Shown one piece after another: positions 1 to 64,000 of a stretch of 64,000 nucleotides of DNA. Each line of letters opens with the position of its first letter. Position 1 is the first letter of the stretch. Source of the DNA: Sialis fuliginosa (Eukaryota; Arthropoda; Insecta; Megaloptera; Sialidae); contig OY540810.1 of NCBI GenBank assembly GCA_961205875.1, positions 4,712,001-4,776,000 on the forward strand. The letters run 5' to 3'. A program made the position numbers and the translations under genes. The notes under the pieces were generated by a model. The model worked only from the letters and a program-made list of their open reading frames with translations. It was not told where the DNA came from and searched no databases.

Positions 1-172
1 GGTCTAATAGTTAAAAATTAGTTGGAAAGTTAGTTGCAAATAGTTGATTTCAAATTGTGTTCAATCAAACCAGTTTTCTGAAAACGATGGAGATATGTAA
101 TAAAAATTACAATAAATGCATTTTTACGCTATAGTTGAAAAACTATTTTTTCAATCTCTAGTAATTAATAAT
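1..172. other. AT-rich non-coding DNA
   Basis: No open frame, repeat or motif is recognisable in this opening stretch. Confidence 0.6.
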
Positions 173-214
173 TTATACGGCAGTTAGGGTAATGCGAAAA
201 TAGAAAATATGAGG

Positions 215-375
215 GTTGTTTGGGATATGACATCTCGGTTTTGGATTCCAATATGAAATTATTTCGGATACGGACACGTATACGAGTATGAAACTATCCG
301 AAATAACGATTTTGGTTTCGGAGGTCAGAATAGTTTCAGATATTCGATAGTTTTGGTTTCGAATATGCAGCTCTG
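215..375 (-). mobile_element. hAT-like transposon end, fragment
   Basis: On the minus strand the block begins CAGAGCTGCATATTCGAAAC at 375 and continues with repeated GAAAC/TCGAA words. CAGRGCTGCA starts are common for hAT terminal inverted repeats in animals. A small frame of 75 codons overlaps it but has no recognisable domain. The partner end was not found, so the left limit is approximate. Family placement rests on the terminal motif only. Confidence 0.35.
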
Positions 376-849
376 TAACATTTCTGAAGCATACTATCAA
401 TTAATGTTATTTTAAGTAACGTAATCATTTTAAATTAATTTAAAATAAATATTTTAAAAAATATATCGTTTATTTTGGATTATGTTAATAAAAAAATAAT
501 AACCACAGATAGTTTAGAATCCGATCTACGGTAACCGATCTTCTACATTAGTATAAGAGATGTAATTACATAAACAGGAAATGTGAATACGGCTTAAGTG
601 TATTACAGGGAAATCATATAAGGATTACCTCTACCTTTCTCTCACACAGGCACACTACACAAACACGAAATCGTTAAGGCTCCCCATTACTATTGCATTT
701 ACATTTAACGAGTATGTCTTCATTTAAACAATACTGTTTCTTATTATCCAATTAAAATTACATTTACTACCTTGTTATAGAAAATGGACGATACTTATTA
801 ATATTTTTAAATAATTTTTTAACAAACACTGATTTGTAATTATGATATA
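376..849. other. AT-rich non-coding DNA
   Basis: Nothing beyond AT-rich sequence and short A or T runs is seen here. Confidence 0.6.
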
Positions 850-1467
850 AGGTACTGGCACCAGTTATGGTCGCTATAAGAGCTGGGTTTATTGTTTTTG
901 TGATTGACGGGCTTCTTTTTGGTAATTTTCATGAACTCATGTTACCAATAAAATAATTAACCAAAGTCCGCAAATATAGTTTTTTTTGTTTTAAATTATA
1001 GCCTTTTATTTTGTTTATGTTTTTCTCCAGTAATGGATAAAGTAAAACCAGTAATGCGCACGCAATGATGAACACTTGCTATTGATTACAAAATGATAAG
1101 TACTACGACACAAAAGATATAAAAGAAAGAATCGTAAAATTTGAAACAATGTAAAGCAGTTGCTATTATAATATAATAAGTAGATAATAATTAAATTATA
1201 CTAATAATTAGTTTAAATGTCCATCATTTTGACATCTATTGGCCGATTGTCATCAAATCACGCTGTAAGACAGTTAAATGTATATTGATTAATATTCAGA
1301 AATGATAGTTATCAAATATTAACAAATATTTTTATAATTCAGTACATTTAATTTAAAAAATAGCCCAGTTCAATGTATATTGATTAATATTCAGAAATGA
1401 TAGTTATCAAATATTAACAAATATTTCTATAATTCAGTACATTTAATTTAAAAAATAGCCATTACTA
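850..1467 (+). mobile_element. MITE family A, copy 1 (right end missing)
   Basis: Starts AGGTACTGGCACCAGTTATG directly after TATA and runs collinearly with the copies at 4618, 11058 (reverse), 12617, 30847 (reverse) and 40500. Family landmarks are the GATTGACGGGCTTC block, a CATGAACTCATGTTAC block, CCAGTAATGGATAAAG and the TTGATTAATATTCAGAAATG block. It stops near GCCATTACT, short of the right terminal repeat seen at 11058. It carries an internal tandem duplication of about 95 bp (1278-1372 and 1373-1467). No coding capacity. The TIRs and apparent TA flanks suggest a Tc1/mariner-type non-autonomous element, but no transposase source is visible. Confidence 0.75.
1278..1467 (+). repeat. Internal tandem duplication, 2 x about 95 bp
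   Basis: The block starting ATGTATATTGATTAATATTC occurs at 1278 and again at 1373, each running to TTTAAAAAATAGCC. The two units differ at very few positions, so the duplication is younger than the divergence between family A copies. Other family A copies have this block once. Confidence 0.85.
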
Positions 1468-2207
1468 AAAAAATCATTTTTAGCAAATACATATATAAAT
1501 TATTTTAATGCATCAACGAATGGTATTTTGCTTACACTGGTTTTTCATTAAGCGAAGTCACGTAAGAAAAAGTAAAATTTATAAAGTAAATAGTTACTGT
1601 ACCTACGCATGTACATACAAACACATCATCATTAGTTTTGTAATTCATGACTCTGTAAAATATAAACATATAGAAATCTATTATGCCGGCGCACGTAAAC
1701 TTATTTCATTCATTAAATATGCTGTTATAGTATACAAATATAATTAAATAAGAGGTGCTTTACACAGCCATCAAAAGATAAATGGAAGCCAGTGAAAATT
1801 TACATACAAGTATTAATCGTGTGTTTATTTTAATGTTAAACATGTAATATTCTATTCTAAAACAAAAACAAAACAATAAAGGTGTTAACGAAGATGTTAT
1901 TATATATAATTATTAATTATTATAAATAAATTTCAAACATTTTTTAATAATGTATACGTTTTTTTACGTAGGTAGTATAAAAGTATCTAAAAGAATCTCT
2001 CCTCCCCCAGAAAATGGTGTCCTAAAAAAATATTTTGGAAAAAAAGAAAAATTTTCAACGAGCAATAGGATTTCACGATTTCAGTGACCAAAATCTGGGG
2101 TTTATTTTCATTTATATTTTGTTTGATAAAAAAAATATTTTTTTATTGATTTAAGGTATAAAATGCTACTATATTTACGATTAGAGAAATTAAAGAAACT
2201 ATTTAAC
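1468..2207. other. AT-rich non-coding DNA
   Basis: The 79-codon open frame at 1508-1747 has AT-driven composition, no recognisable domain and no splice context. Nothing else is supported. Confidence 0.55.
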
Positions 2208-2573
2208 CAGGGCTGTGGAGTCGGTACAAAAACCTATGACTCCGACTCCTTTATTTTTTACTGTCTGACTCTGGCTCCGATTCCGACTCTATACTGTACA
2301 AAAAGGTAGCACAATTTCTAAATATCCGAATTATCGCTTTCGATTTAATCCATATAATAATTAAACACTACAAAAGCAATTTATATGATCGAAAAGAACG
2401 TATGATAAGCAAACAATTTAATTGAAATAATCGATTTTACGAAAGTGCAAAAATTAAGGAAAAGCAGAAAAGACAATTTCGTATAAAATTTCGTGTAAAA
2501 AAGTAAAAACCATTATTTAATTAAAGGAGTCGGAGTCGGTAACTTTTTTACCGACTCCGACTCCACAGCCCTA
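2208..2573. mobile_element. hAT-type MITE, GGCTGTGGAGTCGG family
   Basis: The left end reads CAGGGCTGTGGAGTCGGTAC and the right end ends CCGACTCCGACTCCACAGCC followed by CTA, giving TIRs over 20 bp with the last base mutated. Subterminal regions are rich in GACTCCGACTCC words on both sides. The flanking 8-mers TATTTAAC (2200-2207) and GTTTTAAC (2574-2581) match at 6 of 8 positions, as expected for a decayed hAT target-site duplication. At 366 bp with no frame it is non-autonomous. CAGGGCTG...CAGCCCTG ends with 8-bp flanks are standard hAT characters. Confidence 0.85.
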
Positions 2574-3139
2574 GTTTTAACCTAATTTTAAATGATGCAA
2601 GATTAACAATTTCATATTTAAATTTTGTATCCGTGTGAAGGGGCACTAATAAACTAACCGGCGGTGAAGTAATACAAAGTAACAAATATACAACATGTAC
2701 AAATGTACATATGTGTGGATACATATGTCAGGTTTTATATCTGTAATAAAATCTTTTGTAATTACATTACCGTCAATGTGTACACTGCCGGTAAAATTAT
2801 ATCTATATAAAAATCTGATCCATAAAAAATGAAAATAAAAACAGTGAACTTTCAATGCACATTAAATTAATTAAAAATTTCCTTATGCAGAAGTCGGAAT
2901 TAAAAAATAATACAGCTTAATATTCTTTTAGATTTCGCGATAAAGACAATAATGCGTATATTTAACGGTGTGTCGAAATACCAGCAATAAAAAGTGGATA
3001 CACGTTCTTATTGAACGTATCGAATGCATTTCACCTAATGTTAAATATTTCAACATTGCAATATATAATAATAATATTTTATATCATCCTTAATATTTCT
3101 TGTAAGAATATGTATAAGGATGGCAGGAATTTTTAGTTT
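2574..3139. other. AT-rich non-coding DNA
   Basis: A 69-codon frame on the minus strand (2646-2855) is unremarkable. No repeat or regulatory motif is supported. Confidence 0.55.
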
Positions 3140-3239
3140 TCTATATTTTCAGAAGTCCCTTAAAATTTTAAATCGATAAAAAAAATTAAGAAGACCCTGA
3201 CAATTTTCAAAAATTATGAAATTATATTTTTATTTCTTT

Positions 3240-3535
3240 TAATTAAACTTTTCACTGTCTGATTCCTAAAATTCATAGCAAAATATCAACATTAGGTCGC
3301 TCAAGAATTAAAACAATTTTTTTTGACCATTTTGAGCAATATTTTAATTTTTATTTAAATTTTATTTTATTTTTAATTTCAACCAGAAGGTTTTTTAAAT
3401 TTTACATTGAAAAATTGAAAAATTCTTGATCGACATCTAACTGTAAGTACCAATTAATATTTAGCTCAGAAAATTTAAGGAATTTTATTATAATCAATTA
3501 TAAAAAAAAACAATCAGATAATGAGAAACTGAATA
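3240..3535. repeat. Degenerate inverted repeat, old foldback remnant
   Basis: The left side CTGTCTGATTCCTAAAATTC ... TTAGGTCGCTCAAGAATT resembles the reverse complement of 3420-3525 (ATCTGATTG ... TTAGATGTCGATCAAGAATT). The arms are interrupted by many differences and indels and the centre is nearly pure A/T. Probably an old palindromic element; the AT bias makes part of the match uncertain. Confidence 0.35.
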
Positions 3536-4617
3536 AAAGAGATTTAAAAATCTCATTTTTTATGTTCAAAAAGCCGAAAATCAAAACTTTTTACAAAAAC
3601 AAGAAATGCATGCAGAAAACTTGAAGTAACCTTCTTCTTCAACTAAAATATTCATAGAGTATAAAAATAATGAAAATCTAAACTACCTTTTTAGAAACAT
3701 ATACATTGAATTTCTTTTTAAAAGCTATCAGTCTATTACAATCATTCCCAATAATGATAACATTTTCTGAACAATTTAACCTATTTCACTGAAAACTGAA
3801 ACGAAAATCGATTTAATATTAGTCCGATATCGGGCTTATTCAAATATTATACTAAAGCGTTACCCCAATATGAATATCATTTGCATATCACAGAGAATGA
3901 ATTTCTTTAATTTCTGAGCGGGCAACCTTTTTTAAACTCACAGAGAAAAAATCTATTTGCAAATGAATCTGTCAGACTAATTTCAAAATTTATACACACT
4001 TTTTACATATATATTAATTAACAAAAATTATACACACGCTAATGCAGTATAATGAAACATACGAGACTGTTTTTATAAGCAATAAAATCTTTTATAATTA
4101 AGTTAAAATAAAAAACAGCAACAATGATGCAGTCGCAGCTCTAGCTCCGCAGTGTCGACGCGACGATGTATTTTAGCAACCAACTCTAATGTATGTACGT
4201 ATGTGTAATGTGCAGTGCATTTGTTACATAATGTATAATAATTATTTACGTAATTGTTCCTTATTTACTACTATGTATTTGGAGAAGACGAACGATATAA
4301 TATGCTCGTATAATAAAGTTGTAAAATTAGTTTGTTGCAATTATCATACATTTTCTATTTATGGAGAACAATATTTCTTGTAAGATATATGTTTGATATT
4401 AATATTATCCTTTTATGAAGTATGTTTTAATTGCAAAATTGAAGCGTAGCTGCCTCATATACTTGTTTAAATATGTATGTAATAAGTATATATGCTGTAA
4501 AACTTATGCAGCGAGATTAAATTGCATAGCTACATATAGATGAAAGCGTTTGTTATCATGTAATATTTATTTACAGAATAATAATAATAGATAAATGAAA
4601 TATTACAGAACTCTATA
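3536..4617. other. AT-rich non-coding DNA
   Basis: No family-level match is seen. A slightly GC-richer patch at 4126-4165 (CAGTCGCAGCTCTAGC, then GTCGACGCGACG) is too short to interpret. Confidence 0.5.
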
Positions 4618-4777
4618 AGGTACTGGCATCAGTTATGGCCGCTATAATTGCAAGGTTTACTGTTTTTATGATTGACGGGCTTCTTTTTGGTAATTTTCAT
4701 GAACTCATGTTACTAATAAAACAAGTAACTCTTTATTTAATCAATTTAATTACCAAAGAACGCAAATATAGATTTTT
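4618..4777 (+). mobile_element. MITE family A, copy 2 (left-end fragment)
   Basis: Begins AGGTACTGGCATCAGTTATG after TATA and follows the family consensus through GATTGACGGGCTTC, CATGAACTCATGTTAC and AATTTAATTACCAAAG, then breaks off at AATATAGATTTTTT. Only the left 160 bp remain. Confidence 0.75.
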
Positions 4778-6621
4778 TACAAAATTCTAAGTGGGTCTGC
4801 CCCCTTAATTAATGAATAATTGAATTATTCATTTCAAGATTAATTATCAAATAGTTTTAAATAATCTTTTAAAATAAGATTATCGAAGAGATTTATAAAT
4901 AAATATTATATCGTCTCGTCCAAATCTAATGCACTCTCGTTTCGGCGTACAGTTATATTTTTGGGAAATCATATTTGGAAGGTGTGTACAAAATTGTATG
5001 AATATTTATAAATGCATCAACGTTCATATATATGTATACATGTAACAGTATTAAGGTAAATCCTCTAAATATAAAACAGGCCCCTGTAGGCCTGGGCGGA
5101 CTCTAGTCATCCATAAAACTCACATCCTCTTTAACGGTGTTCGCTATGTATAAATTTTAAAATTGTTCTCGTGAGATTTTCATCTGTTTTTACTTCTTAT
5201 TTCTTTGTTAGACGTTTTCTGTAACTTGTATATAGTTGTACAAACATTACTGTTTCTATTATTACATCGTTAATTATTTATTTAATTTAAACTGTTATTT
5301 TATTAACACATGCATAAAGCATATGCAAATTAACAGTACAGTAAACTAATAATAAAAATACTTACATAAAAAAATATTCAGATATCGGAGATTAAAATGT
5401 TTTGACATACCTGAAACAAAAAAAAAAGTGTTGTTAGAAAAAAAGTAAATATTTATATAAATGTAACATCTCCAAAGAAAAATTCAAAGTAATATTTATA
5501 TACACACAAATGTAATTATATATGTATATTGAACTGAATATAAAATTCCAACATGTTTTATAAATATTTAATAAAACAGAAAAATCAATACATATCTAAT
5601 ATACATAATATTTACAAATATTTGAGCTGTCTAGTCAAGGTAATATTTCCCTTTAAAGTCAATGAAAATGGATATACCAGAGGCGTATATATTATGTTTG
5701 CGTAAACAATACATCAAAAAAATTGTCAGGTTCATATACATATCTCGATAACGTGAACGCAGATTTTATTATCAAATGGATGCATAGTTGAAATTTCAAA
5801 AGGTTTTACCACATACTTTGAAAGTTATTATTTTTTTTTAATTAACATGGATTCTTATGACAAAATGGTGTATTGACGGTTAAATTCCAATAAAACACAT
5901 ATTCAAGCACCGAGAAAAATCTACAATCTTTACAACACGTTATTTACATATTTAGGTACAAGTTTCATAAAAAATTTTATACATATTCAGTAATTAAATT
6001 GCGAGAAAAAATAATTATTGCTGAAAAATATTGAAAACAATAAAAACAATGGCGTATTTAAAATTTAAATTTAATTACATATTTTTTTTTATTCCACGTT
6101 TATGTTTTAAATTGTGTTATTTAATAATATTTTAATTTCTAAACTCATTTATAAAATAATAAAATACACAAATAAAAATTTTCATGTTATCAAAAATATT
6201 CATTTTTTGGCTGTAATAACAGTTAAAATGCGAAATAAGGTTTTAAACATAAATGCTACTATTGTTTATATAGTGTATAAATGAATTTGACTTTTCTACA
6301 AGCTTTATAATGAATAATTCATAATTATCATTTTGATCGTTCATTGCATCTAGATAAACATTATTTTTGACTCAGACTGTACCTGCCATTCATCTATTCA
6401 AATCATAAACAATGGACTGAAAAACTGATTCTCTGTAGCCTTTGAGTAAAATCCAATTAAGCATTTGATATTGCTGTTATTATTTTTATGAAGGTACAAA
6501 ATCTTAATTTAAAATATTTTCAACCCACCGAAATATATTTTCTCGTTAGACAAGTAACATAGATCATAGTTTATAAAATGTGTTTAGAATTGAACAGGCA
6601 ATTCGAAAATGTGAAAATATA
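4778..6621. other. AT-rich non-coding DNA
   Basis: Contains small palindromes (around 4808-4835, and CAGGCC/GGCCTG at 5083-5100 with 6-bp arms) and many A/T runs. No coding, RNA or transposon feature is supported in these 1.8 kb. Confidence 0.5.
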
Positions 6622-6911
6622 TAGGGTGTTCCTTTTGAAAATTTTGAAAAAAATTAAGTTCAGAGTTTTGATACATCCTGTACAAAGAATACAATTTTGT
6701 AAATGTTTGATGTAATATTGCAATAATAGAGCATATGCCAAAACTATTATTAAATATAATATGTCAATTTTCTTATAAAAATGGTAATAATTTCTAAACC
6801 ATTCAGTATAATCCCACACATAAATGCTTTTAGATTAGCAATCAAAAAAATATACATTGTATTTAAAAAAACATAACTTTGATTTGTAACGCACTTATGG
6901 GACACTCTATA
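6622..6911. mobile_element. Mariner-type MITE, GGGTGTTCC ends
   Basis: The left end TATAGGGTGTTCC and the right end GGGACACTCTATA are inverted copies (TATAGRGTGTYCC) about 290 bp apart and flanked by TA. A further inward-facing end, GGGACAGCCTGTATA, lies at 7021-7035, so two insertions or a nested pair are possible. TATAGGGTGT ends with TA duplications are typical of Tc1/mariner-type elements. The 82-codon minus-strand frame inside has no recognisable domain. Confidence 0.5.
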
Positions 6912-7035
6912 TAAATGGTACTATTTTTAAAATATGCTGTTTGTCTATCCTGACAAGTTTTGTGTTTAAAGTTTTCTTCAATTTGTTATAATAAATGAAA
7001 TATTGAACTTTGACAGAGTCTTGGGACAGCCTGTA

Positions 7036-7369
7036 TATGTATTTTATAAACATTATTGATATTGGTGTTCCACATTTGAAAAGAAAAGGTTGAGAACCAA
7101 TGACAATTAGTTAAATAACAGTAGAGTGGTTTGTGGACTTAATTAATTGCCTTTTCTTTCTTATAGTATATCAATGTTTACTGATGCACAAAAAATAGAA
7201 TTATTTAACTAAATCACTTTTCAGTGAAAGTAGTCACCTATGTTGTGGTAAGATAGTAGTTATGTATTTTATTGCTTTGGTTTCATTTAATCAGGTTTTG
7301 AAAATGAGCGGAAGCGACAAAAATATTAACTTAAAATTTAATACTGTACTCAAAAACACATCCTAGAAA
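7036..7369. other. AT-rich non-coding DNA
   Basis: A hAT-like scrap (AGGTTGAGAACCA, 7087-7099) is the only hint. Nothing else is supported. Confidence 0.45.
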
Positions 7370-7454
7370 TACGGCCCGTTAGACATGCACGCACGCACAA
7401 TGTCACGTAAACATTTTAAATACGAATTTCGATGAAAAATGATATGTAAATAGC

Positions 7455-7665
7455 TGTAGAGCGGCGACGGTGAGTCTGTTGCTCTCCGGGTCTTTGTCGG
7501 GCCGATGTATAAAACACCCATCAATCATTTACAAAACACGGTAATACGCTTTATCGGACGCGGAGACGCGCGGCCGCAGCCGGCTCCGTCACCCGCGGCG
7601 AGCATACAACAACACGCGCCTGGATATCTCGCCGGCCCCTTAACTAAGACCCCCCCTCTTCTATA
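7455..7665. promoter_or_regulatory. GC-rich island, candidate promoter or first-exon region
   Basis: An abrupt GC- and CpG-rich block (GACGCGCGGCCGCAGCCG and similar) stands within AT-rich surroundings. It includes TATAAAA at 7508-7514, an ATCAATCA homeodomain-type word just downstream, and a donor-like CGGTGAGT at 7468-7475. No frame in it resembles a protein and no transposon end is visible. CpG-rich islands in AT-rich insect genomes often mark conserved enhancers, promoters or untranslated exons. Direction and target gene are unknown. Confidence 0.4.
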
Positions 7666-7799
7666 AGTGCACACTGTATGCATAATTATTACTTCTATTA
7701 TTTTAATAACACACGTTTGATATTACTTTTGAAAATATACAAGTTTTCCCGAGTTGCAATGCAAAAAAACTGTATCAGTAAATTAATATCTACCTTATT

Positions 7800-8491
7800 A
7801 ACTTCCCAACTGGAAGTTATTGTAATCGGTCTGAAAATCAAAATCAAAAATTGCAACATAATTGTATGTTTAAGTTACTATAGCTAGTATATTTATAGTA
7901 TTTTCAGAAAGATGTACGTATGTGCGTGTCATTTTTTACGTTCACGAAATCTCGTAAATAAAAAATGCTATTGACTTCGTTGGGGTGCAAATCGAAATGT
8001 CTTGACGTGATTATGATCCGAAAGAAAGGATTTTTCGAAATTCAACCCCTAAAGGGGTGAAAATTTTTTTTTTTTGGTCGGATTTACTTGAAACTTATTG
8101 TTAGTATAAATACTCTACAATACCAATAATGAAAAATGTATTTCAGTATTTTATTTGTTATGCGTGTCTAAACAGCCATAGAAGGGGTGAAAGGCGAAAA
8201 CCACCCTCAAAATTTGAATTTTAAATATTAATAAATAAACAATTCAAGATGCTTTGGAAACAAAGATTAGTTATTATAAAAACAAATGCAATTTAATTCA
8301 AAAAAGGTGTGTTATATTATTGACATTAGGATATTAGAAAACTAATATTCATAATACAAAGGTGAGTTTTATTTCTGACCAATTCCATCAAAATTTTTCA
8401 TATACATATTAAAAAAATATTCACATAAACTGTATCGAAATAATAAATAATCAGTATTCAAGTATTTATAATCATACCGTGTTGGGAAGTT
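7800..8491. mobile_element. Element with 11-bp TIR AACTTCCCAAC
   Basis: AACTTCCCAAC at 7800-7810 and GTTGGGAAGTT at 8481-8491 form a perfect 11-bp inverted pair. The interior has words familiar from dispersed insect repeats: GAAGTTATTGTAATCGGTC near the left end, a run containing TCACGTGA-like words, and the small palindrome ACCCCTAAAGGGGT (8045-8058). No coding capacity. The TIR pair could be coincidental for such a short word, so the element limits are tentative. Confidence 0.4.
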
Positions 8492-9239
8492 GATTGTGTG
8501 GACCTAAACGGTCTCACCCCAACCCAAAGCTTGTTTTATATTAAATTATAGTTGTAGTTATTAAAATTTATTTCGATAACCATTTTTATTCCTAGAACTG
8601 ACTATTCTTGACTAACCCCCCCCCCCCCCCCCCTGCTCCCAATATAGCTCTATAAGCCTCTAGAAATATATAAATAACATATGTACATTAAGGTGATATA
8701 AAATGATAACTTTACATTCCCCAAAATATTCTGCATTGAATTAAATGTCAAACATTCTTACAATGTGATTGATAACGTAAATGTTATCACGCCTTAACAT
8801 AATTGATAACACAAATTTGCTAGTAACGCTCACGTACGAGCAAACAATTCCTTTAATTTTATGTAAACCGCACTACAAGTAGACATGCATGTCTAAAGAA
8901 TATTCTGATTTGTCATTTCTAATGTAAGGTTCGCACGCACAGCATCTTACTTTAAATAATTAATTAGTGTGACTCATAAGTAAAACAAAATGTCAAACAA
9001 ACGAAAATCGATGAGTTTAAAGACAAAACACAAGAAACTGAATTGAAAGAACATTTTTTATCCTATTCTGCCTCATCTTTTAGTTGTTTTATCGGAAATG
9101 ATCCAGATTTTGAATGAAGCAGTGCAGTAAAAAATATACGTTAAATTCATTAACCTGGTACAATGAGATGTAATGGGAAAAGAAGAAGCAAAGCATTTCA
9201 CGCTAAATTAATTTTAATTTAAAAAATTCTAAACGTCAC
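8492..9239. other. AT-rich non-coding DNA with poly-C tract
   Basis: Holds an 18-base C run at 8616-8633. Otherwise no repeat family, gene or RNA is recognised. Confidence 0.5.
8616..8633 (+). repeat. Poly-C microsatellite, 18 C
   Basis: An uninterrupted C homopolymer in AT-rich DNA. Length is likely polymorphic and assembly-sensitive. Confidence 0.9.
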
Positions 9240-9650
9240 TTCATTTCGTAAGTATTAATTCGCATAATATTTTCATTTTGCTTCCTCGCAATTTCGAAGA
9301 TATAAGAAGCTTTGTGATCGTTTCAGATTGAAGAAATTTTTTTTAAATTGATCTTTACGTTTCACGTCAAGACAAACACTTTTCGTACCGTGTCTGTCTG
9401 TCTGTCCGTCCGTCTGTACCTTGAATCCTTGTCACACACATAACTCTGAACCGATATTGTTGAAACTTGGTCGGATGGTTGGGTCTGGCTTGAGGATGGT
9501 ACCATTTCAAAATCATCAAAATCGAGTGTAAGGGGGGAGGGGTGATATTGCAAAATATTTATTTTTTCAAGATATCTCAAGAACGACACATGTTACGTGA
9601 AAATTTTATATATTTTTTGTAGAGCATTAAATTTCCTATAATTTTCTAAT
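9240..9650 (-). repeat. Dispersed repeat family B, copy 1
   Basis: Read on the minus strand it contains, in order, GAACGACACATG-type sequence near TCAAGATATCTCAAGAAC, a CCCCTCCCCCC tract, AAACTTGGTCGG-type words, a GACAGACAGACAGAC run and AAGCTTCTTATATCTTCG. The same order appears at 17440-17580 and 44150-44490. The short frame it holds shares the peptide MSFLRYLEKINIL with 17494-17533, but this reflects repeat homology, not a gene. No TIR was identified; class unknown. Confidence 0.65.
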
Positions 9651-10357
9651 AAATAAAATTACTTACTACAAAAATTAACAAATCGTTAAAATGTGTACCA
9701 TATACCTAATCGTTTTGGCAACTATAATAATTTCTCATAGACCACGGGACAATTTTCTTTTTTTATTATAACAGGCCCTAACCAGAGAGGGGAAGTATAA
9801 TTCCATGTAAATAGTTAAAAGTTGTATTTATTCGTGGACCACACAAGTTTTTTCATGTGCTGTATGCTTTATGAAGCCTGCAGGCCGCTAGTTAGACAGC
9901 ACTGGCTTATTACAGTACAGAAAATAGTCACAAGTGTTTATATTTAAGCTTTTTCAAGGAAAACTTCATTAATCTGAATTTTAAAGCTTTTATATTGCTA
10001 ATTGCGAGAATGTATCGAAATAAAAATATAAATATTTTCTACATTTAAAATATTTGAGGTTACAGAAAATATAAATTATCTTATTTTAACAATAATAATA
10101 AACGTTACTTATTGTTCAAAATACACAATAAACTTAAGTACACTTTGCTCATGAAATAAATTTAAATGATTTAAAGATGAGATGGATATTATTAACTTAA
10201 GAACTTAAGTTAATACTAGTTAGGTTAAGATTGAAACTGTTGAAAATACTCAGAATATGTTCAATATAACGTGAAACGAATCTCCGGTAATTTAACTTAA
10301 TAAGCCACCACTTAAACTCACTATTTTTCAACCTTTCAAATTAGATTTATGCGTACC
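9651..10357. other. AT-rich non-coding DNA
   Basis: Nothing supported. A small GC-richer patch at 9880-9902 is not interpretable. Confidence 0.5.
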
Positions 10358-10400
10358 AGTGGCGTATTTAAAATTTGCGAAAAAGGGGTTACTGAGTGTA
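10357..10400 (+). mobile_element. CAGTGGCGTA-type transposon end, fragment
   Basis: CAGTGGCGTATTTAAAATTT resembles the CAGTGGCG starts of widespread non-autonomous hAT elements. Similar words occur at 39479, 43915, 49487 and 50619 in this window. The right end was not located. Confidence 0.35.
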
Positions 10401-11057
10401 TAAAATAGTATATGCATGTAAGGTATACATATTCAAAAAACAACATTTTTTTATAATTTATTACTATTCTTTCTTGACAAAACATAAAATATAACTGTGA
10501 CATAAATTCATACTAGAGTTAATAAATAAAAAAATAGCGAAATAAAAAAACATATAGCATATCTAATCTCCTAGCGACATGTAGTTTTGCTGTACCTTAT
10601 AAAATTTGATTTATGTGAAACCCCTAATGTTCACACCGTCTTTTACGACTTGTAGTTTTTTTAAGAAAAAAAATCTATACAGACTTGTTAAAATATATGG
10701 AGTCTGTAGCGAGCGTTGCTAGTATATCACAATGCTCGTATACAATGCGTACCTCAGATACCACAACCAAGTCTCACTATCATAAATGTAATCGTAGATC
10801 ATCTTCTAAAGTGGTTTAGGTTAACAACTGGTATTTAACTGCTGGCTTTTATTAAGTTTACAAGTAAGATACTATAATACAAGTAATGAACAAAGGTCTA
10901 ATGCAAGGCTCTGTAAATAAATCATATATCATTTTATGTTGGAATATCGGCGAGTAAGACTTATTATTAGGCATATTGTTAAAAATATGTGTATAACGTA
11001 ACAAATATTTGTTATGTTTATGCTTTGTTCGTAAATTAAATTGCATATATATGTATA
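10401..11057. other. AT-rich non-coding DNA
   Basis: No supported feature. A slightly GC-richer patch near 10700-10760 is uninterpretable. Confidence 0.5.
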
Positions 11058-11615
11058 CGGTAGTGGCACCAGTTTTGGCAAGGACCCCAGTAATGGCAAA
11101 TTTTTAATTAAATATACTGAATTAGAAATATGTGTTGATATTTGATTACTACCATTTCTGAATATTAATCTATGTACATTTAACTGTCTTATAGCGTGAT
11201 TTGATGACAATCGGTCAATAGGTTTCAAAATGGTGAACATTTAAACTAACTATTAGAATAATTTATTTATGATTAATATATTATCATAGCAACTGCTTGA
11301 CATTGTTTCAAATTTGACGATTTTTTCTTTTATATTGTGTCGTAGTATTTATCATTTTGTAATCAATAGCAAGTGTCCATCACTGCGTGCTCATTACTGG
11401 TTTTATCTTTGCCATTACAGGAGAAAAAAACATGAACAAAATAAAAGGCTATAATTAAAAAAAAAAAAACTATATTTGCGGACTTTGGTAATTAAATTGA
11501 TTAAATAAAAAGTTTTATTTCTAACATGAGTTCATGATAATTACAAAAAACAAGCCCATTAATCCAAAAAAACCGAAAAGTTGCTCTTATAGCGGCCATA
11601 ACTGTGCCTTTACCT
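11058..11615 (-). mobile_element. MITE family A, copy 3 (full length)
   Basis: The only copy here with both ends. The right terminal repeat reads CGGTAGTGGCACCAGTTTTG at 11058 and the left ends GGCCATAACTGTGCCTTTAC at 11614. The GGCACCAGTTNTGGC core is inverted between the ends. Beside the TIRs lie further inverted words CCAGTAATGG / CCATTACTGG. It is about 558 bp, reverse-oriented relative to copies 1, 2, 4 and 6, with TA next to both ends. Overlapping short minus-strand frames are shadows with no domain. Confidence 0.85.
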
Positions 11616-12616
11616 TATTTCAACTTTCAATAAAAATGAAGAATGTTAGAGATCAAGGGAAGATTACCCAAATTACCCTAAAAATTTGGTGTCTACCCTG
11701 CTGCAAATAGATTTTTTTTGTCGGCCAATGTAATTCATATAAAGTTTTTGTTTTGTTGCACAATGAGTTCATGAATTTCATTAACCCCTTTTATAGCATT
11801 CATTATCTTTCGGATAAATTAAAAAGTTAACTCAAAGTTTAGGAATTTTTCAAATGCATCTACCTTAGAACGTTCGATTGAATAAGCTTTTAATTAATTA
11901 AAAAAATTAACTGACAAGTGCCAGTCGAAATTGTATCCAGTATCGTAAATAAAAACCTTTAGCTTGTTGATGATTCTATAAATATTCTTTTGTTTTTGAT
12001 TTCGGTATGGAACACTAAAATTGACCTTAAGGGCAAAAATGTTCCCCGCCACTGATCCAGACTACAGTTTACTACAGAGATCAAAAAGAAGACATGCATC
12101 CAGAAACGTAATCTAATTTAAAATATTGTAAAAGTGTACCATAAGGAACAATATAAAGATTTATTTGAAAATATAAAGAAATAATCAGATAGAAGGATAA
12201 CAAATACTGAATTCTAGTATTTGTAGCAATAATTATGGCTACATGATGACAACATATAAAACTGTAAATGTGTAAATAAGAATAGAGCACAATGAAACAT
12301 ATGTATCTGTCTTTATTTAAAATTACATACGATATCTAACATTTATATCGATGATGAATATTTCCTTTGTTTGATTATCTTAATGGAAACCGAAGGTGAT
12401 GTTTTTGACACAAACCTAAATTAACCTACATTGTTTTTGAGCTTATCAGTTATACTGTGTTTAGTTATAGCTTTCTGCAATGTCCATACGTTGAATTTAA
12501 CGTTTGCTTATATATGTATAATAACATGTTGTTTTATTTCCATTAAACTGAGAACATGATACATGTAATAATAAAGATGTTTCATAATTCAAATTTTATT
12601 AATATTGCATCAAATA
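11616..12616. other. AT-rich non-coding DNA
   Basis: A 69-codon frame at 12081-12290 on the minus strand is low-complexity and unsupported. No repeat family is recognised. Confidence 0.5.
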
Positions 12617-12906
12617 AGGTAATGGCGCCAGTTATGGCCGCTATAAGAGCAGGGTTTACTGTTTTTGTGATTGACGGACTTCTTTTTTGTAATTTTCATG
12701 AACTCATATAACTAATAAAACAAGCAACTTTTTATTTAATCAATTTAATTACCAGTCAGCAAATAAAGTTTATTTTTTAAATTATAAGTTTTTATTTTGT
12801 TCGTGTTTTTTCCAGTAATGGATAAAGTATAACCAGTAATGAGCACGCAGTGATGGACACTTGCTAATGATTACAAAATGATAAATGCTATGACACAAAA
12901 GATAAT
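12617..12906 (+). mobile_element. MITE family A, copy 4 (left half)
   Basis: Begins AGGTAATGGCGCCAGTTATG after AAATA and follows the family through GATTGACGGACTTC, CCAGTAATGGATAAAG and AGCACGCAGTGATGGACAC, then breaks at ACACAAAAGATA. The right half is absent. Confidence 0.8.
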
Positions 12907-12983
12907 GTTTTTTCCATTGTATTCAAACTTATATCTTTTAATATTATGTCATTTTAGATACGAATATTGTTTGAAAAAATATG

Positions 12984-13165
12984 TGTCAAGTAAATATACA
13001 GTGATTCCTCGTGCTAAATTCACCAAAAGTAATTTGTCTTGACCTGAAACGAAATGATCAAGTTAAAATTTTGAAATCGATGAACAATTTTTTTCTTCTC
13101 ATTTTAAAACGATCACAAAGTTTCTCGTATCTTCGATACGGCGAGGAAGCAAATTTATTAACATA
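12984..13165 (+). repeat. Dispersed repeat family B, fragment
   Basis: GTGATTCCTCGTGCTAAATT at 12999 recurs at 17116-17135 with one change, and ACGATCACAAAGTTTCTCGT followed by ATCTTCGATACGGCGAGGAA matches 44446-44475. The middle family portion is missing. A 66-codon frame through it is not a gene. Confidence 0.6.
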
Positions 13166-13660
13166 TAATTTAAACAAAATGTTTAATACAAGAAAACTAT
13201 TAAATATTTAAAACCTTTACACGTAAACATTAAAACAATATACTATTTAAATTCATTGCACTATCAGCAATACTGACCATGTGACCATGCCGATGACATT
13301 TTATCACGGATTTATTTACTGCAAACAAGCTTTATCAAATCAGAGCAGTACAATAAATATACATTGATGTATACACAGACATAGGTACTATCATGTACGT
13401 ACATTATCAGTTAACACAAATGTTCAATAGAGTTGTCAATAGAATTTAAACATAAATGATTAATTATATATGTTATAAACTAGATTAGCTTTATCTTGGC
13501 CGGTCGCTGCGACCCCCGACCTACGCCAGCTGTAAACAATTTATTTACGTCACAGAAACAGTGGTTTCAAAATATACTCTTACATTTTTAATAGACATTT
13601 TTGTATGCGTTTATTTAATTACTTGCATATTGATAGACTAACGTCCAGTATTATCAAGTT
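13166..13660. other. AT-rich DNA with small GC-richer island at 13497-13555
   Basis: GGCCGGTCGCTGCGACCCCC, followed by CCAGCTGTAAACAATTTATT and TACGTCA, stands out from its surroundings. It contains a CAGCTG E-box and a TGTAAACA forkhead-type word. This is compatible with a conserved enhancer fragment; no transposon similarity is recognised. Confidence 0.3.
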
Positions 13661-13664
13661 TAAC

Positions 13665-14455
13665 TATAACGCCCCTCCCTATTACTACAAAATTTAAAAT
13701 TATATTGTTGACTTTAGTATTTTTCGTTGGTAGTCCCACCAAATCCTCGTTACCAAATTTTTTTCAGATTTTATGAGCCAGTAGTTACCGAGCTAGAGAC
13801 AGGGTGGACAAAATAAAGTACTGCTTTTAGCCCTCTAGAGGTGACATTTTTGAGTTAGAAAAAGAAATAAAAATATGGTCATATTCTACTGATTAATATG
13901 TACATTTTGACACCCCACATACCTAGATATGAAAATAAAAATTAAAAATTCTATGACACCTCTTCCTGTTATTCCAAAATTTTAAATGCTTATTTTAGTA
14001 TTTGTCGTTGGTAGTCCCACCAAAGCCTCGTTACCAAATTTTTTAAAGATTTTTTGAGCTAGAAGTTACAGAGTTTGAGGGGGGAGGCAAAATAAAATAC
14101 TGCCTTTAACCCCATACAGGCGCTATTTTTGTGTTAGAAAAAAATAAAAAAATAGGGTCAAATTCTACTGATTGAGATCTACTTTTTACCCCACATGTCT
14201 TGGCATACAACTTTATTATTTTTTTATTTTTATTTTTTACCTAACTTTAGCTCCTTAAAGCCCCCCCCCCCTGAAAAATTATTTTTTGAATATATTTGAA
14301 CATCTTTTACTAGAGGGTGTCATTTTTACATGTTCAGTAGAAATTTCAAGTTTCTAGCTTATGTATATAGTTTACGAGTTATTTAGCTTTGAGTGAAAAG
14401 GACGGACGGACGACAAAGTAAGATTAATAGGGTTTCTTCGGAACCTTAAAAAGAA
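13665..14455 (+). repeat. Dispersed repeat family C, copy 1 with internal duplication
   Basis: Two direct units about 281 bp apart share CGTTGGTAGTCCCACCAAA (13727 and 14008), followed by CCTCGTTACCAAATTTTTT, a GAGCYAGWAGTTACMGAG block and ATTCTACTGATT. The 3' part has GTTCAGTAGAAATTTCAAGT, a GACGGACGGACG run and ends CGGAACCTTAAAAAG. The family recurs reversed at 17635-17896, in part at 50941-51205, and probably at 55339-56007. Its ends (AGGGTTCCG ... CGGAACCYTAAAA) are inverted. Non-coding and non-autonomous; superfamily uncertain. Confidence 0.7.
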
Positions 14456-14994
14456 AAAAAATCATCAAGACCCAGCATGATAAGTATTAAATTAAAGAAC
14501 TTCTAAAGAAGATTTCAAAAAAATATGTAAACTAATGTTGTAGAAAAAAATTAATAAAAAAAATTATTATACTTAATGAAACTGATTTGATTGCAAATGT
14601 TAAATATTTTACCTATCTAATACCCAGAGCTTTAAAAACAGCTGCCGGAACTCACTTTTTGTCAAGCTTTTTACTAAAGAAAATTATATTCAAATATCAT
14701 TTATATTAAATATAAAGCAGCTTTTCTTATGCCACGAAAAAAAGGTGCCGGAACGCCGTTCCACCGCGTTACATTATAAAAAAAACCTTGCTAATATTTA
14801 ACAATACTGAAGTATATAAAACATGAATACAAAAAAAATCGGCTCGTGTATATTATTTTTATAAATCTACCACAAAAATCTGATCATTATATATATTCAC
14901 ATACGTACAAACCAAACAACGAAACCTTTATGACAAAACAGAAATAAAGAAATACAACAGTCACAAAAAATGTATTTATAGAAAAGCACGTCTG
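14456..14994. other. AT-rich DNA with hAT-like scrap
   Basis: GGTGCCGGAACGCCGTTCCA at 14744-14763, with CTGCCGGAAC at 14642-14651, resembles ends of non-autonomous hAT elements. No matching partner or target duplication was found. Confidence 0.3.
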
Positions 14995-15210
14995 GTTCTG
15001 ATGGCTGCCACGAGAGGGAACCACTGTCGTCGCGATCTAGTAGACATTGGTAGGGGGGTTACGGCTCAGCCCTGTATGTATGGTAACGGTGAAGGCCGCG
15101 GGCCATGGCATAGTGGGAGGGGGGAGGGGGGGGGGGGGCGAAATAGGGACGGTCACGTTTTGGTGGCTTGCCGGATCACACAGAAACAGCTGGGTTTTAG
15201 TGTGTGCTGA
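14990..15210. other. GC-rich block with G-quadruplex-prone tract
   Basis: A 220-bp GC-rich patch contains a G-rich run at 15114-15139 (GGGAGGGGGGAGGGG then about 14 G). Two overlapping plus-strand frames (15001-15210, 15047-15241) are glycine/arginine-rich because of composition. Neither has a recognisable domain. It could be a CpG-rich regulatory island or an untranslated exon; transposon origin is also possible. Confidence 0.35.
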
Positions 15211-17100
15211 ATTAAATATTTCAACTTACAAAACAGTATAAATATAGTAGATATAATAATAAAATATGATTCATGTGCGCTTTTTTTAAGACAGTTAATA
15301 AGAATTACTTACAATGTAAACATAAATCAAAATTATGTGTTCAGTATATCTAGGATAGATGTAGGCCCGGGCCATGTCAGAGCATTTTTTTCGGGTTTGA
15401 ATTACATTTCGATGATAATAAATGTAACTTTCAATAATTAAAATTTCTAGAAAAATTCCATATTATTAATTTTCTTTTATTTTTAAAATAAAAACGCGAA
15501 ATAAACTATTTAATAAAACGATTAAAAATAAAATGTTTAAAAATCATTATTTTAAATCGATAAATTCAATTTAATATGTCATATTTATACCGATATAAGT
15601 AGATTGAAATATGCATAAAATCGTGCGAAGAGTGTAAAATAGAGTAACAGAGAGTAAAATAATTTAATTCAAGAGCGGGAGTGCTCGTTACACTTTTTCC
15701 ATAGCCGTTTGTAATTAAACGTGAGTAAAAAAAAAATGAATACGTGAGCGTGCGTGATCATGACTATAAATTACTCACGCACCTAGCTCTATCTGGGATT
15801 TACAACGTAAGCCACATATTATTGATCATTATTAGTTTATTGGTATATTCAATAGGGTAACAAATGTGCAATTAGTTAATATACAAATTAAAATCAATTT
15901 AAAATAATCATACACATATGCAATATTTATTTCTTCTTGGAATTTAAACATATTTACGTATTTAAACTTGAATGGACAAGTCAAAAATTGTTATTATTAA
16001 ACAAAATTAATTGTTAATTATTTACATCAAACATATAACAGGAAGTGGCGTAATCACTGACCCTTGTATTTGCTTATTTTTAGAATTAATAAAAATCTCA
16101 CCAATAAAAATTCTTGTCAAAGATAAAAATAATTAGCAACATTCGTTATGAGATAAAAATATTTTATCAATATTAATAAAATTAATGTATGGTTTAATTT
16201 ATTGCTGTAGAATATTTAAAAATAATGATGAGTTTAAATAACGTTTATTATTTATATATTTTAATTGATGTTTTCAAATATTGCGGGAAAAAAATAAAAA
16301 CGTTCATTCAATGTAACAAATAAATTGAATATTAAAAATTCTCATTGAAGTTTGCAGATTGTAACATATACCCGTATATATTTTAAATGTTGAAAAACTG
16401 AAATCCAGTCAGATTAAACAGAATCAATAATTATTATTAAAGTAAAAAATATATTTTTAATGATTGATTTGATAAAATATTCGTCTGATCAAAATATGTA
16501 TAAAACTTTAATATGACAAACTACAAAGCATTTACTACACTCATTGTCAGTACATATAGTATCTCGAGATCTTTATACTCACTACAATTCTTCAATTGCT
16601 CTAACGTTCCAACACGCTTTCCTGAGGAATCAAAATACATATAATGTCGCAATTCAACCAATTCGCATTACATTCATCAGCTCTTGCAAATCGGTAACGT
16701 TTTCCATCCGCACAACAAAGAGTACTTTCCAACATTGAAATATTTTGCTTTTATAAACATATAATTACATTTCGTGATGTTGAACGTGTACCGTCATCCT
16801 TTGACAATGTTTGTAACTATGTAAATGTCAATAAGGATTGTGCAATTTCCATCAGCTAATAATACATGTATTATATTTTAACATGTTTCGTATTATGGTA
16901 ACTTAAAGTGATTGCTAATAACGTTAAGTGAAAATACCTAGATATCAACAGATGGTAGGTGTATAATGTTATACCTTTCGGATATTTTATATTGACATAT
17001 TCTTGACTGAAAATGTAATGAGAAATGCAAAACTGCTGTGGTTAAATATACAGTTTTTAATTAATATTCCAGGAAATTTAACATAAGTCAACAAAACATC
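15211..17100. other. AT-rich non-coding DNA
   Basis: Nearly 1.9 kb with no recognisable repeat family, gene or RNA. GGCCCGGGCC at 15364-15373 is an isolated GC palindrome. The 64-codon frame at 16544-16738 has no domain. Confidence 0.5.
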
Positions 17101-17580
17101 TGCCAAGTAAATGCACAGTGCTTCCTCGTGCTAAATTCACCAAAGGTAGTTAATTATTGAACAATTTAAATACAAATCGATAGTGTTGAGATCAATTACC
17201 TGGAATTGGTTAACCATTTAATTTTAATACAATTTTATAAAAAAAATATTAGTTTAAAAGACGTATCTGATTATTTTTTCGTATATTTTTAATTTTTTGA
17301 CAAATGTCAAAATGACATTTAAAACGTCATAATGACATTTTATGTCCAAGCAAATATCAATTTAGAAAAACAAAACACAAATTAAAATAAATTAAGATAA
17401 ATCTTTGTAAGGGAATATTTTACAACAAACGTTGTATATTATAGGATATTTAATGCTCTACAAAAAATATTCTATAAAATTTTCACGTAACATGTGTCGT
17501 TCTTGAGATATCTTGAAAAAATAAATATTTTGGGATGTCACCCCTCCCCCTTACACACGATTTTGAAATGTAAAAAAATA
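17101..17580 (+). repeat. Dispersed repeat family B, copy 2 (broken)
   Basis: Holds the family 5' block (CAGTGCTTCCTCGTGCTAAA, 17116) and, after an unrelated 290 bp, the block TTTAATGCTCTACAAAAAAT through TCGTTCTTGAGATATCTTG and CCCCTCCCCCTTACACACGA. It is the reverse complement of 9528-9640. It then switches into family C at about 17635, so one repeat seems inserted in or fused to the other. Confidence 0.6.
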
Positions 17581-17634
17581 TATAACCAAGTCAAATATAT
17601 AACCAAACCAGGGACAAATATGTCCCTTGTACGT

Positions 17635-17896
17635 AAAAGGGTTACAGCACATAGATCTCAATTAGTAGAATATGAACCTATTTTTTTAACTCAAAAATAG
17701 CATCTGCAAGGGGCTCCAAGCAGTAATTATTCTGTCCACCCTCCTCTAAATCGGTAACTACTAGCTCAAAAAATCTGAAAAAATGGTAACGGAGTGAAAT
17801 GTTGATCGCAATTAGTAGAATATGACCATATTTTTTAATTTTTTTCTAACTTAAAAATGGCGCCTGTAAGGCGTAGTACGTACTTCGGAACCCTAA
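17635..17896 (-). repeat. Dispersed repeat family C, copy 2 (reversed)
   Basis: Read on the minus strand it starts AGGGTTCCGAAGTACG and contains ATGGTCATATTCTACTAATT twice with small changes, plus GAGCTAGTAGTTACCGAT and AGGGTGGACAGAATAA, matching 13780-13900. The internal duplication mirrors that of copy 1, so the duplicated form is probably ancestral to both. Confidence 0.65.
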
Positions 17897-20020
17897 TGGC
17901 ATACACCCGTGTATGTCTAGACCGATTTTTTGTAAAGTTATTTGGGTTTATGTTATTTTATAAAATTACCTATTTAATTTAAAAAGTTGCACAAATGTCG
18001 CTATAAATGTATTTAAAAATATGTAAATGTACGTATAAGTCATCTGCAATACACCAGTAATTTGAAAAACAAATGAACAAATAAGCTTCGATATAATGGT
18101 TTCTATAAACCTGTCAGAAACAAACTTTTTTACATACAAAATTAATAAAACACAATCAGTAATATCCTGAATTAATGGAGCTAAATTATAAGTAGCTATA
18201 GAATTCCAATACAAAAAAAACAAAACAGAAACTAATTATTATATTGTATACAAAGAATGCCGATACAATATACTTCATACGTAGCGAAAAATAATTACAA
18301 AATACATTTTAATTATAATATTATTGTAACAAGAGTTAATTTCCTCCAAACAACGTCTGCACTGCGAGATTTATAAATGTAAACGTTTTGTCTTTGTACA
18401 AACAATGTACAAAATGTAATCAGAACATCATAACCCGTGTGAGTTTGTATTTTCCAGGTAGATTATAAAGGTGAATCCAGCACAATATAGATTTTCAGAG
18501 CTTTGCGAAGGATAATGATATATATAAATAAATATATACACACAGAAGAACAATACTGCTATTGCATTTTATATATTACGTGGATTTATTTCTTACCAAG
18601 TGTACACAGATATGTATATAGCAAGTACAAGCAAGCGATAGCTATTGTAAGCCATAAAACTAAAATACGCTTCAGATGTTGTGTTACAACTTTCATGTAA
18701 GTAAACATTGATGTAGTTTCATTTTATAGGATCGGTGAAAGACGTGCTTTTGATGATAGTCAATGAATGATGCACATAATATGAGTTGTGTATAAGACAG
18801 AGGTTACACTATCAATCTGCTTCTAACAATATCTACGTCAAAAATTAAAAAATCGAAAAAAAAATTATTTAAATATAAAATGCATCCTGTTTAAATTTTT
18901 ATGTGTATTTATGTTATAAATATGACTAAACACTAAAATTATAAATATTTATAGGTTACAAACATGATTTTACTATTTTTTTGCTAGCAAAACTTTTATT
19001 CATTCTACCGTAGGATCTCTTGATAGCTCCTATTTGATATGCAAACCTTCAAATTAAAAAAAATTGGAATAAATAGATTCGTCATAAAATTTAGAATAAT
19101 AAGCAATCAACTATTTTTTATTAAATTTTATATTTTCCGTGTAATTGGATGTAAAAATCAAAGAATATTAGACGATAATAAAAAAATGGTGTCCGCGCGA
19201 TTCTTTTTTGTTTTATAAAGAAGGACTGCATCGAGATGGGAATATGAAATTCAGTATTATTGTACATCAAACTCTCCTCTTCAAAATCAGAAGTAAATGT
19301 GTTATACAATACATTAAATAAAAACTACTAACTATAGTTTCCATAGGAAGAATTTCACATGTTTATAAAAACTTTTTGGTTCATATAACTTCTTCGATTA
19401 ACATTTGGCACTCTAGTTCTGAATCACTCTATATATTTTACTTCTATGTATATGTTGATAGTTATGTTCATAAAAAGAACATTTAAAACAGTAGTAAATA
19501 AAAAGTTATTACAATTTTTTAGTATGCAATATTACATAATATGTATGTAGATAGTGAAAAAGCACGCCACAAGAAGATATTACAGTTTGCGAAGAACATT
19601 TCGTAGCAACTCCATTGCAAAATATGTTCTGTGAAGCCAACGTATGGTTTGATATAGAATATATTGTAATTTTATGTGCAGCACAAAATTCTTGTCTAGT
19701 GCAGGTTTCACAGACATATGTGTATATGATCATAGTTGTAAAAGTGGATAATTTGATTTTACATGGTCGGGTGAATCAACGCTGTCTGTGGTGAATGATT
19801 TATTTCTGTTTTCATTGGAGCACATACAGTTGAATGAAAATAAAATAAAACGAGAATCATAACAATTTTATTTATTTGAAAAACTACTTTTCACAGCAGT
19901 GCCGGATTTACTCTACTAATTCAAATTCTACTAATGTAGACAACCCAGCGTTACACATAAAAAATGGATGGTTGAACGGACTAAAAAACAATACAAAATT
20001 CAATTTGCCATATTCTTACG
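17897..20020. other. AT-rich non-coding DNA
   Basis: Two kilobases without recognisable repeats. Frames at 17966-18223 (minus), 18503-18700, 19121-19309 and 19509-19733 are short, hydrophobic or low-complexity, and unsupported. Confidence 0.5.
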
Positions 20021-20905
20021 AAAGGCTGTAGCCGGGTAAGCATGCAAAACATGCCTTTACATGGATTTGGCTGATTATTTTTTTGGAAGTCACATTCTAT
20101 TAAACATTCAACCTGACCAAATATTAGCTTCCAAAAATTTATAGTTTTCGAAAAAAAAATTTTTTTTGAAAATAAAAAATTTTTTTTTTTTTAATAATCT
20201 GTCAGTCGAATTTGATGGTGCTTGAAATATATTATAGAGGTACTTATGACTCATCAGAGGTAATTTTATTATGATCCTCTGTACATAATAAACCAGAAAA
20301 ATTTTTTTATAAAATTTAAAAAATCAAAAAAGACCATGTTGTCTTCGGAGGGCAATCACAATTTTTTTATATATTATACCTTGTATGTACCCAAACAACA
20401 TTTCAAAATCCCAAATTGATACAAAGGGTATAACATACTCGTATAAATTCGCATGCGGTCGTATCGGAGTGGCGCGAGCGTGGCGCGGGCGAGTTCAAGT
20501 GTCTTAATACTTTTAAAATATCTCTAATTTGTTGCTAAACAGGACTGGGCTAGCCCAGAGGCATATCGAAAATTTGACGGGGCCACAACATGGTCTTTTT
20601 TGATTTTTTAAATTTTATTAATTTTTTTTCTGGTTTATTATGTACAGAGGATCATAATAAAATTACCTCTGATGAGTCATAAGTACCTCTATAATATATT
20701 TCAAGCACCATCAAATTCAACCGACAGATTATTAAAAAAAAATTTTTTTTTGAAAATCAAAACAAATTTTTTTTTCGAAAACTATAAATTTTTGGAAGTT
20801 AATATTTGGTCAGGTTGAATGTTTAATAGAATGTGACTTCCAAAAAAATAATCAGCCAAATCCATGTAAAGGCATGTTTTGCATGCTTACCGGGCTACAG
20901 CCTTT
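20021..20905. mobile_element. Foldback element with about 320-bp inverted arms
   Basis: The left arm 20021-20340 starts AAAGGCTGTAGCCGGGTAAG and ends AGACCATGTT. The right arm 20587-20905 is its reverse complement, starting AACATGGTCT and ending GGGCTACAGCCTTT. The arms look well over 90 percent alike, differing mostly in homopolymer length. The 246-bp spacer includes a CG-rich patch, GTGGCGCGAGCGTGGCGCGG (20470-20489). No coding frame and no clear target duplication. A transcript through it would form a very long hairpin. Confidence 0.85.
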
Positions 20906-22572
20906 GACAGGTATTTTTTTTTAGATACTTAAGCGATATAGTGGGATAAGCGTCCCCACATTGTCGGGCCCCCAATTTTTTAAATCTGTCACTAGGGTCA
21001 CTATATTTGATGTAACTCAGGGCTCCGCAATATCTAAAGGCACAGTTTTCGACGTATCATTTCACAAATATTATTATATATGATATCTTATAATTATTAT
21101 GGATGCGTTCCAAAACCATTAATTTTTTATAGGTATAAAATTAATTAAGGTTGGTAAAATTTTTAAGCTAAATAGTAGTTTCTGCTACAATCCGCTTAGG
21201 TGTCGGTTATTTGTTATGACATCAACTAACTGTAATTTTACGATGAAAGATTCATTTAATGGATCTAATTATTTTTTGCATGCTCAGCAATCTAAAAAAT
21301 AATTATTTCATAATTCATATATAATAATAACAATAATATAAGTAGTTTTTTCCGCAAGTTTTGCATAATTTTGATAAACAGAAATCTAAAAAAAATCTTC
21401 GTCAAACAATTTCAAATGTATCTCAGACATTTGTGATATGAGGTGATTTTTAAAGTAATACCTAACTGATAACTGAATATTACCCAAGAATTTATTTTGC
21501 AAAAATATTTATTTATTTGCAGTAATTACTATTTATTGAGCAAAATTCATTGAAAATAATAAGCTGGTCCCACCCTGTTATGTACATATGTGAGATGAAT
21601 AACTTTACAATCTCCGAAGGAACAACCAGTAATGAATGATTGAAAGTATTATTTTCGTAAATATAATATTGGTATATGTAACAATTTTTTCCATATTCCA
21701 TCACGTTGGAATAACATCAATAATGAAAAAACAGAACATTCTATCAGATCATTTCCAATAACACAATTTCCAAGTTAAACAGCATTACTACAATAACAAC
21801 CAGTCATGAAAACACTGGTGTATATTTCTCTATACACACTTCATATCTTCTGCAGAAGAACACGCATTAAATTCCTGGCAACAGCAACGAGTTTACTCTT
21901 CCTACGGGACGTCGTTATCCGAGAGAGCCAAAGGAAACAAGTTATAAAAATATCTATATAAAGAAATTATTTTTCACAAGTTTTATGAACGATTCGTATA
22001 ACCGGATTATGTTTATGTGTTTTTCCGGTATGTGTCTCCGGAATATTCACGCAAACAACAATACCGGAAATACCTGTGTGGCTCAGAGTTGCAGCTAGTT
22101 AATTTAGCGGTTGGATGGTTGTCAAAACTTTTATATCTTTATTAATACCTATAATAAATGCACTACTAAAATGTAATAACAGTTTCGTTAAAATCTTAAA
22201 ATAACTTTTATTCTAAAAATGAAATACATTTTATGAAGAACTGATATACATATTTATAATATTCCTACTTCCAATTAATTTAATTGTTTTGGAATGCATG
22301 CTGAGAATGTACCTATGTATATGTATTTTAAAATAACGATATGTATACTTATTATTTTATATTTAGGATTAATTTTGATCTGGATAAAAACCTATTATTG
22401 AAAACGATCTCATTACTTGAAATGGATGTTTACTTTTGTCAATTTTGGAATTTTACGAATGATTTTTAAAACGGGGTAAACAAAAAAATGTTTTTAGTCT
22501 TATTCATTTTTCCTTTATTAGTTAGTCAGAATGGTTAGTTTTATTAAATTAAAAATATGTACATTGTATAAC
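20906..22572. other. AT-rich DNA, small GC-richer scrap near 20955-21030
   Basis: GTCGGGCCCCCAATTTTT and a CAGGGCTCCGCA word (21018-21029) look like hAT-end debris without a partner. The rest shows nothing recognisable. Confidence 0.4.
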
Positions 22573-22760
22573 GTACCCCTATAGGAAATTACAAAAGGCC
22601 ACGGTTGGCCTAGGCTTGCGTCAATGCTAGCCAACAAATTGTCGTAGCAAGGTTGGCCCAGAGTTGGCCCAATATTGGGTAAAGAATAGTTGACCGAAGC
22701 TCGATATTTGAAGGTTGGTGTATACTGAGACCTGATTAATTTAATGGCGTAACATTTCTT
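22573..22760 (-). repeat. TTGGCC-rich dispersed repeat, copy 1
   Basis: Contains CAAGGTTGGCCCAGAGTTGG then CCCAATATTGGGTAAAGAAT and GACCGAAGCTCGATATTTGA. The same order, diverged, occurs at 46135-46385. Dispersed insect repeats built of TTGGCCCAA words are common. The minus-strand frame across it shares peptide pieces (LP.I.P.LG) with the second copy because of nucleotide homology. Confidence 0.6.
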
Positions 22761-22987
22761 CAAAATACTGAGAGAGATGCGGTGGTGTTTAGGCTATATC
22801 TATCTCTTTTTCTAAAAAGAATTAAATAGTTGGTCCTGTTTAAATAAAGACAAGTATATCCCAAATCACTTATATAATTTTCTATATGTTAACTTACTTT
22901 CCGTTTTATGTAAATTCCCAAAAAAAAAAATTATAAAAATAATTTGCATCCTCATGTATTTTTTAATTTTCTGTCAACAAAGATTAA

Positions 22988-23315
22988 GGCCGTTTTTCTA
23001 CACACAAAACCGGTGCCATGGCTCTTTTTCCACACACCGGCATTCTCAGTGTCGGTGCAGTTGAGTTCTAGCTGTGGTGATAGAAACATGTCTGCAGTGT
23101 TCAATAAGCGTTACCTTCTTGGGTTATTATACCTCAGAAGGAAGTATATAAATCACAAATATAAAAAAGTATTGGGTACATCCTCTGTTGACTGTAAGGT
23201 ACTTATCCGATTGTCGAGTTCAACGCCGGTGTCGTCACTGGCAAATTAGCTGGACCGGTCTAGGAGGAAAAACTCTGGTTTGATTACATTGCAACCGGCA
23301 CGTGGAAAAACGCCC
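22988..23315. mobile_element. PIF/Harbinger-type MITE with TAA flanks
   Basis: The left end GGCCGTTTTTCTACAC and the right end, as its complement GGGCGTTTTTCCACGT, form an inverted pair. They are bounded on both sides by TAA (22985-22987 and 23316-23318), the TWA 3-bp duplication expected of PIF/Harbinger. At 328 bp it is GC-richer than its surroundings. A 101-codon frame (22944-23249) crosses it; its piece MSAVFNKRYLLGLLYLRRKY recalls the basic leucine-rich start of Harbinger transposases but is too short to assign. Probably an internally deleted derivative. Confidence 0.75.
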
Positions 23316-23318
23316 TAA

Positions 23319-24269
23319 AGCTTTAGGTAAGTAAAATAATAATAATAAAATATTTGCCATTAGACAAAGGTTTTGTTCAAATTTATATTTATCAGAATTT
23401 TTTTGTTTGTTAACTTACTTTCCGAGGCCACTGTATATTCTCAATTGTTACATCACACCGAACAACTGAATATTGTTTTGACGGTTTAATCACTGCGTAA
23501 TTCAGTTTAATTAATATAATTTATTGATGTGTACACATAATTCCAACTTCTATAGAACTTACAAATTATTGATAACGCATTAACATAAAAGCAGTACAAT
23601 GCATTGTACTAAAAAATAATAATCTGCACTATTGCATTCCCCAAAGCAAACTTTGGCAATCCCAACTGGGAACATGAAATAATGTATACACATGTAATGC
23701 ACATACATAAACACAGTAACAGATAATAATATAAATTCGTACTAATTAAACAACGAGCCATTATGTAGACAGAATGTGTATTTGATGTTTCGGGCTCGAA
23801 ATAGAGAGAGCGAGAACGTCGGCTCATAATTTAGCAAAACATACGTTGCTGGAATTCGCCCAAGAACCGCAAAATGTAGAAACGGCTAATATTGTAGCAT
23901 AACAATGCCTAATGGCTACTAGCGATTGTGCACCGTACTTGCACTGTGTACATTAGTGCAAGCACTGGTCAGTGGTCATCTGTGGAAAACTCGGCTAAAT
24001 GAAAAAAATAAATTATATCAGTTACGTTTGGGTTGTATTAGATTAAGATAACGTCTGCTACAATACTAGAGAATTGGAGGGAAAACTTGTTTGGAGTAAC
24101 ATAAGGGTAAACAGAGAAAATAAGAAAATGACGTACTAGCAATAAGTATGACATAAATTTTCAAAGTCGAAATATTGACAAAATTATCTGAGTTAAAAAA
24201 AATGTTTCAAACTGATTAATTGTGGCTGATTAAAACAATTAAATCAGATAATAATTAATTGGTTTAAAA
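23319..24269. other. AT-rich non-coding DNA
   Basis: A GC-neutral patch at 23800-23960 has no recognisable frame or repeat. The minus-strand 72-codon frame (23609-23827) is unsupported. Confidence 0.5.
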
Positions 24270-24276
24270 AAATATT

Positions 24277-24300
24277 TTTAACCCTTAATTGGTTTCATGG
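24277..24300 (-). repeat. Terminal motif like that bracketing the 184-bp array
   Basis: TTTTTAACCCTTAATTGG here shares TTAACCCTTAATTG with the right bracket of the 184-bp array (63592-63605). It may be a solo end of the same element family. Confidence 0.35.
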
Positions 24301-24879
24301 GGGCTGATAAACATCGTGCGTATCCGCCATATTAAGTAATCTCAATACATCGCGATTCCAGGCGGATGGAGATACGTACGAGTAAAGGGCTGGCCGGTTT
24401 CACTATACCAGTTAATTATGACATATAAATATGTTTTTTGCTTAATTAGGTCATATTAAATAAGTAAGAAAAAATATTTTTGTTAAAAATTTTCCTAAAG
24501 TTAATTTTTAGAGTTACTGTCCTAAAAATATCCAATAAAATTGTAACTTCATTGAGAAAAATTTCATGGTGAAAATCCCAAAAATTCTAGTTTTTGTAAG
24601 AAAAATATAACGTGCTAGTCTTCATAACAAGTGTTGATATGAACTTTCAATAATAACTGTTCATTCATTATGTTCGTCCATAAACACCAATAGTGCAAAA
24701 ACATATAACCAATGAAAATGATTACTTGGACATTCGCAATGTGAAGATTAAATCGACCTTACTGTTATAACAATATCTAACAAGATGTTACACAGTGAAG
24801 TTTAAAGTAAAATTACCACTGAATAATATAACAGAGATTAAATCCAAAACAGAATAAAGAAAATAATATCTACAAACGC

Positions 24880-25020
24880 TGTGGTGCTGTGGCCAACGCC
24901 TTGGTCGTGCGAGAAAGAAGAGTACAAACCCATTAACCAAGGCGATAACGTCGGATATGACGTCACAAGTCAGTCACGCTTTGAGGTGTGTTCAGTGGTG
25001 GCTCGTTTGAAATTATAAAG
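24880..25020. promoter_or_regulatory. GC-richer island with perfect CRE
   Basis: Contains the full CRE palindrome TGACGTCA (24958-24965) and an inverted pair CGCCTTGG (24898-24905) / CCAAGGCG (24937-24944) that could form a stem. One frame stays open for about 45 codons but has no recognisable protein. It may be a conserved enhancer or promoter fragment, or the head of an unrecognised SINE. Confidence 0.35.
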
Positions 25021-25558
25021 TGTGTTGAATAGCAATATTTGTAATTGGACAGAGTGTAATATATACAGTTTTAATTAACTTATAAGACTTTAGCTATATA
25101 CTTCTTAAGAGTAGAGGTTATTTTAGTGTGCAATTTTAGCTTGTTTTTCTAAAAAGTCTAAAATTTAAATGTGTAGTAATAAAAGTTTCTAAGGTAAAAA
25201 TAAATACAGATTAATTATGTTCAATAATGTTTATATTATATTGCGGAGTTTTTTTTTATATTCAAATTTCAATAATATAGTATTTATTGCGATCGTTTTT
25301 TTAATCATCACCTCTTATTTTTTCTATAATATATCTTTTTTTGCTTAAATTGTGCAGCTTAAAAATTTTATGAAAATAACTTCTACTTAAGTGGGCATTA
25401 TCTTTTACAAAGTTCAAAGATATTTTATTATCTACTTAAACCTTGTGACTTGAACAAAATATAATCCATTTCAAAATTTATAATTGTTAATTTAATTTTT
25501 GGAATTGATATTGTATAGTAGGTACCTCTTTTTGGTTGTATACATAAATCCTTGAGAT
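25021..25558. other. AT-rich non-coding DNA
   Basis: Nothing recognisable. Confidence 0.55.
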
Positions 25559-25672
25559 AAAAAATACTTGGAAAAATCCCCGACTTAACAGAATTTTAAA
25601 TAAATTCCCAGACATTCCCTGACCACTTTAGGCTTCCCTGACTTTCCAGAAAGTGGATACTGCCCTGTAAAT
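25559..25672 (+). mobile_element. TTCCCTGACTTTCCAG-type transposon end
   Basis: ATTCCCTGACCACTTTAGGC and TTCCCTGACTTTCCAGAAAG lead to GTGGATACTGCCCTG. The reverse complement starts CAGGGCAGTATCCACTTTCT, a CAGGG-type terminus found on widespread animal DNA transposons. No partner end is nearby. Confidence 0.4.
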
Positions 25673-26299
25673 ATAAACAACGTTCAATACATTAAAACAT
25701 TATTTGTAATATATAAATTCCGCCACTGTTTTTTTGTGTGTGTATATATACATATATGTATAGAACGTTACATAAATGTGTGTGTGTAAATTAGCCCCAG
25801 CTTTTGTGGTTCTACGATCCATTGTAGCACGTCACAAAATACCCTGCGCGAATGCGGTTTCAATGAGGCTCCTTTCCATTTATATCTTACTCTCCTTTTC
25901 TTGTTTAATTGTTTTTAAGGGCTTTCCATGAATTATGGAATTCCAGTCTGCAATATTGCCGTTTGTAAATAACTCGCATAACATTTCATACTGCGTTGTT
26001 CTGAATATCCAAGAATATAATTATACTTGGAATGTTTGTTGTATTTTTGGTTTAAAATAAAAAAAATACGCAATGACACAACCGTTATGAGATCAAAGAA
26101 GCGTAAAAAAATAAACATATGCATTAAACATACTTACTGCTTTTAAATGTATAACAAAAATAAATGATGTTGTGAAAAACGTTAACATTGTATTACGACA
26201 GTCGTCGACTTTCATACATAATTGGTCTTGAAAATGTGAACGAAAGAAGAGCAATACATAAAAAAATAAAACATGGAAATTGTTTTTGAAAATATTTAT
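25673..26299. other. AT-rich DNA with TG/TA microsatellite
   Basis: A mixed (TG)n/(TA)n tract lies at 25732-25762. The 63-codon minus-strand frame (25933-26124) is unsupported. Confidence 0.5.
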
Positions 26300-26303
26300 A
26301 TTC

Positions 26304-26395
26304 TAATCGACACGTGTTTCGACTTCCAGGAATTCCTCGTCAGATGCCTAATAATACCAGACTCTTGTGTCCGAAAGTACCATGCCGAGATTACA
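26304..26395 (-). mobile_element. Penelope-like remnant with hammerhead-type motif
   Basis: Minus strand: CTGACGA (forward 26338-26344), then GGAATTCCTGGAAGTC, then CGAAACACGTGTCG (forward 26308-26321). CUGANGA, a stem and GAAAC followed by a short palindromic stem is the order of hammerhead ribozyme cores found in terminal repeats of Penelope-like elements. Stem II is imperfect here, so activity is doubtful. No reverse transcriptase or GIY-YIG coding sequence is seen nearby. Confidence 0.4.
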
Positions 26396-26830
26396 AGAAA
26401 CAATGAGTTGTAGGGTTTTCACTTTTTTTTTAAATAACCACTAATAAAAACAAAAGGTTAAAGAATATCGTGGCGCCATCTACGTGTTAATAGATACATT
26501 GATTTCATCTTCATTATTTAAGTATTTGAATTGATTTTTATTTAGCAAATTAATAACAAAGTTTTTTTTAATTATTAAATATTTTTTTATTAAAGTTTTA
26601 TAAGCAAAGTTGATGATGTCCAAGTAATAAGATACCATAGTAAAAATATAAATTTCAATTTGGGATAAAATAATAACGCCACAACTTTTATTTGAAATAT
26701 TTTTTTTTCAAAGCTTCGTTTCAGAAATACAAGTTTGAAAATAAACAGATGGTATATTATTTTTCGTGTGGTATTCTGAACTGATCGGAACGGAAATCTA
26801 ATGGCGGAAACCCAAATTACACTCCCGTTT
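26396..26830. other. AT-rich non-coding DNA
   Basis: Nothing recognisable. Confidence 0.5.
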
Positions 26831-26835
26831 CTTTT

Positions 26836-27096
26836 AAGGGGTTAAGACCACTGTGACGGGCGTTTTTTCAGGGTAATTTTCAAGAATTAATGTCTAACTA
26901 AATATTTATAAAACACCAGTAATTATTTTCATTATCTTCTATACACATTGAAGAACGTGTCAAAATTTTTTTATCAAAAAAAATATAAAACTCGTCGAGT
27001 TAAGCCACTTCGCATAGAAATTGAGATATTTACGATTTTGTATAATAAATAGCGAAAAATCTCAATATTTCGCCCCGTCACAGATAAAGGGTTGCA
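26836..27096. mobile_element. TGTGACGGG-TIR element (piggyBac-like ends)
   Basis: The left end GGGGTTAAGACCACTGTGAC then GGGCG and the right end CGCCCCGTCACAGATAAAGG are inverted (TGTGACGGG core). TTAA lies just outside or inside the left end. A second left end, CCACTGTGACGGG preceded by AACCCCTTAAGGGC, occurs at 43071-43103. About 260 bp, non-coding. The TTAA context suggests piggyBac-type, by inference only. Confidence 0.45.
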
Positions 27097-27285
27097 ATTT
27101 GTCTCATACGATCGGAGGGGTAAGAACAAGAAAGTGTTCAATCATAGTAATTTAAAAAAAAATATCTAATCAGCAACAAAATATATCTGTATGGTATCAA
27201 GTATTTAAAATATTAATAAATAATGATTTTACTTACCCACAAAAATATTTCAAGTTCTAATTTTGTATAAAACATAATTTGTTCA

Positions 27286-27341
27286 TATGTGGCCGCGAGC
27301 CACACATAAGAGTGTCGCGGGCCGCGGGTTCTCCAGCCCTG
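27286..27341 (-). mobile_element. hAT-type end (CAGGGCTGGAGAACCCGCGG)
   Basis: Minus strand from 27341: CAGGGCTGGAGAACCCGCGG followed by CCCGCGACACTC and GGCTCGCGGCC. CAGGGNTGGNNAACC...GCGGCCCGCGG is a classic end of non-autonomous hAT elements. The opposite end was not found. Confidence 0.6.
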
Positions 27342-27539
27342 TTCTAGAGGGTTCAAAGGATTTTTTGTGTCAATAAAAAAAAATGATTAACTATGTTTAT
27401 AAAATAATTAGGTCATTATTATGTACGCCATTCCATTTTAAACATACATACTACACAAATTAATATCCATGTGAATGTACATCGAAGTATAATCGAGATG
27501 TACATATTTTAACGTCTTCTACTAAGCATGTATTATACA

Positions 27540-27725
27540 CAAACCGGGTAATTACCCTTAAACAAGCGCGCGTACCTCATCCACCCCTTAAACAACCTCA
27601 CACTCGCTTCGCAACGGTTCGACGTACAACGGGAGACTATTCATCATATTTCGCGTACAAATACTATTAACCGCAGTTGTCTTGCTTAAATGCTTTGCGC
27701 CTCTTTTGTTTATACTTCATCATAA
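27540..27725. promoter_or_regulatory. GC-richer non-repeat island
   Basis: The block from ACCGGGTAATTACCC (an inverted GGGTAATTACCC palindrome) to CGAGACGTAATTATCGC has CpG-containing words (AAGCGCGCG, TTCGCAACGGTTCGACG) and homeodomain-type TAATTA cores. No open protein and no transposon end. A candidate conserved non-coding element; function unknown. Confidence 0.3.
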
Positions 27726-29029
27726 TAAAACGAGACGTAATTATCGCAAATTTAATAAAAAGATAAGTAATATTCGTTGGCATTCGTTCGATGGAAATTG
27801 TTTTAATCTATAAATGCTGAGAAGAGGTTATTGGATATATGGTATTTAGATTTTCAAATCTTTTTGTTTTTATTAGAAGGGAATGTTGAAAATTGAATTG
27901 TATGAATACAGATTTTCCAACAGCGTTTTAGTATTTTATTCATTAAAATGAAAATATAATATAATAGTTTATTTTAAAGTAAATATTTTCTACTTGGATA
28001 AGATTACATATACATATTAATATACGTTCTGTATCTTTCCTGTCTACAAAATATTGAACACTTTGTAACTTAATACTTACTAACATATTATTAAATAACA
28101 TGGCTTAATCATAAAATGCACCTACCTTAAATTTTTTTTAATGTAATAATTAATAAGATTGTCAAAGGATTGCTGTTGATTTATTACGTTTTGCGACCTG
28201 TAGCATGTAGCGTCGCTTAAAAACGTTATTTGTTTATAGTTTTAAAATAGGCAGTGTCTAATAAAATCAATAACTGCATCATATATATGTATGCACGTTA
28301 ATTAATGATATCTTTGAATAGTGCAAAGTTCGCAAAGAAAAGCACACAGCCAAAATAAAAAAGTAGAACTACGAGTAGTAACGGAAACTTGTTCTCTTGA
28401 AAGTTTTTGTATTATTGAATTGCCGATAGTACAAAGAAATAAAGAATTGAAAAAAAGTTCAAATCTTATGAGGCATGTTACACAACTGAAATACGCGACG
28501 TGTAATGAAACAGTAGAATGAAAATTCTGATTGTCTTAAGTTTTGGATAGAGATACGTACCCCTTATTTTAAAATAAACGTAGTTGGATATTCATAAAAT
28601 TAATTGGGTTGGAAAAAAATCATTGAAAAAATATACAATGAAATCCGCTGAATGTTACTTTTTTATAAGTGCACATATTAAAAGAGAGTAAATTCAAGAC
28701 CTCGCAAATAAACAAGATCGTTCAAATTAAAAATAAACTCTCAAAGCACAGCACGTATAAAGTAAAAACATATAGAGAAAAATAACATGTGCTGAGAGCC
28801 TTATAATCTTTTTCATTCAACGAAAATCTTTTAATAATATATATAAAAAAAAGAACACACATTTGGTATTCATGTAAAGGAAAAAAACTGTACGGCGACG
28901 CTTTTTCACTACGTTTTTATTTTTCTCTTATTTAAACACAAAATCACCCTGCATTGAAATTGTGAAAAGATGTTTTAAATGTGTGTATATATAAAAACCC
29001 GTAACTGATCAACGATCCATCTCAATCTA
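27726..29029. other. AT-rich non-coding DNA
   Basis: The 66-codon plus-strand frame at 28321-28521 is rich in Lys/Glu/Ser but shows no domain and no splice context. Nothing else is seen. Confidence 0.45.
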
Positions 29030-29200
29030 TTGGAATTTCTTAGGCGTTTCTCGGTTGCGTCGACAATCAATCAACCCTTAAGTATCAAGTAAGGGGTGGA
29101 TTTTCCGCCTCCACTCAATTGGAAAGGACATGATTTTTCTTGAGATAAACGCCAATATGAATTAGTCAAGAGAAATCCGCTGAATAGCGGTAATTAGAAA
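29030..29200. promoter_or_regulatory. GC-richer non-repeat island
   Basis: Contains CAATCAATCAACCCTTAAG, TATCAAGTAAGGGGTGG and CTCAATTGGAAAG, with homeodomain and NK-2-type (TCAAGTA) words. Its texture differs from the A/T-run surroundings and matches no repeat in the window. Candidate enhancer. Confidence 0.28.
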
Positions 29201-29315
29201 TGAAATATATGTTTTGATCGTTCTTTTAAAATCTTCTATACTTTGTGCAAATTAAACGAAAATCTATTCTCTTTGTATTCCAGTTATGTCAGTAAATACC
29301 TTATTCATATAAATA

Positions 29316-30171
29316 CAGAGTGTACGCGATAAATTGGCAACATTTTACTGAAACAAGCCTCTTCTAAGAACATAGTACGATCTGTATCTGATAACTTCAA
29401 CAATAAACTTGCGAACCGTTGCATCCAACATCTGCAATTCTCTTGCTATGATAATTTATTGATACTTCCAGGATTATGTGTATTTTTTTTCTGTGTACTC
29501 TCTGAACTTGTGCGATCCTTGCGTACCTTATGGGCGAGTCCATGGAATGAATTTTACTAGTTTATGCTAATCAAAACGATATTTTTTGATATTAATATAA
29601 ATTTATAATATGAAATAACATCTGAAAAGGAGCTAATTTTTTATTAACTTCACTATGTTAAAAGAAGAATTTTGCAAAATATTATATGAAGCTAGATTGT
29701 ATGTTTATCTATTTTTAATGATTTTTGATAAGTGTAACGGGCGTTACACACAATTTATATAGATAATTTTTACTTCATTGCTTGATATTGTTTTTTACCA
29801 TTTGGACGTTAATTCACCAAGAAGTGAACTTTTTACGCAAAAAATAAATAAAACAAAAAAGTCAGTAAAAGTAGCGGTTAGTCTGGACTCGCTCTTATGC
29901 GTTTTCCGTGTTGGTGAGGCAACAGAATCAGCATCATACACCTTTTTCACGTTGTATACTGTACGAATAGGTATGTTACTGAAGTCCGCAACTTTATTAA
30001 CAGTTCGCCCTGCGCGCAGTCCAGAAATTATGGTTGCTTTCGAATTTAATACTTTATATCTGAAGCAACGATGTTTAATCATAACCATAGAAACATAATT
30101 CCATAAAATTCATAAGAAGCACATAAAATAAGTAAATGCAAAGTTTTTACCAATTTATCGCGAGCACCCTG
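29316..30171 (-). mobile_element. Internally deleted Tc1/mariner-type transposon
   Basis: The left end CAGAGTGTACGCGATAAATT (then GGCAA) and the right end read inward CAGGGTGCTCGCGATAAATT (then GGTAA) form TIRs of about 25 bp, each flanked by TA (29314-29315 and 30172-30173). The length of 856 bp is below the roughly 1.3 kb usual for autonomous members, and the N-terminal transposase part is present on the minus strand. A small perfect palindrome, GTGTAACGGGCGTTACAC (29732-29749), lies in the middle. Confidence 0.85.
29795..30088 (-). pseudogene. Tc1/mariner-type transposase, N-terminal fragment
   Basis: 97 codons. After a short start come SKATIISGLRAGRTVNKVAD (residues 18-37) and then NIPIRTVYNVKKVYDADS, a first helix-turn-helix followed by the basic linker PTRKTHKSES. 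This arrangement (residues about 17-70) is that of the DNA-binding domain of IS630/Tc1/mariner transposases of insects. The DDE catalytic domain does not follow; after residue 70 the frame drifts into unrelated residues. Position and strand fit the surrounding TIR element. Confidence 0.7.
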
Positions 30172-30185
30172 TAAAAGTAAAAATC

Positions 30186-30345
30186 GTTTTTTCTTGGCCG
30201 CGGTCTTGATTTTGGGTACGCGTATGGAACGAGACGGAGACGAGATGGCTTTGTTTTTTACGATACAGTATCGAGATGAGTTTCAAAAACCGAAACGAGA
30301 CAAGATATACCTGATTCGTCTTATGTGCAGCCCTAGTTATTAAGT
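30186..30345 (-). mobile_element. hAT-type end (CTAGGGCTGCACATAAGACG)
   Basis: On the minus strand from 30335 the sequence begins AGGGCTGCACATAAGACGAA and continues with CGAGAC/CTCGT-rich words (ATATCTTGTCTCGTTTCGG, CATCTCGATACTG). Such YAGGGCTGCA starts with clustered short words are usual for hAT elements. The partner end is absent; it lies directly beside the mariner-type element. Confidence 0.5.
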
Positions 30346-30846
30346 AAGATACTGCTATGAAAAAATCTTGAGAAACATTATATGTATATACAAAAACCTC
30401 GTGATAATTTTATCTAAATGATACGTATACAATATCAAAATATAAATATTACATTTTGAGAATCACTGGTGCTCACAGCATGGTGAACCCTGTAGTTTGT
30501 TTTAATTAAAATGTCAATAAAAGTTCCGTCTAATCAGTCGACTTCATCAACAGTAAAACTAAGTGACTACCGCTGCAACTTCTATCATTTTCATTATGAT
30601 GCAATACACGGGCGTTATGCACTGACTGGCTTACTCTTAAATTCCCACACACACACAACTATATCATACACAGCGTGTTCAATCAGAATTAGAGCTCATT
30701 AGTTTCATTACAAATAGGTAAATAATAATTTTATTTTAAAATATGAAATGAATATAAAGATAATAATTTATTTAAATATGTATGTATATTACTCGATTAA
30801 TAATTAAATACATCTAAATTTCAAAATAATGCGAACATAATTTATA
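30346..30846. other. AT-rich DNA with CA microsatellite
   Basis: A short (CA)n tract lies near 30644-30656. The 63-codon frame at 30511-30702 has no domain. Confidence 0.5.
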
Positions 30847-31025
30847 ACGTAGTGGCACCAGTCTTGGAAAGGACCCCAGTAATGGAAAATTTTTAATTAA
30901 ATGTACTGAATTAGAAATATGTGTTGATATTTGATTACTACCATTTCTGAATATTAATCTATATACATTTAACTGAATGACCATCGGACAATAGGTGTCA
31001 AAATGGTGGACATTTAAACTAATTA
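30847..31025 (-). mobile_element. MITE family A, copy 5 (right-end fragment)
   Basis: Starts ACGTAGTGGCACCAGTCTTG after TATA, followed by GGACCCCAGTAATGG and the CATTTCTGAATATTAATC block. It matches 11058-11240 with a short deletion and stops at ACATTTAAACTAATTA. Confidence 0.8.
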
Positions 31026-31827
31026 ACGTAAATTTTTTCCGACTTGATTTACTATTATCGTCACTGCTTAGTTGTTATGTTACCTAACGTAACAAAATAT
31101 AGCCTATAACCTGGTCAGAGAATTAAAAAAGAAACCACGTAAATCGGATTAGTGGTCTCGAGGGATATGGGCTCAAACAGACAGACAGATGTTCAGCTTT
31201 ATATATATAAATGAAAATAACCTATTTCATATCTCCAATCTCATTCGAAGAATTACATTAGCACACATACATACAAAATTGAGAAATACAATAATGAAAT
31301 TTTTACAAAATCATAAAAACCAGAACTTTTAAATCGTATTAAAAAATCACCTGTATATAAAGTACACGTATACATACACTGAAATACCCACCCACACGTG
31401 TACGAACGTGTATTTTGATCAGTTCAAGAAACGCTACTATTAAAATGCTATTACTATTTTATATGGCCTTGGAAATTGTACAGGAGTGTAAATTTCAAAT
31501 GCACATATTTATTTACATTTGTATTTTTCTACATGCAACACTTTATTTGTAAGAGCGAGATTCCATGTGTGATATTTGTGAATGAGAATAGGAAAGAAAA
31601 TCGTTATTTGCCAAGTCTAGACCTCAATAGTATTTACATTTGTTTTATTATGCTTGTACATATGATTTATTACTGTAACAGATTATGCATGTTTTTAGAA
31701 TCCGAATGAAAAGAATATTGTAGCCTGTTGAATTAAAGAAAATTATTATTTTTACTATTATGAATAATTTGAATTAAATAATAAATTATTTCATAAAGGC
31801 TACGAAGCATCAGGTAAATACATAGAG
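31026..31827. other. AT-rich DNA with CAGACAGACAGA scrap
   Basis: 31125-31210 (GAAACCACGTAAATCGGAT then CAAACAGACAGACAGATG) has the look of a dispersed repeat tail, unrelated to families A-C. The 77-codon frame at 31476-31709 has no domain. Confidence 0.4.
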
Positions 31828-31925
31828 CAGTGGTTCTTAAACTTATGTAGTCTAGAGACCCCCTTTTGAACAATTATTTCTCAGGGACTCCCTTTTGAAT
31901 ATGCCTTGAACTTTTCATATGCCTA
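31828..31925 (+). mobile_element. hAT-type end (CAGTGGTTCTTAAACTTATG)
   Basis: CAGTGGTTCTTAAACTTATG followed by AGACCCCCTTTTGAACAATT and a similar GGGACTCCCTTTTGAA. CAGTGGTTCTYAAACTT is a widespread hAT terminus; related ends lie at 39248 and (reversed) 55203-55220. The far end is not identified. Confidence 0.6.
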
Positions 31926-33693
31926 ATCATTATAAATACCAAAATTTACCTAGTAATGTATAACAATAATTGATTTAGGGTAGTTATATTCAGAAAAAAA
32001 TCAGTTGATCCTGCTTGCAGCTCTGTTTAAATTAACATAAATATTAATATATAATATTTGTTTTCAAAAAATAATATCATTTTACCTAAAATATTTTTTT
32101 AAAGTTTCGTAAATGTAAGAATAAAGGGAGCCAATCTTATTTAAATGAAATCTAACATTAGTACCTTGAAATAAATATTATGAGGTATATAAAAAGTACA
32201 AGTCTAAACATTAATTTTCCTTCAGCATGATTTATTTTCTGAGAAGAACTCGAGTTAAGTAGAAACATTTTCCACTTTTTAAAGATGCTTACACTTTTCC
32301 GTCATTTTTCATTTGGATATTCCCACAGGATAGATTATGTGTAATGGGCGCGCAGTAATGTAAGTGTCGGTAATAGATAAAAACATCTAGCGCAAACAAT
32401 ATTTCATTTTCTCTTTAGTTAAATGTTTAAATGGATTGCTGTTATCATATGATTACACCCACTCAATTATAATATGCCAAAAAAATTATATTAACATTTA
32501 TTTTGATAAAATACAATATTAAGTGACCTAGACATTGCAAATTAGCTTAAGAAAATATTTCTGATTGATATGACAATATTTATGATAAAATGTGACGTGT
32601 GACTCTGTGGCAATATTTTTATTTTATACATGTTTTATACAAAATTTTCAAATTTGATGCCAAGAATGACTCAAAATAACATTCTCAATTAGGGTTGCGA
32701 TCTGTTAAAATTAATCCATCGTTATAGGTATGAATATTAAAAATTAACTTTAATGTAAAACGTAATCTAATAAAAAAAATATTTAAATTGTTAGTTGAGA
32801 GCAAAAAAAATATATTTTACAATGTTCCCAATATTATCTATATACATACGAGTATAAATAATAATTATAAACCAATTTTGTTGGACGCGGATGATGATAT
32901 CGAATGTAAACGATAAAAAAATGTTCAAAATTAAAAAAAATAGTTGTATTGAAATTGGGTTCAATTATCTTAATTTTCTGAAATCAATATATAACGAAAT
33001 ACATACATATGTAATAAAAATAACAGCTGTATTTATCACAATAGTTGAAGAATATTATATTAATATTGGAATAATATAATATAATAATATAATCGAAACT
33101 AATTACAGAACATATCTACTATTTTTAAGAAAGATATACTCCATTTTATAATTGTGGGTACCCTACTGAAGTGTGAGATAACGAACAATAAAAAATAATA
33201 AAACTAGTTCAAACTCTACCGTAACTCACCTAAGTACTTTTTTACATTAATTTAAAATTGATAATGTATAATATATGCATATCTACTTTTATAAATTATG
33301 CTCACTTTTGCAGAAAGTTGGAGAATATACCTTCTATATTGTTATCATTGAATTATTAAAGAAGGTAAAACTTATATAAGAAAAGTTATAATTATTCTCT
33401 CCTTTAGAATTGTTTCAATTTGTTTGATTGTTTTCAGCTTTAAGATATCCGCATGAGTTAAAACTGTGCATTCTATGAATAGTTTCTTCTGTAATCAAGA
33501 ACTTATCTAGCAATTTCAATTAACGCTCAATTTTCTAGGAAGATTTTAATTAAATTTACGCGTTTTTATCGTATAAAAACTTGGTGTTAAAAGTATACAC
33601 CATTAGTTAATTAAAAATATATAATAATTCGAGGGGTAAGAGACGTTTTCTTTCTATTTTCTTTTTTGAACATCCTACTATTTATTGTAATTT
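31926..33693. other. AT-rich non-coding DNA
   Basis: TGTAATGGGCGCGCAGTAAT at 32338-32358 may be a worn scrap of MITE family A (compare GTAATGAGCACGCAGTGATG at 12837). Otherwise nothing is recognised; the frame at 32891-33079 is unsupported. Confidence 0.45.
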
Positions 33694-34284
33694 ACTATTT
33701 AAATTGAGACAAGTAAATATTTCAAAAATTAAGGGTTTTCAGGTAAAATGTTTGGTACAAAAGTTTCAGGAGGGGAAAAACTAATGGAGGTAAAATTTGA
33801 GACCTTGAATGGAAGTTTCAAGATCATTTTATTCAATAGAAACCTATTTCTTTTTTCGTATTTTACAGAAAAAAAGAAACAACTTTTGCCTGAAAAGTTT
33901 TTTTAACTTATTTTTTTATTAAAATTTAAAAAAATTCCAATACAAAACCTGAAATTTAAAAAAATTCCTTCCTTTAAATTAATTTGTATATGCATAATTA
34001 TTAATAATTAATAATTATTTCAATGTTTTTTTAATAAAAAAAATAAAATAAATTTTTAAAAAATTCTAAACTGTCTTTTAAATCTGAGATTTTTGAAAAA
34101 AAATTTCATTTTTTTTGTAAAAACATGAAGTTGACCTCAAAATGACCTTGAAACCTCGACTCAAGGTCAAAAATTTAACCTCCATTGGTTTTTCCCTTCC
34201 TGACCCTGAAACTTTTGTAGCAGACATTTACCCTGAAAAACCTTAGTTTTCGAGATATATATTTGCTTGTCTCAATTTAAATAG
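33694..34284. mobile_element. Foldback element, arms of about 140-155 bp
   Basis: The left arm starts ACTATTTAAATTGAGACAAG and includes GTACAAAAGTTTCAGGAGGG and AATGGAGGTAAAATTTGAG. The right arm (about 34130-34284) is its diverged reverse complement, with CTTGTCTCAATTTAAATAG near its end. GACAACCCGGTATA just outside the right arm may be the true terminus. The spacer is A/T-rich with smaller nested inverted words. Arms differ more than those at 20021 and 39632, so it is older. Confidence 0.65.
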
Positions 34285-34295
34285 ACAACCCGGTA

Positions 34296-35379
34296 TACCT
34301 AATAAATAATGCGTATCATGAAGAACAGTTTTCCGAATTTGCATCAACGAACAGATTTTCCCTACAATAATAGTATGTTTCGTATACCTACCTATATATG
34401 CATATTATATAAAGAGAGAATATCACGTATTCCTTTTGATGTTACAGCATGTGTCGCTTCGATAGATCTTGTTTATCTTGAATCTACATTCATCTGACAA
34501 ATCAGAAACACAATCGGATCGGAAGGAGTCGGACCGAGTTCATTGAAATGGGCTTACTATATAAAGCATATTATCAGAAGGATCGATATAATCTTACGTT
34601 TGTTTAATTGAGTTGTTCAGAAACAAAAGCGACTAAAAATATCATCTCTTATTTGATTGTAAGATATTAAATTATTGTAATAACTTTTATTTCAGTTAAT
34701 TTTATTAGTTTTTATAGGAATTTATTTTTTCTCTTACAGTCGATTCATTACATATCAAACTTTTTTCAGTTTTATCACTACAAATAGATCATAATTAAAC
34801 TACTAAAATTTGTTACTCCATATACAATAAAAATCTATTTCATTAAAAATACGAGTAATACGGATCACCTCTTTCGTCATCTTCACCTCATGGTTTACAA
34901 AAAATTGACTCCCCCCCCATTTTAATGACGCATCAATCATAATTTGATTCTATGCAATTTTACAGCACATTAATGTATCACGGCTAGACGAACAAAAACT
35001 ATTATTATTCTATTTACTACATACATTCTTACTTGAAAACTTTTCCATGTTTTATTGCACAAACACGATACGTAAAATTACGTTTTATGCATTTTTATAT
35101 TTAATGGGCGAATTGAACTTCAGGTAGCAATTTATTAGGACTCCGATACTAAACTGAGAGTTTATTAAATATTTGTAAATCGAAATCGGTTTAATTTTGT
35201 TTGAGACGAGATGAGACTTCCAAGTCTCAGTTCATCCCGGATTTTATAACCGACAGTTTCGTCCGGTAAATATTAAAGTCAGTTTTGTATGGAAACTAAG
35301 CCGCTCTCGTTTTACAAAACATTTAAGATTTTCTTGATTCTGTCACGTGTGAAACTCTGAATGGATAAAATATATTATA
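34296..35379. other. AT-rich non-coding DNA
   Basis: ACGAGATGAGACTTCCAAGT at 35206-35225 recalls the short-word texture of hAT ends but lacks a terminus. The 62-codon frame at 34309-34497 is unsupported. Confidence 0.45.
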
Positions 35380-35380
35380 G

Positions 35381-35485
35381 TGGGGTAAATGCAAACCCTC
35401 ATCGCCAATATTTTATATTCTACATCTTACTAGTTTTTACTACATAGCTTTATAAAATCATTTTTTGCTGGGGTGGATTGCCCTT
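35381..35485 (+). repeat. GTGGGGTAAATGCAAACC repeat scrap
   Basis: AGTGGGGTAAATGCAAACCC at 35379 and GCTGGGGTGGATTGCCCTTC at 35467 are loosely similar direct words about 90 bp apart. They recall the GGGGTAAA-type TIR of the element at 57045. Weak. Confidence 0.25.
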
Positions 35486-37116
35486 CTATTAACATTTATT
35501 TTTATTCCGCAATATTTTAACCATAAATTAAAGTAAAGTGGTAGCATATTTAAATTTACCTCAACAATTTGGGGCTAATGTAATGATAATAACTAGTATC
35601 GCCTGTGGTCGAAATTTGACCAATATTTTACCTGCCTTGACGGCAATATGCACAAATGATTTTTTATTTGTTTACATCTATGGTATAGTATCTAACCTAA
35701 CCATTCCCCTCCTTTCACGTATTAATATATAGATTTGTGTAATTGTCTCTCAAATCTCCGAAGCTTTACTGTAACTTTCACTATCTCACTTTAGGTTATT
35801 ATTTTTCTAGTCTATTTGTCCTTTAAACCTTACAATTAGTGATGGTACTCTGTCTCCGTTTTCTAACGCTTATTACGTTATTCACTATACTGTTTTTCAC
35901 TTATACATATGTCGTTCTGTCTATCTCAATTTTAATAGGCGAACCCAACTCACTGTCTCTTTTCCACAGTACATATATATATATACATACTTACTATACA
36001 CTATGTCTTTAATATACACTATGGCGTGACTCTAGTGTTGCACTCGCACGCGTTGTCTGCCTATAAGCCGCACTTTTTTACTGTTACTGATGATTTGTAT
36101 AACAGTTCACGCCAATTGTACCTCTTGCATATTTAATTATTAATATTATTTTTCCTGTCCTAACTATTTTGTATATATATATATGGCACAGAACCTTTCG
36201 GATGATGTAAGTTTCATTCACCTCCTTTTATAATAAATACTAAAAAACGTAAGACAATTTTCGATGTTCCCGTATTAATAAATACATAATTATTATTATT
36301 ATTATTATAGTTTGACTAATAACGATATACAAAACGTCACATACATCAAAAGTTTAATAAATACAGTGCAGTACTATTTACTAGTGAATTATATGCAAGA
36401 GCCTTAGATGAAATTGAAATAAAATTCACAATTTCAAATCAACTTTGATTTTTATTTTATTAAAATCAGATAAGATTTTTCTGAAGTTAGCAGATAGTAA
36501 AGAAAAGTATTAAAATCTTTCATGAAATGACAAACTGATAACGATTACAAAGGAAAAAAATAATAGACTGTTATTACCTTTACTCCGGTATTGAATTTAC
36601 CTCCACTTCACAGTAAATAAATTGTACATATTTATTTACAAAAAATCTTATAAATTTCGCTATGACAACCACTATAAAAGCGTGACGACAAAACATGTCG
36701 ATGCTAATATAATACAAAGATGTCCATTCTTTATGGTAATTTTTGTTTGCGGTGAGATTTCTTTTCGCGCTCAGCGTGTCTGCTTCAAAATAACACAAAA
36801 TGCATAAAGAAGTATTTTATGGCGTGTGAAATTCAAATAACTCTTTGATTCCCACTATTTATTGTGTTCGATTCATACCGATTTGCATCGAGAATGTATT
36901 TTCACAGAAACCTGCAATATGATAATGAAATTGCATACATGCATTGTGGGTTATTCGTATTCCATCTCAGAAATGTTTTATGTGGAAAATATATATGTTT
37001 TAGTTCTATAATATAATGTTTAATATTTGAGATGTATACATGTGAATATTCAATAAAAAGTGTATGTTATCAACAATATTAGTGTATAGTTGGATCTATG
37101 AAATTTTTAAATACAC
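35486..37116. other. AT-rich DNA with microsatellites
   Basis: (AT)n lies at 35972-35985 and 36172-36184, and (ATT)n of about seven units at 36288-36308. Frames at 35538-35732 and the overlapping pair near 36580-36807 have no domain. Confidence 0.5.
36288..36308 (+). repeat. (ATT)n microsatellite
   Basis: About seven perfect ATT units. Confidence 0.9.
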
Positions 37117-37146
37117 GTAGGGTCGAGCGGGGTAAATATGAAACAC
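37117..37146 (+). mobile_element. Solo end of GGGGTAAA-TIR element
   Basis: GTAGGGTCGAGCGGGGTAAA followed by TATGAAACA matches the left end of the element at 57045-57556 at nearly every position. The rest of the element is not recognisable downstream. Confidence 0.55.
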
Positions 37147-38715
37147 CAAAAAAAACATGAGGGTTGGTAATGTACATACTATAAACATTTACAGTGTTTT
37201 ATGTATTTTTACATTTACATTTTCTCTGAAATTATTACAATATTCATTTATAAAAATATACCTAAAAGTTTATATTTTTACTACATACCAATGGGCCTAC
37301 CGTAGCAGAGTATAGACAAACAGGGTGGCTGTTCGCTAGGGATTTGAAATTCATATTTAGTAGTGTTTAGATTATTATTATTTGTCTTGTAAATGATTTT
37401 AGTATTTAAAAAAAAAACTTAATTTAGTTTTCGTATTCCTCTTAAGGTATTTCTCGGGGAAAAACAAGGTTCGCTATAGGTTAGAATTTTAATATAGTTT
37501 TCTAATATAAAAATATAACATTTAGATGATCAAATATCTCATAAAGTTTGTATGTAGTTAATTATTTAATTTTAAATGTATTTGTAATTAAAAAAAATAA
37601 ATGAAATTAACATTTAATTTTTTAGTACAGTATTAACAATGTAAATTTAATATAAAAATTTCATTTTAAAATATAAAATACAATACTGATAGTAATTTTT
37701 ATGACATGACATTATAAATCATAATTCACTATCCAATAAAATATGTTATACAAAAATAATATTATGTTTACAACATTTATTTTTATTAAAGACAAATTTT
37801 TAATGTCACGAATTGGATTTATTTCATGACCTTGTATTTTAACAAGATAAAATGTCATCTTATAGATTTCAAAATAAGTTTTTTTTCGTTCAGAATATTA
37901 ACAAGCACGCAATATTGTAGATATTGATTTTTTTAAATGAAAAAATATATGCACGTATATACAAACTTAATACTGTATTTCCATTAATACTACTATTAAC
38001 ACGTTTATTACCAAAAAAAAAATGTTATTTCTAATAATTTTATGGATAGGACATATTATACAAAAAATTAAGAGAATTGGAAATTACAGACTTCAGGATA
38101 CAAAAACATAAAGTGTTCCATTTAAAAAACACGGATTGTAAGCTAATACCACACCAAACCGTATGAATAAATCTGTTTAATAAACTTAAAAAATGATTTT
38201 TGAAATTATGGCCATTTTTTTTTAAGAATATATTTTATTTCACTAACCCCTCAACGTTTTTCAACAATATTGTACCATTGTATAGACCATCTAACCAGGA
38301 ATAAAATAAAGTACATAAAATGGTCTCATATTAATCTAATTTTCTATTTTCATTAAAATGTGTTTCTTAATTAGTTATTCTATAATATAAAATAGATAAG
38401 TGGTGATACTGAAAAAGAACATAAGTGTGCACAACCAGAGATATCAGAAGCTGTAAATTCAGTAATTTAAAATTTACTATATGCAAAGTCTAATCTGATA
38501 TATGAAAATTACACATAATTCCATGAATTGTACCAAGAAAAAAACTTTAAGGTATTATTTATAACTTATTTAATTTTATTAATAATTTTTTTTATTACAA
38601 TAATTAATATAGTGCTTAAATTTTACTAATTTGTTTAATGCTATAATACAATAGTAATTATAAAATTCATTAATCGTAAAAAAATGTAAAAATGTATATG
38701 TTACTATGAAAACAG
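37147..38715. other. AT-rich non-coding DNA
   Basis: CAGGGTGGCTGTTCGCTAGG at 37321-37340 could be a hAT-like end without partner. The remainder is A/T-rich with no feature. Confidence 0.45.
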
Positions 38716-38721
38716 TAAACA

Positions 38722-38774
38722 CTTTTGCGTGCACCGTGCGTAAAAGTAACTTTGTTGCACGGCGAGTGCAAAAG
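38722..38774. other. Two adjacent short hairpins
   Basis: CTTTTGCG...CGTAAAAG (38722-38746) and CTTTGTTGCAC...GTGCAAAAG (38750-38774) each fold into an imperfect stem of 8-10 bp. They share the words TGCAC/GTGC and AAAAG, and are separated by only a few bases. The local base composition (CG words) is unlike the flanks. It may be a tiny palindromic element or part of an RNA; no family is recognised. Confidence 0.4.
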
Positions 38775-39247
38775 TACTACTTTACACACTGAAATTTCAA
38801 TGAAAAAGCCTACTTTTTTACATGGTTGTAGAAAAAAACTGTTTTTTTTTTTTGGATTTTAATCGAAATTCAATATACAAATATGTATACTTGTTTCCCC
38901 TTCAATCAGTATCTATGTTTTTATGTAATTTATCAATATTGATATCTCGCCTAGAAGTGATTAATAATATTAAAACACGTGTTAAAATGATACTTCATTT
39001 TTTGTTTTCACAACATGTTTTCATTGTAATTGGATACCTTGTGTACTGAAAACGTCAATTATAAATGAAACGCTTATGACTAATCCCAATGCAAATGAAT
39101 TAAAATTAACAGACGGAAAAAATACAACTGAAAATTATGTGTACATTCATGCAAATTGAAATAAATCCAATTTGAAATGTAAACATTGATTGATTTAGTG
39201 CCCTTTACATCTGTAAATAACAAAACCACACACTATAATATCTAGAG
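38775..39247. other. AT-rich non-coding DNA
   Basis: The 75-codon frame at 38822-39049 has no domain. Nothing else is seen. Confidence 0.5.
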
Positions 39248-39330
39248 CAGTGCTTCTTAAACTTTTTGATGTCGCGGCTCCCCTGCAACTCAAATTGATA
39301 ACCCATGATCTCCTTAATTTTTTTTTTGGA
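39248..39330 (+). mobile_element. hAT-type end (CAGTGCTTCTTAAACTTTTT)
   Basis: CAGTGCTTCTTAAACTTTTT followed by GATGTCGCGGCTCCCCTGCA. It belongs with the CAGTGGTTCTTAAACTT ends at 31828 and 55220. A CAGTGGCGAGGCGTG word at 39479-39493 starts what looks like a second, different hAT-type end. Confidence 0.5.
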
Positions 39331-39631
39331 ACTCAAGTTGATTAAAAAAATTTCTTTGTTTAATGTTCACTCCTGTACAACTGTAATTTAAAAAAACAGT
39401 TGTAAAAATATAATCATTTTAACATTTCAACATTTTAACAAAATTTCATATAATCATAATTTAAGCAAGTATGTACATCAGTGGCGAGGCGTGAAATTTT
39501 TAATAAAGGAAGCATATTTTGCCAATCTTCCCCCTCCTATTAACAAAAAAAACTAGTTATGAAACACTTTAAGTTCAAGCTTTTACTTTTTTAAATAAAA
39601 TCTTATACATTTGTATAGTAACTAAATTATT

Positions 39632-40380
39632 CTACGTCTTATTCTCTTGTATTTTAGTCGATATTTGTAAGACGAGTTGAAGTTCACTGCAGGAAATATC
39701 ACTAAAATTTTTCGAATTTTTGATTTCGTTAAAAGTATGTTTATTGTATAGAAAATGATGTGAAAAGTTGTCTGTTTCAAACCGCAGGTCTGCATCTCAA
39801 ACCGTTCTCGAGATATAGCCTCTCAAAGTTTTAGTTTTTCAAATTTTTTGAGAAAAAAGGCCATAACTTTTGAACGCGTGGTCGGAATTGATTTTAGTTG
39901 ACGGATTTGAAATCAGCATGTCAAAATCTATATAATGACATGTATAATACTTTAAAATCCGACAAAAAAATTTTGGTCAAAAATTGACATTTTTTTAAGG
40001 TATACCCCTTTGAATTTTTTCGATTTTTCGCGAAATTTTTTTTTCCGAGTTTTAAGGTATTATAGATGTCATAATATAGATTTTGACACGCTGATTCCAA
40101 ATCCGTCAACTAAAATCAATTCCGACCACGCATTCAAAAGTTAGGGCCATTTTTTTTTCTTCAAAATTTTGAAAAAACTAAAACTTTGAGAGGTTATATC
40201 TCGAGAACGGTTTGATATACAGACCTGCGGTTTGAAAATTTAAACTTTTCACGTCATTTTCTATACAATAAACATACTTTTAACAAAATCAAAAATTTGA
40301 AATTTTTTAGTGAAATTTCCTGCAGTGAACTTCAACTCATCATACAAATATCGACTAAAAAACAAGAAAATAAGACGTAG
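39632..40380. mobile_element. Foldback element, about 340-bp arms, short spacer
   Basis: The left arm starts CTACGTCTTATTCTCTTGTA and the right arm ends AAGAAAATAAGACGTAG. The pairing runs through GAAGTTCACTGCAGGAAAT, CCGTTCTCGAGATATA and GTCGGAATTGATTTTAGTTG to within about 35 bp of the centre on each side (spacer about 39971-40036). Identity by eye is near 90 percent. The 62-codon frame at 39921-40109 only spans the spacer. No clear target duplication. Confidence 0.85.
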
Positions 40381-40499
40381 AGGTATTATAGTTTTATAAT
40401 TGAGCATGTAAATTAATATTAAATGCTATTGTTGATTTTTGGTAATATATATACTAATTAGCATACCTTATTATTACACTCAAATCTATTAAAAATATA

Positions 40500-40725
40500 A
40501 GGTACTGGCACCAGTTATGGCCGCTATAAGAGCAAGGTTTACTTGTGATTGACGGGCTTCTTTTTTGCAATTCTCATAAACTCATGTTACTAATAAAACA
40601 AGTAACTCTTTATTAAATCAATTTAATTACCAAAGTGAGCAAATATAGTCTATTTCTTAAATAATAAATTTTTATTGTGTTCGTGTTTTTTTCTCCAGTA
40701 ATGGATAAAGTAAAACCTGTAATGA
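40500..40725 (+). mobile_element. MITE family A, copy 6 (left half)
   Basis: Begins AGGTACTGGCACCAGTTATG after ATATA. It keeps GATTGACGGGCTTC, the CTCATGTTACTAATAAAACA block and CCAGTAATGGATAAAG, and has a small deletion after GTTTACT. It breaks at CCTGTAATGA. Overlapping 64-codon frames on both strands are shadows. Confidence 0.8.
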
Positions 40726-42279
40726 TTATCTTTAGGTCCCGGTATACAATATCTCATGTTAAAATATTTCGTTGGTACGTTTTTCTCGTTAGTACATGTT
40801 TCTCCCAGTCCCTTCAAAAACGTACGAGGTTGTACTGTATTCAAACTAAAATATATTTACTTAAAAATTAATATTTTTAACGAAGTTATTATGTTAATGC
40901 GGTAAGTTAAAGCCATTTGTCAAAATAGATTAGCTGTAGTAAATCTTTCTGTATTACCTGCACTTTAATCAATGTGCATTTTTATATCTTTTTTATCTTT
41001 ACTGATATATAATATAACCTATAATCTCTTAAATTTAATTCAGTTTACTGATATGTAAAAATCCCAAGAAAAGTATGGCCGTCTCGGCACCTGAAGATGA
41101 TATTCAATTACAAATTCCTTTGGTATGTATGTTTAGGATAAGAGTTGGCAAATTCTGCGCATATACAGACGTTTGAAGATTCGATAAATGTGATTTTCAT
41201 TCCATCTTAATTTATATTCTATTTAAATGTCAAAGAATAAGTTATTTTAGGATTTTAATACCATACTATGAATAGTTTAAAATAATAAAAGAATGTCGAG
41301 AGTTAACTAAAATTCAAATAAAGCTCATACGTGTTTTATAACGATAAAAAAACTTCATTTAATATTGCAGAAACGTATATATATATGAAAAGTTTTTTCA
41401 GCCTGTTATTCGTAGATATGAATATAAAATGTTATTTCTACTGTAGAATACGTAATTGGGTAAGAAAAATACTCTTATACACCTGATGTTATTCAAAATT
41501 TCTACATCTCTTTAAATAGAAGATCTTTTGAATTTCACATTGAAAAAGATTACTTTTATTAAACTAATTTTAGATCTATACTATACTATACTATTAACAA
41601 CTTCAGTTTTTTTAATGAATCGTTATAACTTTAACTTATCAGTAGTTTTCTGAATGCTGTTCAGATATATTGACTTTCTATTTAAGGAATGGTAATTTCT
41701 GAAATTAGTTCATGTATAAAATATACCTTAGGCAACAAAAGTAAAAAAATGTTGCTGAAAAATAATCCAACAAAATAACTATGTTCAATATTACCAACGA
41801 GCGTATAAAAAACCTTTTCATTATGTGATGTTGATGTAACCAAACCAATAATAATATTGAATAATTACGTCAGGCACGTATTAAATAATTTTTTTTAATA
41901 AAAGAGTGTAAAATTGATAAGGATAGGTAATAGGTAATATATAATTAATTAATGTAATTAAATCGTAATTACTATTGCCTTGATGACATGTGGTGTCTAC
42001 ATTTTAGGGGAGAATATTCTACTTTTTTATTCTAAAATAAAATATGCAAAAACATAAATACAAAGAATAATTGTAACGTAACACTTAAAATAAATGGAAG
42101 AAAACAAAAGAAACAGAAGTAGGTAGGTAGAACAATTAAATAAAACTTCAGAATTAAATAATTTCAAATTGAGTCCTCCAATTTTAATTCAGACCTATCC
42201 AATCCCGTCAACAAAAACTTTTCCAAGACAAATATATATACATACATACAGTTACATGTAAAATAAGTTGCTACCTAAC
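40726..42279. other. AT-rich non-coding DNA
   Basis: No repeat family or gene is recognised in about 1.5 kb. Confidence 0.5.
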
Positions 42280-42375
42280 CGCGGAGTTATGCTGAGTGTG
42301 AAACAGCGTTGTTTACGCATACGTAACGAGAGTTACCGCATTTGGCGCGAACGTTTGCGGTGGGTATGAATAAAC
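42280..42375. promoter_or_regulatory. GC-richer island with E2F-type word
   Basis: ACCGCGGAGTTATGCTG, GTTGTTTACGCATACGTAAC and TTTGGCGCGAACGTTTGCGG stand out from the flanks. TTTGGCGCGAA (42341-42351) fits the E2F consensus TTTSGCGC. No frame or repeat match. Possibly a conserved regulatory element. Confidence 0.3.
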
Positions 42376-43068
42376 TATACAAAGAACCCTTCCCCCGGTT
42401 TAATATTTCTCAAGATGGGTAAAGTTTTAGAGTTGCTTAATAAAACAAATATATTCATGCTTGTGTGCAGTAGGAATAGGTATGTTTTCAAATTAGTATT
42501 ACAAGAAGTTTGAATATGGATGTGTTCTACTACATTAGTAATACCTATAGCAATACATGTAAACATTATTTAGTATATGTTCCGATTAGAGACCTAAACC
42601 TGAATTTATTAATAATTAAATTATATATACTATACTAGTAACGTCGATTTATCTGAAAAAAGGCTGTTTCGTGAAATCTCTTAGTAGTGAAATTTTTTTG
42701 ACTAAATCGCTTGATTTTGGGTTCAAGAATATGTGTGTAAGTTTTCCGGATTCTCAGTGGTAAAAAATGCCTTTGCTTGTAACAAATTAACGTTTTTTGA
42801 CAATAGTTCGGCTAGTATTTTGAATAATTTTTTTTTTAAAATATGAGATGATGCGTTATGAAAATACAAATAAAATGACACTGGGTAGAGGTCAAAAGGT
42901 CATTCCGTTCACCCGTAAAAAATGACAACCGTAGAAAACACGATATTTTTAAAGTTACTTGGGTTTGAACATCATTATTTTTTAAGGTTTCCGTTCGTGT
43001 TCGAACTTTTATTAGTATACGAATTCAAAATCACATTTTGTTTGAAAAACAAATTACTATAATAAATA
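42376..43068. other. AT-rich DNA
   Basis: Around 42640-42920 the texture (TTTCGTGAAATCTCTTAGTAG, GGTAGAGGTCAAAAGGTC) suggests a worn dispersed repeat, but no second copy is in the window. Confidence 0.4.
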
Positions 43069-43070
43069 TA

Positions 43071-43110
43071 AACCCCTTAAGGGCGAAAGCCACTGTGACG
43101 GGTCAAAAAA
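43071..43110 (+). mobile_element. TGTGACGGG-type end, solo
   Basis: AACCCCTTAAGGGCGAAAGC then CACTGTGACGGGTC matches the left end at 26836-26865. It begins with TTAA within CCCCTTAAGGG. Confidence 0.45.
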
Positions 43111-44149
43111 TTGTCAATGTTTGGAAATTTTTTTATGAACCTCGATGTGACGACAAAAAAATATTTTTCTCCATAGCCCCATCGAAATTTTAGGATGGGG
43201 GAACAAAATAAATAAATATTTTATCAATATCTATATAAATGTATAGCTGTTGTTGTGCGTAGCCGTTTTTTATAATTTTATTTTTTTACAAATCAAAAGA
43301 TTTGGATTCAGATTCATAAAAATTCATGATACTAATGCTTTTAATAAGAAAAATCGCCTCTTCTGATTTTTTTAAGAGTTATGCCAAAAACCTATAATAT
43401 AAAAATAATAATGTTAAAAATAATTTTACAATAAAGATAACTGATAGAAAATTAATCAATAGTGACAAATAGAAGATTAGAAAAGGAAGAATGAAGAATA
43501 CGATTCAAAAAACCTATATAAATAAAGACATTATTTTTCAGTAACCATTAAAAAAATATACTACATGCATATCTATTAAAATTGTACGAATAACTTTAAA
43601 CTCTAAAAGTGTAAATACAATTAAATTTGTATAAACGACTAACACAATACATTTGGAATAATAACTCATTAAAAATTATCGTCGTTATCATTTATTAACC
43701 ATAACTCATGTGCACTGATATATACATGTGTGCTGTTTGAAAATGTATTACTTTCGGTGTTTTTTTTCTGCAGCATTTCACATATGTACATACGATTCTG
43801 TTTAATATGCTGAAATGAACGCAGAACGACATTGTCAAAAAATGTTAACATAGTAATCACCCACGCGAGATTCAAACAGCGTAAAACAAGCGATAAAACA
43901 TTGACACCACAGTACAGTGGCGTAACTACTATAGTTTAATGGCTACATAATATGGTTAAAAGAAATGTTTTATTTTATTTGCCATTTTACTTGAACGTAT
44001 AATATTTCCTAATACAAGAGTTTAGTAAATAATATAAAGTACAGTAGACCGGTTTTTACTCAAATTCGCTTATCGCAAACTTTGTAGGCTCCTCCCATTT
44101 GATTATTATAATATTTAAATCATTCCTTTACTACAAAAGTTGTGGTGAC
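43111..44149. other. AT-rich non-coding DNA
   Basis: A CAGTGGCGTAACTACTATAG word at 43917-43936 is a possible transposon start. The 68-codon frame at 43669-43875 is unsupported. Confidence 0.45.
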
Positions 44150-44490
44150 CGATATTATAGATAATTGAATGTTCTACAAAAACGTATCATGGGTAATTCG
44201 TGAGATATCTTAAATAATAACTGTTTTAAGATGTTACCCCTCTCTCTCTTATACACGATTTTAATGCTTTATAAATAGGACCATCCTTAAGCTAGACCCA
44301 ACCCACCAATCAAATTTCATCAATATAGATTCAATGGTTCATGAATTATGCGTGTGACAAGGATTCATGGGACAGACAGACAGACACGGAACGAAAAAAG
44401 GTCAAGTAAAAATTTTTAATTCGAAATTCTTTATTTAAAACGATCACAAAGCTTCTCGTATCTTTGATATAGTGAGAAAGCAAAATTATT
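44150..44490 (+). repeat. Dispersed repeat family B, copy 3
   Basis: Collinear with the reverse complement of 9290-9640: GAATGTTCTACAAAAACGT, GTGAGATATCTTAAATAATA, a CCCCTCTCTCTC tract, GACCATCCTTAAGCTAGACC, TGTGACAAGGATTCATGG, GACAGACAGACAGACAC and ACGATCACAAAGCTTCTCGT. It is the longest forward-oriented copy here. No TIR seen. Confidence 0.65.
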
Positions 44491-46134
44491 TAATTTACCC
44501 TTATATAACTTTTTTTTGACCCACCACTGAATATAAATGTAATAAAGTGGGTGGAATAAATCATTCTATCATTCTTCAACTGTTTAAACATTGGCGGCGT
44601 ACAGTGGTTTCCAGAAGGGTGGGTCGAGAGGGAGGGGAAGATACGTATTCAAACACATATCCACTGAAATAGCCTCCACAGATTCACTAGATTACACTTA
44701 CATGAAGTTAACCCTCCATATCCGAATTTGAAAAGTTTTCAAATAGATAAAAAAAAGTCCGAGGTTATGTGATTTGGCTTTACATATTTTTTTTATCTAT
44801 ACAGTTTTGATTTTTGTGGGAATAATATATAGCCCTATTCTATTCAAATATTAAAAATGTAGGTATATTTCACAATATTTAGTTATATTTCGTAATAAAG
44901 ATTCAATAAAAAAAAACTAGTTAATATTTATCAAATGAAGTTTTAAAATTTATTAGAGCGAAGAGAAAACGCGAAATAAAACTGTACATTAAAGTAAATA
45001 CAACTTGAACTTTAAACATAAAATCATTACAGCTCTGTTAATATAATTAATTCAATTATCAGTTAATTATAATCATGTTATTAGATGTTTGAATAAATAC
45101 ATATATGATTTAAATTAAATTGCATAAACGTAATAGCAAATATAATTAACTTAATGAAGTATTGATATTGAAGCATAGAGTATAGAAAAGATTACAAAAT
45201 AGATTGAAAAATGTTTTTTTATAAACCAAACATATTGAAATGTTTGTAACTGTTCTACACAAAGCTATAACAATTTATTAAATATGAAAAATGAAAATAT
45301 TTTGTTCTTCTAGATTTTATAAAAATTTTATCTGTCTGTCTGTCGTTTATTCTGATTTTACATAAAAACTATTGAACTGGTTCAGATGAGACTTTCTTTG
45401 TATTAGTTTAAGTTATATAATGATTGAATTAGAAGAGACTCGTATTAAGGAAAATTTTAAATTATTAATTTACAATATATTTACAATATAAAAATTATGT
45501 CAGATACGTCTTAAGGAAAATAAAACGGTATTTTTTACAATAAATGTACAAAAATGAAAAAAATAATAAATGTCAGTTATGTTTGTGTAATTAAGTAATA
45601 ATAACGACCGCCATAGTAAAGATGTGGCACTATTAACGTTTTTAGAGCAATCAGTCGAGCGGGAATATACTCATTAAGTAATACACACGAGGATAGCCAG
45701 ATTAAATATTTCGATTCAATTTTACGGAAGAATAATGGGTACGTTTCAATTTTCTACTGTTTACATTCTTTTCTAATCCAACACAGTCCCCAAATATCTG
45801 AATTAATTTCTTAATTGCAAGTAAACAAAGATACAAGTACAATGACTCGAAAATGGATGAAAAGAGACCGGGCACAAAGCAGACAAAGAATAACTTCACA
45901 CTAGAAGATTTCGTACAATGCAACTGCAAACATCAGACAGAAGGAGTGAGATATCGCTATTTCTACAGAGTGCTGAGTTATATAATTAAGAGAAATTTCT
46001 ACCAATATTTAAGGCAGAAAATGAGTCTAAAAATCAACATTATAACTCCATTTTGGGTCTTATGTTTAATTAACTCCTATCCATTCTTTTTTTACAGTTT
46101 GTAGAATGACAAAAATACAATATATATAAGAACT
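44491..46134. other. AT-rich non-coding DNA
   Basis: Opposed frames at 45702-45929 (minus) and 45853-46104 (plus) overlap a slightly GC-richer patch (45850-45950). Neither shows a domain, and nothing supports a gene. Confidence 0.45.
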
Positions 46135-46385
46135 TCCCATGTAGAAAATTACAAAACCTGAGCCAACCGTGGCCGTTGGCCCACGCTTGATATGATAACT
46201 TCGTTCAAGACTCGGCCAAGGCTTGTTGTACTAAGGTTTGCCCAGAGTTGACCCAATCTTGGATAAAAGATAGGTAACCGAAGTTCGGTATCTGAAGATT
46301 GGCCTAGATTGAGATCAATATCGAAAAAGCAACACTGGCAATCCATTATTGAGCCCATCGTCAAGGCTAACATTTCTGACAAATA
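46135..46385 (-). repeat. TTGGCC-rich dispersed repeat, copy 2
   Basis: AAATTACAAAACCTGAGCCA, GTTGGCCCACGC, GCCCAGAGTTGACCCAATCT and AACCGAAGTTCGGTATCTGA match 22573-22760 in order, and it is longer here. The minus-strand frame of 82 codons is a by-product. Confidence 0.6.
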
Positions 46386-46689
46386 AAAACCAAACAAAAT
46401 TTACGTAATTCACAAAAAACCTACGAGTGCCTTCTATACAAAATAAATACAAAAATAGTATTAATAAAAATCATTACAAATTCAATTTATTACAATCTTA
46501 AATGATTAATATAAAAGCATTTCATTTGAATTGACATAACACAAAATGTAAATGACAGCAGATTCACAAAAAGCATTAACATTTGTGTATATTTTTGTGA
46601 CATTACTTTTATTGCTGCATTCATTGTTATAAAATAGCACAAAAGTGTAAAAATATGTTTTCTGATGCTAACTTATATAATATTTTTAA

Positions 46690-47036
46690 CCGACTTCAAA
46701 AAAGGAGGAAGTTCTCAAATCGTCTGTACATATATAGGTACCTATTTTATACAAACATTCACCGATTTGGACGATTTTTTGTTTGTTTGAATGTGTATAC
46801 TCCCGACATAGGTAACTCTCAAAATCTGACCACAGAAAAAGAAAGGGGTTTTCAATTTTTCTGTATATATTTTTTATGTATCTTCGGACATAACTTCGAC
46901 AAATATGCACATATTCGGTGAAACTTTTTTGTTTGAAAGAGTATACTCCCGAGGTGGTCCCTTATAAAACTGACTTAAAAAAAACTAAAAACACGAAAAA
47001 GTATACCTAATAATTAAATTTAAGTTTTTGAAGTCG
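46690..47036 (+). mobile_element. ACCGACTTCAAAAA inverted-end repeat
   Basis: Starts ACCGACTTCAAAAAAGGAGG and ends TTTTTGAAGTCGGT, a 14-bp perfect inverted pair. The interior has TATACTCCCGA twice (about 140 bp apart) and CACCGATTTGGACGAT. This start sequence is a well-known dispersed repeat of insect genomes. Overlapping 74- and 88-codon frames are shadows. Confidence 0.7.
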
Positions 47037-47078
47037 GTGTCAATGCTATTATGAAATATTTTAATAAAGAAAAAAGAA

Positions 47079-47150
47079 AGTCGACTTCAAAAACTGTTAA
47101 ATTTAATTATTAGATATACTTTTTAAAGTTTTTAGGGGTTTTATAAAGTT
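47079..47150 (-). mobile_element. Second, inverted partial copy of the same repeat
   Basis: GTCGACTTCAAAAACTGTTA through TTATTAGATATACTTTTTAA to GGGGTTTTATAAAG is the reverse complement of 46965-47036. The two tails thus face each other 42 bp apart and could pair as a hairpin. Confidence 0.7.
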
Positions 47151-47990
47151 TATTTTATTATATATACATATAACATGTAGAACAATTTCCATCGCAAATC
47201 TCTTTTTAAAAGTGTCGTGATAATTAGAGAAGTTATTTTAAAGTGGAATTTCTGATACGAAATAAAGACTAATTAGATAATAATTGGAACTCATTCATCG
47301 ACAGGTAGGCAACTTATAAAAAAATATGTCCAAACTAATTAATACTTTTGAAATAAGGTTATTTTTACAGGAACGTAATTTTTTTATATTAATATATTGT
47401 CTATTTTTTTTCATTTCTGTTTAACATGCATGCATATAATTATGTATATTAAAATATAATATTCACTTATATAATAATAATGTATAAAATGCAAAGGTAT
47501 ATTATTATAATACACATTTATATTTTAAGAAAATTTAAAGAAAACTACACATTTTCCTTTTTTTTTGCTTTCAATTGGATGATTTTTTTTAGTATATTTA
47601 TGTTTTATTAGTTGTAATGACATTTTTTTTGCTCTACATTTATAATTTTCAATTACACAAATTAACTTTTACAACTGCAGTTTTCATTTTTAGAACTGCA
47701 GAAACAAGCTACATCTACACACTAAAATAACCCCTGACATATGAGTATTTTATAGTAATAACTAAATATAATTTGTGTTATAAATAAATAAATGCTAATA
47801 AAGCGTGCAGTACTGATTATTTTACTACAAAACGAATACGTTTTTATTATGTCCAAGATTGTTAATGATCATTCACAAATCGGTCAGAAATATGTTTTTT
47901 GAGTACCTACTCTTCAATTTCCACAATAGTGTTGAAAACAAGTTTCTACGTATAGACGTAATCATTGTCCAATTTAAGTGCCAGCGTTTG
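47151..47990. other. AT-rich non-coding DNA
   Basis: CTGCAGTTTTCATTTTTAGA near 47677-47701 has a small duplicated ACTGCAG word. Otherwise nothing. Confidence 0.5.
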
Positions 47991-48019
47991 TACGACGAAG
48001 GAGGTAGCTAGATCGAAAG

Positions 48020-48280
48020 ATGGAGGTAGAAAAGGAGGTGTTCGAGAAGTCTATCGGCCGGTTAGTTCATGGTCAATTTGACAAAAGCTTTTTATATTCG
48101 GATGGAAGCTGTTTGTTGGCCGATATGTCGTCCAGTTATGGAGCTCTGTATTATTTACAGCGGTTATCGCCGCCTGTACAAATCGTCAAATTATTTACTT
48201 TTTTTGTTCGTTCCCTTTTGGTTCATCTTTTTTCTTCAATCAACCGTACCAGATTGAATTTTTTCTCTCTCCTTTTGTAA
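48020..48280 (+). CDS. Unrecognised 86-codon open frame in GC-richer patch
   Basis: The predicted peptide starts MEVEKEVFEKSIGRLVHGQF and has a mixed, protein-like first 55 residues (FLYSDGSCLLADMSSSYGAL), followed by a hydrophobic tail encoded by a T-rich tract. A polypyrimidine run ending TTTTGTAAACAG at 48273-48284 just after it looks like a splice acceptor, so the tail may be intronic. GGATGGAAGCTGTT here and GGATGGAAGCTATT at 48293 are near-repeats. It matches no family I know; a transposon scrap or untranslated exon is equally possible. Confidence 0.2.
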   Translation: MEVEKEVFEKSIGRLVHGQFDKSFLYSDGSCLLADMSSSYGALYYLQRLSPPVQIVKLFTFFVRSLLVHLFSSINRTRLNFFSLLL

Positions 48281-48699
48281 ACAGATATAGCAGGATGGAA
48301 GCTATTCAATTTTCAACTTTTTAGAGAATGGGAAGTGGAAATTATTATTACTTTTATTTCGATATTTTGCGTGATAAATTATTATATTGAAGCGTTGTGT
48401 TTAATCGATATTCGATACAAATTGTTTTCTGTGTTTCTAAAAGAAAAATCAGCAAAAATAATCTTATTAGATACATATTTTCTTAAAAATTATTATAATA
48501 AAAAAAATTGGCATAAAAAAAGAAGGAACTTAATTTGATCATATTTATATACGTACTAATTAATTAAATATTATTAATTAATTAATATAAAACCTAATAT
48601 CTTGAAAAAAAAATCATTACATCTATCAGAAAAACGAATAGAGCTAAAGTTATAGATAATAATATTTATTTTATTAAAAACATTTTTTTAATAAATCTT

Positions 48700-48828
48700 C
48701 GTTTCTGAGTAGTGCATCAGTTTGGTCGTTCTATCGGTAAACGTTTCGTCGTACGTTGCAGTGAATGACTTCAGGGTATACCAAAGAACGACCAAAAATA
48801 CGCGGCTTATACTCAGAAGCATCTGTAA
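48700..48828. repeat. Imperfect palindrome about 130 bp
   Basis: TTTCTGAGTAGTGCATCAGT then TTGGTCGTTCT pairs with AGAACGACCAAAAATACGCG followed by TTATACTCAGAAGCATC. The GGTCGTTCT/AGAACGACC core is perfect. It looks like a very small MITE or hairpin and no second copy is seen here. Confidence 0.4.
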
Positions 48829-49757
48829 ACGTTATTAGTTAGTGTTTAAACGTGTTTTAATTGCTGCGAATTATTTGTATATGAATAGAGGCATGTGATA
48901 TGCTAATATATTTTATCCAACTGAAGCATGTGATTTCGAATTTTGTTTAAATCATATGGAATAACTTAAATTTACATACAACTTGATTTTTAAATGTAAT
49001 TTATCTAAAAATAAAAATTATATCAGAAAAGCAGTCTCACACACAATAGACTTCATATTTATCAAATTTACTCGCTCGAATGCACACCGTTATTTTTTTT
49101 TTAAATATAAAAAAAAGTTTATTTTAAAAAATCTTCTGCATGTTTTAGTTTTATTTTGGGCGTTAATGGGTTAATACGTATATACAAGAGCAATATTGTA
49201 AAATTCTTAGTAGGCGAATTTAAACAATGTGAAACGTACTATCAAAGAGTAATGATAAAATTAATTAAATTCGGAATTTGAGAAGATAAATAAAATGAAA
49301 TGAACAGTATTGCTTCTAGTTCAAAAATCCAATTCAATCATTGATTAACCCCCAAGCCGCACATATGCACGCACACACGTACAGTTTCCTTGCACTTGTA
49401 ATACGTTTGATTAACTTGAGTGACCCCGTGTCTAAACAAAGTTGTTATTTACAATAGCCCACACATACATACATGTACACCCACGTTCAGTGGCGGGGTA
49501 TAATGAAAAGTTGAAGGGTGTAAATTAAATATTTATTTATGTAAATTTTACATTACAAGTATTAAAATATTAGGTCGTTGTAAAAATAATACACGTTAAT
49601 CCTATGCCTAAATTTAGGTATTATTTTCTTTTAAAGTTGTCGCTCAAAGTACTAAGTTATATATATCATTTTAAAGATTTTTTTACTGACTTACTTTATT
49701 TTCTTGAACATTTTTCGTAAAATTTCATTTTCACCTATTTTAAGGTGATTAAAAAAA
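48829..49757. other. AT-rich DNA, CAGTGGCG-type end at 49488
   Basis: CAGTGGCGGGGTATAATGAA (49488-49507) resembles other CAGTGGCG starts. The 63-codon frame at 48983-49174 is unsupported. Confidence 0.4.
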
Positions 49758-49886
49758 GATGTCGAAATTGATGAATCCATGGTGCGGCGTTGGTTTCAAA
49801 AATTTCGTGTAGGTGAAGTAAATTTGGAAGTCCAAGAGCGTCGCGGACGTCCTTCTGCTGTTGATGACGGCATGTTGAAAGCTATT
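49758..49886 (+). pseudogene. Mariner transposase fragment (DNA-binding part)
   Basis: 43 codons read DVEIDESMVRRWFQKFRVG, then a linker, then ERRGRPSAVDDGMLKAI. RRWFQKFRxG...RRGRP...VDD..LKA is the hallmark of the second helix-turn-helix and GRPR-like AT-hook of mariner transposases. The sequence ends abruptly in T-rich DNA, the catalytic D,D34D domain is missing and no TIR was found. A decayed scrap of a plain DNA transposon. Confidence 0.8.
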
Positions 49887-50940
49887 TTTTTGCTGCTTTG
49901 TTTTTTCGGTCTAAACACGGCATAATTAGTACAAAAATACAAATTTTGTGCTCTTAACTATCCAAGTATATTAGAATTAAATCAAGCACTTGATTAAATC
50001 ACTCATTGTCAGACTAAAGTTAATCAGAGATTATATAAAAATAAGTTAGGGTGGTTATTTACAAGTTATTTGCTGTATATTATTTGTTTTCCACATTCAT
50101 TTTATAAATAAAGCTGTAGTTGAAGAACTTTAACAGAAAAATATTGACCTAATTGTACGCGATATATTACTGTCTAATAACCCTCAATCTTAAAGAAAAA
50201 CAAACAGTTAAAATAGAAAAAAATTGCACTGCTGCAAACCAGAAAAACTGAACATAAAACCGCATGTGTTTCCTAGATGCAGTAATAATAATAATTTGTG
50301 TTCTAATTTTGTTCAGTGGTGTGTAATCCGTAAGCACTCATAACACATTGTGCGATATAAATTTTTTACTGTATCTGTGCCTCTTATGCTCATATTAATC
50401 TATAAAATAAATAGACATAGCAAGCTCACCTATAAAAACATTGGAGCGAACTGCGCATTTCGTAGTTTATGTGAGTAGATTTAATGCTCCAGCTCGTATA
50501 AATCCGCGATTACTAATTAATACAGTAGTGCATTTATTGTGTTTGATATTAATTAGTGTTTATAGCAGACGCAGACTGTATTACTATTTTATAAAATCCT
50601 GTTATGACTACATTCAGTGGCGTGACGTATTCAGAATTAATTTATTTTTATTCTTTATATATACTTACACACAGGCAAACCGCATTGTAAATTGAGTGCT
50701 CATATACATACCTACATATTATAGTTGTAATACAAAGTATTATTTTTGTTTTTGTTCATTAAAAATAAAAAAAATGTAATAAGTACAGGGTACATAAGTG
50801 CTCCAATTAATATACAATTATTTAAATTATTAAAAAAATATTTATTTATACATTCAGTATTTTTGAAAAATTATATAGATTTCAAACATTTGTCGGTATT
50901 ATATGCATATCAAAAAATCAGATATGGGTATATGTTATTA
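49887..50940. other. AT-rich non-coding DNA
   Basis: Frames at 50441-50695 and 50746-50979 are low-complexity. CAGTGGCGTGACGTATTCAG at 50615-50634 is a further CAGTGGCG-type word. Confidence 0.45.
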
Positions 50941-51205
50941 GAGTCCCGAAGTCACCAACTATGTACTTGGGCTGTTTAGAGCCCGCTTAGTAGGTACAAT
51001 TTTTAGTTGGAAAACAATAAGAAAAAAATTAAAATTCTAATGAATTTGATCACATTTTAACGTTCCACATGTTGTGGTATCATTTATTTCTGTTAGCTTC
51101 AACTCTATGACGCCTTCTCTGAAAATTGTTTTATATAGATATCGGGGGGTGATAACTTTACATGTTCAGTTAAATTTCAAGTTTCCAATACATACATAAG
51201 TAAAT
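50941..51205 (+). repeat. Dispersed repeat family C, fragment
   Basis: Starts GAGTCCCGAAGTCACC. It holds AAATTAAAATTCTAATGAAT, a CACATGTTGTGGTATCAT block and TACATGTTCAGTTAAATTTC, which match 14150-14345 in order with heavy divergence. Confidence 0.45.
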
Positions 51206-51639
51206 CAATTCAATTTAAATTACTGTCATTGGTGTACACCACTGGAGATGCATTTGTTAGACACAGTCGTTTAATTATTTAAATTCAATTAGCATGAATT
51301 AGATATACTGTCTATGAAAATACATAGATATATGTGTTAATACACCAGAATATTTAGAAGCATTATCAACTATGTAAATCTTTATGATGTTGGACAACTG
51401 GCTGTAACTGTTTTCCAAGAATTCTATTGCGTTTCAATAATTACTTTAATGATGCAATTAACATTAATTTACAATTTATTTATGCCAACGAAAAAATAAT
51501 ATTCAAAAATAAAATTAATAACATTAAGTAGGTACTTTTCTATAAATAAATTTTGTTTCCTTAAAACAATTTTATTTAGATGTTTTGTAAAGTCTCCGGC
51601 AATCAGAGTCCATAAGTATTTTATTCCCAAGTTAGGACA
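51206..51639. other. AT-rich non-coding DNA
   Basis: Nothing recognisable. Confidence 0.5.
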
Positions 51640-51965
51640 AGCCGAAAAACAGTCAGGGCCAGATCGGGCTCTATAACGGAATGCCCTATTCGGTTCGGAT
51701 AAAGAGGATTGTATTTTAACCATATTAAGGCATTCCATGTTTTAACTTATCCGACTCTGATACAATTGCCTGATTTTAACCATATTATGGCATTTCTTGA
51801 TAGAATAATCAGTTTGGACAGAATAGCCGAAATTGATAACCTGATCAGGACCGAATTTGATAACCTGATCCGACGCGGATGCAAACAGGCGTTACATTTT
51901 GGATCCGGGATAGGTCAGGTTTGCCTTATCATGACTAGGGCTGGTCGGATATAGGTCGGACTTCA
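51640..51965. repeat. GC-richer block with short direct repeats
   Basis: TTTTAACCATATTAAGGCATT (51714-51734, 21 bases shown only by its limits and core AACCATATTA) recurs at 51775 with two changes. TTGATAACCTGATC occurs twice (51833 and 51856), and GGAATGCC/GGCATTCC are inverted. Opposed frames of 81-89 codons exist but reflect the repeats. Possibly a short non-autonomous element. No family recognised. Confidence 0.4.
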
Positions 51966-53360
51966 GACTTAACAAATTTCTATTCGGGTTTTTGAAATTT
52001 CGGTACTAAACACTAAAAACTATTTGATTTTAGAGTAAGCAACCATTATTTTGTATAAAATGTCTCTATGTATAGTAAAAATGAAATAAAGAGACACGTT
52101 CGAGTTAATATTCATGCAGAAGTAGATAAAAATGAAGTGAATGGTATAAAATTTTCAAGGACGAAACATAGAAGAAAAACTACAAACACATAACCTGGCT
52201 ATCGTGAAAAATATTCCTCAGAGAAGAAACTGCATTAAGAAAAAAACTTCCTTTTGCAAAATCTTTTTTATTATATGTTCGGCGAACTTAAGAAAACGAA
52301 TAAATCAAAAATAAAAAAGTTTAGCACGAAATCATCGAGCAGATATTTAATTTAGCGTGAAAATTAATACGAAAAACATGAACTGATAAATTTAAATTGC
52401 GCTCCAATTTATGACAAAATTTAACTGAAGTTCATTGTAACATAAATATAAATAAAAATAAAAATACGTTCGTTATAAAATATCACTAAAAATTCAAAAT
52501 ATTATTTTTATATAATTATAAAAGAAATTAACGCAAAAGAATTTATTCAAAATATATTTAACAATAAAGAATCCAGTTTTCCATAAAAATAAGTCACGAC
52601 AGAATTTTTATATTAATGTATTCATTAAAAAAACAAACAGGAAACATATTTTAACACTTCGCAGAGCGTGTAATATGACTACAATACCACCCTCTTATAA
52701 AAACACAACCCTAAAATATAAACTCTTCTATTCAAGTTGCGTTCAACCAATAAACTTACACGCATATATACACACTCGTGCACTCACACTTACGTACACA
52801 CACCCACACGGATGTACATATATAAAATCAAACGCTTTCGGAATTTTTACGAAAAGTTGATGGAAATTTCTGATTGACAAACATACTAAAAAGTGGAAAA
52901 GATATCATACGCACCGTCATGGTGGGAGCCTTTTCACAGAAAGTAACATGGAATATTTCTTATATGGTCTTTCACTGAAGTATTTTTCAAATTGTTGAGT
53001 GAGAAAAATACCTCGTATACTACGTGATATGTATTTCGTGTCAATTGACAGTTTCGAATATTGAAATATCATTCTATTGAAGTTTTTTTATTCTTTTATT
53101 ACATTTTAATAACATTATTCGTGTATGGAATAAAACGGTTTTATGAATTTTTTGAAAGCCTATTCTCTTGATTTGCTTGTTGTAATATATTCAAATGTAT
53201 TAACCTACTATAGCAACATACAAAATTTTGTACTGTTGTCTTACACATATTGTTAAAACTATGAATTTGGTATCATATGCCTAGCAGCAGCAAACTGTAT
53301 TTAGGTGAGGCCATGCGGGTTGCTATCATAGACCGAACACATTCAGATTTAAGGGCAGTT
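51966..53360. other. AT-rich non-coding DNA
   Basis: A CACA-rich stretch lies at 52765-52815. No repeat family or gene is recognised; the 61-codon frame at 52675-52860 is unsupported. Confidence 0.5.
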
Positions 53361-53437
53361 CTCTGCCGTACTGATTGAGTCTAATGTGTCTGATAAACTG
53401 TCACTGGACTCATAGTCCGAGAGGTGAGCGACAAAAA

Positions 53438-53588
53438 TTGCAACTACTTTATAAAGGTAGATTTTTTTATATTACGTCACATTTGTGGTGTAGAGATACA
53501 GCCTGCCGTCAGTCAGCTAGTTTCGTTAGCGTTTGGCGCAGGGGCGGCTTTATTTTTGTAAAAATGTTGCAACTACTTTATAAAATCT
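53438..53588 (+). repeat. Direct repeat TTGCAACTACTTTATAAA
   Basis: The 18-mer occurs at 53438-53455 and 53568-53585, enclosing a GC-richer 112 bp (CAGCCTGCCGTCAGTCAGC ... GGCGCAGGGGCGGC). It may be an insertion-flanking duplication or the ends of a small repeat unit. The 71-codon frame here is a by-product. Confidence 0.5.
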
Positions 53589-54332
53589 GAAAATTTATTT
53601 GTAAGCAGTATACTAAGTAAGAACCCCTTTTATCATAATCATCCTTCAAAACCTTGCAACCGGGCGCGTTAAACGCGCTGCTGAAATTAAAATATTCAAC
53701 AGCAACTGTACGGTTTTAAAAAAAAATCGGAGAAAAAACACGAAATAACTACATATAATAGAAGTGATATACATACATATGTATGTATATGTAGAAGCTA
53801 TCAAAAAGTGATATTTAAAAAAAAAAACGTTAAAAGTTTTCTTGAATTACGCACATTTTTGTGATTTGTGAATATTTTGTGAGAAGTTTTTTGTGAGAAT
53901 CTTTCACATAATGTACACGATCATCAACTTATAATAAAAGTTTTTTCTTATAAAGATATCTGTTCAATTAAAACTTATTAAATTCTTATAAAAGTTTTTC
54001 TTGACGTGTCGTTAATAGTCCTACTTCATAAATAAACGTTTCATATTTTCTAAATGATACAATATGAATATGCATTTTAAATCTAGTCACAAATTATTTA
54101 CGATTATATATTGCATACAATATAATACAATGTGTAGAATTGCATTATGAAACGTAGAGTTATTTATAAAGAGGCATGATTTAAATTTTCTGAGATTAAA
54201 AATAATTAACAAATTAAGCAAAATAATTCAAAGCAAGTAAATTGTAAATTATTTTAAAGAAATTCTGTTGATGTTAATGGTTAAATCCAAGGACAAAATT
54301 TAAAGTTTGAAAATAGTATCATAATTATCCTA
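53589..54332. other. AT-rich DNA with ATGTAT palindrome
   Basis: TACATACATATGTATGTATA at 53769-53788 is a self-complementary microsatellite. Nothing else is supported. Confidence 0.5.
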
Positions 54333-54416
54333 TCAGTCTTGGCCCCTTTAAAACCTCAGTATACTTTTTTGGGATTGATGGGTTCCTTTTTTGTAATTCT
54401 CATGAACTCATGTTAT
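54333..54416 (+). mobile_element. MITE family A, copy 7 (worn left end)
   Basis: ATCAGTCTTGGCC and GGGATTGATGGGTTCCTTTT, followed by TTGTAATTCTCATGAACTCA and TGTTAT, follow the family order with strong divergence. About 80 bp are identifiable. Confidence 0.6.
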
Positions 54417-54769
54417 AATAATTTGTACCTATTTTTTCTTAAGATTATTTTATTATTATATTTTTGTATCATTTGTTGGTTCTTTTTCCTGACTTCTACA
54501 ACTACATACGTAACTTAATCACTAATTATCCAAGTTATACATTTTTTTATATGCAATTTAATATGAAAGAAATCGTTTTTTCTGATTATTGCGCAAACAC
54601 ATATTTCTTAAAAACTATTTTTAGTTTTTAATTCAAACATCAGAAATGTTTGATTGAGATATTTATATCAAAAGAACAAATAGCACATATTTGTAAAAGA
54701 AATTCCAATAACAATGGGAATATATCTAAGTAAATATTGCGCACACGACTTTTAAAAGTGTATTTATTG
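54417..54769. other. AT-rich non-coding DNA
   Basis: Nothing recognisable. Confidence 0.5.
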
Positions 54770-54774
54770 ACTAT

Positions 54775-54965
54775 CTGCATTGCAAGCTTCACCGATGCTC
54801 TTATCCAGTAAATACAAAAGCCTTTGACGGAAATTTATCCAGCGCCGGAAGAATCAAACTATCACTTCCGGTGCCAGCAGCGCGTTAGAACATAAGTAAC
54901 AAAGAGACGATGTGTTTGTTTTAAAGAAACCATCTGAATGGCGAATTCCTCTTTTGTTGAAAGAC
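54775..54965. promoter_or_regulatory. GC-richer island with inverted ETS-type sites
   Basis: GCCGGAAG (54844-54851) and CTTCCGG (54865-54871) face each other across 13 bp, each an ETS-family core (GGAA). The flanks AGCAGCGCG and TTTATCCAGCG are not repeats seen elsewhere in the window. No convincing frame. Candidate enhancer or promoter; the alternative is part of an unknown repeat. Confidence 0.35.
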
Positions 54966-55202
54966 AATTCTATCATACTGTTTATTTTCATAAAAGTGTT
55001 ATACGTTTACCCATGGGTTGTTTAAAACAACAACTATGAAACAATGTATTTAAATATGACATACAATAGTAATATCACCAGTTAGTCCTTAAACACAAAA
55101 CTAATGTCGAACACTGAATTAAGATAGTCTAGATTCTAGATTTAATAACCTATAATTGGATATACAGCAATATTTATTGAATTAGGGTGCTTTCATCTAA
55201 AA
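54966..55202. other. AT-rich non-coding DNA
   Basis: Nothing recognisable. Confidence 0.5.
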
Positions 55203-55220
55203 GAAGTTTGAGAACCACTG
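55190..55220 (-). mobile_element. hAT-type end (CAGTGGTTCTCAAACTTCTT)
   Basis: Minus strand from 55220: CAGTGGTTCTCAAACTTCTT then TTAGATG. Same terminal class as 31828 and 39248. Confidence 0.55.
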
Positions 55221-55338
55221 AGGCAAGTGCACTTTAGTTATTACAATACATGCAAATGTAGCGGAAAAAATATCGTTTACGTAAAAATTTATTGCATGCT
55301 CTAACTATTTTAAAAAGATTTCTACAATTATAATAAAA

Positions 55339-56007
55339 TGGCCAAGTGCGTGTTATATAGGCACGCACATGATAGGGTTCCGTAGTCATTATCACAACGA
55401 TTTATAAAAAAAGAGTAATTTCAAAATTTTTCATAAACTATTTTTGCTACAGTGTTTGTTATAATTTTTAGTGAAAGTACGAATTAAAAGCTACATTCTG
55501 AAATTCTTTCAGATTTTTTAAATCGATAGTTTAGAAATAAGAAGAGGACGTTCTGATAACGACATTGTAAAGCAAATATATCGTGACTGAAATCAAAAGG
55601 TCATATAACATTTTTTGTTGCATTTTAAGAGACCTATCTGAAGACACCCCACTCGATGGGGTAAGTGAAAAAAAAAGAGTATTATTCAAGGTAAGTAAAT
55701 ACACAGGTTGCCTCAGTAGCTTTTGACCAATAAGCTTGGGCACCCCAGTTGACGTATTTTCCCCTTCTCGCGCCAAGTAACAAAGCTATATTTGTTATGA
55801 TTTGACACAACATTCCCCCTTTCAACATTTGGGCACCCAAAATGACGTATTTTCCTCTTTGAATACACTTTTCAGTCTATGGGAAAGGGGCCTAAACATC
55901 ATTTCTATTTTTGGGTTATATATCAAATTTCAGCTTAATCGATATAAAATTTATAAAGACGAATGGACGGACGGGCAGAGCTATTTTTCTACGGGACCCT
56001 AAAAAAC
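55339..56007 (+). repeat. GGCCAAGTGCG...GGGACCCTAAAA dispersed repeat
   Basis: Starts TGGCCAAGTGCGTGTTATAT, with GATAGGGTTCCGTAGTC shortly after, and ends GACGGACGGGCAGAGC then CTACGGGACCCTAAAAAA. The start GGCCAAGTGCG...AGGGTTCCG and the end with GACGGACGG...CCCTAAAA are hallmarks of a dispersed repeat common in insects, notably Lepidoptera. The middle holds TGACGTATTTTCCYCTT twice (55751 and 55843). Frames of 66 and 81 codons are by-products. Related in its ends to family C. Confidence 0.65.
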
Positions 56008-56437
56008 ATCTATTATACACATACATACATACATACTTTGCAGCATTAAGTGACGGCAACATACCTGTAAAGAAAATAAAAAACAGTTAGTATAATGGAT
56101 AAATTAACTATAAGTTATATAAACATATATTTTTTTTTAAGAAACCAATCATTTTTTACAACTAGGGCTACAATTTAAACCTGTCTCGTCGCTGTCTTGT
56201 TATTAATAATAAAACAAAACAACGTATTCAATTCCCAATATTATGTTTTATGGACTATTCGTAACTAAAATAAAAATTAACAAAAGTGATGTTAGTATTT
56301 TCAACTTTCCATCAGTTCATTTACACAAATCTATCGAAGTAGATTATATAAAATAAATATTTCTCCACCGTTTTGATTCACAAATGACAAACACATTTAC
56401 CTAAAGTTTAGACGACATAAAAAAGTAAACTTTGTTC
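56008..56437. other. AT-rich DNA with (CATA)n
   Basis: A short (CATA)n lies at 56018-56034. No other feature is seen. Confidence 0.5.
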
Positions 56438-56462
56438 ACCTTTTTAACCACACAGACATTAG

Positions 56463-56552
56463 CTAATGGATTATGAACGGCTTTTCAACGGGCTCGTCGA
56501 AGTCGGGATGTCTCGAGTGGCAGGCGATCGACAAATGGGTATGCAGTACCTC
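56463..56552 (-). CDS. Candidate host exon, 29 residues and stop
   Basis: On the minus strand a pyrimidine-rich tract ends CACTATTTTCACACAG (AG at 56554-56553), a good acceptor. From the next base an in-phase frame reads EVLHTHLSIACHSRHPDF, then DEPVEKPFIIH and TAG, 30 codons in exactly 90 bases, with more G/C at third positions than anything around. A donor-like AAAAAG|GTGAAC lies at 56438-56440, so a 113-bp internal or untranslated exon is the alternative. The plus strand also has an open 38-codon frame, MDYERLFNGLVEVGMSRV and onward (56466-56582). I do not recognise either peptide. A terminal exon of an unknown gene is the favoured but unproven reading. Confidence 0.3.
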   Translation of the reverse strand, partial: EVLHTHLSIACHSRHPDFDEPVEKPFIIH

Positions 56553-56582
56553 CTGTGTGAAAATAGTGTAGAAAAACAGTGA

Positions 56583-57044
56583 AAACTATTATCGGCGTGA
56601 AGTGAGTAAGACATTGCAGTGATAAATGATGGTTTGGGTTTGAGCATTATGGTCTTTTTGCTCGTTCGAGTTTGTTGTCAAGTAGACTCTCGCTACTTTA
56701 TCAAAGATAAACATAGTTTGCGTTCTCTTGGAAAGCTATAGATGTCAAATGGGACTGCAGCTGTACAACATAGCTTCATTAGATTGTATTTAGAAAACAA
56801 TGCACCAGTTATAGATACGTGTGTACGATTTTTTAAATAGCTTTATGGTTTTGAAAGTGTACAGTTTATGATTATATTTTTAACCTAAAAAGTTCATAAT
56901 ATCATAAATAATTTAACTTGTATATCAAGTTAAAAGACTGCTTGCGACAAGCAAATAGAAAATAGTGACAATTTTGAAAATTTCTGTAACTTTTATTGTA
57001 TAAAATCAAATAAACATAGTATAAAATATATTTAGAAAAGTTAG
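56583..57044. other. AT-rich non-coding DNA
   Basis: Slightly GC-richer up to about 56780; no repeat or frame is supported. Confidence 0.45.
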
Positions 57045-57556
57045 GTAGTGCCGAGCGGGGTAAATATGAAACAAGCTTGCAACTAAAAAACTAATTTGTT
57101 TATAGGAGAATTATAAAAACTGACATCATCATTAAAGGTTTGTTAAAGCGACCTGAAAATATGAATCGCCTAATAAGTGATGTGTCACCAATACAGATTT
57201 CCTTGTTAGTCGATGTCAAAACGTGTGAATTAAATTTTAATTCTTTGCACATAACTTTCTGTATAGCTCAGATGTTAATTAAAGTTACAATTTCACATTG
57301 ATATGCCACAAAGAAGATAAATCAAAGATGCCTTTGTGGCTTTTCTTTTAATTTTTCGAGAAATATTTTCCATTAGAGGCCTGTTTCACTTTTTAAAGTC
57401 CGTGTTGTATCGTACAGTTCAAATGACGTAAGTATTTAAAATGGTTATTCATATGCGCATCTACTAGAAAAAATTAAAGTATGAATTTGTATCGTTAACT
57501 GTCAAAAAACATGAAAGATTTATATTTTGTTTCACTTTTACCCCAGTTGACCCTAC
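57045..57556. mobile_element. TIR element, GTAGNGYC-GGGGTAAA ends
   Basis: The left end GTAGTGCCGAGCGGGGTAAA then TATGAAACAA and the right end, as complement GTAGGGTCAACTGGGGTAAA then AGTGAAACAA, make an imperfect TIR of about 29 bp enclosing 512 bp. A subterminal CTGTTTCACTTTTTAAAG repeats the theme inside the right end. A solo end lies at 37117. Non-coding. The target duplication is not resolved, so the superfamily stays open. Confidence 0.7.
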
Positions 57557-58792
57557 TCATTGTGAAAAAAACTAAGTATAGTGCAACCTAGCCCCGAGAT
57601 TGGTCGATTTGTGAATGCTTCAACTGAATTTTAGTTTTTTTGACAATCTGATGTTTGTCTTCAAAAACGACTGCCGCAGAAGGTGCATTGGCCGTTTAAC
57701 CGATTAATAAATGAGATTGAGTCAATCTAATGAGCAATGTTCGACTCCTGATGTTTCACACGCGCATTTCTGTTCCTTTATCAAATGATAGTCAAAATTT
57801 AATAAATTTTTAAAGAAACTATTGTCCATATTAAAATAAATAGACGCCTAAATATAATATAAAATATTTTTATAAATGTTATACTGATATTTATAACAAT
57901 TGAACAAAAAGCATGAAGAAAAGTAATAAAATATTTTTCTTAGCAAATAATAATATATTATGTAATTTTGTATAACTTTCGTAAAAAATTGCTACAAAAT
58001 ACATATTGACTATGACCATTCAGTGTTCGAGTCACTATTGCAGCGCACTTTGGCGCATTCAAACTTGTGGCATTCTTTTTCTCAGTGTATTAAAATAAAT
58101 TTTGTTATATTAGTCGATTCCAATTCCAATCAAATTGATTTAAAATCTTCTTCAAAAGTACCAAATCACATTACGAAAATAGCAGTTGTTCGGTGTTACA
58201 ATTCTTGTTTGTCGAGTGTTATAAAATTTGAAGCAGGCAACAATAAAGGTAAAAAAGTAATAGATTTTATAGCTCCCACATAAACCTTCAGCCAGACTTC
58301 GGCAGTGAAAAGCTGGGAATGTTCGAACGTTTCTACAAATAAGACCCTATAAATCTAATATCGTTCGATCGAGTTGCATTTTAAAGCAAATAGTAACATA
58401 CTATAGTAGGTATACTCAAAATATTCTACACTGTAATAAATATATTGTTAAAAACTTTAATAGTTTCTAATATAAGTACAAATTATTCCTTATTTTTCAA
58501 ACTATATAAATTATTGTTAGTTTAATTACTTTAACAACACAATTTTGTTTTTATATTTCCCTAAATACGGGTCTGCTGTAAATAAATTATTATATAGCCT
58601 AATGGGTAGGTTTTCTAATAGTAAATCCTATCAAAACTGATTCAGTAGTTTTATCGTCAAGTTGGGACAAACAAATAGACAAGTCACATTGATAGACAGG
58701 CAAACTAAATTTTTAAAACCATAATGGATTATACTGCCAGTAAAACAAAGGACATGTAGATTAAAAACAAAACAAAATACTTTCATTGTACA
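57557..58792. other. AT-rich DNA, no assigned feature
   Basis: Two GC-neutral patches (57590-57780, 58010-58340) hold no recognisable repeat. The 86-codon frame at 58023-58283 (starts MFESLLQRTLAHSNLW) has mixed composition but no domain I recognise. Confidence 0.4.
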
Positions 58793-59472
58793 CAGAGCCG
58801 GCCTTTGCGATTCTGGCGCCCCAGGCGAGATTTTTTTTTGACGCCCCCCCCCACCCCCACAGTGACGATCATTAAAAATTATCCGCACAAAAAAAAAAAA
58901 AAAGCTTGAGAAAATTATCTTGTTATTAATTCATTAGTGTAATATAATAATATAATATAACATATAATTGATAAATAATATATAATATAACTAAAATTAT
59001 ATAAAAGATTTCTTCCTGGCTTTCATATCTGCAAAATTATCGATTGCTGTCTCAAAATTGAGGTTTGCTACAACCTTATTTTCAATTGAAAGAATAGCCA
59101 AATTATTCAACCTATCTTCTATCATAGCCGATTGCAAATAAGTTTTTATGAATTATTTTAATTTACTAAAACTTCTTTCACCACTAGCTACACTAACCGG
59201 AATTAGCAAAGCCACCCACAGATTTGGCACTGTGCTTTTCAAGTTTTGTAAAAAAATGTTTAATAAATAATTTATTTTTGATATTAAGCATTTTATTAAG
59301 TAAAATGAATTATTTTGCAGAAAAAATCAAAACTATTATTCAAAAAATATATATAGCTTAAATTTGGCGCCCTAGAACAGAACATAGAAAAAAAGTTTAA
59401 AATAATTGGCGCCCCCACGAAATTAGCGCCCCAGGCTGTCGCCTGGGTCGCCTGGCCGTTCGGCCGGCCCTG
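58793..59472 (-). mobile_element. Non-autonomous hAT element with transposase tail, copy 1
   Basis: The left end CAGAGCCGGCC...GGCGCCCCAGGCG and the right end, as complement CAGGGCCGGCCGAACGGCC...GACCCAGGCG, are the long GC-rich TIRs of a hAT element. Length about 680 bp. The middle encodes only the last part of the transposase on the minus strand, so a large internal deletion has occurred. No clear 8-bp target duplication was seen (ATTGTACA on the left, T-run on the right). A near-identical copy begins at 63674. Confidence 0.85.
58997..59245 (-). pseudogene. hAT transposase C-terminal dimerisation domain
   Basis: The minus-strand frame reads NLKSTVPNLWVALLIPV, SVASGERSFSKLK, then one stop codon, then FIKTYLQSA, MIEDRLNNLAILSIEN and ends ADMKARKKSFI before TAA. 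VASGERSFSKLK...RL.NLAILSIE is the diagnostic hAT C-terminal dimerisation region, here of the TTF/zinc-finger-MYM-like branch of hAT transposases. About 83 codons against 600 or more in a whole transposase. It cannot act as a transposase; it survives as part of the element's interior. Confidence 0.9.
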
Positions 59473-60149
59473 TTTTTTTTTACTTATCCAAGTATTAAAC
59501 CAATCTATAGATTCTAATAAATTGAAAATTTATCAATAATGATGAACGGATGGCATATTAAAAAAAATATATTGTTACATTCATCAGAGTAACCGTTTTT
59601 TTAAATTAGAGCGAATTGTCGCTGAAGAAGTATCGACTATCGTCTAATTTTTATAATACGCGTGATTTTGCTAATTAACTTTTTGTATAGTGTTTACCAG
59701 GTATGTACATTGTGATTCATATTATTTATTTGATTTTTTTGTTTCGGTTCTGATATTTATGTAATGGTTTTTATTTGTTAACGTATGTTTACATCATGCA
59801 CTTGTCGAAAGAGCAATAAAACTAAGTTTTGTTAACGAATGTACATATCCTCATTGTTTATAGTTAATAATAATTATATAATTTATAAAAATATAATTTT
59901 AATAATAAAAAAAAGGTAATATTATTCTCTCCATTATATAACAAGTGATTTTTTTTAACGTAATAACTGAAATCAGATGTTTACTCTTGTAAATTTTTGA
60001 ATTAACGAATTATTTTTGAATTAAGAAAAAATGTTTTAGATAAAAAATGTCGAGTATGTTATTATCTATAATTTATTCCCTATACATTTTTTTCCAACAT
60101 TTATAATTTAGCCAGAAAGAAATTTTTTATGTAATTATTTAGATTCACC
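59473..60149. other. AT-rich non-coding DNA
   Basis: Nothing recognisable. Confidence 0.5.
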
Positions 60150-60269
60150 TACACTGTTCACTATCAGTATTACGTATAAGAAAGTCCCATGGTACCTATG
60201 GCAAACAAGCACACTGTTTAATCTCTGTACTACGTATAAGAAAGTCCCATGACACTCATGGCAGATATT
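60150..60269 (+). repeat. Tandem duplication, 2 x 60 bp
   Basis: TACGTATAAGAAAGTCCCATG occurs at 60171 and 60231, and the match extends from ACACTGTT before it to ATGGCA after it (about 60-bp period). The units differ at several bases, so the duplication is not very recent. Confidence 0.8.
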
Positions 60270-60450
60270 TCTCCTCTGTTATGAACCATTTGAATTATAA
60301 TAAAATTGCATGACGTTAACATTTGTTTACAAAGTCAAAAAAATGAAATAAACTTTTATTTTCAAAAAAAGATTTTTTTTACTATTTTTCCCTTAAATCT
60401 AGCCTACTTCTGCTTCAAAAAATTAATATTTCGTTAAAATAAAAAAAATC

Positions 60451-60466
60451 ATGCAATTAAGGGTTA
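60451..60466 (+). repeat. Left inverted bracket of the 184-bp array
   Basis: ATGCAATTAAGGGTTA, the exact reverse complement of 63593-63608. TTAA within it (60457-60460) and the GGGTTAA that follows recall piggyBac-type TTAA/CCC ends. Confidence 0.8.
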
Positions 60467-63400
60467 AAGATAATAGTGTAAGCTACATTTAAAAAAAAAC
60501 TGGAGTCTCCTCGATCGCGCCAAGCTGAGATATTAACTATTCAATTTACTTCTTTGTTAGCGTATGAGTTTTAATTTGTTTTTTTTAGTTTTAACTTGTT
60601 TTTAAAAAGGGAAGGAGCACGCGAAGGTCTTTAAGTGCGTGATGCTCTTAAAGATAATAGTGTAAGCTACATTTAAAAAAAAAACTGGAGTCTCTTCGAT
60701 CGCGCCAAGCTGAGATATTAACTATTCAATTTACTTCTTTGTTAGCGTATGAGTTTTAATTTGTTTTTTTAGTTTTAACTTGTTTTTAAAAAGGGAAGGA
60801 GCACGCGAAGGTCTTTAAGTGCGTGATGCTCTTAAAGATAATAGTGTAAGCTACATTTAAAAAAAAAACTGGAGTCTCTTCTATCGCGCCAAGCTGAGAT
60901 ATTAACTATTCAATTTACTTCTTTGTTAGCGTAGGAGTTTTAATTTGTTTTTTTAGTTTTAACTTGTTTTTAAAAAGGGAAGGAGCACGCGAAGGTCTTT
61001 AAGTGCGTGATGCTCTTAAAGATAATAGTGTAAGCTACATTTAAAAAAAAAACTGGAGTCTCTTCGATCGCGCCAAGCTGAGATATTACCTATTCAATTT
61101 ACTTCTTTGTTAGCGTATGAGTTTTAATTTGTTTTTTTAGTTTTAACTTGTTTTTAAAAAGGGAAGGAGCACGCGAAGGTCTTTAAGTGCGTGATGCTCT
61201 TAAAGATAATAGTGTAAGCTACATTTTAAAAAAAAACTGGAGTCTCTTCGATCGCGCCAAGCTGAGATATTAACTATTCAATTTACTTCTTTGTTAGCGT
61301 ATGAGTTTTAATTTGTTTTTTTAGTTTTAACTTGTTTTTAAAAAGGGAAGGAGCACGCGAAGGTCTTTAAGTGCGTGATGCTCTTAAAGATAATAGTGTA
61401 AGCTACATTTAAAAAAAAAACTGGAGTCTCTTCGATCGCGCCAAGCTGAGATATTAACTATTCAATTTACTTCTTTGTTAGCGTATGAGTTTTAATTTGT
61501 TTTTTTAGTTTTAACTTGTTTTTAAAAAGGGAAGGAGCACGCGAAGGTCTTTAAGTGCGTGATGCTCTTAAAGATAATAGTGTAAGCTACATTTAAAAAA
61601 AAAACTGGAGTCTCTTCGATCGCGCCAAGCTGAGATATTAACTATTCAATTTACTTCTTTGTTAGCGTATGAGTTTTAATTTGTTTTTTTTTAGTTTTAA
61701 CTTGTTTTTAAAAAGGGAAGGAGCACGCGAAGGTCTTTAAGTGCGTGATGCTCTTAAAGATAATAGTATAAGCTACATTTAAAAAAAAAACTGGAGTCTC
61801 TTCGATCGCGCCAAGCTGAGATATTAACTATTCAATTTACTTCTTTGTTAGCGTATGAGTTTTAATTTGTTTTTTTAGTTTTAACTTGTTTTTAAAAAGG
61901 GAAGGAGCACGCGAAGGTCTTTAAGTGCGTGATGCTCTTAAAGAAAATAGTGTAAGCTACATTTAAAAAAAAAACTGGAGTCTCTTCGATCGCGCCAAGC
62001 TGAGATATTAACTATTCAATTTACTTCTTTGTTAGCGTATGAGTTTTAATTTGTTTTTTTAGTTTTAACTTGTTTTTAAAAAGGGAAGGAGCACGCGAAG
62101 GTCTTTAAGTGCGTGATGCTCTTAAAGATAATAGTGTAAGCTACATTTAAAAAAAAACTGGAGTCTCTTCGATCGCGCCAAGCTGAGATATTAACTATTC
62201 AATTTACTTCTTTGTTAGCGTATGAGTTTTAATTTGTTTTTTTAGTTTTAACTTGTTTTTAAAAAGGGAAGGAGCACGCGAAGGTCTTTAAGTGCGTGAT
62301 GCTCTTAAAGATAATAGTGTAAGCTACATTTAAAAAAAAAACTGGAGTCTCTTCGATCGCGCCAAGCTGAGATATTAACTATTCAATTTACTTCTTTGTT
62401 AGCGTATGAGTTTTAATTTGTTTTTTTAGTTTTAACTTGTTTTTAAAAAGGGAAGGAGCACGCGAAGGTCTTTAAGTGCGTGATGCTCTTAAAGATAATA
62501 GTGTAAGCTACATTTAAAAAAAAAACTGGAGTCTCTTCGATCGCGCCAAGCTGAGATATTAACTATTCAATTTACTTCTTTGTTAGCGTATGAGTTTTAA
62601 TTTGTTTTTTTAGTTTTAACTTGTTTTTAAAAAGGGAAGGAGCACGCGAAGGTCTTTAAGTGCGTGATGCTCTTAAAGATAATAGTGTAAGCTACATTTA
62701 AAAAAAACTGGAGTCTCTTCGATCGCACCAAGCTGAGATATTAACTATTCAATTTACTTCTTTGTTAGCGTATGAGTTTTAATTTGTTTTTTTAGTTTTA
62801 ACTTGTTTTTAAAAAGGGAAGGAGCACGCGAAGGTCTTTAAGTGCGTGATGCTCTTAAAGATAATAGTGTAAGCTACATTTAAAAAAAAAAACTGGAGTC
62901 TCTTCGATCGCGCCAAGCTGAGATATTAACTATTCAATTTACTTCTTTGTTAGCGTATGAGTTTTAATTTGTTTTTTTAGTTTTAACTTGTTTTTAAAAA
63001 GGGAAGGAGCACGCGAAGGTCTTTAAGTGCGTGATGCTCTTAAAGATAATAGTGTAAGCTACATTTAAAAAAAAAACTGGAGTCTCTTCGATCGCGCCAA
63101 GCTGAGATATTAACTATTCAATTTACTTCTTTGTTAGCGTATGAGTTTTAATTTGTTTTTTTTTAGTTTTAACTTGTTTTTAAAAAGGGAAGGAGCACGC
63201 GAAGGTCTTTAAGTGCGTGATGCTCTTAAAGATAATAGTGTAAGCTACATTTTAAAAAAAAACTGGAGTCTCTTCGATCGCGCCAAGCTGAGATATTAAC
63301 TATTCAATTTACTTCTTTGTTAGCGTATGAGTTTTAATTTGTTTTTTTAGTTTTAACTTGTTTTTAAAAAGGGAAGGAGCACGCGAAGGTCTCTAAGTGC

Positions 63401-63595
63401 GTGATGCCCTTAAAGATAATAGTGTAAGCTACATTTTAAAAAAACTGGAGTCTCTTCGATCGCGCCAAGCTGAGATATTAACTATTCAATTTACTTCTTT
63501 GTTAGCGTATGAGTTTTAATTTGTTTTTTTAATTTTAACTTGTTTTTAAAAAGGGAAGGAGCACGCGAAGGTCTTTAAGTGCGTGATGCTCTTAA
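60466..63595 (+). repeat. Satellite array, 17 x 184-bp unit
   Basis: Anchoring on TAATAGTGTAAGCTACATTT, units begin at 60471, 60655, 60839, 61023, 61207, 61391, 61575, 61761, 61945, 62129, 62312, 62496, 62680, 62862, 63047, 63233 and 63417. Spacing is 182-186, mostly 184, and length changes sit in one A run and one T run. Unit landmarks are CTGGAGTCTCTTCGATCGCG, CCAAGCTGAGATATTAACTA, TTTGTTAGCGTATGAG and GGAAGGAGCACGCGAAGG. Substitutions are few per unit and more frequent in the first and last units. Each unit ends in a hairpin-forming GAGCACGC...GCGTGATGCTC. No coding frame. Confidence 0.97.
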
Positions 63596-63608
63596 CCCTT
63601 AATTGCAT
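63593..63608 (-). repeat. Right inverted bracket of the 184-bp array
   Basis: TAACCCTTAATTGCAT, the perfect inverse of 60451-60466, follows directly on the hairpin of the last unit. Confidence 0.8.
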
Positions 63609-63673
63609 CTTGTTAACATTGGTGAACAATGTTTTCAGAGGTATCTATTAGCAAAAATGTACAATATTTTTTA

Positions 63674-64000
63674 GCCTTTGCGATTCTGGCGCCCCAGGCG
63701 AGATTTCTTTTGACGCCCCCCCCCCCCCCCCCTTTCCACCGCCACAGTGACGATCATTAAAAATTATCCGCACAAAAAAAAAAAAAGCGTGAGAAAATTA
63801 TCTTGTTATTAATTCATTAGTGTAATATAATAATATAATATAACATATAATTGATAAATAATATATAATATAACTAAAATTATATAAAAGATTTCTTCCT
63901 GGCTTTCATATCTGCAAAATTATCGATTGCTGTCTCAAAATTGAGGTTTGCTACAACCTTATTTTCAATTGAAAGAATAGCCAAATTATTCAACCTATCT
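63674..64000 (-). mobile_element. hAT element copy 2, cut by window end
   Basis: GCCTTTGCGATTCTGGCGCC onward repeats 58801-59118 almost base for base; differences lie mainly in homopolymers (a 17-base C run at 63716-63732). The outermost 8 bases or so of the TIR are missing. The minus-strand frame from the window end to 63880 again encodes RLNNLAILSIENKVVANL and ADMKARKKSFI before the stop. The remaining part lies beyond 64000. Confidence 0.9.

Follow-up and report, generated by a model that had tools for sequence, protein, structure and literature searches.

In the 64,000-nucleotide stretch of Sialis fuliginosa DNA analysed here (the window; C2:4712001-4776000 of a 392-Mb assembly in 20 contigs), an array of a 184-bp satellite appears to be the cargo of a composite hAT transposon, or macrotransposon, whose mobile unit would run from position 58793 to position 64360. 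Judged from sequence, we put the probability of this reading at about 0.93. A preliminary description of the same DNA had proposed that a mobile element carries the satellite, and this much holds, as a cut-and-paste transposon seems to do so; the carrier, however, would be the hAT composite and not an element bounded by the inverted brackets of the array. The two hAT copies that were then listed as lying nearby form the two termini of the mobile unit. The TTAA that was then suggested as a possible target preference of the mobile element belongs to an older piggyBac-like insertion, here called P, whose ends face each other across the array.

Results

TRF found a single array in the window, at 60464-63595 on the forward strand (period 184, 17.0 copies, 98% matches), in accord with the seventeen near-identical 184-bp units reported previously, and both its start and its end fall precisely at the unit's own TTAA. 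The perfect inverted repeat that exactly encloses it proved to be 17 bp long, one longer than the 16 bp first given: ATGCAATTAAGGGTTAA, the right end of P plus TTAA, lies at 60451-60467 on the forward strand, and its exact reverse complement, the left end of P plus TTAA, lies on the minus strand at 63592-63608, with units alone between them. The 16-mer form of the bracket has two exact occurrences in the window, one at each end of the array. Allowing up to 3 mismatches raises this to 4 matches where 1.78 are expected, and 9 of 100 shuffles also reach 4, so the meaning of the bracket rests on the two exact matches and their position. Genome-wide, the exact 17-mer occurs 167 times in forward and 162 times in reverse orientation, and the reversed control 0 times. 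Among the 100 bracket matches listed, 76 make up 38 facing pairs and 24 have no exact partner; these 38 pairs enclose 6-44 units (median 17), in every case a whole number to within about 0.1. Many loci with the same brackets and varied unit number were what the preliminary description had expected a genome search to return. A 31-base piece of the unit occurs 8197 times in the assembly at up to 3 mismatches, and Rfam, at gathering thresholds, gave 0 matches over 58700-64000.

Among the matches listed, the exact brackets on C1 and C2 are confined to contig-end regions: on C1 (47.1 Mb), 20 lie within the first 9.6 Mb and 6 beyond 44.9 Mb, and on C2 (40.5 Mb), 17 lie within the first 6.8 Mb and 14 beyond 36.4 Mb, with the stretch in the middle empty in both. 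Those listed on C3 (36.8 Mb), by contrast, are spread from 0.1 to 26.4 Mb.

The sequence shared by the copies continues beyond the brackets. On the left, the flank outside the bracket matches the window in 14 of 14 other rows, some of them internally deleted; on the right, 15 of 16 other rows match at all 409 bases compared, and the sixteenth (L011), a P copy with neither array nor hAT, matches over 44 bp only. Outside the brackets the copies share about 1.66 kb of sequence to the left and 0.75 kb to the right. At the ends of a terminal inverted repeat (TIR) element the flanks should change at the bracket, and here they do not. The preliminary description had itself named a wider shared context of the bracket as evidence against its model, and the recurrence of the flanks at the other copies read is evidence of that kind.

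The order of the composite is hAT_L - PR - array - PL - hAT_R, all in forward orientation, with limits at 58793 and 64360 (5568 bp, the last 360 bp past the window); the DNA past the window was followed in L061 and in three whole copies. hAT_L (58793-59472) is a 680-bp non-autonomous hAT with both ends intact (CAGAGCCGGCC ... GGCCGGCCCTG, inverted over 10 of 11 bp). PR (59473-60463), the right part of P, has the hAT duplication TTTTTTAC at its start, here with a longer T-run, and ends ATGCAATTAAGGG; on the far side of the array, PL (63596-63673), the left part, begins CCCTTAATTGCAT and extends to the hAT insertion point. The second copy, hAT_R (63674-64000, and on to 64360), has the same orientation as hAT_L and is without its inner end. 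The distances of 66 and 979 bp between the brackets and the two hAT copies had been given correctly (63608 to 63674; 59472 to 60451). One minus-strand fragment of hAT_R is a relic of Dimer_Tnp_hAT (PF05699, E 2.5e-06, above the cut-off), and a second hAT_R fragment has a DUF match only, below the cut-off (E 0.22). As in a macrotransposon, two hAT copies in direct orientation surround other DNA, and a target site duplication, ATTGTACA, lies outside both, at 58785-58792 and, beyond the window end, at 64361-64368 (L061 861-868).

Perfect 8-bp duplications, the length characteristic of the hAT superfamily, were found outside the outer hAT ends in 8 of the 11 composites with both borders read, and all eight differ: ATTGTACA, ACCAGCAC, GTTACCGG, GACAAACC, ACGAACTT, CGTCATAC, CATACATA and, at a multimer on C12, CCTACAAT. 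The fresh duplication is at the outer ends only, and the inner sides hold the older TTTTTTAC from the insertion in P. With duplications outside the two hATs, and with outside sequence recurring at other copies, the earlier claim that the brackets are the TIRs of a mobile element has to be given up. Among the irregular composites, L064 is without hAT_L and keeps 7 of 8 duplication bases beside the T-run usual after hAT_L, and so looks as if hAT_L had been excised alone; L087 is cut on its left side inside the array, with no duplication seen; and in L021/L067 the right hAT continues into 113 bp of P, after which other DNA begins. For L046, a deletion form, a single border was read, and the loci read lie mostly on contigs C1-C3. 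Furthermore, the insertion at L029/L030 falls in a repeat family of which three other copies are uninterrupted at that place and serve as paralogous empty sites: L023 and L064 hold one CGTCATAC, and the copy in the window near 40345 has one base of it changed.

This repeat, at 39470-40437 of the window and also at L023, L029/L030 and L064, has long internal inverted arms and was hit by one composite insertion. Elsewhere, L019 (C1:9.56 Mb) and L087 (C5:15.85 Mb) have 569 bp of right flank in common at 99.5%, explained either by a segmental duplication or by a larger mobile block in which the composites inserted. At L021/L067 (C1:44913995-44922000) the 113 bp are from the right part of P, and the DNA beyond has a 7/8 match, by eye, to the left flank; the arrangement may be a record of donor order or of aberrant transposition.

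In normal order P reads TTAA-CCCTTAATTGCAT ... ATGCAATTAAGGG-TTAA, with a 13-bp inverted TIR (CCCTTAATTGCAT) that has CCC beside the TTAA. The TIR of piggyBac elements starts with CCC beside TTAA, and P is similar to them in its TTAA target and the CCC at its ends. P is about 1.06 kb long; the longest listed frame in L072 has 56 codons, and one scanned frame of a longer copy matched nothing. It is best described as a putative non-autonomous piggyBac-like element, present as an older insertion in the satellite TTAA. Its uninterrupted junction occurs at four exact places genome-wide, with two more at 2 mismatches (reversed control, 1 match). Two of the four exact junctions, L065 (C1) and L074 (C8), are P outside the satellite, and L072 and L073 (both C3) are P inside the 184-bp satellite without hAT, with the array on both sides and in phase. 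Deleting P and one TTAA from L072 and L073 restores the unit junction CTC-TTAA-AGAT (one left base is changed at L072). TTAA flanks P on both sides at L073 and on the left side only at L074, and is altered on one side at L072 (TTTA) and L065 (TTAG). L072 and L073 correspond to the ancestral state that would be predicted for the composite.

In the composites the hAT divides P, and its duplication TTTTTTAC is present at each inner side. Of 19 distinct loci on the P-left side, 7 have TTTTTTAC followed by an intact hAT end and 12 are without this inner end (three of 22 rows are left out of this count: L010, with no match; L011, P without hAT; and L062, the same locus as L009); on the P-right side, TTTTTTAC follows the hAT, often with a longer T-run. 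Genome-wide, at up to 3 mismatches, the inner hAT end is intact at 44 junctions and deleted at 110. As the hAT lies in P, marked by TTTTTTAC, and P in the satellite TTAA, the brackets are therefore the ends of P turned inside out, and they are so because the unit extends across the array between one hAT copy and the following one. Another relative of P, at L077 (C1:7170751-7171700), is cut by the same hAT lineage at a different place.

The two hAT copies of the composite have a mean identity of 99.1% between sides (119 comparisons, 7 left by 17 right copies), and same-side identity is 99.4% for left copies (21 comparisons) and 99.0% for right copies (136); five rows are excluded from these figures (L013_L, L014_L, L029_L, L021_L, which duplicates L021_R, and solo_L078). 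Left and right copies are about as alike as copies of the same side, and the two-copy arrangement thus appears to have arisen not long before the copies dispersed. Against these composite hATs, four single hAT copies have identities of 92.5-99.3%. The edge units are also marked: 14 of 17 composites show C at one fixed place in the first unit, beside P, and 15 of 18 show T at a different fixed place in the last unit. In four completely read arrays, with 31 internal units, no internal unit has either marker, and in two of these arrays the last unit also bears the first marker. At the P-only loci, the first-unit marker is present in L072, and the second marker in neither L072 nor L073.

At up to 3 mismatches, 158 P-right/array and 178 array/P-left boundaries occur genome-wide, a few of them from P-only loci, and at up to 2 mismatches there are 406 occurrences of the right end of the hAT (26 bases). 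If each composite has two hAT ends (some 154-178 composites), about 50-100 hAT ends lie elsewhere; at about 17 units each, the composites would explain some 2700-3000 of the 8197 unit matches. The C12 locus (L088, C12:14903501-14913400) is a trimer, hAT-PR-array-hAT-PR-array-hAT-PR-array-hAT, with one 8-bp duplication, CCTACAAT, around the whole. Its four hATs and three arrays come with deletions of portions of P and of the edge units, and two blocks are identical over 1200 bp. It is possible that this trimer is a new higher-order satellite.

Of the arrays without an exact bracket, four on C1 were read (1574, 344, 3488 and 3625 kb): two are deletion forms of the composite, one of which keeps the CATACATA duplication, and two are free. 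The free array L066 has 4 full and two partial units, about 98% identical to composite units, with limits at unit positions 46 and 92. The other (C1:3624.8-3630.4 kb) is about 5.6 kb long, which corresponds to some 30 units, and has edges at unit positions 124 and 46; its end units, read at the two borders, are about 89% identical. P and hAT are absent from the borders of both arrays. Unbracketed arrays at random phases had been named beforehand as a finding that would speak against bracketed mobility, and two such arrays were found. Free and diverged arrays exist, and the satellite is therefore probably older than the composite.

On both sides of the 89% free array lie direct copies of one half of a different inverted-repeat element (373 bp, 98.9%; L070/L071, C1:3623001-3625500 and C1:3630001-3633000); this is possibly a second composite, of another kind.

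Discussion

Five steps, each legible in the loci themselves, account for the composite. A 184-bp satellite carrying TTAA at its unit junction was entered, at that TTAA, by the non-autonomous piggyBac-like P; the 680-bp hAT entered P, duplicating TTTTTTAC; the unit as it now stands spans a hAT copy, P right, the array, P left and the next hAT copy, so that the P ends became inverted brackets; and this whole unit inserted at the eight sites read, each with its own outer 8-bp duplication. The hAT transposase would presumably have been supplied in trans and have acted on the outer ends, the remaining copies may have dispersed by the same route, and the unit number probably alters in place. As for the two-hAT order, it could have come from unequal exchange between satellite units flanking P, or from re-replication of the hAT and its flanks. 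The simplest route would be unequal exchange, giving two hAT-bearing copies of P with array between, followed by outer-to-outer transposition, and the tandem multiplication at C12, most simply explained by unequal exchange, makes this route plausible. Among the loci read, mostly on C1-C3, none proved to be a source locus with the tandem order array - P with hAT - array. Two candidates were rejected: on C5, where two array/P-left boundaries are 7.5 kb apart, the fetched stretch is a separate left-truncated copy with no second copy joined, and at L021 P is cut after 113 bp.

The same composite might instead have been built by alternative transposition with re-replication, in which the hAT flanks are copied outward into the satellite and the broken ends joined within the array. 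This is described for Ac, itself a hAT element (PMC4270019); it yields the same inside-out order with an expected hidden join in the satellite, and the near-identity of hAT_L and hAT_R is what a single recent event predicts. However, it requires two nearby hAT ends in reversed order or sister-chromatid ends, of which the loci read hold no trace, and the multiplication at C12 lends plausibility to the simpler exchange; we consider it rather unlikely. It is a good deal less probable that the satellite was born in the composite or in P and that the unbracketed arrays are later escapes. Transposon-born satellites are known, such as Tetris (PMC4079207), and the 98% likeness of L066 to composite units would fit such an escape, but P sits in a unit TTAA with the phase restored on its removal at two loci without hAT, so that the array preceded the entry of P, and the 5.6-kb array with its 89% end units has no P or hAT at its borders.

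Two further explanations concern how the copies spread, and both are hardly tenable. A TIR element with the brackets as its ends, inserting at TTAA and carrying the satellite, would predict the many paired brackets with differing unit numbers, yet it is already refuted by the shared flanks (left about 1.66 kb, right 0.75 kb); besides, the duplications sit at the outer hAT ends, and P with the same ends occurs in normal order both within and outside satellites. Spread by segmental duplication could draw on the L019 (C1) and L087 (C5) pair, with its 569 bp of right flank at 99.5%, but eight composites differ from one another both in their flanks and in their perfect 8-bp duplications, which refutes it for those eight, and one insertion has clean empty sites. 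With slightly less than even odds, we would go further and suggest that this animal hAT macrotransposon family out-multiplies its single parent element, seeds arrays of 6-44 units and becomes a second-order satellite through exchange between hAT arms, as in the C12 trimer, in a cycle from satellite to transposon to satellite.

How satellites arrive at new sites on chromosome arms is an old question, on which much of the evidence is circumstantial. In the present case each layer carries a duplication of its own: TTAA for the first, TTTTTTAC for the second and, for the third, 8 bp that differ between the loci read; loci that lack the last layer are still present. Furthermore, the many copies of varied length, apparently from one founder array, amount to a natural experiment, in replicate, on how a satellite expands when its starting units are known. 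The composite also suggests that an element with two hAT copies is able to last and to multiply as a family, and it carries a warning: inverted brackets around an array need not be transposon ends.

Helentrons, including HINE elements, are not known to make a target duplication, but an 8-bp duplication is present here. Maize Ac/Ds macrotransposons were reportedly described by Huang and Dooner in 2008. In the open-licence literature searched we noticed no report of a hAT macrotransposon family with a satellite cargo, which is weak evidence of absence. In maize, linked Ac/Ds elements form macrotransposons able to excise and to increase in number (PMC9910405, PMC3260210), and alternative transposition with re-replication gives composite insertions in which transposon termini flank duplicated segments (PMC4270019). 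The likeness is close, as in both cases two linked hATs and the intervening DNA move together, with 8-bp duplications and inside-out composite insertions (PMC9910405, PMC3260210, PMC4270019); however, the maize cases described there are alleles and lines, whereas here one composite has apparently given rise to a family of some 150 copies or more with a satellite cargo of variable length. The oyster Cg_HINE elements are non-autonomous Helentrons with central satellite-like arrays, dispersed genome-wide (PMC7492417), and resemble the present family in being non-autonomous and in dispersing such arrays, but they are single Helentron elements, as against two hAT ends and an 8-bp duplication here. 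In fungi, gene-carrying hATs multiply captured DNA to many copies, with 8-bp duplications (PMC6710886), as the composite seems to do, although what is described there is capture within one element rather than between two copies, with no satellite. Finally, Tetris of Drosophila virilis, a foldback element giving rise to a satellite, likewise ties a transposon to a satellite of about 200-bp units (PMC4079207); its repeats lie within the TIRs and its satellite is derived from the element, whereas in S. fuliginosa the satellite would be captured cargo and the brackets the remnants of another insertion.
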